The notes below the pieces were generated by a model. It saw only the letters and a list, made by a program, of their open reading frames with translations. It had not been told where the DNA came from and made no database searches. The position numbers and the translations under genes were made by a program. A stretch of DNA of 64,000 bases from Planctomycetaceae bacterium (lineage in GTDB: Bacteria; Planctomycetota; Planctomycetia; Pirellulales; Pirellulaceae). Shown here in pieces: positions 1-64,000 of this stretch. Numbering within the stretch: the stretch's first letter is position 1; every line of letters begins with the position of its first letter. The stretch is from NCBI GenBank assembly GCA_002862205.1, contig PKCN01000393.1, forward strand, positions 1 to 64,000, in the 5' to 3' direction.

Positions 1-122
1 CGTTTAAATCGGCAACGTTTAAATCGGCAACGTTTAAATCGGCAACGTTTAAATCGGCAACGTTTAAATCGGCAACGTTTAAATCGGCAACGTTTAAATC
101 GGCAACGTTTAAATCGGCAACG
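1..122. repeat. 15-bp tandem array, unit cgtttaaatcggcaa, 8 full copies, running off the left window edge
   Basis: Direct reading: eight perfect copies from 1 to 120, then 'cgtgcctg'. Confidence 0.98.
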
Positions 123-415
123 TGCCTGATGTTGAACGACAGAGCACCTATTGCCCGTCTGCCAAAAGGCTTTGGTGCATCGTGACTGGCATCAATTGAA
201 GAGGCACATCCCTGATGGAAACTGTTGCCATCGTTGTGCCTTTCACATTCCCGGTCGCTTTGAGCCTGAAGCAGGTTGGTGGGGTCAGCAAAGGCAACGC
301 GTCTCCATTGCCCCAAACCGTTCAAACCGCCAGTGCTGTTGAAACTGACAAAGCAGCCCGAACGAATTCAACCTGCTCGAGGGGGCCAACACATTCAGAA
401 TCGGAAACAACGCAA

Positions 416-2427
416 ATGAACCTGCAAACATCGACCCCACCTCTGACACAAGCTGAGCTGAAATCGATCCACCAAACGGCATGTCGTCTCGTCATAGCAG
501 CAGTCAGGAACGAGGTATTCGCCGCGCATACAGCACTTGGAAAAATCGCGAATTAGACGTCACAGGAACCTTTGTCACGCTAAAAATAGGCAATACCCTT
601 CGAGGTTTCTGTGGGATGCTGGGAGCCTCCATTTCTCTGGCCAAAGCGATTGCCGATTCTGCAACACAAACCGCGTTGAACAACCCGAGAATGGCTCCAG
701 TCACTTTCATCGAACTACCATAGCTCACACTCTCGACTTCCGTTCTTGACACTCCACTGTCGATTAATCTGATGAGTGAGGAGCAGATCAACTCCATCAA
801 AACTGGGCAGCGTGGGCTTCGTGTCCGCCAGAAAAATCATACGTGTCTTTGAGTGCCAATTGTGGCAAAAGAAGAGGGCTGGAATACTCGAAAATCTCTC
901 GTTGCAGTTTGCAACAAATCAGGACTTGCAGCAGCAATCTGAAAATGTGCGGATACTCTGGTCAAAAATTTTTATGAAATGGCTTATTCAGCCAGTTTCA
1001 TCTCCTTGAATAATGAACCGCAAGAGCCCGCACTGAGCCAGAAAAATCTACGGAAACTCACGCTCTGGATAGAATCAAATTTAGCCGCAATGCAACCCGG
1101 TGTTACTCAGTGTTGCTACGCAACCAAGGTGAACAGCGAGAGTTTTGCTGGTGTCGCCCTGCTGGTATCTGACGACTCGGATCAGGAATTTGGTTTGATG
1201 CAAACCGTTATCAGGAATGGAATGCCTCTCCAGCCCAGCGTATTCCTTTCAACCGAGGCAGAAGCAAAGCATTTCGAAGGCTTGAAAGAAGGTGGTAAAA
1301 AGTGAATCACCACAGCGATTCTCTCACACCTGATTCATCATGGCCTTGACGGTCACTTCGACACCAAAGAGGTGAGCCCTCAGGCCCGCGATATTCTCGC
1401 GACTGATGGCCAACGCTAGATCCCTTATCGATGATCCCGAAAAATGTGTAAACGAACTCGTACACGGGGCCCTCGGTGCTGAACGTTTTGGAAAAGGGTG
1501 CTTCATGATTTATTCAGCAAAATGTGACTCGAGCTTCACTCGCTTTTCGGTTTCTTCAGGTGCTCCATCCATTGCACCTGCCCCCGAACGCGGACGTGCA
1601 GTCGCTGGAATTTCCTACCCCAAGGGAGACTCAGATCGCGAATCTCTGATAGATGAAATCTTGGATCAACTTGCCACGAACCAGCATTCCCTTGCGCAAC
1701 GCCGACCGGTCAACTCAGCCATGGTCCCACATGCCGGAATTCGGCATTCCGGCCATATCATGGCCGATGTGTGGTCACGAATTGACCTACCCCGTGACAT
1801 TCTCATCCTGAGTCCAAAACACACTTCCGATGATGTCACTTGGACAGTCGCGCCGCACGAAAAGTGGGCATTGTCTGATTCCGAAAGCATCTCAGGGAAC
1901 TTGGAATTCGCAACCATGCTCGCTGAACATGTGCCAGGCTGAATATGTGCCAGGCATGGAACCGGACTCGGCCATACATCGCCCAGAACACGGAATCGAA
2001 GTTCAGTTGCCATTTCTGTATCGGTTTGCCCCCGATTCACGGATCACGGCCATCGCAATGGACGATGCAGCCCATTCAGATTTACACGAAGCAGCGCAAG
2101 CGTTGGCAGCCCTGATCAAGCGTCTTCCCAGACCACCACTGCTTGCAATCCGCAGTGCCATGAATCACTTCGCTCAAAATGGGAAAAAACCGTGGACGGG
2201 ACCAAATCGCGTAGGAAAGACTCACTGCGATGAATTCTCAAGGGCTTTTCGATACCTGCAAAAAAAAGAGCATCTGCATGTGTGGCCAAATTCCTGCCGC
2301 ACTTATTCTTCTAACCTTGCATTACATGCAGGCCACGGGCAATTACCGAAAAATCGCATATGCATCATCCGCGGAAGTCTCTGGTGACGTATCCAGAGTG
2401 GTTGGCTACGCCAGCGTACTTTTCTAG
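416..2427 (+). pseudogene. Degraded AMMECR1-MEMO fusion (AmmeMemoRadiSam system A/B type)
   Basis: AMMECR1-like pieces: LTQAELKSIHQTACRLVIAAV (frame 2), GTFVTLKIGNTLRGFCGMLG...NNPRMAPVTFIELP*LTLSTSVLDTPLSI...IKTGQRGLRVRQ...VAKEEGW (frame 1, in-frame stops at 721, 850, 940). MEMO-like pieces: MVPHAGIRHSGHIMADV...ILILSPKHT (frame 2), PEHGIEVQLPFLYRF...AMNHFA (frame 3), MCGQIPAALI...YASSAEVSGDVSRVVGYASVLF (frame 1). Confidence 0.9.
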
Positions 2428-2549
2428 ATTGTGTGTGTAGGAAACTGAAACCGTTGATCTACCATATCCCGTTCACTTGGTGGTGATTCGATTTCATTCC
2501 GCCGAATCACGCGTTCCATCAAACCACCTTTGCCCGAACTGAGAAATTG

Positions 2550-3113
2550 ATGTCTGACAAGGTCCTCATCATCGTAGGCGATGCTACCGAAACTCTGGAC
2601 ACCATGTACCCGTATTATCGCTTACAGGAAGCAGGGTTTACCCCCGTCGTGGCAGCTCCCGAACAGCGTCTCTATCAAATGGTGATGCACGAGATCAAGC
2701 CGGGGTGGACCATTACGAAAGAGTGGGAAGGCTATACGATTCAGGCCGACATCGCCTTCGCGCAGATCAACCCCGAAGAGTACGTCGGCATCTTGTTCAG
2801 TGGCGGCAGGGCACCCGAATACATTCGCTACGACAAGGATCTGGTGCGAGTGACAAAGCATTTCTTTGAAACCAACAAGCCCGCGGCGAGCGTTTGCCAC
2901 GGAGTTGAGATTCCGGCTTATGCAGACTGTGTCCGCGGTCGTCGCATGGCCACCGTTCCAAAATGCAAATTCGATCTGGAAGTTTGCGGTGGCATTTTTG
3001 TCAATGAAGCCTGTGTCATTGATGGCAATCTGGTAAGCGGACGTACATTTCACGACAACGGGCACTATGTGGGACCATGGATCAAATTGCTTGAACAAGC
3101 AAGAGACGCCTAA
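2550..3113 (+). CDS. DJ-1/PfpI family protein
   Basis: KVLIIVGDATETLDTMYPYYRLQEAGFTPVVAAP ... ASVCHG nucleophile-elbow-like motif; alternative TTG start at 2547. Confidence 0.9.
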   Translation: MSDKVLIIVGDATETLDTMYPYYRLQEAGFTPVVAAPEQRLYQMVMHEIKPGWTITKEWEGYTIQADIAFAQINPEEYVGILFSGGRAPEYIRYDKDLVRVTKHFFETNKPAASVCHGVEIPAYADCVRGRRMATVPKCKFDLEVCGGIFVNEACVIDGNLVSGRTFHDNGHYVGPWIKLLEQARDA

Positions 3114-3154
3114 CGGCTGCATCAGCATCGATTGACGTCCGCCTACGTGGGGCG

Positions 3155-3198
3155 CTGAGGCTTGTCCTGAGGCTTCTCCTGAGGCATGTCCTGAGGCA
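3155..3198. repeat. 12-bp tandem repeat (ctgaggcttgtc-like), about 3.7 copies
   Basis: ctgaggcttgtc / ctgaggcttctc / ctgaggcatgtc / ctgaggca. Confidence 0.95.
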
Positions 3199-3323
3199 CA
3201 GAAGTGGCAATCACCTGCGGAAAGATCCAGCAATTTCTGCTTTCGAAAAAGAGAGCAGCCTGCGGGACGCTTTTTTGTTATTCTCAAGCACTCTGATACC
3301 GTACTTCCCATGGTCCCGAACGC

Positions 3324-4334
3324 ATGTCATCCATTCTCCCGATCATCGATGCTGGGCTGCCCACGGGAGTCGTCGAGCCATTCGCATCACGTGTTGCTCG
3401 CGAGGCAGCCACACTGACTCGTAGTACGTTGATTGACCTGCAAATCAATCTTGGCAAACTTTGCAACCAGACCTGCACCCACTGCCATGTAGATGCAGGT
3501 CCAACAAAAACGGCCGAGAACATGACTCCGCAAACTGCAAAACGCATCTGCGAACTGGCAGACAGGTGCGAATCGCTCACAGCGGTCGACCTGACCGGTG
3601 GTGCTCCTGAGCTCAACTCAAGCTTTCGCAAACTTGTGCGTCACTTTCGCAACAGTGGCTTGAGGATCACTGACCGCTGCAACCTCACCATCCTCTCGGA
3701 ACCCGGACAGAAAGACTTGGGTGATTTCCTTGCCTCACACCAAGTCGAAATTGTCGCGTCATTACCATGCTACCTCGAAGACAATGTTGATGCACAACGT
3801 GGCTCGGGTGTATTCCAACGCAGCATCGAGGGGCTGCAACAACTCAATGCGTTGGGCTATGGTCAAAGTAACAGCGAGTTAAAACTGAATCTCGTTTTCA
3901 ATCCAACCGGACCAGCACTGCCACCAGACCAGACGGTTCTGGAAAGAGATTACAAGCGCGAACTGAAGAAACGCTACGATGTCGAATTCAATCGCTTGTT
4001 TGCGATTACCAATATTCCCATCAAACGATATGCAAAGTTCCTGAAGAAGCGGGGAGTACTGACAGATTACATGCAAATGCTCGAAGCAGCGTTCAATCCA
4101 CAGGCCGTACGTGGAGTGATGTGCAAAGAGATGCTCTCGATCGGGTGGGATGGACAGTTATTCGACTGTGATTTTAACCAGATGCTTGGGATGCCGGTTG
4201 CCGGAAGGTCATCGCAGACGGTATGGAACATTGACTCATTTGACCAATTCATTCACCAACGCGTTGCAGTCGCTGACCACTGTTACGGCTGTACTGCCGG
4301 CGCAGGCAGCAGTTGCGGTGGTGCTGTTACCTGA
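3324..4334 (+). CDS. arsS: Arsenosugar biosynthesis radical SAM protein ArsS-like
   Basis: Radical SAM motif CNQTCTHCHVDAGPT, VDLTGGAPELN, conserved C-terminus DHCYGCTAGAGSSCGGAV. Confidence 0.9.
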   Translation: MSSILPIIDAGLPTGVVEPFASRVAREAATLTRSTLIDLQINLGKLCNQTCTHCHVDAGPTKTAENMTPQTAKRICELADRCESLTAVDLTGGAPELNSSFRKLVRHFRNSGLRITDRCNLTILSEPGQKDLGDFLASHQVEIVASLPCYLEDNVDAQRGSGVFQRSIEGLQQLNALGYGQSNSELKLNLVFNPTGPALPPDQTVLERDYKRELKKRYDVEFNRLFAITNIPIKRYAKFLKKRGVLTDYMQMLEAAFNPQAVRGVMCKEMLSIGWDGQLFDCDFNQMLGMPVAGRSSQTVWNIDSFDQFIHQRVAVADHCYGCTAGAGSSCGGAVT

Positions 4335-4361
4335 ACTAGAACCCGAACGAAAAAGATAGAC

Positions 4362-5516
4362 ATGTCCAACACGCTCGACACTGAAAATGCTGTCCGCGAA
4401 CGATATTCAGCGGCAGCGCAGCAGCGGGAAGCTGAACTCTGTTGCCCGGTGGACTATGACGCGCAGTATTTGAAGATCATCCCACAGGAAGTCATCGACC
4501 GCGACTATGGCTGCGGAGATCCTTCGAAGTGGATTCAGCCGGGTGAAACGGTCCTTGATTTGGGAAGCGGAGGGGGAAAGATCTGCTTCATTGCGACACA
4601 GGTCGTGGGCCCAGAAGGAAAAGTGATTGGCGTGGACATGAATGACACCATGCTGCAACTCGCTCGGCAAAGTCAGACCGAAGTCGCTGCCAAGGTTGGT
4701 TACGACAACGTGCATTTTCACAAAGGAAAAATTCAGGACATGGCCATCGACCGCGACCGCATCGATGCCTATCTGGCAGAACACCCCGTCACCAACGAGT
4801 CTGGCCTGCAGGAACTCGAGTCGATGCTCCAAAGCATGCGGAAAGAAACCCCCATGATCGCCGACAATTCCATCGATGTCGTTGTAAGCAATTGTGTCTT
4901 GAATCTTGTTGATGCATCCGAAAAAGAACAGTTGTTTCAGGAAATATTCCGCGTCCTCAAGCCAGGCGGACGTGCGGTGATCAGTGATATCGTCAGCGAC
5001 GAGTCAGTGCCGCAACACCTTCAAAATGATCCCGAACTGTGGAGCGGATGCATCTCAGGAGCGTTTCAGGAAACCGAGTTCCTGAGAGCATTTGAGAGAG
5101 CAGGATTCTATGGATGCGAGATGCCGGTCCTGCAGGAGAAACCGTGGCAAACGGTCGAAGGAATCGAGTTCCGATCAGCTACCGTCATCACCTACAAAGG
5201 TAAAGAAGGCCCGTGCGATGACTACAACGAAGCAGTGATCTACCGTGGACCTTTCACAAAGGTGCATGACGACAGTGGAAATGTTTTCCGCCGCGGTGAG
5301 AGGACTGCGGTCTGCCGTAACACCTTCACTCTCATGACACGAGCTCCCTACGCCGAGAATTTCATCCCCGTCCCACCGCATCAAATCGTGCAGGACGCCC
5401 ATGCTAAACCGATGACCTGTGACGGGCATGAAAGATCACCCAAGGTCACCAAAGGCATGAGTTACGATCTTACAATCGTTGGCGATGACTGCTGCGGCAC
5501 AAGCGACTGCTGCTAA
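4362..5516 (+). CDS. SAM-dependent methyltransferase, arsenite methyltransferase (ArsM)-like
   Basis: ELCCPVDY, VLDLGSGGGKICFIA, VVSNCVLNLV, ISGAFQE; Cys-rich tail DDCCGTSDCC; directly downstream of arsS. Confidence 0.85.
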   Translation: MSNTLDTENAVRERYSAAAQQREAELCCPVDYDAQYLKIIPQEVIDRDYGCGDPSKWIQPGETVLDLGSGGGKICFIATQVVGPEGKVIGVDMNDTMLQLARQSQTEVAAKVGYDNVHFHKGKIQDMAIDRDRIDAYLAEHPVTNESGLQELESMLQSMRKETPMIADNSIDVVVSNCVLNLVDASEKEQLFQEIFRVLKPGGRAVISDIVSDESVPQHLQNDPELWSGCISGAFQETEFLRAFERAGFYGCEMPVLQEKPWQTVEGIEFRSATVITYKGKEGPCDDYNEAVIYRGPFTKVHDDSGNVFRRGERTAVCRNTFTLMTRAPYAENFIPVPPHQIVQDAHAKPMTCDGHERSPKVTKGMSYDLTIVGDDCCGTSDCC

Positions 5517-5642
5517 GTGTTCCAACGGACCCTAACAGAGCAACAAGAATACTATTGGATGCGTGACTTGACCAGAACGCGTGCGATCTGTCATTTCCGG
5601 AGCGCAGTCGGAATGTTTTTCGTGCCAATCAAGATCGTGTGA

Positions 5643-7145
5643 TCAAGCGAAATTCTCAACCACGCCGACACCCTGCACGCCAGACTCGCGAAGTCGGTAG
5701 GAAAACTCGTTGATTGCCAGCGTATCAGTCCGAGTCATGTCGCGCACGATAATCGCACTGTCTACAGCAGACGCACACTGGTGAATCTGTGTCGATTGTG
5801 ATGTCGGTCCATCGAGGATGATCAGCTCAAATTTGTCTTTCAAGCGGTCGACCAATTGAACGACTTCGTAACCTGTAGCGGCGTTTTTTCCTTTTGGTGG
5901 CATCAAGGGAATCAGCGTCACACCATCTTCCACCGCATGAACCGCGACTTCTTTGATCGGCAATCCTGCGCGAATGGTATCAACCCAGCCGTACTGCAAT
6001 TCCAGCCGTAGCTCATTGGCCAAATCCGGCTGTTCAATGTTCGCATCCACCAGAGCCACACGTTTACCTGCTGCTGCGGCGGCCATGGCCAATCCTATAG
6101 CGACACTGCTACGTCCTTCGCCAGTTTTGGTGCTGGTGATAATCACGCTATTGAGCCCCGACTCTATCGCATCGGATATCCGCTCAGCGATCTGCTGAAA
6201 TAGACTGCCCTCAAAAAACAGGTCTGCGACCGTTGTCGGTACGTCCAGCACATCAACCTCCCAGACGGCCTGAAAAGGCTTAAGCCCACCCTGCTGATTG
6301 ACCTGATCCGGATGCACAGAAGCTGCCTCAGCGACCTGCTCACAGGAGGAACTTGATTGGTTACTTTCCTGCCCGGCCGCAGAAGCAGTATCAAATCGTT
6401 GCGAATCGGGTGACATTTCAGCACCACCCAAGGCGGCTGCAGCAAAAGGATTTTCGATGATTAATTCAGAAACTTCTGTATCAAGTTCCCGAACATCGCT
6501 ATTGGCCGCCGATCCCGACAGGTGCTCACATGGCTGTTGATCAATTGTTGGCGATTCGTTTTGGAGTGTAAACCCGGAGGCCAGACTGGCGGGATCCGCT
6601 TGCCGCATCCCTCGCAATACTTCTTCAGGATCGACGTTGCTGATTTCGTCATTTACGAAACTGGCAGCATCAGTGAATGTCGAAGCATACGCATCTTGAA
6701 TATGATGAACGAAATTCCCCGACTGCCCCTTCGCTTCTGCATCATTTCCGTTCGTTTTCGGAGCGATGGGGTCCGCATCTGTTTGGACATCTTGCATGCC
6801 TGTATCGCCATCACGCAGTTCAAACGAATGGAACTGGTCACCCGTCAATGCTTCGAGATGTGGTCTTGGAATTCCATTTTCCGCATAGTCTGCGCGGGAC
6901 ACCTGATCAGCATGTTGATCAACCCACACACGGGCTGTCGACGCTACCGACTGATCTAAGCGCAGCCCTCCGACCCCATCATCATCAGAAGCGGGGCTGT
7001 GTCCCTGCGGCTGCATGGTCTGAGCAGACTCGATTCCCTGCGGCGCTGGAGATTCTGAGCCGGTGCCTCTCAAAGGAGTCTCGCCAGGCTGATCACTGGC
7101 GAATCGTCTTCGTGAAAACGTTTTGACAAAAGTTTGATCACTCAT
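5643..7145 (-). CDS. CpsD/CapB (BY-kinase)-like P-loop ATPase with long N-terminal extension
   Basis: C-terminal SVIITSTKTGEGRSSVAIGLAMAAAAAGKRVALVDANIEQPDLA ... FELIILDGP. Confidence 0.8.
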   Translation of the reverse strand: MSDQTFVKTFSRRRFASDQPGETPLRGTGSESPAPQGIESAQTMQPQGHSPASDDDGVGGLRLDQSVASTARVWVDQHADQVSRADYAENGIPRPHLEALTGDQFHSFELRDGDTGMQDVQTDADPIAPKTNGNDAEAKGQSGNFVHHIQDAYASTFTDAASFVNDEISNVDPEEVLRGMRQADPASLASGFTLQNESPTIDQQPCEHLSGSAANSDVRELDTEVSELIIENPFAAAALGGAEMSPDSQRFDTASAAGQESNQSSSSCEQVAEAASVHPDQVNQQGGLKPFQAVWEVDVLDVPTTVADLFFEGSLFQQIAERISDAIESGLNSVIITSTKTGEGRSSVAIGLAMAAAAAGKRVALVDANIEQPDLANELRLELQYGWVDTIRAGLPIKEVAVHAVEDGVTLIPLMPPKGKNAATGYEVVQLVDRLKDKFELIILDGPTSQSTQIHQCASAVDSAIIVRDMTRTDTLAINEFSYRLRESGVQGVGVVENFA

Positions 7146-7156
7146 AACAAACAGAA

Positions 7157-8320
7157 TCAGTTGGAAGGTGATGGATAATTCGGGCTAACTGTGCTACCTG
7201 AGGAAACACGGGGAAAATACTTCGACCAATCAGTGATACCGGCGGGTGTAGCCGTTTGCTGATATCTGGAATTCTGAATTTCTGGTACTGCAATCCCATA
7301 ACCGGTTGGTTGCCCGGTTTGTCTTGGCTGGCTGGGCTGCGACGAAAACTGATTTGCACGGTTAGCCGCTGCGCTGGCAGGAGAGGCGAGCGACGCTTGC
7401 AGCTGCGGAAACTGTCCACCTGCAGAACCTGACTTGGTAGCGACAACGGAAGCTTTCGAATCGGATCCCCCATTCGATTCCACAGGCTGGCTGAGCAAAG
7501 CACTACTGGTGTCGACACTCGTGGCAACCTTAATTTCTTCCGATGCCAACAAGGAACCACTAGCAAGCTCGCCTTCGGGCGTCTCAGCACCCACCAAAGT
7601 ACGATCAGTCTCTCGAATTGGCATGATCTCGGGATCACCGTCGACCGGGGTGTTGGGTAGGCTGATCTCATCTCCAGAATCGTATTCGAGCCAATCACGA
7701 CCATCTGCAAGCGATGCATCAGGGGGATCATTTTTGCCTGCACGACCGGTGTACAAGGCAGCGGCAACTACAACCAGAAGCAGGGCGACCACAATTCCGT
7801 GCGAGCCGATGGAATCCATCCATGATCGTCCGGCCGGCCTGTCTGTCGAAGCGAGTGGAGTCACTTCAGCACCATCGGAAGACGACTGATTCCCCGCATA
7901 ACGCGAAATTGACTCGCGGTTGATACCCTCTGATCGACCGTTGGCCGGGGTTTCGACGCCATCGACGACTGCAGGCGGTGTTGGGAAACGTGGTTGATCG
8001 TCGCTTTGTCTTCGCTGCGGCGCAGGATCAGCTCGGTCGTGCATGGCGGAATCTAACCCTGCCAGCTTCTCGGCAGATTCCGTGTTTCCGAACGGCATCT
8101 CAGCCACCCGACTGGTAAAATCCTGAGAATTCGGGGTTGATGCAACTCCCGAGTTCTCGGTTAGTCCTGCTGCTCTTGGACTATCGATACGCAAATTTGG
8201 AAGCTGGAAAAGGGTGGGAGGCAAAGCACTCGAAGGACCAGACAGCCTGGCCAAATCGGGATTTCCTTCGGAGAATTGCGGTATTTCCCCCTCATCTGGC
8301 CATTGTGGCGAGACGGTCAT
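7157..8320 (-). CDS. Hypothetical single-pass membrane protein, putative partner of the downstream ATPase
   Basis: Internal TM segment SHGIVVALLLVVVAAALYTG flanked by Ser/Pro/Gln-rich disordered regions; start ATG 8320 preceded by AGGAAGA; 11 bp upstream of the ATPase ORF. Confidence 0.7.
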   Translation of the reverse strand: MTVSPQWPDEGEIPQFSEGNPDLARLSGPSSALPPTLFQLPNLRIDSPRAAGLTENSGVASTPNSQDFTSRVAEMPFGNTESAEKLAGLDSAMHDRADPAPQRRQSDDQPRFPTPPAVVDGVETPANGRSEGINRESISRYAGNQSSSDGAEVTPLASTDRPAGRSWMDSIGSHGIVVALLLVVVAAALYTGRAGKNDPPDASLADGRDWLEYDSGDEISLPNTPVDGDPEIMPIRETDRTLVGAETPEGELASGSLLASEEIKVATSVDTSSALLSQPVESNGGSDSKASVVATKSGSAGGQFPQLQASLASPASAAANRANQFSSQPSQPRQTGQPTGYGIAVPEIQNSRYQQTATPAGITDWSKYFPRVSSGSTVSPNYPSPSN

Positions 8321-8358
8321 GCGATCTTCCTGAATGGTCGAGTTCTGGATGGTGGAAG

Positions 8359-8405
8359 TCGAGAGGCGGTGAGACGGGTGAACCCGTCTTTGCCACGTTT
8401 CTCGA
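8359..8405. other. Nested inverted repeat (tcgaga...agacgggt-ga-acccgtct...tctcga) in the metH divergent intergenic region
   Basis: 8-bp perfect inner arms at 8372-8389 and 6-bp outer arms at 8359-8364 and 8400-8405. Confidence 0.6.
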
Positions 8406-8555
8406 GAGCCGGAAAGCACTTGTGCGATCTTTCTGCATCTGCGGAATAGCCAAACTCAGACGCTGAGGCAAGATTGAATATGGATCTCTTTCAGTTCGGG
8501 TTGTGAATCAGGAGCGTTGAAACGAAACTATTAGCAATCCAATCGATACATTTTC

Positions 8556-11500
8556 GTGAAACTGGCCCCCCGAATGCCCCAAGCCAATACTGACCTTTCT
8601 CTTCTTTCCCACCTGATTCGCGAGCGAATTCTGCTTTTGGATGGTGCTATGGGCACGATGATCCAGCGTCTGAAGCTGGATGAGGCAGCCGTCCGTGGAG
8701 ATCGATTCGCAGAGCATCACAAAGATCTTAAAAACTTCTCGGACATTTTGTGCCTGACGCATCCTGAGAAGATCACAGGCATTCACCATGCTTATTACGA
8801 GGCGGGCAGCGATATTGTCGAAACAAACTCCTTTGGTGCATCACCTGTCGGGATGCTGGAGTTTGATTTGCCAGTGGAATTGGTTGATGAAATCAATCTC
8901 GCGGCCGTCAGCTGCGCCCGCAAAGCTGCTGATGAGTGGACAGAGCGGACCCCAGACAAGCCTCGTTTTGTGGCTGGATCGATCGGTCCAACAACCAAGC
9001 AAACAGCAATCAGTACCAACGTTGATGACCCCGCTCACCGTGACACGACCTTTGACGAGATGCGATCCAGTTATCGCATGCAAGTTGATTCGTTGGTAAA
9101 TGCCGGGGTCGATATCCTGCTGCCTGAGACCGCCATCGACACACTCAACCTCAAAGCGTGCCTTTTCGCGATTCAAGACTTTTTTGATGCAGGTGGTAAA
9201 CGCGTGCCCGTCATGGTCAGTGGCACGTTCGACCAGGGCGGTCGGACCTTTGTAAGTGGACAAAGTGTCGAAGCATTCGTGACATCGCTTTCTCATTTCC
9301 CGATGTTGTCGATTGGAATGAACTGTGCACTTGGTCCTGATGTGATGCGATCACACATCGAAGAAATGTCCCAATCGACAGCCATTCCCATCAGTTGCCA
9401 CCCGAATGCCGGACTGCCCAACGACATGGGTGAATTCGATCTTGGGCCTCAAGCAATGGCAAACATCGTTGGCGAATATGCTGATAACGGTTGGGTCAAT
9501 ATTCTAGGTGGTTGTTGTGGCACGACGCCTGATCACATTCGGGCAATGGAAGCCCGAGTGCGTAGTCAACGGCCAAAACAAGATGCAGCGGGTCCTGTGT
9601 GGACACGATTGTCCGGCCAATTGCCGATGGTGATGCGTCCCGAGATACCTTTTACCATGATAGGTGAACGCACCAATGTTACCGGCAGTCGGAAGTTTGC
9701 GCGTTTGATTCGCGAAGAACTCTACGACGAAGCGGTTGAGGTTGCCCGCGAACAGGTCCAGAACGGCGCTACGATCATCGACATCAATTTTGATGACGCG
9801 TTACTGGATGGCACCGAAGCGATGATCCGATTCCTACGTCTGATCTCAGGTGATGATATCGTTGCGGCGGTGCCTGTGATGATTGACAGCAGCAAGTGGG
9901 AAGTGATCGAGGCGGGACTGCAAAATACCCAAGGCAAAGCGATTGTCAATTCGATCTCCTTGAAAGACGGTGAAGCAACCTTTCTGGAGCGTGCACGTCT
10001 GGTGAGACAGTACGGCGCTGCAGCTGTTGTCATGGCATTTGATGAGCAAGGACAAGCAGCAGATGAGGACAGCAAAGTAAGGATTTGCAAACGCGCTTAT
10101 GACCTGTTGATCAAGGAAGTTGATTTCCCACCCGAAGACATCATTTTTGATCCCAACATTTTGACGGTTGCCACAGGCATTGAAGAACATGACAACTATG
10201 CTGTCGACTTCATCAATGCAGTGCGACGCATCAAAGAAGAATGCCCAAAGGCCAAGACCAGTGGCGGCGTCAGCAATATCAGCTTCAGCTTCCGCGGAAA
10301 CGATCGTGTACGGGAGGCCATGCACAGCTCGTTTCTGTTCCATGCGGTCAAAGCTGGCTTGGACATGGGAATTGTCAACGCCGGACAACTTGAAGTCTAC
10401 GAAGAGGTCCCGAAGGAACTCCTTGAATGTGTCGAAGATGTGCTGCTGAATCGTCGCCCTGACGCGACCGACCGACTGCTGGATCTATCTGAAACAGTGA
10501 AGGGCAGTGGCAAGAAAAAGAGTGGCGAGGATCTGACTTGGCGAGAAGCTCCGGTCGCAGAACGCATGCGACATGCATTAATCAAGGGCATCGACAAATA
10601 CATCGTTGGAGACACAGAAGAGGCTCGGCAGGAGTTTGATCGCTGTCTGCAAGTGATCGAAGGCCCTCTGATGGACGGAATGCAGATTGTAGGCGACCTG
10701 TTTGGAGAAGGAAAAATGTTTCTTCCGCAGGTTGTCAAATCTGCGCGTGTCATGAAAAAAGCGGTCGCTTACCTTGAGCCTTTCATGGAGGAGGAAAAGC
10801 GAGCGGCAGGAATTGAGACCAACTCTTCACGAGGCAAATTTCTGATCGCCACTGTGAAGGGTGATGTCCATGATATCGGAAAAAATATCGTCGGTGTCGT
10901 TCTGCAATGCAACAACTATGACGTCATCGACCTGGGTGTCATGGTCTCAACAGACACCATCCTCGAAGAAGCAGAAAAACAGGATGTCGACATGGTAGGT
11001 CTCAGTGGATTAATCACGCCGAGTCTCGATGAGATGGTTCACGTGGCCCGGGAAATGAAACGCAAAAATCTGGAAATCCCGTTGCTCGTGGGAGGTGCAA
11101 CGACGAGTGCCAAGCACACCGCTGTGAAAATTGCTCCTGTCTACCCCGGACCAATCATTCATGTCCTTGATGCAAGTCGAAGTGTCAGCATAGTTGAAAA
11201 GTTACTGAACAAGGAAACACGCAACAGCTTCGTCCAAACCAATGCAGAAGAACAGAAAAAACTGGTTGCCGGGTACGAGGGGCGGAAACAGAAGTTGGTC
11301 ACCTATGCCGATGCATTGAAAAATCGCTTTGCTACCGACTGGAGCAGCGTCAACATCAATGAACCCTCCTTTACGGGCACTCAAGTCCTTCGCGACTTCC
11401 CGCTGTCCGAAATAAGACCCTACATCGACTGGTCACCTTTCTTCATGACCTGGGAATTGCGGGGAAAATATCCCCGAATATTTGAAGACAAAATCGTTGG

Positions 11501-12275
11501 TGAGCAGGCAAAAGAGCTCTATGCTGATGCGAACGACTTACTCGACCAAATCATCGATAACAAAACACTACAGGCAAACACCGCGTATGGCTTCTGGCCA
11601 GCAGCAAGCGAGCAAGATGACATCATCCTGTTCACTGACAACTCCCGCACCAAAGAGCTGACCCGTTTTCACATGTTACGTCAGCAATGGGAGCGTCGGG
11701 GTCAAAAAGACTACCGCTCTCTTGCGGACTATATCGCTCCAACGGATAGTGGGCGAGAAGATTACATCGGAGGGTTTGTTGTCACCACAGGCGTGGGTGC
11801 AGATACTCTCGCGAATAAATTCAAAGCAGAATTGGACGACTACAAAGCGATCATGGTTCAGGCTGTCGCAGATCGTCTTGCAGAAGCCTTCGCTGAATTC
11901 ATGCACGAAAGAGCAAGAAAAGACTGGGGTTTCGGACAAGGAGAAGCCTTGGACAAGAAAGATCTGATCGCTGAAAAATACCGGGGCATTCGTCCTGCAG
12001 CAGGTTACCCAGCCTGTCCAGACCACACCGAAAAAAGAAATCTGTTTGAAATCCTGCAGGCCGAAGAGAACACATCGGTTGAACTCACTTCAAGCTTCGC
12101 AATGACTCCGGGTGCAAGTGTCAGTGGTCTTTACTTTGGTCACCCGGATGCACGCTACTTCGCCGTCGATCGAGTCACGCGAGACCAGATCGAATGCTAT
12201 GCGAAACGGAAAGGCATCCCGATCGAAGAAGCTGAACGATGGCTGAGTCCAAATCTTGCCTACGATCCGGACTGA
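8556..12275 (+). CDS. metH: Cobalamin-dependent methionine synthase
   Basis: 1239 aa; [24 protein letters not shown] zinc motif, B12-binding [12 protein letters not shown]-terminal activation domain. Start GTG 8556 or ATG 8574. Confidence 0.97.
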
Positions 12276-12310
12276 TCCGGACTGATCCGGACTGATCCGG
12301 GCTGATCCGG
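12264..12310. repeat. 10-bp tandem repeat (gatccggact/gatccgggct) overlapping the metH stop codon
   Basis: gatccggact x3, gatccgggct, gatccgg; the first unit encodes the last codons and part of the TGA of metH. Confidence 0.95.
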
Positions 12311-12457
12311 GCACAGCGACAGATAAAAATGCACCCCACCTCTCCGAGAGAGATGCCCCCGAGCCAGTGATTCCATGGACTGCTGCTTCCGGGCATCGGC
12401 TGAGCGAACGGAGGAGGGCAGGGCAGGGCTCTGTTGATGCTACGACGACTTGGCTTC

Positions 12458-13174
12458 CTACTGTGAATTATCCACTGGCAGAAACTGATACCACTCGTAC
12501 TGCTCCGGCAATCCGGGGCTGGGTGCAAATTCAAGATGGATCACGCGTCGATGCAATTGGGTATCACCATCGGCCGCACGACTCCCGTGCAATAGCAGGG
12601 GGCGCATTACGAAAAGATCACCAGCATCGCAATCCACTATCCTCGCATGAGTCGAATTCTCTTCCAAATCGTCGCGGTGTGATTGGGGAATTACCACCAT
12701 TGGGCCGTTCTCCTTCGTCATCGGGTCCAGATGCAAACGCAGCGTCAACATTCCGCTCAACACTTGCCATGTAGCCTCCACATGAGGTATCCCTGACTTC
12801 GTGGTTGGTTTGGAAAAGGGGGCTGGGGGATAACAATGATCAGCGACCGCAATTGTCATGTCTCGATGCATGGGCAAAGACCAACCATGCCCCGGTGGCT
12901 TATCAAAATAAAGGGCGCGTACGAGGCCCGCACTTGATCCCAAAATGTGGATCACGAAAGTGTTTATCGTGGCATGCCTTGCAATCCCCAGACAACCGTC
13001 CCACCACGTCAGCAAATTCCGAGCACCCAAATATGCACCACTGCCGGTCTTGATGGATTCATCAGGCATCGCAGACATTGCAAGCTCCAGGTCCTCAATG
13101 AATGAGAGACATTCTTGCTCACTGAACACCTGCTTGATAATACCGCAGCCACACTTTTCCAGGCTTATGTGCAT
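12458..13174 (-). CDS. Phytanoyl-CoA dioxygenase (PhyH)-like protein
   Basis: HRDMTIAV ... LTLRLHLDPMTKENGPMVVIPQSHRDD ... GDLFVMRPLLLHGSRAA; ATG 13174 favoured over the ORF start at 13225. Confidence 0.85.
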   Translation of the reverse strand: MHISLEKCGCGIIKQVFSEQECLSFIEDLELAMSAMPDESIKTGSGAYLGARNLLTWWDGCLGIARHATINTFVIHILGSSAGLVRALYFDKPPGHGWSLPMHRDMTIAVADHCYPPAPFSKPTTKSGIPHVEATWQVLSGMLTLRLHLDPMTKENGPMVVIPQSHRDDLEENSTHARIVDCDAGDLFVMRPLLLHGSRAADGDTQLHRRVIHLEFAPSPGLPEQYEWYQFLPVDNSQ

Positions 13175-13614
13175 AGTCCTACCTCGACTTACAGGTGTGA
13201 AAAGAACCGACAACGTCTTACCCACGAGTGCCCGAAAGAGTCATGACTGCCGCGCTAAAACATCGCACTATCGGTATTGATCGTTCAGGTTCATCAAGAA
13301 GTCGGAGCACGGAAGAACTCCGGTGAACCTGCCCCAGGCGTCCCGTGTCTACCCTGTGGCGAGCGATCAGCGAGCGTTGCTGATACCCCTTATCGGGCCT
13401 GCCGATTGGCCCCATCTCTCCATCACAAATCGATGGTCTTTTCAATCTGCCCCTCCTGTTTTGGAAACCATCGCATCACTGATGCAATCTACCGAAGAGA
13501 CATTGGGGTACAGGATCAGGTAAATGCCTGTTTCCACGTCATTTTGGCGAGCAGTGGGTGCAAGACATAGCATGTCCCGGTCCAAAATTGACACAAATCG
13601 GCTATGTTTTCATA

Positions 13615-15876
13615 ATGGATATATCAACAGAATTGGCTGAGCGCGTGATGCGATTGGTCGTCTCGGCCGATTATCGGCCCAGTAAGCCCAAGCGAATTGC
13701 AGATGACCTCAAGCTTGGCCCCGACGAGTACCGGGAACTCCGTCGCGTCATCAAACAACTGGTCCTCGAGGGGCGTCTGCTTTACGGTTCCAACCATCTG
13801 GTAATTAGCGCAGGCGCTATTGGAGGTCCTGACGACTCGCTGCGCGGGACGTTTCGGCGCGCGATGGGCGGTGACTTTGGCTTTGTGCGTCCCAACCATG
13901 CCGAGGATGACGCCGACGTACCAGAAGACATCTTCATTCCAGCTGGTTGCACCGGCGGTGCGATGGAAGGGGATTTAGTCAATGTGGAAGTTCGCCCAAG
14001 CCGCCGGGGTGGAAACGAAGGACGGGTGACCGAAATTCTGCAGCGAGCCCGAAGACAGTTCACTGGCACCTTTCGGAACATTGACGGTCAGGCATCGGTC
14101 TTTCTGGATGGAACCCACTACGAAGCTCCCTTAAGCGTTGGGGATATTCGGGGTCTACCGTTAATAAACGACGACAAAGTCTTTGTTGAGATTGTTGACT
14201 ACCCGGACGAGACCGGCGTGGGCGGGGAGGCCGTCATTCTGGAACGACTGGGAAGCAATAAGAACCCGGCAATTGACACACTCTCGATTGTCCGACAGTA
14301 CGCACTTCCCGATCAATTCCCAGAAACGGTTCTGGATGCAGCCAGACAGCAGGCAGATGGATTCAGTGACGACGAACTGCCAGAGAATCGTCGAAACTTT
14401 ACCGACATGCTAACCATCACCATCGATCCGTTTGATGCCCGTGATTTCGATGATGCGATCTCACTACAACGAGAGGAAGGGAGATGGCGGCTTTGGGTAC
14501 ACATCGCGGACGTCAGCCACTTTGTGCCACTTGGCAGTCCGATCGACGAAGAAGCTCGCAAACGCGCTACCAGCGTCTACCTGCCTGATCGTGTAATACC
14601 GATGATCCCAGAGATAATCAGCAATCATTTGGCGAGCCTTCAGCCTGACCGCATGCGATTGGTAAAAACCGTTGAGATTGAGATCCAAGATGATTTGACA
14701 ATCACACACACAGAGGTACACAACGGAGCAATCCACAGTAACCTACGTCTGAATTATGAACAGGTAGATCAATTCCTTGCGAATCCCGAATCGCGAGTTG
14801 AGACATGGGGAGAACCCATCTGTCAATTATTGAAAGAGATGCACACGTTGGCGATGAAGATGCGCAAGGCGAGGTTCAAGGGGGGAGCGCTCTCGATGGA
14901 CATGCCTGACATCAAACTGGATCTCGACAAAAGTGGCAAAGTCCGGGGAGCTCATCGTGTCGAGCACACGGAAAGTCATCAGATCATCGAAGAGTTCATG
15001 CTGGCGGGGAACCAAGCCGTTTCAACATGGCTGGATGATCTGGGATTTAATCATCTTCACCGCATTCATCCTCCACCAGATCGTCGCAAACTGCGGCAAC
15101 TCTCAAGCTTTGTCAAAGATCTCGGTATTGATGCAGGAACTGTCGAAAGTCGATTTGACATTCAAAAAGTACTCGACTCCGTGGATGGGACACCACTGGA
15201 GGATGCCGTTAATTTTGCTGTACTCAAAAGCATGAACAAGGCAATTTATGCTCCCCAGCTCGAAGGGCATTATGCTCTCGACATGGAACACTACTGCCAT
15301 TTCACCAGTCCAATCCGACGATACCCCGACCTCACGGTCCATCGTCTGGTGCAAAAAATAATCGACAAGGAATCAACACCAGATGACGCATTCGCTTCCC
15401 TGGTAAAACTGGGTCACCATTGCAGTGACATGGAACGCAATGCTGCTGCTGCCGAACGCGAACTCATTCAGCTGAAACTTCTGCACTTCCTGAATAAACA
15501 TGTGGGTGAAAGCATGGAAGCAGTCATCAGCCGAGTCTTTGCTGATGGCATTCATGCCCGCTGCGTCAAATTGCCTGTTGATGGATTCATTCCCATCACA
15601 ACGCTCCCCAACGACCAGTATCGCTTTGAACGCCGCGGGCAGATGATCAGCGGTTTTCAACGGGGCAACCGATTTCGTCTCGGTGATTTATTGACCGTCA
15701 AAGTTTCCAAGGTTGATTTGCAAGACCGGCAACTCTATCTGGAGGCAGTGAAAAACCACACGGTTCACGGTGAACCGGACCCCGCGCAGCCCAAATCATC
15801 CCAGGCAAAATACAAGTCAAAACGCCAAAAAGATCGCCGCGATAAACGAAAGAAAAAAAAGAAACGAAAACGTTAG
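13615..15876 (+). CDS. rnr: Ribonuclease R (RNase II/R family exoribonuclease)
   Basis: TITIDPFDARDFDDAISL, HYALDMEHYCHFTSPIRRYPDLTVHR, C-terminal S1 domain and Lys/Arg tail; ATG 13615 favoured. Confidence 0.95.
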   Translation: MDISTELAERVMRLVVSADYRPSKPKRIADDLKLGPDEYRELRRVIKQLVLEGRLLYGSNHLVISAGAIGGPDDSLRGTFRRAMGGDFGFVRPNHAEDDADVPEDIFIPAGCTGGAMEGDLVNVEVRPSRRGGNEGRVTEILQRARRQFTGTFRNIDGQASVFLDGTHYEAPLSVGDIRGLPLINDDKVFVEIVDYPDETGVGGEAVILERLGSNKNPAIDTLSIVRQYALPDQFPETVLDAARQQADGFSDDELPENRRNFTDMLTITIDPFDARDFDDAISLQREEGRWRLWVHIADVSHFVPLGSPIDEEARKRATSVYLPDRVIPMIPEIISNHLASLQPDRMRLVKTVEIEIQDDLTITHTEVHNGAIHSNLRLNYEQVDQFLANPESRVETWGEPICQLLKEMHTLAMKMRKARFKGGALSMDMPDIKLDLDKSGKVRGAHRVEHTESHQIIEEFMLAGNQAVSTWLDDLGFNHLHRIHPPPDRRKLRQLSSFVKDLGIDAGTVESRFDIQKVLDSVDGTPLEDAVNFAVLKSMNKAIYAPQLEGHYALDMEHYCHFTSPIRRYPDLTVHRLVQKIIDKESTPDDAFASLVKLGHHCSDMERNAAAAERELIQLKLLHFLNKHVGESMEAVISRVFADGIHARCVKLPVDGFIPITTLPNDQYRFERRGQMISGFQRGNRFRLGDLLTVKVSKVDLQDRQLYLEAVKNHTVHGEPDPAQPKSSQAKYKSKRQKDRRDKRKKKKKRKR

Positions 15877-16036
15877 CCAGTCCTGCCTGCGTTAGCACGC
15901 CCGAATCTCGGCGCAAGCGTCAGGACCAGTCATTTGAGTTTGAACCTGCCGTTCTCCATCCTCGAACACGCTGATTGGTCACGCACCAGCACTCTGAGGA
16001 ACTACACTATAAAAAAGCACGTTCTTTCGTCCGCAG

Positions 16037-17443
16037 ATGGTATCCAGACTGATGAGAAAACTCCTCGTCCTCGTCCTTCTGCTGCTGATTGCAACAAAAA
16101 CGGCTGCAATTCTGCTGGCTGGCCCGATCCCCATTCAACGGGATGCCTTGGGTTACTGGAAACTGAGTGTATTAGTGATGCAGGGAGACGTCCTGATGTT
16201 TCAGGCCCCCATTGCTTATCGCACTCCCGTTTATCCTTGGTTCTTGGCCACAATACGATTCCTGAGCGGGGCACATGCGCTCCAGGTGCTAACAGTGATT
16301 CAAGGTCTTTTTTCTTTGGGATCGCTCATCATTGCAGCATCCATTGCAGCTCGGATTACCAAACTGCCCAGAGCATTCGTGTTAACACTGACTGTTTCCC
16401 TGCCCATCGTGTCGAGCTTCGTTTTTGATGCGGCAGTTCTGTCTGAGTCCATGTTCATTTTCATGTTCATGCTAAACCTGCTGGCGATTCTGGACTATGC
16501 CAAGTATGGCACCGCGACTCGGGCTTCATGGGTTGGTTTTACATTTGCAATAACGCTGTTGACACGCCCCATCATTATCCTGCTCTGGATACCTCACCTC
16601 TTTTTCCTGTTGCTGATTCACCTTCGAAAGAACGGCCGCCTTCGCAGTCTTTCCATGAAGACGATTCCATATCGGACTCGTCTGTACCACTTGATGCTTG
16701 CCAGCTTGGTCATCATGGCGTGCGTTGCGCCCTGGATACTGCGGAACCAACTTCTCTTTGGAAAACCATTTCTAACTGAATTTGTTGGCAGAAATATTTG
16801 GATTGTCACGTTTCGAGAAGGTTCGGGGGCCGGTCTCCCAATGCCCTCCGGTGCCAGTGCTGAAGAATTGCTCAAACGCCTCAAACAGGTCAATGCTGCT
16901 GACCAGTGGCAAGATACTTGGCAAGTATCAAATGCTCTCGTCCGCTCTGGCCTCAACGACGCAGACGCAGATCAACTGATGAAAACAGTTGCTCTCCAAG
17001 CGGCTCAGCAAGATCAATCAACTTTCGCCTACAAGGCGTTTCGAAGAGTTATCAACTATTGGCGATGCTCCGCTACAGACCTTCCCCCACAAGGGGAACT
17101 CAATGCTCCCGTGTACGGCCAGCAAACATGGAGCCACACGATTCCACTTGTCAACCTTGCCCTCAAATACCGCTTCAGCCAGTCCGTGATCCTCAACACC
17201 TTGCTGCTTAGTGGACTCACATTCTGCGTTGTCCTGTTGATGGCCAATTATCCAACGCGAGCCTATGGAATCTGGATTTTGTCCATGCTCGCTTACTTTT
17301 CCATCGTTACAGGGATTCTGGAAATACCAGATTTTCGATATCGGATTGTAGTCGAGCCTTTGGTAGTCCTTTCTTTCGGTTCCGCCTTGGCGATCCTGTT
17401 TTCTCGACTTCGAAAACCGGCAAAAGTCACAAACAACGCCTGA
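16037..17443 (+). CDS. Multi-pass membrane protein, GT-C/GT39-like glycosyltransferase
   Basis: RDALGYWKLS...YRTPVYPWFLA and about 10 hydrophobic segments. Confidence 0.65.
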   Translation: MVSRLMRKLLVLVLLLLIATKTAAILLAGPIPIQRDALGYWKLSVLVMQGDVLMFQAPIAYRTPVYPWFLATIRFLSGAHALQVLTVIQGLFSLGSLIIAASIAARITKLPRAFVLTLTVSLPIVSSFVFDAAVLSESMFIFMFMLNLLAILDYAKYGTATRASWVGFTFAITLLTRPIIILLWIPHLFFLLLIHLRKNGRLRSLSMKTIPYRTRLYHLMLASLVIMACVAPWILRNQLLFGKPFLTEFVGRNIWIVTFREGSGAGLPMPSGASAEELLKRLKQVNAADQWQDTWQVSNALVRSGLNDADADQLMKTVALQAAQQDQSTFAYKAFRRVINYWRCSATDLPPQGELNAPVYGQQTWSHTIPLVNLALKYRFSQSVILNTLLLSGLTFCVVLLMANYPTRAYGIWILSMLAYFSIVTGILEIPDFRYRIVVEPLVVLSFGSALAILFSRLRKPAKVTNNA

Positions 17444-17573
17444 TGCAATGAACTGATTTTAAACGCATGCGTATAAACGTCAAAACTTATCAAAAACCGA
17501 AGACTGGTTCCGGTCGAAAGCTGGTTCCATCCCCTCTTCTCTATTCATTCACAGCACTGAAGCTGGCGACAAC

Positions 17574-18737
17574 ATGATTGAACTTCCTGAGTTATCCGTT
17601 GTCATGCCTTGCTTGAATGAAGCAGATACAGTCGGAATCTGCGTCGAGAAGGCTGTCCGGGCCATGCAGGAACACGGGGTCCATGGTGAAGTCGTGCTGG
17701 CTGATAATGGCAGCACCGACAATTCGAAAGAGATTGCTGTCTCCAAGGGCGCCAGGACCGTAGATGTTGCCGAACCTGGTTATGGCGCCGCATTGATGGG
17801 TGGAATTGAGGCGAGTCAGGGCAAGTACGTCATCATGGGTGACTGTGATGACAGCTATGACTTTCTTGAAATTCCGGCTTTTGTCGATCAGCTTCGCAAA
17901 GGTTCTGACCTTGTACAAGGCTGTCGCCTGCCACGTGGAGGAGGAAAAGTACTTCCGGGGGCAATGCCATTTCTACACCGCTGGTTTGGGAATCCCGTCC
18001 TATCATGGCTGGTGCGACTGATGTTTCGCATCCCAATCCACGACGTTTACTGCGGTATGCGTGGTTTTACAAAAGAACTCTATAACCATCTGGATCTACG
18101 ATCACCCGGCATGGAGTTCGCCACTGAAATGATAATCAAGAGCGGTCTGCACGAAGCCAGCATGGCGCAAGTGCCCATCACTCTGCACCCCGACGGACGA
18201 CGGGAACACGGACCACACTTGCGTACCTTTCGCGATGGCTGGAGAACCCTGCGACTATTTTTGGTATTCAGTCCCAAGTGGACATTTTTCCGTCCCGGTT
18301 TGCTGCTGATCCTGATTGGGTTGCTCGGTTACGCACTGGCGTTACCACAAATTCGCATTTTTAACGCAGCCTTGGATGTGCATACGCTACTGATTGCAAG
18401 CCTTGCGATTTTGATGGGCTGGCAATGTATTCTGCTGGCGACGCTTGCACAACTATTTGCCGCCCGCGAAGGGATGATGCCGGTGCTTCCAAAATTGGAG
18501 AAGATCACAGTCGAACATGGAATTGGTTTCGGCCTGATCATGTCAATCTTCGGCATCGCTTTGATCTCCAGTGTTATTCTCACATGGTGGCAGGGTGATT
18601 TTGGAAAGCTCGATTATCCACAAACGATGCGACTAGTCGTGCCGGGCGTCACACTCGTGTCGATTGGTTTTCAAACTGCCATGGCTTCCCTGATGGCCGG
18701 TGTTCTTCGGATGCAACGACGAGATCCACGCAGCTAA
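17574..18737 (+). CDS. Family 2 glycosyltransferase with C-terminal TM segments
   Basis: ELSVVMPCLNEADTVGICVEKA ... VVLADNGSTDNS ... MGDCDDSYDF. Confidence 0.92.
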   Translation: MIELPELSVVMPCLNEADTVGICVEKAVRAMQEHGVHGEVVLADNGSTDNSKEIAVSKGARTVDVAEPGYGAALMGGIEASQGKYVIMGDCDDSYDFLEIPAFVDQLRKGSDLVQGCRLPRGGGKVLPGAMPFLHRWFGNPVLSWLVRLMFRIPIHDVYCGMRGFTKELYNHLDLRSPGMEFATEMIIKSGLHEASMAQVPITLHPDGRREHGPHLRTFRDGWRTLRLFLVFSPKWTFFRPGLLLILIGLLGYALALPQIRIFNAALDVHTLLIASLAILMGWQCILLATLAQLFAAREGMMPVLPKLEKITVEHGIGFGLIMSIFGIALISSVILTWWQGDFGKLDYPQTMRLVVPGVTLVSIGFQTAMASLMAGVLRMQRRDPRS

Positions 18738-18829
18738 AATCACCTGCACAGCGGTTTGAGCGAAACTGCCAAAGTCTCGGACAAAAACCTGTCATTTCCC
18801 GTGACGACCACACTTTCCTCACAGGCAAC

Positions 18830-19555
18830 ATGAACGCACCTGACTCTGCCGAAGCAAGCAAACCGCTGATTGAACGACATATTCAGTCGGGAGCAATCTG
18901 CTGTGATTCAGCATGGGAGGATGCTTACAAACGCTTTGAAAGCCCAGAAGAAGAAATTCAGAAATTCATCAAACGTCTCAAGTTCATGAAACTTGAAGAT
19001 CGCCCACGCGACATGAGAATTGTGGAACTTTTTTGTGGCCGCGGCGGAGGTCTCGTCGCGCTTCAACGACTGGGCTTCACGAGGATGGAAGGGGTAGACC
19101 TCTCCGAAACCTTGCTGCTTCAAAACCGGACAGAGGCGAAGCTGCATCTCGCAGACTGCCGCAACCTCCCTTTCGGGGATAGCACAATAGACGCCGTCAT
19201 TATCCATGGCGGCTTACATCACCTGCCCCAACTGCCAAACGACCTTGAACTGGTTCTTTCTGAAATCCATCGTGTACTCAACGAAGATGGCACATTTCAT
19301 GCGGTTGAACCTTGGCTCACACCCTTCCTGCGTTTTGTCCACGCCGTGGTTGAAGTTCCGTGGGTCCGCAAAGTCTACGACAAAGGAGACGCGCTCGCCG
19401 TGATGATCGAACATGAGCGGGAAACTTACGAACAGTGGCTCAGCCAGCCCATCATCATCCGTGAACGGTTCGACAAGTACTTCATTGCAAGCATGAATCG
19501 AATTGCATGGGGAAAGTTTCAATTCAGCGGACGTAAAATCAAGCCCTGTGGCTGA
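18830..19555 (+). CDS. Class I SAM-dependent methyltransferase
   Basis: IVELFCGRGGGLVALQRLGF, LPFGDSTIDAVIIHGGLHHL. Confidence 0.85.
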   Translation: MNAPDSAEASKPLIERHIQSGAICCDSAWEDAYKRFESPEEEIQKFIKRLKFMKLEDRPRDMRIVELFCGRGGGLVALQRLGFTRMEGVDLSETLLLQNRTEAKLHLADCRNLPFGDSTIDAVIIHGGLHHLPQLPNDLELVLSEIHRVLNEDGTFHAVEPWLTPFLRFVHAVVEVPWVRKVYDKGDALAVMIEHERETYEQWLSQPIIIRERFDKYFIASMNRIAWGKFQFSGRKIKPCG

Positions 19556-19584
19556 ACGCCGACCGCACTTCTGGCTCAGCAGTA

Positions 19585-20688
19585 TCACTTCAATGGAACA
19601 AACGACAAATCGAAGGCATCTGCAACGGCTGCGTTCGTTGCGTGATGGTCATGAATATTGATCGCGTCGATGATCGGTTGGCAGTCGGCCAATGCCTTGT
19701 TCAGTCCGAGATCAGCTAAGCGAGTGATCCACCGCAAGGTGGCATTGCATAAAGCAAATGTACTAGTTCGCCCCACTGCCCCCGGCATATTGGCGACACA
19801 ATAGTGCACAACATCATCGATCAAGTAGGTGGGGTCGCTATGCGTAGTCGGACGGCTAGTCTCAACGCACCCCCCCTGATCAACAGCAACATCAATCACA
19901 ACGCTTCCCGATTTCATCATGCTGAGATCGTCTGCACGCACCAACTGCGGAGCCTTTGCCCCGGGAATCAAGACGGAACCAATCACAAGGTCAGCCCGTC
20001 GCAGCTGTTCGATGATGGTATGTCGATCACTATAAAGCGTATTTACGTTTGCTGGCATGACATCATCGAGATAGCGTAGACGATCCAAATCGACATCCAG
20101 AATTGCGACATCAGCTTGAAAACCGGCAGCAATGCGTGCCGCATTGGCTCCAACGACGCCACCTCCGAGAATCGTAATGTGTGCTGGCGCCACACCGGGA
20201 ACTCCGCCCAACAGGATCCCACGTCCCATCTGGGGTCGTTCAAGATACTTGGCACCCTCCTGAATGCTCATGCGTCCCGCCACTTCACTCATCGGGGTCA
20301 GTAACGGCAACCGGCCCTGCGAATCCTTCAGCGTCTCATAGGCAAGACAGGTGGCACCGGAATCAATCATCGCCTCGGTCAATTCACGACTGGCCGCGAA
20401 ATGAAAATAAGTAAAAACCATCTGCCCCTTGCGAATGAGTCGGAACTCGGATGCTTGTGGCTCTTTTACTTTAATGATCAGGTCAGCTCGTCCAAAAACA
20501 TCAGTCGCATGACTGACCAACTCCGCCCCAGCTCTTAAATAATCATGGTCTGCAATGCCCGAACCAAGTCCGGCTCCCGCTTGCACCAACACCTGGTGCC
20601 CTCGACTGACCAAGTCTTCCACGCCAAATGGCAGCATGGCGACGCGGTATTCATCTGTTTTGATCTCTGTTGGCACACCGACGATCAT
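19585..20688 (-). CDS. ald: Alanine dehydrogenase
   Basis: MIVGVPTEIKTDEYRVAMLPFGVEDL, GAGLGSGI, VAPAHITILGGGVVGANAARIAAG. Confidence 0.95.
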   Translation of the reverse strand: MIVGVPTEIKTDEYRVAMLPFGVEDLVSRGHQVLVQAGAGLGSGIADHDYLRAGAELVSHATDVFGRADLIIKVKEPQASEFRLIRKGQMVFTYFHFAASRELTEAMIDSGATCLAYETLKDSQGRLPLLTPMSEVAGRMSIQEGAKYLERPQMGRGILLGGVPGVAPAHITILGGGVVGANAARIAAGFQADVAILDVDLDRLRYLDDVMPANVNTLYSDRHTIIEQLRRADLVIGSVLIPGAKAPQLVRADDLSMMKSGSVVIDVAVDQGGCVETSRPTTHSDPTYLIDDVVHYCVANMPGAVGRTSTFALCNATLRWITRLADLGLNKALADCQPIIDAINIHDHHATNAAVADAFDLSFVPLK

Positions 20689-21952
20689 CCATCACACCAT
20701 TCAGTTCGAGTAGTCTTGGTTCTTTAACAGCGTTATCAGCAAACGACCTTGCCTCGCACGACAACTTTTCCAGCATCATAGCCAATTGCTCTTTTAACTG
20801 TTCCATCAATGGATCAGCTTCACCACGAGGTGCTTTTTCTGCTGGCACCTCAAGAGCTTCACCAAATTGAATCACAGCATGCAGTGGCACTCCACAATCA
20901 ACGGTTCCAAGGATTGATTCCTGTATGCGTTGAATGGTTTCCACCATTCTTGTGTCAGTGACTTGATCCGCGTCCAGGTAGGATTCTGGATAGGAAATCA
21001 GTTCCTGAACCATATCCACCGCCTTCACATCCTGCCGAAAATGGGTCTCGGTATCTTGATCAATCACCGCATCAGACCCGAAGAACTGCGTAGAAATCTC
21101 AGTGCGGATTGTTCTCACACGTTCACGAACAGTTTCCCCTCTTGCCTCCAGTCCCAACTTCGCCTCGATGCGTTGCAGAATACTGGCGATCAATGCATCA
21201 CGCCTTTTGGTCATTGTTCCAGAACCAGGCTGACCGAGATACTGCACTTCACGCAACACGAACGCACCGTTGACAATTCTGCTCGTCCGCTCAACGAGAG
21301 ACAATTCAGGCGTTGCTTGCCAACCGAAACCGTGTTCCAGCACGGCCAACTGTTTATGAGCCCAAGGATAGATGTCTCCCTTGCAAAGATATTTAATCGC
21401 AACTGGGTGAATCACGACATTACCATGCGACTTTTTGTAGCGTCTTCGCGCAGCCGCTCTTGCGATGAAAGACAAGCCATCAAGAAGTGGTTTCAGAACA
21501 TCGTTACTGCGGTTTGTTGTTCCCTCTGGAAACAACACCAACGGTCTTTCTGCTGCGGCCAAAATTCCAATTGCGGTGTCAAGAGCTTGGCGATCAACCC
21601 CCTCACGGTAAATGCTGAACCCACCCATTTTCTGGATCGCAAACCCATCAAATCGGCCTTTATTGAACAAATGCCATGACGCGATCGCGTAGACATTTGT
21701 ATTCAAAAGACGGGCTGGCCAGCCCAGAACCAGAGGATCTGCATAACGACAGTGATTGGGTGCCAGTAAAATGCCGTCACCACGATCCAGCGAATCTTTC
21801 AGCTGCTCAAGCCCACGGCACTCCCATGAAACGACTCCCTCTTTGCGTTTTAGATACCAATCAACCAGTCGCAACTTCTGAATAAAAAAGGGCCACATCG
21901 AGCCACGATGTGGCGGTACAAACCGGTAGGGCCGGTCAAAAACGACAGTCAT
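20651..21952 (-). CDS. Lysophospholipid/glycerol-3-phosphate acyltransferase family protein
   Basis: PNHCRYADPLVLG (NHX4D-type, with R/Y variation) and LFPEGTTNRS. Confidence 0.88.
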   Translation of the reverse strand: MTVVFDRPYRFVPPHRGSMWPFFIQKLRLVDWYLKRKEGVVSWECRGLEQLKDSLDRGDGILLAPNHCRYADPLVLGWPARLLNTNVYAIASWHLFNKGRFDGFAIQKMGGFSIYREGVDRQALDTAIGILAAAERPLVLFPEGTTNRSNDVLKPLLDGLSFIARAAARRRYKKSHGNVVIHPVAIKYLCKGDIYPWAHKQLAVLEHGFGWQATPELSLVERTSRIVNGAFVLREVQYLGQPGSGTMTKRRDALIASILQRIEAKLGLEARGETVRERVRTIRTEISTQFFGSDAVIDQDTETHFRQDVKAVDMVQELISYPESYLDADQVTDTRMVETIQRIQESILGTVDCGVPLHAVIQFGEALEVPAEKAPRGEADPLMEQLKEQLAMMLEKLSCEARSFADNAVKEPRLLELNGVMDDRRCANRDQNR

Positions 21953-21994
21953 GGCGATCCGCCCGTTTTCTACGCTGCCGACAGAAGCATCTTA

Positions 21995-23563
21995 TCACTT
22001 GGTGATTTCAGCCAGCAGATAACCAATGAACAGCGACCCCACGATAGAAGCAATCAGCAAGGCAACCATCAACAAGGGATCGACTCCATTTGAACGTCTA
22101 CTCGACCCGCTGCTGTGGCCACCGCTACTCGCAGTTTTTGCATTGTTTCCGAGCTGCGAGTCGGCAATACCGACATCTGATGCACCTGACTTGGAGACAG
22201 GTCGAGGCTTATCTGCCTTAGGTTGCTTTTCGCCAACATGAGAATTCGGCCGATATCCGGATTCCGACTGCAGATCGAGAAAACTCCCACCCACAAGATC
22301 GGGTCGGGGCTTCACATCCACCAAGCGACCGCTATCACTGGCGCTCAACCCTTTCTTTCGAACCAGGTTAGATCGATTGTTGGCCAGTGTCTCGTCGTTT
22401 TTATTGCTGATCGTATCGCCGTGACGCGACGAAGAGTCGTCGTCGTCAAGAGAAATGGAAGACGATTCATCAGTATCAAACTCGGGCATGTCCCCAAGTC
22501 CGGCAAGTACCTTCGTCCCCTTGGGTACCTTGCTGGTAAATTTCTCAAGTACTTCCGCGACATCGCTGGCAGATTGATAGCGGTAACGCATATCCTTCTG
22601 AATCATCTTGACGCAGATTCCCTCCAACTCCCCTGGGCAATCAGGCCTCAGTTGTCGAATGGCAGTTGGCATTTCTGTTTGGTGTTTGGCAATCCGTTGG
22701 GCAAGCGTTCCATCACTGAATGGCGGTTTCCCAGTCAACAGAAAGTACATGGTACAACCAAGACCATAAATATCAGCACGATGGTCAACCTCGTGACTGT
22801 TCAAGGCCTGTTCAGGTGCCAGGTAATCTGCTGTGCCAAGAACGTTCTCATTATTTGCTACGGTTAATGACTCGTCATCTGTGGCAGTGACAAGCGCGAG
22901 CCCCATGTCGAGCAAGCGAACAACACCGTCAACATCAATGAGCAAATTGGCAGGCTTTACGTCACGATGAATCACTCCCTTTTCGTGAGCGTGGGCAAGT
23001 CCTCGAGCAGCCTGACCAATCAGATCAGCCACCGTAGAGGGATCGACAGCACCGTCGCGTTTCACCAACTGCTGAAGATCCAAACCATCGACGTATTCCA
23101 TCACGATGTAATGAACATCGTCCTCGTTGTCGATGTCGTACGCAAGAACAATGTTCGGGTGATTGAGGGAAGCAATCGCTTTGGCCTCAAGCATGAACCG
23201 CGCCAGATAGGTCGCATCATTCACCCGACTCTTGGGCAAAACTTTGATGGCCCGCTTGTCGCCCATCTTGAGATGTTCACCGAGATAGACACTGCTCATG
23301 CCCCCCGTGCCAATGTGCCCCAACAATTTGTACTTGCCTAGGAAAAAACCTTTGTATTTTCCTGCGAGCAACTTATCCACATGCCATTGGGTCAACAGAC
23401 CTTCTTTGACAAAAAGCGCAGCAAGCTTCTTGGTGCTCACAGGGAGTCCACCATCAAACTTTTTGCGTACCTTCTCTACAAGGCGATCCGAGGCTTTCGC
23501 ATCGACAATGCCGCTCTTTGCGACCATCTGTAGGAAGCGTTCTGATGTCAGCTTTTGCGTCAT
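21995..23563 (-). CDS. Serine/threonine protein kinase with C-terminal TM segment
   Basis: YKLLGHIGTGGMSSVYLG, HRDVKPANLLI, DMG in place of DFG, GTADYLAPEQ, C-terminal LLMVALLIASIVGSLFIGYLL. Confidence 0.95.
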   Translation of the reverse strand: MTQKLTSERFLQMVAKSGIVDAKASDRLVEKVRKKFDGGLPVSTKKLAALFVKEGLLTQWHVDKLLAGKYKGFFLGKYKLLGHIGTGGMSSVYLGEHLKMGDKRAIKVLPKSRVNDATYLARFMLEAKAIASLNHPNIVLAYDIDNEDDVHYIVMEYVDGLDLQQLVKRDGAVDPSTVADLIGQAARGLAHAHEKGVIHRDVKPANLLIDVDGVVRLLDMGLALVTATDDESLTVANNENVLGTADYLAPEQALNSHEVDHRADIYGLGCTMYFLLTGKPPFSDGTLAQRIAKHQTEMPTAIRQLRPDCPGELEGICVKMIQKDMRYRYQSASDVAEVLEKFTSKVPKGTKVLAGLGDMPEFDTDESSSISLDDDDSSSRHGDTISNKNDETLANNRSNLVRKKGLSASDSGRLVDVKPRPDLVGGSFLDLQSESGYRPNSHVGEKQPKADKPRPVSKSGASDVGIADSQLGNNAKTASSGGHSSGSSRRSNGVDPLLMVALLIASIVGSLFIGYLLAEITK

Positions 23564-23896
23564 GGGCTGCCGGCCGTGACCCCATGGAGTTCGGTAAAAC
23601 GAATTGAGAAGATAACAGGTTTCGTTAAGCTGGTTAAGCGACGAGACATGAACTTACGGTACTTTCATAAGGACACGCGAGTATCCGACATCTTATCCGC
23701 AGGCGTTTTTTGCCTACCCTGTATTCTAATTCTAGCAGACGTGTGGTGCGACGATATTTCCGCGTTTGAAGCCCAGTCAGGCCTCCTCAGACAACGGATA
23801 TACCGATTAGCATCAGAAATTCAGCTTTCGGTATCTTGCTACTCTGTTTAGCTGAAACCCCGCAATCCACCTAAGTACGAAAATTACCGAATCCCC

Positions 23897-24643
23897 GTGT
23901 CTCCTCAGCACATTGGCCCAGTCTCACTCGGAATCATGACAAAATACTGGGTCCCCGGAAAAGTCAAAACCCGCTTGGGGAATACGATTGGCATGGTCCC
24001 TGCCGCAGATTTGCACAAACTTTTTGTCTCAAAATTGTGCGGTTCGCTGTCGGATGCAGCCGATGAGCGGTGCCTTTGCATCACTCCCGCGGAAAATCTG
24101 CCGAGCGTGCAGTTGGCACTCGAAGAATGGCAACTATCCCCAAAATGGCGGTTAACGTCCCAAGTAATGGGTGATCTGGGAGCAAGAATGAGCGGTTGGC
24201 TGCAGCAAACCCTTGGAACCAGTGGACATCGCGCTGCAATTCTCATTGGAAGCGATTGCCCGCTGTTGTCCGCGAATGACATCGCGAAGGCAGCTGATTG
24301 CCTGCATCAATCTGATGTCGTGCTCGGCCCTGCTTGCGATGGCGGCTATTATCTAATCGGGATCTCCGGCCCATGGCGGCCGGAATTAGAAACCCTCTTC
24401 AAGCAGATCCCATGGAGTACAAGCGAAGTGCTCTCACTCACACGCCAGAAATTGGCACAAGCGAATCTAAAATTGACCGAACTTGAGCCCCGTGAGGATA
24501 TCGACACTGAACGAGAACTCGTCCGTCTCCTGCAATCCCATCCAGGGAATCAACGACCAGCCTGGGACGAGCACGAAGAATTCTTCCGAGCTTTGCATGC
24601 CATTTTGGAAAAATCGGTGTTGTCCGACAGGGGTAACGAATGA
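23897..24643 (+). CDS. DUF2064/TIGR04282-type glycosyltransferase
   Basis: LGIMTKYWVPGKVKTRLGNTIG, LIGSDCPLL, GPACDGGYYLIGIS, PWST. Confidence 0.9.
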   Translation: MSPQHIGPVSLGIMTKYWVPGKVKTRLGNTIGMVPAADLHKLFVSKLCGSLSDAADERCLCITPAENLPSVQLALEEWQLSPKWRLTSQVMGDLGARMSGWLQQTLGTSGHRAAILIGSDCPLLSANDIAKAADCLHQSDVVLGPACDGGYYLIGISGPWRPELETLFKQIPWSTSEVLSLTRQKLAQANLKLTELEPREDIDTERELVRLLQSHPGNQRPAWDEHEEFFRALHAILEKSVLSDRGNE

Positions 24644-25791
24644 ATAAAGCCGTTACGGTGGTTGGTGGCGGTGCAATCGGCCTCAGTACCGCATGGGAGC
24701 TCTCGCAACGCGGTTTCATTGTCACCGTCATCGACAAGGGCGTGACTGGTCGAGGGACGTCGTGGGCCGGCGCGGGGATTTTGCCACCAGCCAACCTCAA
24801 GAATTCCTATGACCCAATCGATCGCCTGCGTGGTTTAAGCCACACATTGTTCCCGCGATGGGCGGAAAAGCTGAAAGCAGACACCGGAATCGATCCGGAA
24901 TTAAAACGTTGCGGTGGCCTTTATTTGGCAGAATCTGCTGGTGAAATTGCCGCCATGTCCGGGATGACTGAGTATTGGCATGAGATGAGCATCGAGTGCA
25001 ACCAGCTCACAGCAGACGAAATCCTTGACCGAGAACCGGCACTGGCACGTTGGTGGCATGAGACCAGCAATGCTTCAGTTTGGCACGTACCCGATGAATA
25101 CCAGTTGCGATCGCCTCGATACCTCCAGGCACTTGCCGCCGCCTGTCGACAATCGGGGGTAAGTTTTTTTGAAAATACAGACGTGACCGATATCCGTTGT
25201 CTCAATGGAAATGCCGAAATACAGTACGAAGGTCACTGGCGAACGACCGACAACATCGTTCTGACGAGCGGTGTCTGGACCGGTCAGATCGCAGCCTCTC
25301 TGGAGTTGGAGTTGAGCATTGTCCCGATTCGTGGACAGATGCTATTGCTGAAAACAGCCAGTCCATTGGTCAAAAATGTCATCAACATGGGTCAAAGGTA
25401 TATCCTTGCCCGTGAAGATGGGCACACGCTGATCGGATCGAACGAAGAAGAAAGTGGGTTCGAACTGGGAACCACGGACTCGGTGCTGAAATCGCTGCTG
25501 GAGTTTGCCCTTCATCTGTTGCCTGAACTGAAATCAGCTGAACAGGTCAAGGCGTGGTCTGGTCTGCGTCCGATGACTTTCGACGGATTCCCGATGATTG
25601 GGCGTGTCCCGGGCGTCGCGAATCTTCATATTGCTGCTGGTCACCACCGTAGTGGTTTGCACCTTTCACCTGGGACCGCAGTGCTGATTGCCGATATGCT
25701 CAGTGAAAAGATACCCGACATCCCGGTTGACGCCTTCCAGATTCGTAAACAGCAGCCTAACAACGCCGCTCGCTCCTGCACCAACACATGA
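24640..25791 (+). CDS. thiO: Glycine oxidase ThiO-like FAD-dependent oxidoreductase
   Basis: VTVVGGGAIGLSTAWELSQRG, GTSWAGAGILPP, GLRPMTFDGFPMIG, AAGHHRSGLHLSPGT; 4-bp ATGA overlap with the upstream CDS. Confidence 0.88.
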   Translation: MNKAVTVVGGGAIGLSTAWELSQRGFIVTVIDKGVTGRGTSWAGAGILPPANLKNSYDPIDRLRGLSHTLFPRWAEKLKADTGIDPELKRCGGLYLAESAGEIAAMSGMTEYWHEMSIECNQLTADEILDREPALARWWHETSNASVWHVPDEYQLRSPRYLQALAAACRQSGVSFFENTDVTDIRCLNGNAEIQYEGHWRTTDNIVLTSGVWTGQIAASLELELSIVPIRGQMLLLKTASPLVKNVINMGQRYILAREDGHTLIGSNEEESGFELGTTDSVLKSLLEFALHLLPELKSAEQVKAWSGLRPMTFDGFPMIGRVPGVANLHIAAGHHRSGLHLSPGTAVLIADMLSEKIPDIPVDAFQIRKQQPNNAARSCTNT

Positions 25792-26483
25792 ATGACTCTT
25801 CAAATACAGACAGTGAATTGACACTGGATCCTCCCGGCTCAATCGTGATTGTGGGTGCTGGCACTCATGGTATCGAAGCGGGTATTTACGGAAGATTTCT
25901 TGGTTACGACGTGACTATTCTGGAGCAGGGTTTGATTGGGAACAACATGCGGATGGAGAGTGGTACAGATTTGGTAGTCCTGCCCGACCAATGCCTTTCA
26001 CCACTCGGTATATCTGCTGTTGAAGCCCAGCATGCAGCCGAAAATCCCGGCAGTGTGCCCCGTATGCATCCAACCACAGTATCAGCATGGGTTGAAGAAG
26101 GCTTGATTCCGCTGTCGCAATCGGACCTATTGCGTGGTCGTGTTAAAACAGACCACCGCGTTAGCTGCATCGATACCATCGCGATTGAGCTGGAAAATGA
26201 ATCGGAGGATGCATCTGACTATCCGGCTGATTTCAAGTTGCACTATACCGATTCTGCCGGCATCGAAGGCACGTTGCGGGCCGAGGCGGTCATGATTGCG
26301 ACTGGCAGCCAATGCGGGATTGAATTCAGATTTCCATTGCCATTTCCCTATTTTTATCGCATCGAATCAACCTCACATCATGACGCTGCCGGTCTGCTTG
26401 CCGGGCGACGTCAAGTTGTTGAAATCTACTCTCAGCTGGCAGGTCGTGCTGATCTGGATTTGTACCGCCCGCCGAGAGTATGA
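25788..26483 (+). CDS. Small FAD/NAD(P)-binding oxidoreductase-like protein
   Basis: SIVIVGAGTHGIEAGIYGRFLGYDVTILEQ Rossmann motif and AVMIATGSQ; 4-bp overlap with thiO. Confidence 0.7.
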   Translation: MNDSSNTDSELTLDPPGSIVIVGAGTHGIEAGIYGRFLGYDVTILEQGLIGNNMRMESGTDLVVLPDQCLSPLGISAVEAQHAAENPGSVPRMHPTTVSAWVEEGLIPLSQSDLLRGRVKTDHRVSCIDTIAIELENESEDASDYPADFKLHYTDSAGIEGTLRAEAVMIATGSQCGIEFRFPLPFPYFYRIESTSHHDAAGLLAGRRQVVEIYSQLAGRADLDLYRPPRV

Positions 26484-26527
26484 ATCCTGACGGTTGTAAG
26501 GATCATATCAGCTGTGTTTATCAGGTC

Positions 26528-26550
26528 ACGCTGGTAAGCCAGCGTTTCTT
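26528..26550 (+). terminator. Candidate intrinsic terminator
   Basis: ACGCTGG-TAAG-CCAGCGT stem-loop (7-bp stem) followed by TTCTT, 45 bp after the preceding stop. Confidence 0.5.
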
Positions 26551-26704
26551 CTCGGCTTGCGGCGACTCCGCGTTCAATGTGTCCTAGCATTACGTGACGA
26601 AGGTGTGATCAGTCCGCCCGGACATGTCTACCAGCGTCATGCGTATCCGCCGCATGGGACTGTCTTCCCTGCTAAATGGCATCCACGCAGTTCGGGGTAA
26701 TTTA

Positions 26705-26944
26705 ATGATCAAACTGACTCGACTAGATGGCGAATCTTTTGTCCTTAATGCGGACTTGATTCGCTACATCGAACGCCGGCCTGACACTTTCATCACGCTC
26801 GTCAGCGGTGAGCGTATTGTCGTTGGTGAAACGATGGAAGTGGTGATTGAGCGTGCTGTGCAGTACCAACAGCAGAAGCACTTCATGCCCATGCCGACTG
26901 CGGGCTTCACAACAGCCACAGTCCCTACGCCCGCCACGAACTGA
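26705..26944 (+). CDS. flbD: Flagellar FlbD family protein
   Basis: MIKLTRLDGESFVLNADLIRYIERRPDTFITLVSGERIVVGETMEVVI; ATG 26705 favoured over ORF start 26624. Confidence 0.92.
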   Translation: MIKLTRLDGESFVLNADLIRYIERRPDTFITLVSGERIVVGETMEVVIERAVQYQQQKHFMPMPTAGFTTATVPTPATN

Positions 26945-26962
26945 TCATCGCAGATACAAAAC

Positions 26963-27724
26963 ATGGACATTGCCAGTATCGTCGGCCTGATTTTAGCGGT
27001 TGGCCTCATTATCGCCTCCATCATGCTGGGTGAAGCTCCCTTCACCGCCTTCTTGGACCTTCCGTCCATGTTGGTGGTGTTCGGTGGAGCAGTAGCCGCA
27101 GCCATGATCTGCTTTCCGCTTCACAGCATGCTGAAAGCACCTATGATCGCCCTCAAAGTTCTGATGAACAAAAGTGAAGATCGCATTGGCCTGATCAAAC
27201 AGATTGTCGAGCTGGCAGAAACGGCCCGCCGCGATGGACTTCTCGCGTTAGAGTCCAAAGTTCTGGAAATTGATAATCCGCTGGTGAAAACCGGAATTCA
27301 AATGGCCGTCGATGGCAGCACTCCTGATGTTGTTGAAGAAGTTCTGAGAACAGAAATCGACGCCATCGCCAGTCGACATCGTGAAGGCAAGAGCATCATG
27401 GACCAGCTGGGAAGATTTGCCCCCGCTTATGGGATGATCGGAACGCTGATCGGTTTGATCATGATGCTCCAGGACATGAGTGATCCATCAGGAATCGGTA
27501 AAGGTATGGCCGTCGCTCTGATCACAACTTTGTACGGTGCCATCATTGCCAATGTGTTTTTCAGCCCATTTGCTGAAAAACTGGGACTGATGAGCCGTAA
27601 TGAGATGGTCAGCTTTGAAATTGCGATACGCGGAGTCATGGCAATTCAATCTGGTGAAAGTCCTCGCGCCATCGATCAGAAGCTGAGAACGTTCCTGCCT
27701 CCAAAACAACGTGACCAGGAGTAG
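26963..27724 (+). CDS. motA: Flagellar motor stator protein MotA
   Basis: MotA family features: FLDLPSMLVVFGGAVAA, FAPAYGMIGTLIGLIMML. Confidence 0.95.
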   Translation: MDIASIVGLILAVGLIIASIMLGEAPFTAFLDLPSMLVVFGGAVAAAMICFPLHSMLKAPMIALKVLMNKSEDRIGLIKQIVELAETARRDGLLALESKVLEIDNPLVKTGIQMAVDGSTPDVVEEVLRTEIDAIASRHREGKSIMDQLGRFAPAYGMIGTLIGLIMMLQDMSDPSGIGKGMAVALITTLYGAIIANVFFSPFAEKLGLMSRNEMVSFEIAIRGVMAIQSGESPRAIDQKLRTFLPPKQRDQE

Positions 27725-27727
27725 GCC

Positions 27728-28498
27728 ATGAACGACGAACCAGAAGAAATCGGAATTCCGGAATGGGTTGTCACCTTTGGTGACATGATGAGCCTATTGC
27801 TGACATTCTTTATCATGCTTGTTTCGCTGAGTGAAATCAAAGATGACGAGACATACCAGAAACTCGTTGACTCTGTTCAACGCGAATTTGGTTATTCACG
27901 TTCCGCTGATTCCCTCTCACCAGGCAAAAAGCGACCACGCAAAACAGAATTCACGCCACTGGCTACAACCGGCCGTGCGAAACGCAAGGACACCACCCGA
28001 GGCGGTGTACCTGTCAAAGCTCCCGCGGGTGAAGAGCCCCGAGTACGTATTGTTCGGCCCGGACAATTAACTGCCGTCGGATCTGTAATATTCTTTCAGA
28101 TCGGAAAAGCAACACTCTCGCCCACAGCCAGAACTGAAATCAAACAGCTCGCGGACAAACTGCGGGGCAAACCGCAGAAAATTGAAATTCGCGGCCATGT
28201 GTCGCCAGCATATGCCAGCCGTGTGGACGACACCAAGCTAACCATACAACTTGGCTTTGAGCGTGCACTGAACGTGCGTCAGGCATTGGTAAACGAAGAA
28301 GGAATCAATCCTGGCAGATGCCGTGTTGCATCGGTAGGAGATAGCGAACCCGTCGATACATCAGCATCCGGTGACTCAAGCATTCCCAATCCAAGAGTCG
28401 AAGTTTTCATGCTGAACGAGTCCTTTACAGATCCGAATGAACTGGATGCACAGCGAACCACTGAAACACCCAATGATGCAAAGAAGGAGAAACAATAA
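27728..28498 (+). CDS. motB: Flagellar motor protein MotB
   Basis: PEWVVTFGDMMSLLLTFFIMLVSLSE plug/TM with conserved Asp, and a C-terminal OmpA-like domain. Confidence 0.95.
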   Translation: MNDEPEEIGIPEWVVTFGDMMSLLLTFFIMLVSLSEIKDDETYQKLVDSVQREFGYSRSADSLSPGKKRPRKTEFTPLATTGRAKRKDTTRGGVPVKAPAGEEPRVRIVRPGQLTAVGSVIFFQIGKATLSPTARTEIKQLADKLRGKPQKIEIRGHVSPAYASRVDDTKLTIQLGFERALNVRQALVNEEGINPGRCRVASVGDSEPVDTSASGDSSIPNPRVEVFMLNESFTDPNELDAQRTTETPNDAKKEKQ

Positions 28499-29046
28499 TG
28501 GCAGACGAAGAAGAGCAAGCAGAAGAACCCGCTTCCGTTGCCAGTGGCTTAGGTGGCCGTGGCATGATTATCGCGTTTGTTTCCGTCGTTGTTCTCATGG
28601 AAACAGCGATGTTCTTCTTTTTCATTCCAAGTGCTGAAGAAGTCAGTGCCTTGGCCGAAGAGCGGTTGGTCGCGTCGATTCAGAAAGGCGAAAATACCGC
28701 CGAAAAGAAAATCAAGGACGAAAATCAGATCAAGGAATGCACCATTGGGAAGTTTGGTGAAACATTCAGTCCACAGGACACCGAACTGACGTACCGGGTT
28801 GAAATAGATGTCTACGGGCTTGTGAAAGAGAAGTTTTACGACACTTTCACCCTCGAATTCGACGAAAAAGAAGGTCGTCTGAGGACGGCAATCCGTAGAA
28901 AAATTCGCAATAGTGACCTCGAGGAGCTCAGCAAGAACAATTTGGGCTTGCTAGAACGACGCATTTTGACGGAATGTAACCACCTACTGACTGACGATAT
29001 GTTGTTGGGTATTGGATTTACCAGCTATCAACTCATCGAACAGTAA
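28498..29046 (+). CDS. fliL: FliL-like flagellar basal body protein
   Basis: N-terminal TM, periplasmic FliL-like domain, position after motB; 1-bp TAATG overlap. Confidence 0.75.
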   Translation: MADEEEQAEEPASVASGLGGRGMIIAFVSVVVLMETAMFFFFIPSAEEVSALAEERLVASIQKGENTAEKKIKDENQIKECTIGKFGETFSPQDTELTYRVEIDVYGLVKEKFYDTFTLEFDEKEGRLRTAIRRKIRNSDLEELSKNNLGLLERRILTECNHLLTDDMLLGIGFTSYQLIEQ

Positions 29047-29129
29047 ACCGATTGCGCTGCCTGTTGTCGTGAAACAGCCAGCTGTGGAACAATTCTGCAT
29101 CAACACCAAGTCCATGGAAGGACGACGCT

Positions 29130-29630
29130 GTGGCTGATCAAAATGACGAATCGACGCAAGCTGATGCAACCGACGATGTTGCCGCAGAAGAAAGCGTAGC
29201 TACAGAGGCCGACACCGCCAATAACGACGATTCTGCAAAAGATGACAGTGGTGTACAAACGGCAGACATAGAAAAACTGCTGGACCAGGCAACGGAATCT
29301 CTTGAGCAGGCAGCCGGCGAGACAGCGTCTGCCGAGGCTACCCCAGCCCCATTTGATCTCAACGATCTTTCTCCCACCGAAGCACTTTCGGAGCGACAGC
29401 CCATCGACTTACTGGGCGAAGTCGAAATGGATCTCCGAATTGAACTGGGACGAACACAGATGTGCCTTGAAGAAGTGCTGCAACTGCGGGGCGGCTCCGT
29501 TGTTGCGCTCGACAAATTGGCAGGTGACCCCGTCGATGTGTTTGTCAATGGCCGGCTGATTGCAAAAGGAGAAGTATTGGTCATGAACGACAATTTCTGT
29601 ATACGAGTGACAGAACTGGTGGGCAGCTAG
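29130..29630 (+). CDS. fliN: Flagellar switch protein FliN
   Basis: C-terminal SpoA domain: [69 protein letters not shown]; acidic N-terminal extension; GTG start. Confidence 0.95.
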
Positions 29631-29695
29631 ATCAGAAAGCCGGAGCTTTCCCCGGATCATCAGGCTGCCATCCTCACCTCGCGGAATTGACCTTC

Positions 29696-30424
29696 ATGAA
29701 AAAGTTGCTCTCCCCTGCTTTGACCGCTGTTATCTGCATCAGCGTTTCTACGAACCATCTGCTAGGGCAGGAAGACACCAATCTGATCCGCGAACGAGGA
29801 GTTGCCAAGGCAATGACGGCGGACGTTCTGCGTGCAGGCGAAACACGCCGACTGCCGTCCTCCCAAGCAACAATCAATCATCTGGCACAAAACAGCACAC
29901 CAACGGCCCCGCAACAGTCAACAGAACGAGCCTTTCCCACTCTGATGCCAACTTCAGGCCCCAAAGATGCATCCAGCGTCGAGGGAAACCCGACATCTGG
30001 TTCTTCAAGTCCTCTGATCACTGTAAGCTCCAGTCTGGCTGTGGTGCTCGGACTATTTGCCGCCTTGATCTGGGCCACCCGTAAATTTGGTGACCGCGGG
30101 GGCGGTAATAAAAACATTCCCAAAGAGATTTTCCAAACACTGGGAAGTACCTCAATCGATCCCCGCACGCAAGTTTCCCTCCTGCGATGTGGTCAGAGGA
30201 TTCTCATCATTGCGCGGACGAACAATGGCGTGCATCCGCTGGGAGAAATCACCAATAAAGAAGAGGTTAGCCAGCTGATCGCTACCTGTACCGGTGACTC
30301 CAAGCAGGAATTCCAGAGTGCTTTATCGTCACTTGAATCAGAGCCCACAGAAACTGGCTACACCGGTGGTCATCCTGAACCAACCACCGCTCGTTCACGC
30401 GGACGACTGTTTGCGAGCGTGTAA
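29696..30424 (+). CDS. fliO: FliO-like flagellar biosynthetic protein
   Basis: Signal-like N-terminus, TM (LITVSSSLAVVLGLFAALIWATRKFG), then FliO-like GSTSIDPRTQVSLLRCGQRILIIARTNNGVHPLGEI. Confidence 0.8.
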   Translation: MKKLLSPALTAVICISVSTNHLLGQEDTNLIRERGVAKAMTADVLRAGETRRLPSSQATINHLAQNSTPTAPQQSTERAFPTLMPTSGPKDASSVEGNPTSGSSSPLITVSSSLAVVLGLFAALIWATRKFGDRGGGNKNIPKEIFQTLGSTSIDPRTQVSLLRCGQRILIIARTNNGVHPLGEITNKEEVSQLIATCTGDSKQEFQSALSSLESEPTETGYTGGHPEPTTARSRGRLFASV

Positions 30425-30483
30425 TCCACTTTTCTGGCAAGCTGCAACTCAAAAACGCTCCAAACGCTAGCGACTTCATACCG

Positions 30484-31419
30484 CTAATTGGAAAGCATTC
30501 CGATTCGTTTCAGCCAATCCTGGCATAGGGCAGGCCACTGTGATGCCCCGGGTAATTGACGGGCCAAACCCACACCATGTCGTCCTTTGGGAAAGACGTG
30601 CAACTCGGACAGCACGCCATTTTTCTGTAACGCCAGATAATACTGCAAGCTGTTCTCGACAGGCACCACTTTGTCTTCGGCAGTGTGAAAGAGGAATGTA
30701 GGTGGAGTGTCGCTTGTGACTTGGCGTTCGTTGGAGAGTGCTTCGATCAATTCAGGATCAGGATTGACGCCAATCAAATTCTGTTGGCTTCCCCGGTGGG
30801 TGTAAGGTTTGTCGAAGGCAATGACTGGATAGCAGAGAATTGAAAAATCAGGGCGTGATGACACTCTTGCAACAGGGTCTTCGGCTGAGGGTTCACCGGC
30901 CAGAAAATGAGTCGAAACCGTCGAGCACAAATGCCCGCCTGCCGAGAAACCAATCACTCCAACACGCATGGGATCAATGTTCAATTCTTTTGATTTTGCT
31001 CTTAAAGTCTGGATGGCACGTTGTGCATCCTGCATGGGTCTTGGATGCCCATAGCCTTTCCCCTCATTGCCTTTACCACGAAGCCGGTAGGTACAAATAG
31101 CGGACTGGATTCCCATCGCTGCAAACCACTCAGCAAATTGGTATCCCTCATGTCCGATGGCATGCCCGTGGTAACCACCTCCAGGCAGGATTACGACCGC
31201 AGCAGTGGGGCGTTCAGTTGCGACCCGTGTGATAATCAACTCCGGAAGATCTCCGTCTTTTTCACCGCCCGCGCCAGGCGCTCCATCAGGCCATAACAAT
31301 TCGGTTGTTTGATTCGTTGATTCCGATTTTCTTTGCTGCGACCACACAGGTGCGGCAATCAAGACTGCCAGCGGCACGCACACAAAACGGGCAAAGGACA
31401 TTCCATTCATCTCAACCAA
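30484..31419 (-). CDS. Secreted alpha/beta hydrolase (esterase/lipase-like)
   Basis: Signal peptide; VVILPGGGYHGHAIGHEGYQFAEWFAA, GVIGFSAGGHL nucleophile elbow, GRHGVGLA. Confidence 0.88.
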   Translation of the reverse strand: MVEMNGMSFARFVCVPLAVLIAAPVWSQQRKSESTNQTTELLWPDGAPGAGGEKDGDLPELIITRVATERPTAAVVILPGGGYHGHAIGHEGYQFAEWFAAMGIQSAICTYRLRGKGNEGKGYGHPRPMQDAQRAIQTLRAKSKELNIDPMRVGVIGFSAGGHLCSTVSTHFLAGEPSAEDPVARVSSRPDFSILCYPVIAFDKPYTHRGSQQNLIGVNPDPELIEALSNERQVTSDTPPTFLFHTAEDKVVPVENSLQYYLALQKNGVLSELHVFPKGRHGVGLARQLPGASQWPALCQDWLKRIGMLSN

Positions 31420-31709
31420 CCTCGGTAAAGTATCAAACAGTGATCAACACAGGTCTCGATTCTAGACGAAAAATCGGCAACCATGAGGCAACAAACCGAC
31501 AGACCTGTATTCGACTTTCACAACAGGTTCACCCTGCTAACATTCTGGGGCTCATTCTTGTACGCATGCAGTGCGCCGACCAAATCAACCACAAATACCG
31601 GATGGTTCTCGTCCCACCTGCCAAAAATGCCTCAAAAAGCTTAGGCTGAGGTTGCTTGTAGAGATCACAAGAAGTTCTGAAGAACATGTCACGATGGATT
31701 TGAGTCGCC

Positions 31710-32606
31710 TTGTCAAGTTCTGCGTCCAGCCCTGCAACTACCACTCAAACAACCGGTCAACGACTGCGTTGGAAACTATCCCTATGGCGCGCCATCCTCA
31801 GCACAGCACTAGGGGAACGTCTTGTTTATCGAGGTGACTTCGCCCTAGGCACCCTGATGCGTTTCCTGCCAATTGTGACACAGATTTTCCTGTGGTATGC
31901 AATTTTTGACTCCATCGAGGCATCTCAAGGAGGCAAAATTCAGGACACCGAAATTCGCGGTTTTCATTTCACGGATATTGTGGCCTATTACCTGCTCACC
32001 ATGGTAGCCAGAGCATTCTCGAGCATGCCTGGTCTGGCTTCCGGTATTGCCAGAGAGATCAGAGATGGGGAAATCAAACGTTACTTGATTCAACCAATTG
32101 ACCTGATCAGTTTTCTGCTTCTGACTCGAATCGCACACAAACTGGCATACTACGCCATTGCGATTCTTCCGTTTGCCCTCGTGTTTTTTCTGTGCCGCAA
32201 CTATTTCACGGCAGGGTGGCCTCCATGGCCTGTGCTGGCTGCGTTTGCGGGTTCACTGATCATGGGATTCCTGATTGGTTTTTTCCTTGAAGCAGCTATC
32301 GGCATGATCGGTTTTTGGTTCCTCGAAGTTTCGTCCCTTCTTTTTGTCTACATGCTCTTCAGCTTTTTTCTGTCGGGTCATATGTTTCCATTGACCATGC
32401 TGCCCGACCATGTAGCAACATTTGTCAATTTTCTGCCATTCAAATATTTAGCCTACTTTCCTGCAGCTATTTTCCTGGGAAAGATTCCTGAAGAGGATCT
32501 GCCTTTGGAATTGGCCATTGAAGCGTGCTGGTTGACTTTCTTCATTGTTGTGTGCCGGTATGCGTATGCCCGCGGGGTTCGTCGCTACAGTGGTTTCGGG
32601 GGTTGA
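31710..32606 (+). CDS. ABC-2 family (DUF990-like) permease 1
   Basis: Six-TM hydrophobic pattern; [23 protein letters not shown] resembles ABC-2 DUF990-type permeases. Confidence 0.75.
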
Positions 32607-32608
32607 AA

Positions 32609-33478
32609 ATGCAGCAGGACTCCAGATCCAACCGGACCAAATACTGGAAGGTTTTTCTCACCTTTGCGCGCAACAGTCTCGTGCGAGACATGACATTCCG
32701 CACCAACTTCATGCTGCAATGCATCAGTAGCATTGGCTGGACAATGATGAACGTCGGTTTTTATCTCATCATTTTCCAGTACACCAAATCCATCGGCGCT
32801 GATAGCGGTTGGGACCGCGACAAGTTTTTTCTGTTCATCGCAACAACATGGTTCATCAATAGCCTTGTGCAGGCATTCTTCATGCCCAATGCGGAAGAAT
32901 TCAGCGAGTTGATCCGCACTGGCGGTCTCGACTTCGCTCTCCTCAAGCCCATTGATACGCAATTTCTTGTTTCTTTCAGGCGGGTTGACTGGAGTGCGTT
33001 ATCCAACTTTGCAGCTGGTTTCATCATTGCCTTGATCGCTTTGTACTCGCTCGCAAATCGACAAGTGGACCCCATGGTCCCAAGTGTGTTGTCGATTCTG
33101 CTTTACATTGTTTTTCTGGCCTGCGGTGTGGTCATCATGTACTCACTGATGATTTGCTTGAGCGCAACAAGCATCTGGCTGGGACGAAACCAAACACTTT
33201 ATAATTTCTGGTTTTACATCACGAATTTCAGTCGCTATCCCATGGAAATCTACAATCGCGGCTGGGGCAGACCACTGTACGGATTCTTTACTTTCATCAT
33301 TCCTGTCTTGCTGGTAGTAAATATTCCTGCGCGTATTCTGGCCAGGCCAATCAGCCCCCAAACATGGGAAGACCAACTTCTGGTCGGTTGGGGTTTGATC
33401 GCGACCCTTCTAAGCCTTTTGATCAGTCGCTGGGTATTCAAACGCGCGCTGCTTAGCTACCGGAGCGCAAGCTCATGA
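32609..33478 (+). CDS. ABC-2 family (DUF990-like) permease 2
   Basis: FMPNAEEFSELIRTGGLDFALLKPIDTQFLVSFR; ATG 32609 lies 2 bp after the preceding TGA. Confidence 0.8.
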   Translation: MQQDSRSNRTKYWKVFLTFARNSLVRDMTFRTNFMLQCISSIGWTMMNVGFYLIIFQYTKSIGADSGWDRDKFFLFIATTWFINSLVQAFFMPNAEEFSELIRTGGLDFALLKPIDTQFLVSFRRVDWSALSNFAAGFIIALIALYSLANRQVDPMVPSVLSILLYIVFLACGVVIMYSLMICLSATSIWLGRNQTLYNFWFYITNFSRYPMEIYNRGWGRPLYGFFTFIIPVLLVVNIPARILARPISPQTWEDQLLVGWGLIATLLSLLISRWVFKRALLSYRSASS

Positions 33479-33602
33479 TGGGCTATCTCGAGCATTTTCT
33501 TTCGGTGGGCAGCCTTACCTCAAAGCAAGCTCATTCCGAGTTGCGGTAAAACACCGCTCCACCTGACGCTATTGAATCATGGCCCAAATTTGATTTGCTC
33601 AT

Positions 33603-35855
33603 TCACCTGCTGCTCAAGGGCTGCCACTTAAGCACCGCCGGCGTCGACTCCAGTCCTACGGAGTTGATTGTAAAAACGTGGTATTCACATGACTCTGGAT
33701 CAAGAGGTTTAAGGTCAGAAAATTGCATTCTGGCAAGAGGCTGCGTCGGGGTACCTGAGTAGTTCATGACCTGAAAGAGAGGGCGTCCGTAGCGAGACGT
33801 CGACTTTTCTGGCAAGCGCCCAATCGTTTCACCATTGCGTTCAATTCGAAATCCACCCAGCCCACTTTCGATATCGGCATCCACTTTCCAGGTAAGCAAT
33901 GTGCTGTTGCCATCCAATCGCGCGGCCAATGAATGAGGAGCAGCTGGCGCTGAAAAATCTGGCAAATTACCAAGCCGCAAGAAAGTGGACCAACGGGATG
34001 CGAACAACTCATCAGGTAACCATGAGGCGTTTCGTTTTTCACTGGGGTAATCATCTGAAGAAAAAACTTTACCCGACTCCGAACCAAACCACGAACGCGC
34101 CATATCAATGGGGCGCAGTTCCATTGGAGCTTCGCTGTCATCAGACAGCCGCAGTTTCAGGCAACTATCAAAGAATGGGATCGCCAAGTAACGCGAATCT
34201 CCACACTCATGACCTGTGTTCGGATCTGGAGCGATTCCAAACGGCGCATCGGAAAGCCGATACGCAGTCTTCATGGCGTGCAAACCATCCCAGGCACGAT
34301 GAAACCTTTCGTGAGTACGTTCTTTTGCCCCCGGACACGCCATCACAGGCACGCCAAAAACATTTGATTTCAAATCTGGTGCTTTCACATCACCTTGAGT
34401 CCAGTAACCAAATGCCGTGCCTGATTGCAACCAAATTGCAACGATACGGGCAGGATGCATGGTCTGCATCAAACTTGCCCAGAAACCGCCTCCAGAATGC
34501 CCCCACAGACACCACGGCACCTGACTTAGTTCGTCATGCCCTGTTTGCTCGGCAAATCGGTTCAATGCTTGCAGGAATCGCATACCCGATCCATTTCTTG
34601 GATCACACCACAATCGACAACTGCTACCAGCTCGCCCTTCATAGGAGGAACCAAGCAGAGCGCAATCCCATTTCTTTGCCAGCGCACGCCAGTGCAAGTC
34701 ACAAACGGCAGTCAGACCGGCGTTGGACGCGCCAGGACCACAGCCATGTTGATGCACGATCACCCCTCGAATCTGTTCAACTCCAGGCGGCAACCAAAGA
34801 TCAAAGTCCACAAACAACTCCAACTCACCGGGTGCGTCAGAGGCGGGAAAATAACAACGATAGACATCGTCATACTCTGTTTTGGAAGCATCCTGATGAC
34901 GCAACACGCGTGCAGCAACCTGTTTCTCAATGTCGGCTGCGATCTTCTGAGCTTCCACCATCGCTAACCCCGGCTTCATACCGGGGCGATCATGCCCTAC
35001 ATGACTCAACCACGCTGCGTGCATGATTTTTTGCCGGCGATCAATTAAGGCTTTGAGAGATTCATCTGGTTCAATCTGCTCAGCTACCCCCCAAGCTTTC
35101 AGTACAGTATCGGCGAGAACTGCGTGTCCTTCATGATTCACATGCACGCCATCAGGAGACATGGAAAATTGAGGGTTTGTTTTTCGCTGCGAAATAACGT
35201 AGCTCGAAACCGCCGAGTGAAGATCGATTACAAGTTCCACGTCATCGTTCTGCTGCAGAATCCACTTGGCATAACTCGCCATCACAGCGTCGTAATCTTC
35301 GTAAATCTCCTTCCATGAGTACTGCTCTGCACCTTTCGGCAGGAGCTTGCCTTTCTGCTTCAGTGGCAGGGAATCAAAGGCCGGCGGGGTCATCAAAACC
35401 AGCTTTGCACCAGCAGCTTTTACTTTGAAAATGATTTGCCGAATGCCCGCCTGATATGCCGCAAAACGATCTTCAGAAAAAGGATAGTAAATTCCATCGT
35501 TCATTCCGTAGCACGCTACCACGAGATCCGGCTGCGTTTTCTCCATAGCAGCATCAATCCTCGAGTGGACATTGGGTCTGGGAAACGGATGTTCCGGCTC
35601 TGACAAACCACTGCATGTCTCACTGGGCAAACCCAGGTTGATCAATTCGCCATCATAACCCCGAAGACGTAATTGCGTTTCAACCAGAGATATATAATCG
35701 CCCGCATGAGTGATTGAATCACCGAGGAAAAGAATGCGTTTCGCTGCACCAGGAAAAACCTCTTCGGCAGAAGAACCTGGTGCTGTTGAACCAAGCACTG
35801 CCACAAGTCCAAGCATTCCTAGAACGCTACGAGTGAGTCTAATTACAACAAGCAT
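33603..35855 (-). CDS. Secreted multidomain esterase: N-terminal SGNH/GDSL hydrolase plus alpha/beta-hydrolase-like domain plus Fn3-like tail
   Basis: ILFLGDSITHAGDYI, GMNDG, SPDGVHVNHEGH; second half CLWGHSGGGFWASLM; C-terminal SLAARLDGNSTLLTW...GFRIERNGE. Confidence 0.85.
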   Translation of the reverse strand: MLVVIRLTRSVLGMLGLVAVLGSTAPGSSAEEVFPGAAKRILFLGDSITHAGDYISLVETQLRLRGYDGELINLGLPSETCSGLSEPEHPFPRPNVHSRIDAAMEKTQPDLVVACYGMNDGIYYPFSEDRFAAYQAGIRQIIFKVKAAGAKLVLMTPPAFDSLPLKQKGKLLPKGAEQYSWKEIYEDYDAVMASYAKWILQQNDDVELVIDLHSAVSSYVISQRKTNPQFSMSPDGVHVNHEGHAVLADTVLKAWGVAEQIEPDESLKALIDRRQKIMHAAWLSHVGHDRPGMKPGLAMVEAQKIAADIEKQVAARVLRHQDASKTEYDDVYRCYFPASDAPGELELFVDFDLWLPPGVEQIRGVIVHQHGCGPGASNAGLTAVCDLHWRALAKKWDCALLGSSYEGRAGSSCRLWCDPRNGSGMRFLQALNRFAEQTGHDELSQVPWCLWGHSGGGFWASLMQTMHPARIVAIWLQSGTAFGYWTQGDVKAPDLKSNVFGVPVMACPGAKERTHERFHRAWDGLHAMKTAYRLSDAPFGIAPDPNTGHECGDSRYLAIPFFDSCLKLRLSDDSEAPMELRPIDMARSWFGSESGKVFSSDDYPSEKRNASWLPDELFASRWSTFLRLGNLPDFSAPAAPHSLAARLDGNSTLLTWKVDADIESGLGGFRIERNGETIGRLPEKSTSRYGRPLFQVMNYSGTPTQPLARMQFSDLKPLDPESCEYHVFTINSVGLESTPAVLKWQPLSSR

Positions 35856-35909
35856 TTCTCTTCCCTGTGAGCAACCACTCGCTTCAATCGTCTTGCAATT
35901 CACTACACA

Positions 35910-38090
35910 CTAAGCGCCGATACCAGCCAACCACAAAAGCAAGCCAATCACCAATCCACATACAATACATGAAATGACAAAACCGGTAACATCCATTTTC
36001 GTCGGGCGAACAAACTCCCAATCAGATTTTGGAAACAGTTTTCGTCCTGTCGTTGAAGAGGGATCCAGGTATGCAGCTTCCAATGCTTCACTGTCAGCTT
36101 GTGGATCTGATCGCACCGGGGTGTTCATTTTTGCGAAATATCTATCCAGCACGAGTTTGCTTCCACGAGGTGTAACCAGGCTGAGAAGGAATAGAACCGC
36201 AAATGGCAACAGCAACCGAGTCGGCAACCGAAGTGTCGCAAGAGTTGCCTTGTTCGCTTTTGAAAGGTCAATCCCCAACAGGCCATAAAGCAGAAAATCA
36301 ATTTTCAGGGATCCGTCACCTTCCTGCTTCCCAATCCATCTTTCTGTCGTCACTAGCATTCCGGCTTCCCTGCTGGTACTGACCAATTCTTTTGAGAGCT
36401 CTTCCCCGGGTACGGGTATCAGTTTGTCCCAGTAAATCGGTTGTCCACCGCTCTTGATCGTAATTTCGATCGGATCACCGACTACCGCTATTGGCGGTTC
36501 AGGCCCCAAACTCTGCAATTGTTCGTTCAGTTTACTATTGCTCTCTCCATCGTTGCTGTCAGCAAACTGATCTTTCAATTCATTACCTGCTTTGACCCAT
36601 GCCTCATGCCGCGCGATATCTGACTCGGTTGCAGGACGCACCAATGTTTTGGTCACGACATTGGTTGTGATCGCAAGCCTCTGATTTTTGTTCAGATCGG
36701 TAAGCATTGGCACGACGAATGGCAGAACAAAAAACAGCATCAATGAAGTCGCGATCGTACCCCAGACAGCAAACCGGTTGACTCGTCGCCAATACATTCC
36801 CAACCAGAATGGTGCTGCAAACAGGATTGGTAATTCAATCGCCATTTTGAATTGACCAAAAACATCCGCATACTGCATTGCGATAAACGCCGCTCCGACA
36901 ATGATGATCAAACCCGTCATCCTGCCGACTCGAACGTATTTTTTTTCGTCTGCATTTGAGTTGATGTAGGGAGCATAAACATTCCGAACCACCAAAGCCG
37001 AGGTCACGATCATGTAGGTATCTGCTGAACTCATCATGGCTGCCAATAGACATGCCAGCATCAGCCCTACCAGCCCCAAGTTCATCGGCCCCAGGATTTC
37101 GCGTGCCGCGACCCCCCATACGCGATCCGGGTCTGCGGCAATTTCGGCACTCCCCGCCAGAAGCGCCAGCGCGATCAAAGCAGTCAGAGCCCAGCCCACG
37201 GTACAGAGTCTTTTGAGAAAGTTGCCAACAACCAATCCAATGCGGGCTTCCTTTTCTGTCTTTGCCGAACCACCACCAGTCGCAATGAAATGCGGTTGGA
37301 CAACCACACCCACAATACTGATAAGGGACAACGAAATGATGAACGGCAGAGGAAACTCTCCGCTACTCGGCCCTGAGAACAAACTGAAACAATCGGCCGA
37401 CACACGCTCGTGCATGATCCGAAAACCATCCATCAGCCCCTTTTCGCCTGGCCCACCAAATGTCTCTGCAATCGACCACAGACCATAGGGAATCAGCAAC
37501 ACTGATAGGATAATGATGAACAGTCCTTGAATCAGATCTGTCCAATATGCGGCAGCCAATCCGCCCATGACGCCGTAGAAAATAACGACACCCGCAATGA
37601 CTGGAATCAGCGTGTACTTCAATTCATAACCGAATAGACCCTCATCGAAACCCAACAGGGGTGCTGAAAATTTTGCGACCGCTGAAAACATCGTCGACAG
37701 GTAGAACATGTAGAAGACGATAGCAAACAGGGTATAAGCAACTCCCATCGACCGTGATTCATATCTCTCAACAAACCAATCACCTAGTGTCAGGTGACGC
37801 ATCCGGCGGTACCAGACCGCAGTGATCCAATAAATTGGTGTTACAAACAACCACATCAAGGCTGACCAAACGCCACTGAGACCGCTCGTCCATGCTGTTT
37901 TCCCCACCATCACCGGTTCATGCGCTCCTGTTCCAGCGCCGAAAGCCGCAAAGGTCTGAAGCAGCTTTCCAAAGCCACGACCACCCATGAAATAGTCTTC
38001 CTGATCCTTGACGCGTTTCATGGCCCAAAAGCCAATAGCGATCATTCCCACGAAGTACAAAACCAAAACGGTGTAATCAATGATTTGCAT
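35910..38090 (-). CDS. Sodium:solute symporter family (SSF) transporter
   Basis: Multi-TM; DYFMGGRGFGKLLQTFAAFGAGTGAHEPVMVG, ACLLAAMMSSADTYM. Start ATG 38090 favoured over 38186. Confidence 0.9.
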   Translation of the reverse strand: MQIIDYTVLVLYFVGMIAIGFWAMKRVKDQEDYFMGGRGFGKLLQTFAAFGAGTGAHEPVMVGKTAWTSGLSGVWSALMWLFVTPIYWITAVWYRRMRHLTLGDWFVERYESRSMGVAYTLFAIVFYMFYLSTMFSAVAKFSAPLLGFDEGLFGYELKYTLIPVIAGVVIFYGVMGGLAAAYWTDLIQGLFIIILSVLLIPYGLWSIAETFGGPGEKGLMDGFRIMHERVSADCFSLFSGPSSGEFPLPFIISLSLISIVGVVVQPHFIATGGGSAKTEKEARIGLVVGNFLKRLCTVGWALTALIALALLAGSAEIAADPDRVWGVAAREILGPMNLGLVGLMLACLLAAMMSSADTYMIVTSALVVRNVYAPYINSNADEKKYVRVGRMTGLIIIVGAAFIAMQYADVFGQFKMAIELPILFAAPFWLGMYWRRVNRFAVWGTIATSLMLFFVLPFVVPMLTDLNKNQRLAITTNVVTKTLVRPATESDIARHEAWVKAGNELKDQFADSNDGESNSKLNEQLQSLGPEPPIAVVGDPIEITIKSGGQPIYWDKLIPVPGEELSKELVSTSREAGMLVTTERWIGKQEGDGSLKIDFLLYGLLGIDLSKANKATLATLRLPTRLLLPFAVLFLLSLVTPRGSKLVLDRYFAKMNTPVRSDPQADSEALEAAYLDPSSTTGRKLFPKSDWEFVRPTKMDVTGFVISCIVCGLVIGLLLWLAGIGA

Positions 38091-38318
38091 AGCGAATCTA
38101 CGGGCTAGACCCCATCCATGGGGCACGAAATGAAGTGGGACGGTGGGTAAATCGCTGGCTAGTTTAGTGGCAAATGGTCCGTCCATGCGGCGTTCGATAC
38201 GATTTGGACCTTCGGCAGACCAGCTTCAATGCCAGTAAAACGATGAAAAAACCCTAGTTCGTAGCGGTTTGGCGTGTGCGTGGTTGCTCGAACAGTTGCT
38301 CCAAACTAACAATGACGC

Positions 38319-40259
<1,941 letters not shown>

Positions 40260-40355
40260 GTTGATTTCCGTACGCGTCGAACCATCCGCCCAGTATAATT
40301 TCAATCTGGATGCAAATTTCTTACGGCATCGATTACTTTGAACGATAGACACGAA

Positions 40356-41648
40356 ATGAAACAATCTGCACCGTGGCTGCTTCTGCTTTGCTGCAGCATT
40401 GCGAACCTGACTACAACCTTTGCGGGTGACGCAGATTGGCCTCAGTGGCGGGGTCCCAATCGCGATGGTCATTCGCCAGCGAAACAATTATTGAAGAGCT
40501 GGCCTGAAGGTGGACCCGAACTTCGCTGGACCTATGTTGATGCAGGAATGGGATATTCCACCGTTGCCATCGCCGATGACTGTCTCTACACCCTTGGTTC
40601 CAATGAGGATCATTGCTTCGCAATCTGCTTGAGCATGAAAGATGGATCTTTGAAATGGAAAACAGAATTCGCCAGAGCAGGGAACTCGAAAGACTACAAC
40701 GTGGATTGGGGTGGCGGCCCACGCAGCACACCCACCGTCAACGGAAACCAGGTTTTCGTACTAAGCGACATCGGCGTTCTGGCATCACTGGAAAAAGAGA
40801 CCGGTAAGATCCAATGGAAAACAGGACTCGTACAGGATCACGGTGGCAAGATCCCCAACTGGGGCTACAGTGAATCGCCCTTGGTTGATGGCAATCGGGT
40901 CGTTGTCACTCCCGGTGAGGAAAAATTCCTGCTGGCTGTTGATCGTAGTATTGGAAAGGAGGTTTGGAGCAGTCAGGGATTCACAGCAGGTGCGCAGTAC
41001 GTTTCCATCATGAAGGGACGTGTTGCGAACACAGACTTCTACATCTCTGCCTGCAAAAGAGGACTTGTTGCTTTTGATACTCAAAGTGGTGCCACACTAT
41101 TTGACAACACGTCCAGTGGTAATCCAGTTGCGGTGATACCAACACCTATTCTCTTCCAGAACCAGATTTATCACACCAGCGCCTACGGTGCCGGCAGCAC
41201 CTTGCTTTGTCTGACAGGGGAGGGACAGGGGAGTGTACGAGCTGACACGACCTATCACCTAACGCGAAAAACCATGGAAAACCATCACGGAGGAGTGATC
41301 ATGGTCGATAAAACAATCTTCGGATTCAGCAAAACCAATGGTGGTGTCTGGATGGCTCAGGATGTCGAAACAGGCGAAACACTATGGGAGGAAAAAATCC
41401 GTCCCAACAAAAGTGGCTCTATCTGCTACGCCGAAAACCGACTGTATTGCTACAACGACAAGGATGGAACTGTCTTTCTTGTCGAACCAAGCCGCTCTGG
41501 CTGGCAACAAAAGGGAATGCTCAAGTTACCCCGACAAACAGAAATTACTCGCGGAAAGGGCGCCATATGGGCCCATCCAATCGTCGCTGAACAGACACTG
41601 ATCATTCGAGATCAAGATTTGATTTACGCCTTTAACATCGCCGAGTAG
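40356..41648 (+). CDS. Secreted PQQ-like beta-propeller repeat protein
   Basis: Signal peptide then DWPQWRGPNRDGHSP; repeated GxLxWK-type blades. Confidence 0.9.
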   Translation: MKQSAPWLLLLCCSIANLTTTFAGDADWPQWRGPNRDGHSPAKQLLKSWPEGGPELRWTYVDAGMGYSTVAIADDCLYTLGSNEDHCFAICLSMKDGSLKWKTEFARAGNSKDYNVDWGGGPRSTPTVNGNQVFVLSDIGVLASLEKETGKIQWKTGLVQDHGGKIPNWGYSESPLVDGNRVVVTPGEEKFLLAVDRSIGKEVWSSQGFTAGAQYVSIMKGRVANTDFYISACKRGLVAFDTQSGATLFDNTSSGNPVAVIPTPILFQNQIYHTSAYGAGSTLLCLTGEGQGSVRADTTYHLTRKTMENHHGGVIMVDKTIFGFSKTNGGVWMAQDVETGETLWEEKIRPNKSGSICYAENRLYCYNDKDGTVFLVEPSRSGWQQKGMLKLPRQTEITRGKGAIWAHPIVAEQTLIIRDQDLIYAFNIAE

Positions 41649-41721
41649 CCCCGCCAACAACTCAGTGCAACGTCGCTCATGATGGAAAGGTCCGCCGCGA
41701 CAGTCAACTCAAGGCGGCAAC

Positions 41722-41765
41722 AGCGTTCACAGTTCAGTCGCTCACAGTGAAGTCGCTCACAGTTG
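41722..41765. repeat. Degenerate ~15-bp tandem repeat (agtcgctcacagtga)
   Basis: agcgttcacagttc / agtcgctcacagtga / agtcgctcacagttg. Confidence 0.75.
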
Positions 41766-41805
41766 CTTTTGACAGCGTGAGAGATGCGTTGCAACGCCTG
41801 ACAGG

Positions 41806-42840
41806 CTATCGCTGATAAATGGGCAGATAACCCTTGTCCAACTGCAGCATGATCAAGTTACAAGCAGTCACATAGACCGGATGGACTTGGCCTTCCCAAA
41901 AGCCGTCGGGACGTTGGTCACCGATAATCTTATCGTACAAACGGTCCCTGAATGGCTTCCAAAGTTCGTCACCTTGGCGATAGACGACCTGACTGTAATA
42001 GAGATATGTGTAATGCCAATGTCCAAAGGATCGTCCCCCAAGATCGTGGAGTGATTGTTTGGCGAATTTCAACATATCAGGGACGTGTTGGCTATCGTAA
42101 TCGCCTGCGTTGTAAAGTGCAGCAAGAGCAGCAGCGGTTATGGCTGGTCTGCTCGATCCCATCTGCTTGCTGCTGTAACTGATACCACCATCTTCGTTCT
42201 TGCAGCCGTAGATGTATTCCTTCGCGTTATCAATCACCTTCCCGCTGACCGGGATCCCGGCATTGCGACATCCCCGCAGACCTTGTACCTGGGTGATCGT
42301 TGTTGATCCTTCATCAAAGTTGTTACCTGCCGCAGCGGAAACATAGCCCCAACCACCCGCGGCGGTCTGTGCATTGCCACTGAACTCGACGGCACGCGTC
42401 AATACATCGACCAGTTCCTCACGACGATCGAGCAAACCTTCTTCACCGAGCACCTGCGACATCAGCAGCATGGCAAAGCCATGACCATACGTGTAGCGTG
42501 AATCCGTTTGCGGATCACCGATCAAACCGTTATTCCGACTTTTACTGATCAGGTAATCCGTTGCTCTCGCGATTTGCTTTGCATAAGGACCTTGCGTAGT
42601 GGTGCTGCCGCTTGCGATGAGAGCAGTCGCAGCGAGCGACGCCATTGCTGTCGGGTAATTATCAGTATTCCACTTCCCACGCGCAGACTGCGTACGACTG
42701 AGCCACTTGAGACCTTTGTCGATGGATTCGTCCCAGGCGACCTTGGAATCGGCAGCATCGGCGGAGCACGCAAAGCCACCCACCGCTGTTAACACGGCGG
42801 CATTACGAAGCCAATCTCGGCGTGTTTGACTATTTTTCAT
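41806..42840 (-). CDS. Prenyltransferase/squalene-oxidase-repeat (terpene cyclase-like) protein with TAT-like signal
   Basis: TRRDWLRNAAVLTAVGG, GLKWLSRTQSARGKWNTDNYPTAMASLAATAL, AAGGWGYVSA, IYGCKNEDGGISYSS. Confidence 0.85.
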   Translation of the reverse strand: MKNSQTRRDWLRNAAVLTAVGGFACSADAADSKVAWDESIDKGLKWLSRTQSARGKWNTDNYPTAMASLAATALIASGSTTTQGPYAKQIARATDYLISKSRNNGLIGDPQTDSRYTYGHGFAMLLMSQVLGEEGLLDRREELVDVLTRAVEFSGNAQTAAGGWGYVSAAAGNNFDEGSTTITQVQGLRGCRNAGIPVSGKVIDNAKEYIYGCKNEDGGISYSSKQMGSSRPAITAAALAALYNAGDYDSQHVPDMLKFAKQSLHDLGGRSFGHWHYTYLYYSQVVYRQGDELWKPFRDRLYDKIIGDQRPDGFWEGQVHPVYVTACNLIMLQLDKGYLPIYQR

Positions 42841-42976
42841 GACCTTCATTCTCACTCGTCACAGAATTCCAATTCCGGGTCGCTTCCTCCACCGCGATGC
42901 GCATTGACCGCCTCGACCGCGGATTGAGGCATGCCCGTCAGGATATTGTACTACGACATGTCAACGGAATGGGACG

Positions 42977-43840
42977 TCAAATTGTTCGCACGGTGTGGTG
43001 TAAACCTCTCCGTTGCTGGCACTTAGGGCAAAAAAACGTACTCCTCTGCGCCTGCACTATCCGCCGTATTCGGCCCTTTTTGCAGCGCAAGCAGGACTGA
43101 TCCACTCTGTCATAGACGCGGTGATAATTTTGATACCCCCCCTCCCCATTCAAAGCGTTTCGATAAGTTCCGTCGCTTAACGTGCTTCCTTCATGCTCGA
43201 TTGCCTCCATCAAAACTGCCTGAGTGGCCTGCTGTATCCGTTTCCATTGGGGTCCTGTCAGTCGATCACAGCGGGCTCTGGGGTCGATCCCCGAAAGAAA
43301 CAGAATCTCCGCTGCGTAGAGATTGCCAATCCCGGCAACCACCGCCTGATCCAGTAGGGCGACCTTGATCTCGCGTCGACTTGTTTTCAATTTGTGCTTC
43401 AAGTGTTCGTGCGTAATATTCAGTGCATCGGGCCCCAATCTGCCTTCAACTTTTACTTTCAATTCATCAGGCGAGAGCAATCTTACCGTCCCCAAGCCGC
43501 GTCGATCCCAAAACAACAACTGCTCGTTAATCCCTCCCTGTAACGTCAAACGTAACCTCAGGTGTTCGGGGCCAGGCGGATCAGCCAGCAGCACCAAACC
43601 TGTCATCCTCGGCTCGATCACGATGACATCTTCATTCGCAAGATGAATCATCACCCGCTTTCCGCGCCGCCCGATATCTACGATTTCTTGACCTCGAACT
43701 CTCCGGTCAAAGGTGCAAATGTCTGGCTCAAACAAAATCGGTCTCAATCGACATTCGGGCCGTTGCGCCCTCGTAATTTGACTACCGACCACGGGCAGTA
43801 CACCCCGACGCATGGTTTCTACTTCTGGTAATTCAGGCAA
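42977..43840 (-). CDS. mutM: Formamidopyrimidine-DNA glycosylase
   Basis: (M)PELPEVETMRRG N-terminus from TTG 43840; C-terminal zinc finger CLRCKKGRIRRIVQAQRSTFFCPKCQ. Confidence 0.95.
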   Translation of the reverse strand: MPELPEVETMRRGVLPVVGSQITRAQRPECRLRPILFEPDICTFDRRVRGQEIVDIGRRGKRVMIHLANEDVIVIEPRMTGLVLLADPPGPEHLRLRLTLQGGINEQLLFWDRRGLGTVRLLSPDELKVKVEGRLGPDALNITHEHLKHKLKTSRREIKVALLDQAVVAGIGNLYAAEILFLSGIDPRARCDRLTGPQWKRIQQATQAVLMEAIEHEGSTLSDGTYRNALNGEGGYQNYHRVYDRVDQSCLRCKKGRIRRIVQAQRSTFFCPKCQQRRGLHHTVRTI

Positions 43841-43948
43841 GGGACGATCCAAAGACAGGACATTGAATGAGCCACAGGCAGTGCAGGCCCCGCGCAAAAC
43901 ACCACCACTCTCTCGCGAAAATGATACTCGGTCGCGGGCTTGGGCATG

Positions 43949-45031
43949 TCACGAATAAACTCGACCTTCCAGACAATAGCGAGTGTCACGCATTGCATCG
44001 CCATGACATGCACCATGAAATGCTCGCCAGCCACCCAAACCGGCAAGTACAGCATCAAGTGCATCTCCCCCGGAGTCCTGCATGATCACGCGTCTGCGAT
44101 GACCGGAAATGCTGAGCGTCGAGGGGACGATTTCCTCGGCCGCACCAACCTTGCCCGACAAATCCAAGACAGACACAACTTTTGGTAGAGCCTCGATACC
44201 TCGCAGTATTTCCAAGCGGTTGGCCCGATGCACAGCAGTTGGTGGCTTGCTGCCGGATTGTTTGTAGCGTGAATGTGGCAAATTCCAACGTTTCAAAAAA
44301 CTGGCAGGGCAGGACTCGACCACAATCCGGCTTGCTGACGCCATTCTGGAATACTGGAACGGAATCACCGCGGTCCCAGCGGACTTGGAAACCGGCAACA
44401 GCACATCTCGCATTCCATGAAAAGTTTGGTAGATGATGCGATAGTGGTAACTGTCAAAAGGCGTTGAAGTTTCAATATCAGTTTTGCGGCGGATTCTTCC
44501 ACTTGAGACGATTTGACGAGCCGTCATTGACAGCTGCCGACCGAACGCGGCCGCCGGATTCTGGCCACCATCGTTCGATTCAAAGCTGGCGACCATCTCC
44601 AATTGCGCACCCCAGTCCTCGCCACCCAATTCGATCGGTAACGCAAATGGAAAATCCATCGCCCAGAGGGTATTCCGGCTATTGGTAATTTGTTCGCTCA
44701 GGTAGGTGCAAACATCACCTCGGTCATCCGAACCGGCCAATTTACCAAGCGACTTCAGTCTCTCTAAACGCAGGACCCCGGATGACCAATCGACCTCGAA
44801 GTCTGCCAACCAGGCAGTTTTTCCCGACTTGCTCGCACCGCTAAAATCGACGCCACAGACGCGTTTCAGCCTCGGGGCTTTGATTGGGTTCACTGCGGTC
44901 GCGTTGACGCCATCGGCAACTGGAGCGAGAATCGTGGGTGGTGATGTCGGCACTTGTTCTGCGGTCCTTAGGGTTTGTGGAGGGGCTGCTGATGGTCCCT
45001 TCAAGTTGTCCTGCCAGAGAATTACATCCAT
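43949..45031 (-). CDS. DUF429-like protein (predicted RNase H-like fold)
   Basis: [53 protein letters not shown] 45031 is the likeliest upstream start. Confidence 0.7.
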
Positions 45032-46253
45032 GAGCACCGTACCCGGCACGTCGAGTGCCACTGCCTCCGTTCCTGACACTCGCGGTCGTTTCGGCGATTT
45101 TGGCGGGCGATTTGTCCCTGAAACGCTGACCAAAGCGCTGGATCAGTTAGCAGAGGAATATGAAAAAGCCCAACGTGACCCCGATTTTCAGCGGGAATTG
45201 AAGGTTCTTTTGAAGACATTCGTGGGTCGCCCCAGCCCGCTCTACTTCGCACGGCGGCTCACCGAAGCAGCGGGTGGAGCCCAGATCTGGCTCAAACGCG
45301 AAGACCTGAACCACACCGGGGCGCACAAGATAAATAATACCGTTGGACAAGCTTTGCTGACACTGAGGATGGGAAAAACTCGGGTGATCGCGGAGACAGG
45401 GGCCGGCCAACACGGCGTCGCCAGCGCAACCGCTTGTGCACACTTCGGTTTGCCTTGCACGGTCTACATGGGCAGCGAGGACATTCGCCGCCAAAAACCA
45501 AATGTTTTCAGCATGAAACTGATGGGTGCCGAGATCTGCCCCGTCGAAAGTGGATCCAAAACACTGCGTGACGCAGTGAATGAAGCAATGCGAGACTGGA
45601 TGTCCTCGGTCGAAAAAACACATTACATCATCGGCAGCGCCATTGGACCCCACCCATTTCCGATGATGGTCCGTGATTTCCAGTCAGTCATTGGTCGTGA
45701 GACACGCGAACAGTGCTGCGACTCATTTGGCAGATTGCCCGACTGTGTCGTTGCCTGCGTTGGTGGCGGCAGCAATGCCGCAGGAATGTTTTATCCGTTT
45801 GTCGAAGACGAGAATGTCAAACTGGTTGGTGTAGAAGCGGGAGGACGTGGGAGTGAGCCAGGTGAACATGCTTCGCCACTCTCATTTGGTAGCCCCGGAG
45901 TTCTGCATGGCAGTTACAGCTACGTGATGCAAGATGACGATGGACAAACCTGCGATGTGCACTCGATGAGTGCCGGACTGGATTATCCGGGTGTAGGCCC
46001 CGAACACAGTTACTGGAAGGACACAGGACGCGTCACGTACTCTGACTGCGGCGATCAGGCAGCGATGGACGCTTTTGACAAACTCGCTCGTACAGAGGGA
46101 ATCATCGCAGCACTGGAAACAAGCCACGCGATAGCCAAAGCGATGGAACTTTCCAAAGATATGCCCAATGATTCACACTTGGTCGTTTGCCTTTCCGGTC
46201 GGGGCGACAAAGACGCCATGGAAATTGCCAGACTAAGGGGAGAAAATTGGTAA
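45030..46253 (+). CDS. trpB: Tryptophan synthase beta chain
   Basis: [55 protein letters not shown] 45030 favoured over ORF start 44706. Confidence 0.97.
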
Positions 46254-46379
46254 TTGCAACGCTCTGATCGCGTGCATTCACAGGGTTTGCAATGCGATGC
46301 AATTCTCTTTTTTCCAGTGCTCGGCAAGCATGATCAACGTGGATGCCAAGCCCTTCAACTGACCAACAACGACAAACTC

Positions 46380-47063
46380 ATGACCAAACTGACTTGGCTT
46401 AGCCACGGTGGCTGGATGATTGAAACCGGGAACCACCGGGTTCTGCTCGACCCCTTTCTCACCGAGAACCCAGCAGCCTTAATCTCTGCTGAGCAACTAC
46501 CGGATATTGATCACATTCTGATTTCGCACGGACACTTTGATCATGTTGCTGATGCTGCAACGATCGCAAATCAACACGATGCTACGATTGTCGCGATTTA
46601 CGAAATCGCCGAATGGTTCACCAACACCCAGCATGTTCAGTCAACCATAGGAATGAATATCGGAGGGCAACTGGACCTGCCTTTCGGTTCAGTGAAGATG
46701 ACCCCAGCTCTTCACAGCAGCCAACTTCCTGACGGTTCCTACGGTGGTGAACCGGCCGGTTTTCTTGTCACGATTGACAGGTCGCGCATCTACTTTGCCT
46801 GCGACACAGCCTTGTTCAGCGACATGAAACTTTATGCCGAAAATGTCGACATTGCTGTCTTACCCATCGGTGACCTGTTCACGATGGGAATCGATGATAG
46901 TGTTGCAGCGACCAAGCTGATCGGTGCCAAGAAAGTGTTGCCAGCACACTACGGGACCTGGCCCCCCATCGCTCAGGATGCAAGTCAATGGGCCGATCGC
47001 ATTCGTGGTGAGACCACAGCGGAACCAGTCGTGCTTCAAGTCGGGGAATCAATCAACCTTTGA
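46380..47063 (+). CDS. UPF0173-type metal-dependent hydrolase (metallo-beta-lactamase fold)
   Basis: LTWLSHGGWMIETGNHRVLLDPFL, ISHGHFDHVADA, DTALFSDMK, LPAHYGTWP. Confidence 0.9.
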   Translation: MTKLTWLSHGGWMIETGNHRVLLDPFLTENPAALISAEQLPDIDHILISHGHFDHVADAATIANQHDATIVAIYEIAEWFTNTQHVQSTIGMNIGGQLDLPFGSVKMTPALHSSQLPDGSYGGEPAGFLVTIDRSRIYFACDTALFSDMKLYAENVDIAVLPIGDLFTMGIDDSVAATKLIGAKKVLPAHYGTWPPIAQDASQWADRIRGETTAEPVVLQVGESINL

Positions 47064-47164
47064 GCTTCGTTGGTGAATGACCTGGGGCATCGAAGAACGG
47101 CTGGCATCACCGTGGATAGCTCAAGTAGAATCGACCGGCGAAAACATGGCGGGCGACAAGTTGT

Positions 47165-48601
47165 TCATACCAGAATTTCCTGAACGACCTTCGCTTCTTC
47201 CACGCCCGTGAGACGCATATTCAGTCCCTGAAACCTGACGCTGAATTTCTCGTGATCAATGCCCAATGAGTGCAGAATGGTGGCATGCAAATCTCTCACA
47301 TGCACAGGATTCTCGGTAACAGAAAGCCCAAGATCGTCTGTTGCTCCATAGCTGATACCGGGCTTCACTCCTCCGCCTGCCATCCAGAGGGTATATGCGT
47401 CAATAAAATGGTCACGGCCACCAACCTTCTTGTTGCGTGTCTCGCCCATCGGCGTACGCCCAAATTCTCCCGTCCAGACAACCAACGTCTCATCCAACAA
47501 TCCGCGTTCTTCCAAATCCTGAATCAACGCGGCCGACGCCTGATCAACCTGCTTGCAACAATTTTCCAAATCTTGCCCAAGGGTCTGGCCGGGACCACCG
47601 TGATGATCCCAGTCCGTATGGTACAGCTGCACAAACCGGACGCCACGCTCGACCAATCGCCGGGCAAGCAGGCAATTATTTGCATACGACGCGCCGCCGG
47701 CCTGGGCCCCATATCGGTCGAGAGTTTGTTGATTTTCATCTCCGATATCCATCAACTCCGGGGCGCTGCTTTGCATCCTGTAGGCCATCTCGTATGCCGC
47801 TATTCGAGTCTCGATCTCGCGATCACCGGTAGCTGCGAGTCTTTGACGATTCAACTCAGCGACCGCATCGTGGAAATCCCGGGTACGTTGCCCACGAAAA
47901 TTCATGGGACTTGTAAGATTTACGATCGGATCTCCCGAACTTCGAAACGGGACCCCTTGGTGTTTGGAAGGCAGAAAACCACTCGACCACAGTGCAGCAC
48001 CCGCTCGTGGCCCGCGAGGCCCGGATTGAAGCACCACAAAACCGGGCAGATTTTCACATTCACTTCCAATCCCATAGGTCACCCATGACCCCATGCTCGG
48101 TCGCCCTGGCTGGGGTGTGCCAGAGTTCATGAAGATCTTTGCTGGACCATGGTTAAAGACATCTGTGTTCATCCCATGCACAAAACAGAGTTTATCTGCG
48201 ATTTTTTGATGAAACGGTAACAATTCACTGATTTCGATACCCGATTCGCCACATCTTGTGAACTTCCTTGCACTACCGAGCAGCTTGGCATCTTTTCCAA
48301 GAAACGAAAATCGTTTCCCTTCAATGAACTCTTTTGGCGTTTGTTTGCCATGAAATTCATTCAGCTTTGGTTTGTGAGAAAACAATTCCAACTGACTTGG
48401 ACCGCCGGCCATGAATAGCACAATGACATTTTTTGCCCTGGCAGGATGATGCAGCACACCAAGACTGCCGCTTGTCCCGGCGGCTGATGAGCTACTGCGA
48501 TTGATCATTTGTGTCAGCGCAATGCTTCCCAAGCCGACCCCACAGTCTCGGAACAACTGGCGTCGTGTAGCAAGGCGTGAGCGTTGCGCGTCGTGATCCA
48601 T
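47165..48601 (-). CDS. DUF1501 domain-containing protein
   Basis: TAT-like N-terminus; NVIVLFMAGGPSQLELFSHKP, WTGEFGRTPMGETRNKKVGGRDHF. Confidence 0.95.
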   Translation of the reverse strand: MDHDAQRSRLATRRQLFRDCGVGLGSIALTQMINRSSSSAAGTSGSLGVLHHPARAKNVIVLFMAGGPSQLELFSHKPKLNEFHGKQTPKEFIEGKRFSFLGKDAKLLGSARKFTRCGESGIEISELLPFHQKIADKLCFVHGMNTDVFNHGPAKIFMNSGTPQPGRPSMGSWVTYGIGSECENLPGFVVLQSGPRGPRAGAALWSSGFLPSKHQGVPFRSSGDPIVNLTSPMNFRGQRTRDFHDAVAELNRQRLAATGDREIETRIAAYEMAYRMQSSAPELMDIGDENQQTLDRYGAQAGGASYANNCLLARRLVERGVRFVQLYHTDWDHHGGPGQTLGQDLENCCKQVDQASAALIQDLEERGLLDETLVVWTGEFGRTPMGETRNKKVGGRDHFIDAYTLWMAGGGVKPGISYGATDDLGLSVTENPVHVRDLHATILHSLGIDHEKFSVRFQGLNMRLTGVEEAKVVQEILV

Positions 48602-48603
48602 CT

Positions 48604-51474
48604 TTATTCTCGTGTTATGAATTCATCAAGGTTCATCAATACCCGTGCAGTCGCTATCCACGCAAACAGCGATGCCTTCGACTCTGATCCAACGTTGCTC
48701 ATCTTAAATTCACGTCGCTGATCAACGATGAACTCTTCCAGAAAAACCAGTTCCTCGGGTGAGGGGGTTCGGCATAAAGCAAGGCGAAACATGTATTGCA
48801 ATCGCACTTTCATATCACCCTTCTGGGAGACAGCACGAGCAGCAAGAGCCTCAGCCAACTCGAACAACCCCGGATCATTCGCAACCATCAATGATTGCAG
48901 GGGCGTATTCGAACGTCCCCGTCGAGTACACGTCACATTGAATCTTGGAGCATCAAAGGCCGTCAGCATTGGATGAGGTGAACTGCGATAGAAGAAGGTG
49001 TACATCGTTCGGCGGAATCGATCAGGGCCCTGACTTGTAGGCCAGCTTTTTTTCTTTTGTGTGAACGCATAAACACCTGCAGGCTGGGGTGGGTAGACAG
49101 ATGGCCCACCCACCATTGGTGACAACTTCCCAGAAGCAGACAGAGCAAGATCACGCACAATCTCCGCATCAACTCGCAATCGATTCTGCCGTCCCAATAA
49201 ACGATTCAAGAGATCTTTTTGCTGAAGATCCACGCGAACATCAGAAGTTTGGCGGTAAGTCGCTGAGGTAACCATCAGTCTCTGTATACGTTTTCGCGAC
49301 CAACCACATTCGACAAACTCCGCTGCCAACCAATCCAACAAACGCGAGTGAGAGGGTACAGCCCCCTGCATCCCGAAGTCCTCGACGGTTTCGACCAATC
49401 CGACACCAAAGAACTTTTGCCACATGCGGTTGACGACGACACGAGGAGTAAGCGGATTCCCAGAGTCGACCAACCACCGAGCCAAATCGAGTCGGTTCAG
49501 TCGCTGCTCTGACTCTGGCCACGGGTGCAAATCGCTGAGCACCGCACTCTCAACAAGCTCAGCCGGACGAAGAAAGTCGCCTCGAGTCAGAAGATGGGTC
49601 GCTCGAGGTTTTTCAAGCTCGCGCATCACCATCGACTTGATCCGAGCAGCTTCAAGCGTCTTCTTTCTTGCCTGCAGAGCATTTCGACGCACCGCAATCA
49701 AATCCGCTCCCGCAGGGCGAGTCGGTGAACTCGATAACTGAAAACGCCCAAGATTATAGGGATGAGTACCTTGATTGAACCTCATTCGCAAACGTAATTG
49801 GGTAGGCCTTTCAAATACGATTGGTTTTGCCAGCAGGAATTTCGCCCAATGCGATACGTTGCCTTTCTGGTTGGTACTGATTGCCCAGCCACTCTTCGGG
49901 TCGCTATCAACTGCAAACGAAACATCATGCCGACTTTGTGAGTAATCAGCAATCGCTAACGGTTCCAGTTGGATACGATTACCGTCGGCATCTTCAAATT
50001 GCAGATCGACCATAACGAAGTTGCCATTGCTGGCGCGTCCAGGCCCACCTTTGGGCAAGGTCTCGTGTGGCAATACATTGATCTGGAAAGCTGCCAACTT
50101 TCCTTTTTCCGCTCGGTACAGAATATCGTAAGTATCTTCGATCGCGTTGGGACCACTTACCAGCAAGGATTGATCCGGCAACGTTTCGAAAATGGCTTTG
50201 GATGCTGCCGTCGATTCAATCGGGGTCAGCACGGTCCATTTCTCGGGCTCCACCGCTTCCGCATCGACTCGCTGCTTCTCTTCAATTTTCAACGCCGACA
50301 ATTGACGGTCCAGATCTGCAATTTCGTCCGCATGAGGGTCAAGTGTGGTGACCTCCGGACCACGGTTATTCCGATCGACCGTGTTATTGAAAAAGGCAAA
50401 CAGGCTGTAATAGTCGCGTTGACTGACAGGATCAAATTTGTGGTTGTGGCACTGGGCACACCCAACGGTCAAAGCCAACCACACCGTCCCGGTGGTGTTT
50501 GTTCTATCAATCACTGACTCAACTCTGAATTGTTCCGCATCCGTTCCACCCTCCTCGTTGATCAGAGTATTCCGGTGAAATCCAGTGGCTGTGATTTGGT
50601 CAATCGTCGGCTCTGGCAACAAGTCACCGGCTAATTGTTGAACAGTAAATTCATCGAATGGCATATCTTCATTAATCGCACCAATCACCCAATCACGATA
50701 CGGCCACATGACCCGCGCATTATCAAAGGTGTAGCCGTTCGAATCAGCATATCTCGCCTGATCAAGCCAATGACGTCCCCAGCGCTCACCGTAGTGTTCG
50801 GACCTCAACAGTTCATCGACCACTGATTCGTAGGCAGTTGGTGAATCATCATCCACAAACGCATCAACCTGTGCCGGTGTCGGTAACAAACCGATCAAGT
50901 CAATGTACACGCGTTTAATCAATACCGATCGTTCCGCTTGCTTCGAGGCCTGAAGACCCCGATCCTGAAGTTGCTTGAGGATGAATTGGTCGATCGGATT
51001 CCGGCACCATGAATCATCTGCAATCGGTGGCGGTGCTGGTTTCGCCACAGGCTCAAACGCCCAATGCTTCTGGTACTCCGCCCCCTGATCAATCCACTTT
51101 TTCAAAATTGCTTTTTCTTGCTGATCAAGTTGACCACTGTGAGGAGGAGGCATCACCAAGTCATCATCCATCGCCTCCAGGCGTCGCACCAATTCGGAAT
51201 CGCTTGAATCTCCCGGACGGATAACTCCTCCGCGGATCGCATTCTCACGCACGTCGAGTCTCAAGCCTGCTTCACGATGCTCGTGATCTGGTCCATGACA
51301 CGCAAAACAGTGCTCTGACAGAATGGCACGAACATCTCGGTTGTAATGAATCCCTGCTACAACAGAATCTTCTGCCTGCGCACAAAAAACGACACCAAAG
51401 GCCATGGCACCCCATGAAAACAGCCTGAAAAAGGTTGCTCGATCGCTCACAAATTTACTCGTGAATATGGCCAA
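48604..51474 (-). CDS. PSCyt1/PSCyt2 (DUF1549)/PSD1 (DUF1553) planctomycete cytochrome C-type protein
   Basis: ILSEHCFACHGPDHEHREAGLRLD, FDEFTVQQLAGDLLPEPT, NRMWQKFFGVGLVETVEDFG. Confidence 0.96.
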   Translation of the reverse strand: MAIFTSKFVSDRATFFRLFSWGAMAFGVVFCAQAEDSVVAGIHYNRDVRAILSEHCFACHGPDHEHREAGLRLDVRENAIRGGVIRPGDSSDSELVRRLEAMDDDLVMPPPHSGQLDQQEKAILKKWIDQGAEYQKHWAFEPVAKPAPPPIADDSWCRNPIDQFILKQLQDRGLQASKQAERSVLIKRVYIDLIGLLPTPAQVDAFVDDDSPTAYESVVDELLRSEHYGERWGRHWLDQARYADSNGYTFDNARVMWPYRDWVIGAINEDMPFDEFTVQQLAGDLLPEPTIDQITATGFHRNTLINEEGGTDAEQFRVESVIDRTNTTGTVWLALTVGCAQCHNHKFDPVSQRDYYSLFAFFNNTVDRNNRGPEVTTLDPHADEIADLDRQLSALKIEEKQRVDAEAVEPEKWTVLTPIESTAASKAIFETLPDQSLLVSGPNAIEDTYDILYRAEKGKLAAFQINVLPHETLPKGGPGRASNGNFVMVDLQFEDADGNRIQLEPLAIADYSQSRHDVSFAVDSDPKSGWAISTNQKGNVSHWAKFLLAKPIVFERPTQLRLRMRFNQGTHPYNLGRFQLSSSPTRPAGADLIAVRRNALQARKKTLEAARIKSMVMRELEKPRATHLLTRGDFLRPAELVESAVLSDLHPWPESEQRLNRLDLARWLVDSGNPLTPRVVVNRMWQKFFGVGLVETVEDFGMQGAVPSHSRLLDWLAAEFVECGWSRKRIQRLMVTSATYRQTSDVRVDLQQKDLLNRLLGRQNRLRVDAEIVRDLALSASGKLSPMVGGPSVYPPQPAGVYAFTQKKKSWPTSQGPDRFRRTMYTFFYRSSPHPMLTAFDAPRFNVTCTRRGRSNTPLQSLMVANDPGLFELAEALAARAVSQKGDMKVRLQYMFRLALCRTPSPEELVFLEEFIVDQRREFKMSNVGSESKASLFAWIATARVLMNLDEFITRE

Positions 51475-51792
51475 AAAGAATGAATGATTGAATCCGTTGA
51501 AGAACGGGCATCAACAGCAGCTATCGCGTGTGCCCAAAGAAGCCTGCCCAGCCTCTCCACAATTATAGATGAGCTTGGTGCTCTTCGCTTGCGCATCATG
51601 AGCGGCAACCAATACACCGTAATTACTCAATCAGCGATTCAATCGTAGGCAGTAGGGCCTGAACTTTGATTTGGTTCCCGTGCTTCATCTGACAAGTCTG
51701 CTTCCCTCGTTTCCGTAAAACTATGCGTACAACGAGGAATGGCAATCAGCTTGTGGTAGGCTGATTGCTCCCTGAAGCCTCCTGCTGAGTTG

Positions 51793-51824
51793 CACTCACC
51801 CATCACTCACCCATCACTCACCCA
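51793..51824. repeat. 11-bp tandem repeat (cactcacccat), about 2.9 copies, just upstream of the FG-GAP/sialidase gene
   Basis: cactcacccat x2 plus cactcaccca; ends 12 bp before the ATG at 51837. Confidence 0.95.
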
Positions 51825-51836
51825 CCAACGTTCCTC

Positions 51837-54800
51837 ATGAAACCTGCTTCGACCATGCTCTTGAATTTCACTCGATGCATCATCGCATGGATGGTGTTTC
51901 CCAACCTGCCGGTTTTTGCGGCAGAAGTCGGCGACAAACGTGAGTGGAAATTGAATCCACTTGAATACAACAATCCTGGCCTGAAGGTTGATTTGGGTGT
52001 TGGTCTGTGGGCATGGCCAATGCCGATGGATTACGACAAGGATGGAGACATGGACTTGCTGGTCGCCTGTCCGGACAAACCCTCAAACGGCGTCTTTTTT
52101 TTCGAAAACGGAACACAGGATCCAAAAGATTCCAAGCCCGTTTTCAAGCCGGCTGTGCGACTCGGCAAGACAACCCACAATTTTCAAGTGAGCTATGTCA
52201 AGGGACAACCTCGCATTCTGAAACCAGGCTACGAATTCCCTCGTGATCCAGTTACTGGAAAATTCGATTTCTCCAAGCCCGTCAAAATCTACCCCCGCAG
52301 CAATATTCATGACCAAAACGTGCGCGCGAACATGTGGCGTTACGTCGATTACGATGGTGACGGTGATCAGGATTTGATCGTCGGGGTCGGTGACTGGACA
52401 GACTACGGGTGGGACGACGCGTTTGATCGGACAGGTAAATGGAAGAATGGACCATTACACGGTTACATTTACCTGATCAGCAACGAAGGATCAGATCAAC
52501 GTCCCGCATATACCGATCATCCCAAAAGGATCACCGCCGGTGACAGCGTGATCGATGTCTATGGCTGGCCGTCACCGAACTTTGCTGACTTTGATGGTGA
52601 CGGTGATCTTGACCTGCTGTGCGGTGAATTTCTTGACGGGTTCACCTATTTTCAAAATACGGGATCCCGTTCAAAGCCTCGTTACTCAGCTGGACAAAAA
52701 CTGCTCAACCGTGATCACGCTCCGTTGACCATGGACTTGCAGATGATCACCCCTACCGCAATTGATTGGGACAAGGATGGGGACATTGACTTGATCACAG
52801 GCGATGAGGACGGACGGGTCGCTTTGCTTGAGAATACAGGTGAACTCCGCTCTGGTGTACCACTGTTTGAAATGCCATTTTATTTTCAGCAGGAAGCTGA
52901 CTCCCTCAAATTTGGTGCTCTTGCCACTCCTTTCGCATTTGACTGGGACAAGGATGGTGATGAAGACATTCTGTGCGGAAATACAGCTGGCTACATTGGC
53001 ATCTTCGAGAATCTTGGTACCGCCGAAAACGGGTCCCCAAAATGGTCTGCTCCCAGACGACTACAAATAACTTCGAACAACTCTGATCAGCCCGAAACAT
53101 TTCGAGTGATGGCGGGCTCCAACGGCTCAATCCAAGGGCCTTGTGAAGCCAAATGGGGTTACACCACACTCTCAGTGGCTGACTGGAACGGGGACAGCAA
53201 TCCTGACATCATTTACAATTCAATATGGGCAAAAATTGGACTACTGACTGGTTCGCCAAGTGGACTGAGAGCTGCCGATTTATCTTCCAGCAAACCGGAA
53301 GCACCACCCCGCTGGTATTGGTGGAACCAGCCATCAACCGCAGCGCTTAGCCAATGGCGCACCACTCCGGTTGCGATTGATTTTGATCGCGACTCAAAGC
53401 TTGATCTTCTCGCACTCGACCAACAGGGCTTCCTGACTCTCCGGCCACATGGCAAAACAGCAGCACGTATTTTCGTCGATGAAAACAACCAGCTTATTCG
53501 ACTCAATCCGAAATCTTGTGGCAGCTCCGGTCGAATCAAATTGGCTGTCGTTGACTGGGACGGAGATGGACGACTGGATCTTCTTGTCAATTCAGAAAAT
53601 GCAACGTGGTACCGCAATTGCGCTGATCGCAAAGACAAGATTGTCCTCAAGAAAGTTGGAAATCTCGCCCGTCGTAATGTTGCTGGGCACACATCCAGCC
53701 CGGCGGTGTGTGACTTTGATAACGACCAAAAACCTGACCTGTTGGTGGGGTCTGAGAATGGACGGATCTACCATATCAAACACGATGACTGCATTACCTA
53801 TACGCCACAGGAACTGCGAGCGGTCGAGCCAAAGAACAATGGGCAACCCCGGTTTGCGGGACTTGTCAAAGAAGAATTCGTATTCACGAAATCCAAGTTC
53901 CCACAATGCCATGCCTCAACCATTTGCCAAACCAACCGGGGCCTTGTGGTTGCCTGGTTTGGTGGCACTCGTGAAAAAGACAAGGATGTGGGGATCTGGG
54001 TTTCCTATCACGATGGAAATCGCTGGAGCAGTCCCAAAGAATGGGCCAATGGCATTCAGCATGAGAGTCTGAGATATCCCTGCTGGAATCCTGTTCTGTT
54101 TCAGGCGGAAGAGAATGGTCCGACCACCCTGTTCTTCAAAGTGGGCCCTGACCCTCGTTCATGGTGGGGCGAAGTCATTTTCAGCTACGACCATGGACGA
54201 ACATTTCGCGATCGCCAACGACTCCCTGAAGGCATCGATGGACCAGTGCGATGCAAGCCCATGCTGCTTGCTGATAATACAATGCTGTGTGGTTCGTCCA
54301 CCGAACATGACGGTTGGCGAGTCCACTTCGAAAAAGTCTCAATCGAAAACGGCAAGCTTACGGGTATCTGGAAGCGCATTGGCCCGATCAATGAATCAAG
54401 CCAGTTCAATGCAATTCAACCAACATTCCTGAAGCATGCTGATGGCCGTATCCAAGTTCTATGCAGAACCAAAGAGAGTGTCATCAGCACCAGTTTTTCC
54501 AAAGACGAGGGCGAAACATGGTCAACCATGCAAGCCACGAACCTCCCCAACCCCAATTCAGGAATTGAGGTGGTTACCCTTCAGGATGGGCGACACCTTA
54601 TGATCTACAATCACCTCGGCTCCCGAAAAACAGAATGGGGGCGCAGGGGACTCTTGAACCTTGCAATCTCTGACGACGGTATCCAATGGAGAAAAGTTGC
54701 TGTTCTTGAGCAGGAAGAAAATCAGGAATTCAGTTATCCCGCCATCATTCAAACCCAGGACGGCATGGTTCATATGACCTACACGTGGAAGCGACAACGC

Positions 54801-54887
54801 ATCAAGCATGTCGTGGTTGATCCCACGCTGATAAACACAGGTGAGTTATTAAGCCTTGAGAACTGGCATGCCATGAACAAGGAATGA
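51837..54887 (+). CDS. Secreted FG-GAP/VCBS-repeat protein fused to a C-terminal sialidase-like (BNR) domain
   Basis: Repeated D-x-D-x-D/S-x-x-x-D-[LI]-[LI] blades (for example DYDKDGDMDLLV, DYDGDGDQDLIV, DFDGDGDLDLLC, DWDKDGDIDLIT); C-terminus QTNRGLVVAWFGGTREKDKDVGIWVSYHDGNRWS and FSYDHGRTF. Confidence 0.92.
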   Translation: MKPASTMLLNFTRCIIAWMVFPNLPVFAAEVGDKREWKLNPLEYNNPGLKVDLGVGLWAWPMPMDYDKDGDMDLLVACPDKPSNGVFFFENGTQDPKDSKPVFKPAVRLGKTTHNFQVSYVKGQPRILKPGYEFPRDPVTGKFDFSKPVKIYPRSNIHDQNVRANMWRYVDYDGDGDQDLIVGVGDWTDYGWDDAFDRTGKWKNGPLHGYIYLISNEGSDQRPAYTDHPKRITAGDSVIDVYGWPSPNFADFDGDGDLDLLCGEFLDGFTYFQNTGSRSKPRYSAGQKLLNRDHAPLTMDLQMITPTAIDWDKDGDIDLITGDEDGRVALLENTGELRSGVPLFEMPFYFQQEADSLKFGALATPFAFDWDKDGDEDILCGNTAGYIGIFENLGTAENGSPKWSAPRRLQITSNNSDQPETFRVMAGSNGSIQGPCEAKWGYTTLSVADWNGDSNPDIIYNSIWAKIGLLTGSPSGLRAADLSSSKPEAPPRWYWWNQPSTAALSQWRTTPVAIDFDRDSKLDLLALDQQGFLTLRPHGKTAARIFVDENNQLIRLNPKSCGSSGRIKLAVVDWDGDGRLDLLVNSENATWYRNCADRKDKIVLKKVGNLARRNVAGHTSSPAVCDFDNDQKPDLLVGSENGRIYHIKHDDCITYTPQELRAVEPKNNGQPRFAGLVKEEFVFTKSKFPQCHASTICQTNRGLVVAWFGGTREKDKDVGIWVSYHDGNRWSSPKEWANGIQHESLRYPCWNPVLFQAEENGPTTLFFKVGPDPRSWWGEVIFSYDHGRTFRDRQRLPEGIDGPVRCKPMLLADNTMLCGSSTEHDGWRVHFEKVSIENGKLTGIWKRIGPINESSQFNAIQPTFLKHADGRIQVLCRTKESVISTSFSKDEGETWSTMQATNLPNPNSGIEVVTLQDGRHLMIYNHLGSRKTEWGRRGLLNLAISDDGIQWRKVAVLEQEENQEFSYPAIIQTQDGMVHMTYTWKRQRIKHVVVDPTLINTGELLSLENWHAMNKE

Positions 54888-55080
54888 CTTGACGTCGTCA
54901 CACAAGTCTTCAGCAACAGCAAGATACCAGGTATCTCTCTTTACTACCGTGGCTTGATTTTCCCGGGCTTCCGCTATCAGACAGGAACGGGTCATGCGAA
55001 ACGCGGTTACAGCACCATCTCCTTTAAACCAGATGATCAGTGGTTCGAAATGGCAACCCGCTGGTCGTGGACTTTCTGAC

Positions 55081-56181
55081 ATGTCATCCAGATACCCGGT
55101 TCGCATGATATTTCAATCCCATTTTTTACTTACAGCGATGCTGACGCTGACGATCACAAAACTGATCAGTGGGGATTCTGCCGTTGGTGAGGAACCAAAC
55201 CAGGTATCTCCTGGGCAGATCCAGATCAGAGAAGCAATCAGTGCAGCTATTCCATTGCTGGAAAAATCCTCAAGAGGTTCCGCTGAACAACGCAAGTGCT
55301 TTACATGCCATAGCCAGGCGCTTCCGATCATGGCATTGACCGAGGCGAGATTACGGAATTTCGAAGTTGACACCAATAACTACGAACGACAAATCAAGCA
55401 CACGGTCGCGCATCTTCGAAAAGGGGAGAGCAATTACGCACAAGGAAAAGGGCAGGGTGGTGGCGTCGATACCGCTGGGTATGCGTTGTGGACTCTCGAA
55501 GCGGGTCAGTATCCCGTCGACCACATTATTGATGCTGTCACACACTTTCTTTTGAGGTCTCCCGGAGATTCTGACCACTGGCAATGCAGCAGCAATCGGC
55601 CACCATCCGAATCAAGTGATTTCACGACCACCTATCTTGCGATACGCGGGTTGAAATATTACAGCAAAAAGAATCAGGATGATTTTGTTGAAAAGCGTTT
55701 CGAATCTGCATTGAAGTGGCTGCTTGCAGCCAAGCCCACAACAACCGAAGACAAAGTGTTCCACCTGCGTGCGCTCGATTATCTTGATGCACCAACAGCA
55801 TCTGTAAAACGTTTTACGGCCAACCTACTCCGCGAACAACACGCTGATGGAGGTTGGGGGCAAACAGATTCCATGGAAAGCGACCCATACGCGACGGCGA
55901 CGACATTGGTAGGCTTGGTACGGACCGGACAAATCGATAGAGACAATCCCCTGTTCAGCAAGGGGATTTCTTTCCTTCTAAAACAGCAAACGGAACAAGG
56001 ATCGTGGCATGTGAAATCGCGAAGCAAACCATTCCAAAAACACTTTGAAACAGGTTTTCCTCACGAGAAAGACCAGTTCATCTCCACAGCCGCCACCGCT
56101 TGGGCAACCATTGCGTTGCTGCTGGCACTGCCATCACAACAGGACCCGCTGGACGAAGCATCCCTGAAAGTTCCCAACTGA
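55081..56181 (+). CDS. Secreted prenyltransferase/squalene-oxidase-repeat protein with N-terminal CXXCH motif
   Basis: Signal-like FLLTAMLTLTITKLISG; RKCFTCHSQALPIMALTEA; terpene-cyclase-like repeats DGGWGQTDSMESDPYATATTLVGLV. Confidence 0.8.
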   Translation: MSSRYPVRMIFQSHFLLTAMLTLTITKLISGDSAVGEEPNQVSPGQIQIREAISAAIPLLEKSSRGSAEQRKCFTCHSQALPIMALTEARLRNFEVDTNNYERQIKHTVAHLRKGESNYAQGKGQGGGVDTAGYALWTLEAGQYPVDHIIDAVTHFLLRSPGDSDHWQCSSNRPPSESSDFTTTYLAIRGLKYYSKKNQDDFVEKRFESALKWLLAAKPTTTEDKVFHLRALDYLDAPTASVKRFTANLLREQHADGGWGQTDSMESDPYATATTLVGLVRTGQIDRDNPLFSKGISFLLKQQTEQGSWHVKSRSKPFQKHFETGFPHEKDQFISTAATAWATIALLLALPSQQDPLDEASLKVPN

Positions 56182-56314
56182 AGCGACAACTCGGGAAACT
56201 CCCGCCAGAGAGAGCAGGCAAACCACCGCTTCACCCATTGCTATCAAGAAAGCGGCAAGGCCTTCGTGAACTCACACTGGCACTGAACTCAAAATGGTCT
56301 GAATCAAGAGCGTC

Positions 56315-56641
56315 TCACTCATCGTCTGAGCTCACTTTCTCTCTCACCATCACATCATCCCCATCGATTTTGACTTCGAAACAATCAACGCGTGTCTTTG
56401 GATTATCTTCCCAGGTTCCATCGCGAATACAAAAACGCCAGGCGTGCCACGGACAGCTCACCATTTTGTCCTCGACGTAACCTTCCGCCAGTGATGCCCC
56501 CATGTGGGGGCAAAGATCATCGATCGCGAACCATTCTTGTCCCGTCCGAAAAACTGCAACCATTCGTCCATCGACCGGGACCGCTCTTCCTTGTCCTTCC
56601 TCAAAATCGCTGATTTTTCCCACTATTTCGAAATCGCTCAC
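56315..56641 (-). CDS. Rieske [2Fe-2S] (NirD-like) ferredoxin
   Basis: CPHMGASLAEG ... CPWHAWRF; GTG start at 56641 with an upstream purine-rich GGAAACGAG. The ORF-track extension to 56818 runs into a 15-bp tandem repeat. Confidence 0.88.
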   Translation of the reverse strand: MSDFEIVGKISDFEEGQGRAVPVDGRMVAVFRTGQEWFAIDDLCPHMGASLAEGYVEDKMVSCPWHAWRFCIRDGTWEDNPKTRVDCFEVKIDGDDVMVREKVSSDDE

Positions 56642-56742
56642 AATCGTATTCTCGTTTCCGTGCTGGTTTGCCTTGTACAAAGAGCCCTTTCTCAGCCACA
56701 CTTTAACGTGTCTGGCAACAAAATGCCGACCCTGCTCAATAA

Positions 56743-56825
56743 ATGGACTGGCAATCAATGGACTGGCAATCAATGGACTGGCAATCAATGGACTGGCAAT
56801 CAATGGACTGGCAATCAATGGACTG
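56743..56825. repeat. 15-bp tandem array (atggactggcaatca), 5 full copies plus 8 bp
   Basis: Perfect units at 56743, 56758, 56773, 56788, 56803; partial atggactg at 56818. Confidence 0.98.
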
Positions 56826-56880
56826 TCGTCCGTTCGTTAAAATCATCGTCGTCACACTTTTACCGTAATGACAGAATCCC

Positions 56881-58716
56881 ATGATCAACCTTGACCGTCG
56901 CCGCAAGCTCGAATCCCGCGTCTGGCCACACGTGCAGACCCCTGCCCAATATGTCGGTGGGGAACGCAACATTGTCGTCAAAGATCATTCAAAAGTTGCG
57001 GGCAAACTATGCCTTGGATTCCCTGACGCATACACCATCGGGATGAGCCATCACGGATTGCAAGTGCTGTACTCGCTGATGAACCGTCGAGACGATTGGT
57101 GTGCCGAGCGTGTTTTCACTCCATGGCCAGACATGGAAAAACTGCTTCGCGAGCACGACATTCCTTTGTACAGTCTGGAAACATTCACCGCACTGAGTGA
57201 ATTCGATGTCATCGGTTTGTCGTTGCAATATGAAATCAGTTCACCCAATGTACTGACCATGATTGATCTTGGTGGTGTTCCCCTCAAAGCCGCTGATCGA
57301 ACAATGTCTGACCCGCTGATACTTGCCGGTGGACCCTGTTGCCAGAATCCGGAACCGATGGCGGACTACTTTGATGTCATGATCACGGGTGACGGAGAGC
57401 CTACCCTGCCGATGGTCTGTGATCTTTGGCTGAAACTCAAAAAAGAGAGACAACTGCCCGACGGCTCATTTGCGACTGGCGATGAAGGACGTAAGCAACG
57501 TGAGGAAGCGTTGGTCATCGTGGCGCAGACAATCGAATCAGCTTACGTCCCGCGGTTTTACATGCCGGAATACGGAGACGGCCGGATTGCAACGCTGCAC
57601 CGCACCCGGACTGATGTTCCGGAAACGATTGCCCCAAGTGTTATCAGCGATCTGGATGGTATTCCTCTGCCAACAAGCCCTATTGTTCCCTACATCGAAT
57701 GCGTCCATGACAGAATTGCAGTCGAAATCATGCGTGGCTGCCCCCATCTGTGTCGCTTTTGTCAAAGCACTGTTATCAAACGCCCACTGAGAGTGCGTGA
57801 GGTTGACACCATCGTTGATGCCGCCATGGAGAGCTATCAGAACACTGGCTACAACGAAATCAGTATTCTATCGCTTTCCAGCAGTGACTACCCACACTTT
57901 GAACCTCTCGTCTTGAAGCTACATGAAGTGTTCAAACCACTCGGAGTCAACATCAGCGTTCCGAGTTTGAGAGTCAATGAACAACTACGCACACTCCCCG
58001 TGTTACTGGGAAGCGAGCGTCGGCGTAGCATGACACTCGCACCTGAGGTAGCCCGCGATGACATGCGCAAGCAAATTCGAAAGAAAATCAAGAACAGTGA
58101 TTTGGTGGAAGGTTGCAGGGTAGCATTCCAAAACGGATTCGAGAGCATCAAGCTGTACTTCATGTGCGGACTGCCGGGCGAACGACCAGTCGATCTTGAT
58201 GGCATCGTCGACCTGGCAGAGGAAATTGCAACTGTGGGCAAGGAAGTCAATGGACGTTACGCAAGAGTCACTGCGAGCGTTTCCAACTTTGTGCCGAAAG
58301 CGCACACTCCCTATCAATGGAATGGAATGCAGCAGCGTGAATACTTTCAGTGGGCTCACAAATATCTTTGGAGTCGGCGTCGAATACGCAGTATCAACAT
58401 CAAATGCCACGACATCGAGACAAGTCTACTGGAAGGCGTGCTGAGCCGTGGTGATCGCCGTACCGGAGAAGCGATCCGGCTTGCCTGGGAACGTGGTGCC
58501 CGAATGGATGGCTGGCATGAGTACCTGGATGCTCAACGTTGGTGGGATGCAATCGCAGATGCGGGAATTGATGTAGATAAGCAGGTACACGAAAAGTACG
58601 AATTGATGGACAAGCTGCCATGGGACCATGTGAATGTTAAATTCGGTCGTGCATACCTGGAGAAAGAGCAGGGTAGGGCAACGGTGCAACTGGCCGAAAT
58701 GGCCAATGCCACTTAG
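56881..58716 (+). CDS. TIGR03960-type B12-binding radical SAM protein
   Basis: YVGGERNIVVKDHSKVAGKLCLGFPDAYTIGMSHHGLQVLY; radical SAM RGCPHLCRFCQSTVIKRPLR; FVPKAHTPYQW. Confidence 0.92.
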   Translation: MINLDRRRKLESRVWPHVQTPAQYVGGERNIVVKDHSKVAGKLCLGFPDAYTIGMSHHGLQVLYSLMNRRDDWCAERVFTPWPDMEKLLREHDIPLYSLETFTALSEFDVIGLSLQYEISSPNVLTMIDLGGVPLKAADRTMSDPLILAGGPCCQNPEPMADYFDVMITGDGEPTLPMVCDLWLKLKKERQLPDGSFATGDEGRKQREEALVIVAQTIESAYVPRFYMPEYGDGRIATLHRTRTDVPETIAPSVISDLDGIPLPTSPIVPYIECVHDRIAVEIMRGCPHLCRFCQSTVIKRPLRVREVDTIVDAAMESYQNTGYNEISILSLSSSDYPHFEPLVLKLHEVFKPLGVNISVPSLRVNEQLRTLPVLLGSERRRSMTLAPEVARDDMRKQIRKKIKNSDLVEGCRVAFQNGFESIKLYFMCGLPGERPVDLDGIVDLAEEIATVGKEVNGRYARVTASVSNFVPKAHTPYQWNGMQQREYFQWAHKYLWSRRRIRSINIKCHDIETSLLEGVLSRGDRRTGEAIRLAWERGARMDGWHEYLDAQRWWDAIADAGIDVDKQVHEKYELMDKLPWDHVNVKFGRAYLEKEQGRATVQLAEMANAT

Positions 58717-58728
58717 TCAACAGGTGAG

Positions 58729-59679
58729 TCATCCGGGTCGCTGTTCTTCGACCGGCTCGTAACTGCAGGAGAAGGGCTCGATGTGCACATGCACATCTCG
58801 CACTCTTGGCAAGCTGACCAGCAACTGGTCCTTGACGTGATGGGCAATGCGATGTCCGGCATCTACCGTCATCATGCCCTCGACTTGAACATGAATTTCT
58901 ATGAAATACTCGAGGCCACTCTTCCGAACACGCAGCTTCTCGACAGCCTGAACACCACCCACGGATTCAGCGATTTCCCGCACCTGCTTCACCGTCGCAC
59001 CATCTGCCTGCTGGTCCATCAGCTCAGCGGCAATTGAAAGAAATATTTTTCCTCCGGTGTAAATCAGGGCAGCACAAACACATAACGCTGCGATTGGATC
59101 AATGTACCGTCCCCAATCACCCACATAGGGAGCTACGATCAAGGACACCGCAACCAGGCCTGACCCTATGGCATCACTACGATGATCCCATGCGACAGCG
59201 GTGAGGGAGGATGAATCAAGACGCTTGGCAACTTGCATCGTATATCGATAGATCACTTCCTTGATCACCGCACAGACCCCAGCAATCACTCCCGCTGCGA
59301 TACCGGGAACTTCCAACTCACTTCCGAATCGTTTGATGGTCTCCAATCCCAGCAAACCAGCACTGAAAGCCACCAGAAGGGAAACGCTGAGCCCGGCAAT
59401 TGACTCTGCTTTTGTATGCCCGTACGGATGATCGTCATCCTCCGCAACCTGAGCCATGCTGAGGGCGCCACGAACAGCCATGGAACTGGCGACATCACCA
59501 ATCGAATTCACCGCATCAGCAATCAGCGCTGCTGAGCCAGTTGCAATCCCACCTGCCAACTTGCTGATCACCAGTAAAAAGTTGACTCCCAAACCCCACA
59601 CCGCAGCTCGTTTAGCATCCACATACAGACGCTGCCGAACAGCAACCGTAGCTTCGTCGCGGGGAGGAGTAATCGACAA
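58729..59679 (-). CDS. Cation diffusion facilitator family transporter
   Basis: GSAALIADAVNSIGDVASS, DDDHPYGHTKAE, WDHRSDAIGSG. Confidence 0.95.
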   Translation of the reverse strand: MSITPPRDEATVAVRQRLYVDAKRAAVWGLGVNFLLVISKLAGGIATGSAALIADAVNSIGDVASSMAVRGALSMAQVAEDDDHPYGHTKAESIAGLSVSLLVAFSAGLLGLETIKRFGSELEVPGIAAGVIAGVCAVIKEVIYRYTMQVAKRLDSSSLTAVAWDHRSDAIGSGLVAVSLIVAPYVGDWGRYIDPIAALCVCAALIYTGGKIFLSIAAELMDQQADGATVKQVREIAESVGGVQAVEKLRVRKSGLEYFIEIHVQVEGMMTVDAGHRIAHHVKDQLLVSLPRVRDVHVHIEPFSCSYEPVEEQRPG

Positions 59680-59946
59680 GCAGCTATCTCTTCAGCGGGG
59701 AATTCAGTTTTGCAGTCAGTGTTACAGTAATTCACATCGTTGCGGCTTCACAGTCCATGGAGTCTCTTCCATGTTCCTCACCAACTTGAATTTGCCAGAT
59801 TCCGGCTAAGCGTCGGCAAAACCCGGCAATTGCAGCTTAATTTCGCCGTGAACGATTCATGTTGAGCAGCCTTCTGCCAAGAGCAACCACCAACACCATT
59901 TTATAACCTAGGCTTCCAAAGGTGTTTTGAAGTAGGGGAACGCAAG

Positions 59947-62067
59947 ATGACCACACAATCGACAAAATCGGCAAGTCGCAACTGCCTGCCATCCGCAACC
60001 AGCTCCACGATATCACTATCATGGTTCGCCGCCACGACGCTGCTTGGTGCCTTTCTGGTATTTCAAGTCCAGCCTGTCATCAGCAAATGTGTCCTGCCGT
60101 GGTTCGGCGGAACGCCAGCTGTTTGGACCACATGCATGCTTTTCTTTCAGGTGCTTTTATTTGCAGGATACCTTTACGCCCATCTCCTACGCACCTTTTT
60201 TCGTCCGCTGTTTCAAGGCTGCATTCATCTTCTTCTACTCGGAATCGCAGCAATTTCGCTGCCAATTGAACCTTCCAATGCATGGAAGCCCACAGGGACA
60301 GAATCACCCACGATACACCTTCTGTGGATGCTCAGTGTGCATGTGGGTCTGCCATACTTTGTGCTCTCAAGCACAGGCCCCTTGGTGCAAGCATGGCTGA
60401 GCTATCGCGACAATTCTGATCGTGTCTATCGACTTTACGCACTTTCCAATGCCGGATCATTAGCAGCGTTGCTCAGCTATCCATTTCTAGTCGACCCTTT
60501 GCTCTCCGTTTCAAATCAGTCAGTGGTTTGGTCGTTGATGTTCTGCCTGTTTGTTCTGGTTCAAGGGGTAGTTGCAATTGGTCTGTTTCGGGTCCCGAAT
60601 CCTGCAGGCAATCTTCCATCTACGATTTCTCTGCTTAAAAACACATCTGAGGACAAAACAGGAGGATGGAAAGTGAAGTGTTGCTGGATGGCGTTACCAG
60701 CCCTGGCGTCGACCATGTTACTGGTGGTCACGAATCACATTTGCCAGAATGTTGCTGTGATCCCTTTTCTTTGGGTTCTTCCTCTAAGCCTCTACCTGCT
60801 GAGCTTCATCATCAGTTTTGATTCACCGGCGTGGTATAAACCAAAGTGGACAGCAACGATTACATTGGTCGCGATCTGTTTTATTCCTCTGCTAAACGTC
60901 TTGCCGGGTTACCTGCAACTGATCACCGAAGTTTCAAGCTACATGGTGATCTTGCTTGGTGTCTGCATGCTGTGCCATGGTGAAGTGGCAAGATTGAAGC
61001 CAGCTTCATCCAAGCTCACGCAATTCTACATGCTCATGTCAGGCGGCGGTGCGGTTGGTGGTTTCATCGTCGCCATTCTTTGCCCACTCCTGCTGACAAC
61101 GAACTTCGAACTTCCACTATCACTGGCCATTGTGACTGGCCTGGCGTTTGTCATTTTCTTTACGTGCCGCAGTTGGAATCGTCCTGACTATGACTGGAGT
61201 ATTGCCCATCGTCTTAAGTACGCGACACTAACAGTGATTGCAGCTCCACTCCTTGCGATGTCATTTGCGTCCCATGACGAATCGATTGCTTCTGAACGAA
61301 ACTTTTTTGGTGTGCTACAGGTTCTCAAAGATGAACGTGGATTACGTCTGATACACGGCAGCACGATCCACGGCATGCAACTTTTGGGTTCGCGAAACAC
61401 TGAACCAACGACCTACTACGGAGAACAAAGTGGCGTCGGATTGGTGTTGCAGGCAACGCAGCGGACGAATGAGAATCTTAATATCGGCGTGGTCGGCCTC
61501 GGGTGTGGTGTTCTGGCAACCTATGGACGAGAGACGGACCACATGCAGATGATCGAAATCAATCCAGCCGTAATCAATATCGCCAATACGCACTTTTCAT
61601 TTCTCCGTGACAGCCATGCGAAGATCACCACACATATGGGTGACGGGCGACTCATTCTTGAGCGAATGCAGAATGAGGAATTCGATGTGCTAGTGCTCGA
61701 TGCTTTCAGCAGTGATGCAATTCCTGCCCACTTGCTGACCCGGGAAGCTTTTCGGCTTTACAAAAATCGGCTGAGCAATAACGGAGTGTTAGCCGTCCAC
61801 CTTTCGAACAACCATCTGGATCTGGTCCCACTGGTTCATCGACTCAGCCAGGATGCTAAGTTGAGCAGTAGAGTAATGCGGAGCCAGGGCAATGAACAAC
61901 TTGGTACGCATGCGGCGACCTGGGCACTGATCATGCGACCGAATCACCCCCTCTGGAAGGCAGCCGAACTTGAGCAGGCGACCCCTCCCCAGAAAATGGA
62001 ATTGGACTCGGCTCCGCTCTGGACTGATCAGCGACACAATCTGGTGAGTGTGTTGAAATTGTGGTGA
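59947..62067 (+). CDS. Membrane protein with C-terminal spermidine synthase-like domain
   Basis: Multi-TM N-terminal two thirds; C-terminal GVVGLGCGVLATYGRETDHMQMIEINPAVINIANTHF and LVLDAFSSDAIPAHLLTREAF. Confidence 0.9.
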   Translation: MTTQSTKSASRNCLPSATSSTISLSWFAATTLLGAFLVFQVQPVISKCVLPWFGGTPAVWTTCMLFFQVLLFAGYLYAHLLRTFFRPLFQGCIHLLLLGIAAISLPIEPSNAWKPTGTESPTIHLLWMLSVHVGLPYFVLSSTGPLVQAWLSYRDNSDRVYRLYALSNAGSLAALLSYPFLVDPLLSVSNQSVVWSLMFCLFVLVQGVVAIGLFRVPNPAGNLPSTISLLKNTSEDKTGGWKVKCCWMALPALASTMLLVVTNHICQNVAVIPFLWVLPLSLYLLSFIISFDSPAWYKPKWTATITLVAICFIPLLNVLPGYLQLITEVSSYMVILLGVCMLCHGEVARLKPASSKLTQFYMLMSGGGAVGGFIVAILCPLLLTTNFELPLSLAIVTGLAFVIFFTCRSWNRPDYDWSIAHRLKYATLTVIAAPLLAMSFASHDESIASERNFFGVLQVLKDERGLRLIHGSTIHGMQLLGSRNTEPTTYYGEQSGVGLVLQATQRTNENLNIGVVGLGCGVLATYGRETDHMQMIEINPAVINIANTHFSFLRDSHAKITTHMGDGRLILERMQNEEFDVLVLDAFSSDAIPAHLLTREAFRLYKNRLSNNGVLAVHLSNNHLDLVPLVHRLSQDAKLSSRVMRSQGNEQLGTHAATWALIMRPNHPLWKAAELEQATPPQKMELDSAPLWTDQRHNLVSVLKLW

Positions 62068-62538
62068 TTGAGAAAGACGGCAAAACAGGCACAAAACACC
62101 TTGGAGCCTTTCACGGTGGCAATCTGGGAAGTTTGCGCAGATAAATCCAGAGCAATTGGGATCAAATCGGGACCATACGAACTTTGATCTTGCTGGTTGT
62201 TTCACGCGTTTGCTACTTTCCGAATTCCTTGGCCCATGTTTGTATCCATTTTTGAGGGAAAGACTGTAGTTCGGAGCGCGGAATGGTCGATGACGCCTTT
62301 GTTTCCGCTCCTCGCGCTGAAAAGTCTCTCTTCGCTTACGGATTGCTTCCTGGGACAAGGATCACGGCGCTGACGACCGGTGCGGAAATGGCCAATCACT
62401 TCGTTTGATCAGGATGATTTGACGTTGCTGGCCCGGTCACTACGCGCTTTCGCATCCACTCGATTCGACAGGATTTCACCCTTTGAGGGTGTTATCGAAT
62501 CGATGGAAGTTCCAGTCCCACACGGGAGCAATTCGATC

Positions 62539-62841
62539 ATGCAGATATATGGACCCTACAGGGTTTCAACCACGCAGCCCAATGCTGCAGCCCAACGCAG
62601 CCAACCTCAAAAACCGGCTGAGACCACTCCGAATCCCAGCAAAGCTTCGGTAGACCAACTCGATTTATCCAATGCAGCCAGCGGTGTTAATCGCATGGCT
62701 CCGAGCTCCGCTATCGCTGGTGGTGGGGAGATTCGGATTGATCGCGTCGCTGAAATTCGCAGACAAATCGCTGATGGCAGCTACGAAACTCCGGAAAAAC
62801 TGGATGCAGCTCTGGATCGACTCCTCGATCAATTTGCCTAG
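62539..62841 (+). CDS. flgM: Anti-sigma-28 factor FlgM-like
   Basis: IRIDRVAEIRRQIADGSYETPEKLDAALDRLLDQFA; ATG 62539. Confidence 0.82.
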   Translation: MQIYGPYRVSTTQPNAAAQRSQPQKPAETTPNPSKASVDQLDLSNAASGVNRMAPSSAIAGGGEIRIDRVAEIRRQIADGSYETPEKLDAALDRLLDQFA

Positions 62842-62876
62842 GCAAATGGCGTTAAAAGAGGGTTTCCGGCAAACCC
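62832..62876. other. 16-bp perfect palindrome (atttgcctaggcaaat) over the flgM stop plus hairpin gggttt-ccggc-aaaccc
   Basis: Palindrome 62832-62847; hairpin arms 62860-62865 and 62871-62876. Confidence 0.65.
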
Positions 62877-63096
62877 ATTTCCGGCAAATCAACAGAAAAT
62901 AGCGACAGGTGCGAAGTGCTCACTTTGCAGCGGATTCCGGTGTCATAGCCAAAAACCACCGGCGTATCTTCTGTTTTTTCCGGTCGTGGCTTTACGGTTT
63001 GTTATATTAAGACCGCTGCCGAGTGTCGCATTTCAGAGGGAAAAAACGGCTTTCCTGCGGAAATGCCCCACATTCCAATCCCAACCGAAAACACCC

Positions 63097-63597
63097 GTGT
63101 CCACTGCTAATTCACTCGAACTACTGAACGTATCTTCATCGCCTCGCGAGCGGTTCGAGGAGTACCTGCAAACTCGCGGGCTGCGACAGACCAGCCAGCG
63201 AAAATTTCTCATTGAGGCTGTTTTCGAGGAGCACGACCATTTTGATGCCGACGAGTTGATTGATCGTTTGCCACGCCGTGGCGAGAAGAACTACGTCAGT
63301 TCCGCGACTGTCTATCGGACGCTTCGGGAATTCGTTGACGCAGGCCTGTTGAAGAGTTTTCAGCTTGATGGGCGAACCGTCTACGAGTTGGATTACGGAT
63401 ACCCTCAGCACGACCATCTGTACTGCACGCGTTGCAGAGGATTATTCGAATTCCAGAGCTCAGACCTGATGGAAATTCGTGACCGCGTCGCGTCAGAGCA
63501 AGGATTCCGCGTCAGCGGTCACCGCATGATTATTCAGGGCATCTGCCGAGATTGTGGAAAGAGTCGCCGCAAAAAACGCAAGCAGGATCTGGTTTAG
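63097..63597 (+). CDS. Fur family transcriptional regulator
   Basis: RGLRQTSQRKFLIEAVFEEHDHFDADELID, SSATVYRTLREFVDAGLLKSF, HDHLYCTRCRGLFEF, GICRDC; GTG 63097 likely start. Confidence 0.93.
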   Translation: MSTANSLELLNVSSSPRERFEEYLQTRGLRQTSQRKFLIEAVFEEHDHFDADELIDRLPRRGEKNYVSSATVYRTLREFVDAGLLKSFQLDGRTVYELDYGYPQHDHLYCTRCRGLFEFQSSDLMEIRDRVASEQGFRVSGHRMIIQGICRDCGKSRRKKRKQDLV

Positions 63598-64000
63598 GGT
63601 GATTCGCGAATTTGCTTCAAAATCGCAGAAAAAACCAGCTTGTTTTTATCAAAGTCACGACTCTCTGCCTGCATTTGCAGAATCAGTGTTCTGCCCCCAG
63701 CAGTCAAAATGACCAGTCGTGAGACGATCAGTAAATCCAGATAATAGAAGCGAAAATCGATAGCTCTCTCATTCGAACCTGACGCTTCCAGCGAAACCAC
63801 TTCCCGTTCGATTTCTTCGTAGTCCTCGGCGATTGAATCGGCAACATCCCCAATTATTTCTTCAATTTCCTGATCTTCATGGTCAGTCTCAAGGCTGAAG
63901 AAACCACCTGTAGGTAACTCCAACGTCACCCCATCACCGGCCTCATCCTCCGGGCGTTCAACCTCTTTCCAGTTATCAGGATAGAGAAATTTGATTCCAA
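63594..64000 (-). CDS. Hypothetical protein, 5' end beyond the right window edge
   Basis: The frame stays open upstream of the reported Met (…IKFLYPDNWKEVERPEDEAGDGVTLELPTGGFFSLE…) to position 64000. Confidence 0.6.
   Translation of the reverse strand, partial: GIKFLYPDNWKEVERPEDEAGDGVTLELPTGGFFSLETDHEDQEIEEIIGDVADSIAEDYEEIEREVVSLEASGSNERAIDFRFYYLDLLIVSRLVILTAGGRTLILQMQAESRDFDKNKLVFSAILKQIRESP

Follow-up and report, generated by a model that had tools for sequence, protein, structure and literature searches.

The left end of contig PKCN01000393.1 of a Planctomycetaceae bacterium carries protein-coding sequence broken by stops and frame shifts, and the question is which gene this was, whether it is truly dead and, if so, how its decay compares with the fate of the same gene in related species. 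The window (the whole stretch of 64,000 nucleotides that was analysed; its genome is referred to below as G000 and its contig as C7) had been interpreted, in a preliminary description made from the sequence alone, as containing a whole and recent AMMECR1-MEMO fusion pseudogene at positions 416-2427.

Identity and extent of the broken gene

The Pfam AMMECR1 profile matched positions 559-960 of C7 (E 9.7e-24, 85.9 bits vs. a cut-off of 25), with three stops (two TGA and one TAG) inside the match, and the Pfam Memo profile matched positions 1598-1867, 1956-2177 and 2191-2418 in differing frames (E 9e-8 to 3e-9, each above the cut-off). A purpose-written frame-tolerant dynamic-programming alignment, with intact relatives as references, was collinear throughout, the amino acid identity of the window stretch being 49.5% to the protein of G046 and 56% to that of G162. 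AMMECR1-like and then MEMO-like sequence, collinear over 416-2427 in several frames, had been proposed in the preliminary description, and both the Pfam matches and the frame-tolerant alignment to AmmeMemoRadiSam proteins, a check that it had itself suggested, bear this out over the whole of that stretch. The in-frame stops that it listed at 721 (TAG), 850 and 940 (both TGA) are read in the sequence exactly as claimed, and its frame changes were located near 554, 1418, 1922-1953 and 2182, where it had put them; the one that it gave as 1937-1953 results from a 16-bp tandem duplication. Its list of lesions was nevertheless incomplete, the stops at 1303 (TGA) and 2212 (TAG) and a frame change near 158 having been overlooked.

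In intact relatives the gene has ca. 1056 codons, which specify radical SAM, AMMECR1, a middle region and MEMO, in this order, in one chain; all three domains are present in each of the ten intact fusions examined. Taken together, contigs C3 and C7 of G000 match the whole 1056-1058 amino acid proteins of G046 and G162 from end to end in the frame-tolerant alignment. The C-terminus of the TIGR04337 match lies at C7:151-309 and the remainder at C3:956-102 (minus strand), in four broken pieces; counted piecewise, as C3 frame neighbours plus the C-terminus on C7, the match amounts to 239 bits. The radical SAM part, mostly at C3:1-1015 (minus strand), is as broken as the rest. The dead copy keeps its CxxxCxxC motif; the conserved SDMNH motif has lost its Asp. 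Judged by these alignments, positions 1-2427 of the window almost certainly represent the 3′ two thirds of a dead single-chain radical SAM-AMMECR1-middle region-MEMO fusion, the 5′ third of which is on C3. A stand-alone two-domain AMMECR1-MEMO gene was also considered and rejected, since most family relatives are one frame of ca. 1050-1110 amino acids.

The AMMECR1-MEMO assignment made earlier therefore stands, but the stretch was not the whole gene, since the radical SAM C-terminus (113-321) and the array at 1-123 had been missed. Neither does the gene start at 416, where the ATG is a methionine codon within an inter-domain linker. The radical SAM enzyme that had been suggested for a search was found, not as a separate partner but as part of the same broken gene, across the contig break. 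The features are collected in Table 1.

Table 1. Parts of the broken fusion gene and its neighbours (window coordinates unless a contig is given)
Feature	Position	Strand	Remark
15-bp tandem array, 8.2 copies, in-frame TAA per unit	1..123	+	inside pseudogene; also starts C3
Radical SAM C-terminal remnant, aa ~302-370 of intact fusion, frame change near 158	113..321	+	
Radical SAM N-terminal part, aa 1-305	G000:C3:1015-105	minus	outside window
Decayed inter-domain linker, holds ATG at 416	322..469	+	
AMMECR1 domain remnant; frame change near 554; stops 721 TAG, 850 TGA, 940 TGA	470..1035	+	
Middle region, AMMECR1 to MEMO; stop 1303 TGA; frame change near 1418	1033..1561	+	
MEMO domain remnant to ancestral stop codon; frame change near 2182; stop 2212 TAG	1580..2427	+	
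16-bp tandem duplication, shifts frame	1922..1955	+	
Intact DJ-1/PfpI-family neighbour, syntenic marker	2550..3113	+	
Intact radical SAM/DUF3641 (ArsS-like) neighbour	3324..4334	+	
Intact ArsM-like methyltransferase neighbour	4362..5516	+	

The 15-bp array marks the assembly break between C3 and C7. Its unit is CGTTTAAATCGGCAA, and an identical 123 bp of it opens both contigs; a two-unit (30-base) probe matches only these two contig starts in the 7.77-Mb genome. The contig overlap sets a lower bound on the length of the array. C3 and C7 are unjoined in the assembly, their adjacency being based on the common array and on synteny: since the order in relatives is gcvT-fusion-pfpI, and C3 carries gcvT and the window pfpI, it follows that the window starts inside one gene of ca. 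1056 codons. At the array site intact relatives encode Tyr-Val-Gly-Asn-Val; the window has TAA in place of the tyrosine codon, within the repeat unit. Since all array copies seen carry this TAA, the nonsense mutation most likely preceded the array expansion. Further tandem arrays with units of 10-15 bp are present in the window at 56737-56825, 41727-41764, 12264-12310 and 51793-51824.

In total, the G000 fusion carries about 11 frame-shifting indels and 8 in-frame stops, in addition to the expanded array. Profile searches for AMMECR1, Memo and TIGR04337 found no intact copy in the G000 genome (98.7% complete), in agreement with the earlier statement that the window holds no intact A/B protein; the lineage has lost the function, as had been suggested to be possible. 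The proposed link to the AmmeMemoRadiSam family likewise holds, as the radical SAM, A/AMMECR1 and B/MEMO components are all matched, piecewise. They do not amount to a translatable system, given the stops, the frame shifts and the near-neutral codon ratios described below. Combining inactivating lesions and lost protein-level constraint with the lack of an intact copy in the genome, the G000 fusion reads as a dead relic of the AmmeMemoRadiSam family and not as a working member.

Codon-position changes and the age of the decay

With G162 taken as the sister (a choice supported by the protein tree, whereas the DNA tree favours a pairing of G162 and the G154 group; G162 is a near intact reference either way) and G046 as the outgroup, the dead copy of G000 shows 152, 123 and 161 unique changes at codon positions 1, 2 and 3, i.e., a ratio (positions 1 and 2 averaged, divided by position 3) of 0.85. 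The corresponding changes are 55, 37 and 139 (ratio 0.33) for the intact copy on the G162 branch and 17, 8 and 100 (ratio 0.12) for gcvT, gcvH and pfpI together on the G000 branch. Calculated per segment of the G000 copy, the ratio is 0.74 for radical SAM, 0.92 for AMMECR1, 0.98 for the middle region and 0.86 for MEMO. Hardly any protein-level constraint is left in any domain of the G000 fusion.

These counts bear on whether an intact gene has been made to look broken by errors of sequencing or assembly, an explanation that draws on the draft state of the genome (451 contigs) and on the location of the gene at a contig end, next to an array that breaks the assembly. Errors would have to account for hundreds of substitutions at codon positions 1 and 2, and the third-position rate of the dead copy (0.154) agrees with that of the flanking genes (0.153), which rules out sequencing noise. 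Moreover, the neighbouring genes are open and long ORFs cover ca. 90% of the remaining window, so that the breakage is local, and independently broken remnants are found at the same place in sister species. We therefore give the error explanation practically no credence and treat the lesions as real.

The pseudogene had also been called recent, which is wrong. The branch that separates G000 from its nearest intact relative is deep, with 81% DNA identity between G000 and G162 in the flanking genes and differences at 52% of four-fold sites, and near-neutral decay takes up a large share of it.

The gcvT-pfpI locus across the genus

Among 22 genomes of the genus (of which G162 and G160 are incomplete, at 77% and 74%), the whole intact fusion was found in G046, G162, G158, G159 and G131, and in G160 it is present as two intact pieces, both at contig ends. 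Broken remnants were found in G000, G154, G152, G153 and G161, and the other genomes gave no match; a Memo family search agrees with this split. The arrangement of a divergent gcvT, the fusion and pfpI is unbroken in G046, G131, G159 and G162, and in G158 the order is kept, with ca. 1.5 kb extra before pfpI. The remnants of G154, G161, G152 and G153, which are shorter than that of G000, all lie at the gcvT-pfpI locus, and so do the short scraps of start and end that are left of the almost erased fusion of G092. The gcvT-pfpI gap measures 3403 bp in G046 and 3420 bp in G162, where the gene is intact, 1995 (G152), 1561 (G161), 1294 (G154) and 1169 bp (G153) where remnants are left, and 578 bp with the scraps of G092. 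Different species retain different pieces of the fusion. The G152 and G153 remnants have deletions of 159, 15 and 1292 bp in common, and a further 2-bp deletion is common to these two and G161.

In the clade of G163, G156, G155, G116 and G157, which also lacks the gene, frame-tolerant scores for a trace of the fusion were at or barely above those of shuffled DNA. The gcvT-pfpI gap of these genomes holds an unrelated opposite-strand frame of ca. 250 amino acids or more, and four of the five gap frames (L097, L099, L094, L093 and L092) have a V-L-I-D-D/K-x-F-x-R-x-E-like stretch, itself unrelated to the fusion. On the other side of pfpI, ArsS-like radical SAM/DUF3641 and ArsM-like genes follow in the window (3324-5516), G046, G152, G153, G154, G092 and G158; this pair was not found after pfpI in G131, G159, G160 and the G163 group. 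Between gcvT and the fusion start there is a short block close to CCCCAAGTCTATCGAAGGTGGTG (L040, about 1100-1070), which is conserved also where the fusion has been lost and is therefore probably concerned with gcvT expression.

A residual role of the decayed region, whether as a small RNA, in regulation or through a translated fragment, might be invoked to explain why remnants last across species, unlike most Salmonella pseudogenes (PMC2916853). This is very improbable: the window contains no Rfam family at the gathering score, every segment of the G000 copy is nearly unconstrained, the pieces retained differ between species, and the remnants diverge far faster than their flanks, being only 67% identical between G152 and G153 as against 89% for the flanking genes.

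G162, whose fusion is intact, is placed beside G000 in the protein tree and beside the G154 group in the DNA tree, and the topology that joins G000 to the G154 group with G162 outside was rejected (AU p = 0.007, 0.020 and 2e-6). Since this third topology is rejected and G092 lies outside both groups, the fusion would have been lost at least three times in the genus, unless the gene was regained; the count assumes no regain. On these trees the loss in G000 is independent of the others. G000 shares no in-frame stop with G154, G161 or G153, and codon 301 is TAA in G000 and TAG in G152. G000 and G154 have a single lesion in common, a deletion of 2 bp from a T-run. As a sign of shared inactivation it is weak, given the homopolymeric site and the contrary result of the tree test, and coincidence is the best reading.

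The same T-run deletion, together with the presumption of no regain in the loss count, could alternatively be taken to favour one ancestral inactivation behind all decayed copies, followed by re-acquisition of the intact G162 copy through recombination or transfer. We consider this unlikely, since it is opposed by the differing stops and the rejected topology, and since the G162 copy resides at the same gcvT-pfpI locus with constrained codon changes. Under the preferred reading of separate losses, selection on the whole fusion would have lapsed in the G000 lineage after the split from its nearest intact relative, and the gene would then have drifted, with point mutations and slippage during replication as the sources of change. 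The tyrosine codon would have changed to TAA, and the surrounding stretch would later have been amplified into the array that broke the assembly. The sister lineages, having lost the fusion separately, would display later stages of the same erosion.

Putative function of the fusion and significance of its loss

The intact fusion of G046 scores 571 bits with TIGR04337, 128.9 bits with TIGR04335 (cut-off 99) and 224.9 bits with TIGR04336 (cut-off 26). Like the AmmeMemoRadiSam system, the intact orthologue has all three components in order, each above its curated cut-off; unlike it, the components here form one polypeptide, which is dead in the window's genome. The single-chain form is common in Planctomycetota, and the fusion itself is not unusual. 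No function of bacterial AmmeMemoRadiSam is established in the open-access literature searched, and the name is absent from its titles and abstracts.

Structural relatives provide some guidance. For the MEMO part of the intact fusion, the nearest solved structure is that of human MEMO1 (PDB 3BCZ, 7KQ8; E 2e-5), which, in contrast, is a stand-alone eukaryotic protein. MEMO1 binds iron through H49, H81 and C244 (PMC11081632). These residues appear to correspond to H833, H863 and C1011 of the G046 fusion, the first two by the alignment offset and C1011 by motif similarity outside the aligned stretch. For the radical SAM domain, the nearest solved relative is the PFL-activating enzyme (PDB 3C8F; E 5e-6), which shares the CxxxCxxC type of motif.

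The likeness to glycyl-radical enzyme activases has a limit, as the fusion serves no canonical glycyl-radical enzyme here: PF01228 is absent from all 22 genomes of the genus, with the fusion present or not. A missing glycyl-radical partner was considered and rejected for this reason. A conserved neighbourhood was likewise discarded as a clue to function, since neither gcvT nor pfpI was found next to the fusion outside the genus (in mostly 3 kb of flank scanned). Given the fusion of the domains and the family resemblance, we predict that the intact protein most likely works as a radical SAM enzyme, with sequence kinship to glycyl-radical activases, whose target or partner is the metal-binding MEMO and AMMECR1 portion of the same chain.

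The C-terminus of the MEMO part contains an invariant R-V-V-G-Y-A-G in ten of ten intact fusions (L041:7742-8575; two alignments). The core of the glycyl-radical loop is R-V-x-G-Y-A. The likeness between the two, beside an activase-like radical SAM domain, may be a coincidence.

The decayed copies resemble the pseudogenes of Salmonella (PMC2916853) in their stops, frame shifts and deletions, judged against intact relatives at the same locus. In Salmonella, however, few pseudogenes are common even to close strains (Kuo and Ochman 2010, PMC2916853), whereas here remnants with identical deletion boundaries have survived in both G152 and G153, two species with the flank divergence given above. The genus is an unusual bacterial example of pseudogene remnants that species have in common, and these remnants have endured for an unusually long time.

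AmmeMemoRadiSam genes are relatives of human AMMECR1 and MEMO1, and a one-gene form of the system that has died independently in some species, and is intact at the same locus in others, constitutes a ready comparison set for finding its function. The graded series of remnants and the repeated loss are observed in the genus; a driver common to them is conjecture. We offer only tentatively, and with more doubt than belief, the possibility that the genus presents a graded fossil bed of at least three losses, with remnants that survived several speciations, the losses being driven by a shared ecological change that made AmmeMemoRadiSam activity useless. If this were true, the genus would supply matched intact and null species in which the function of the fusion could be found.
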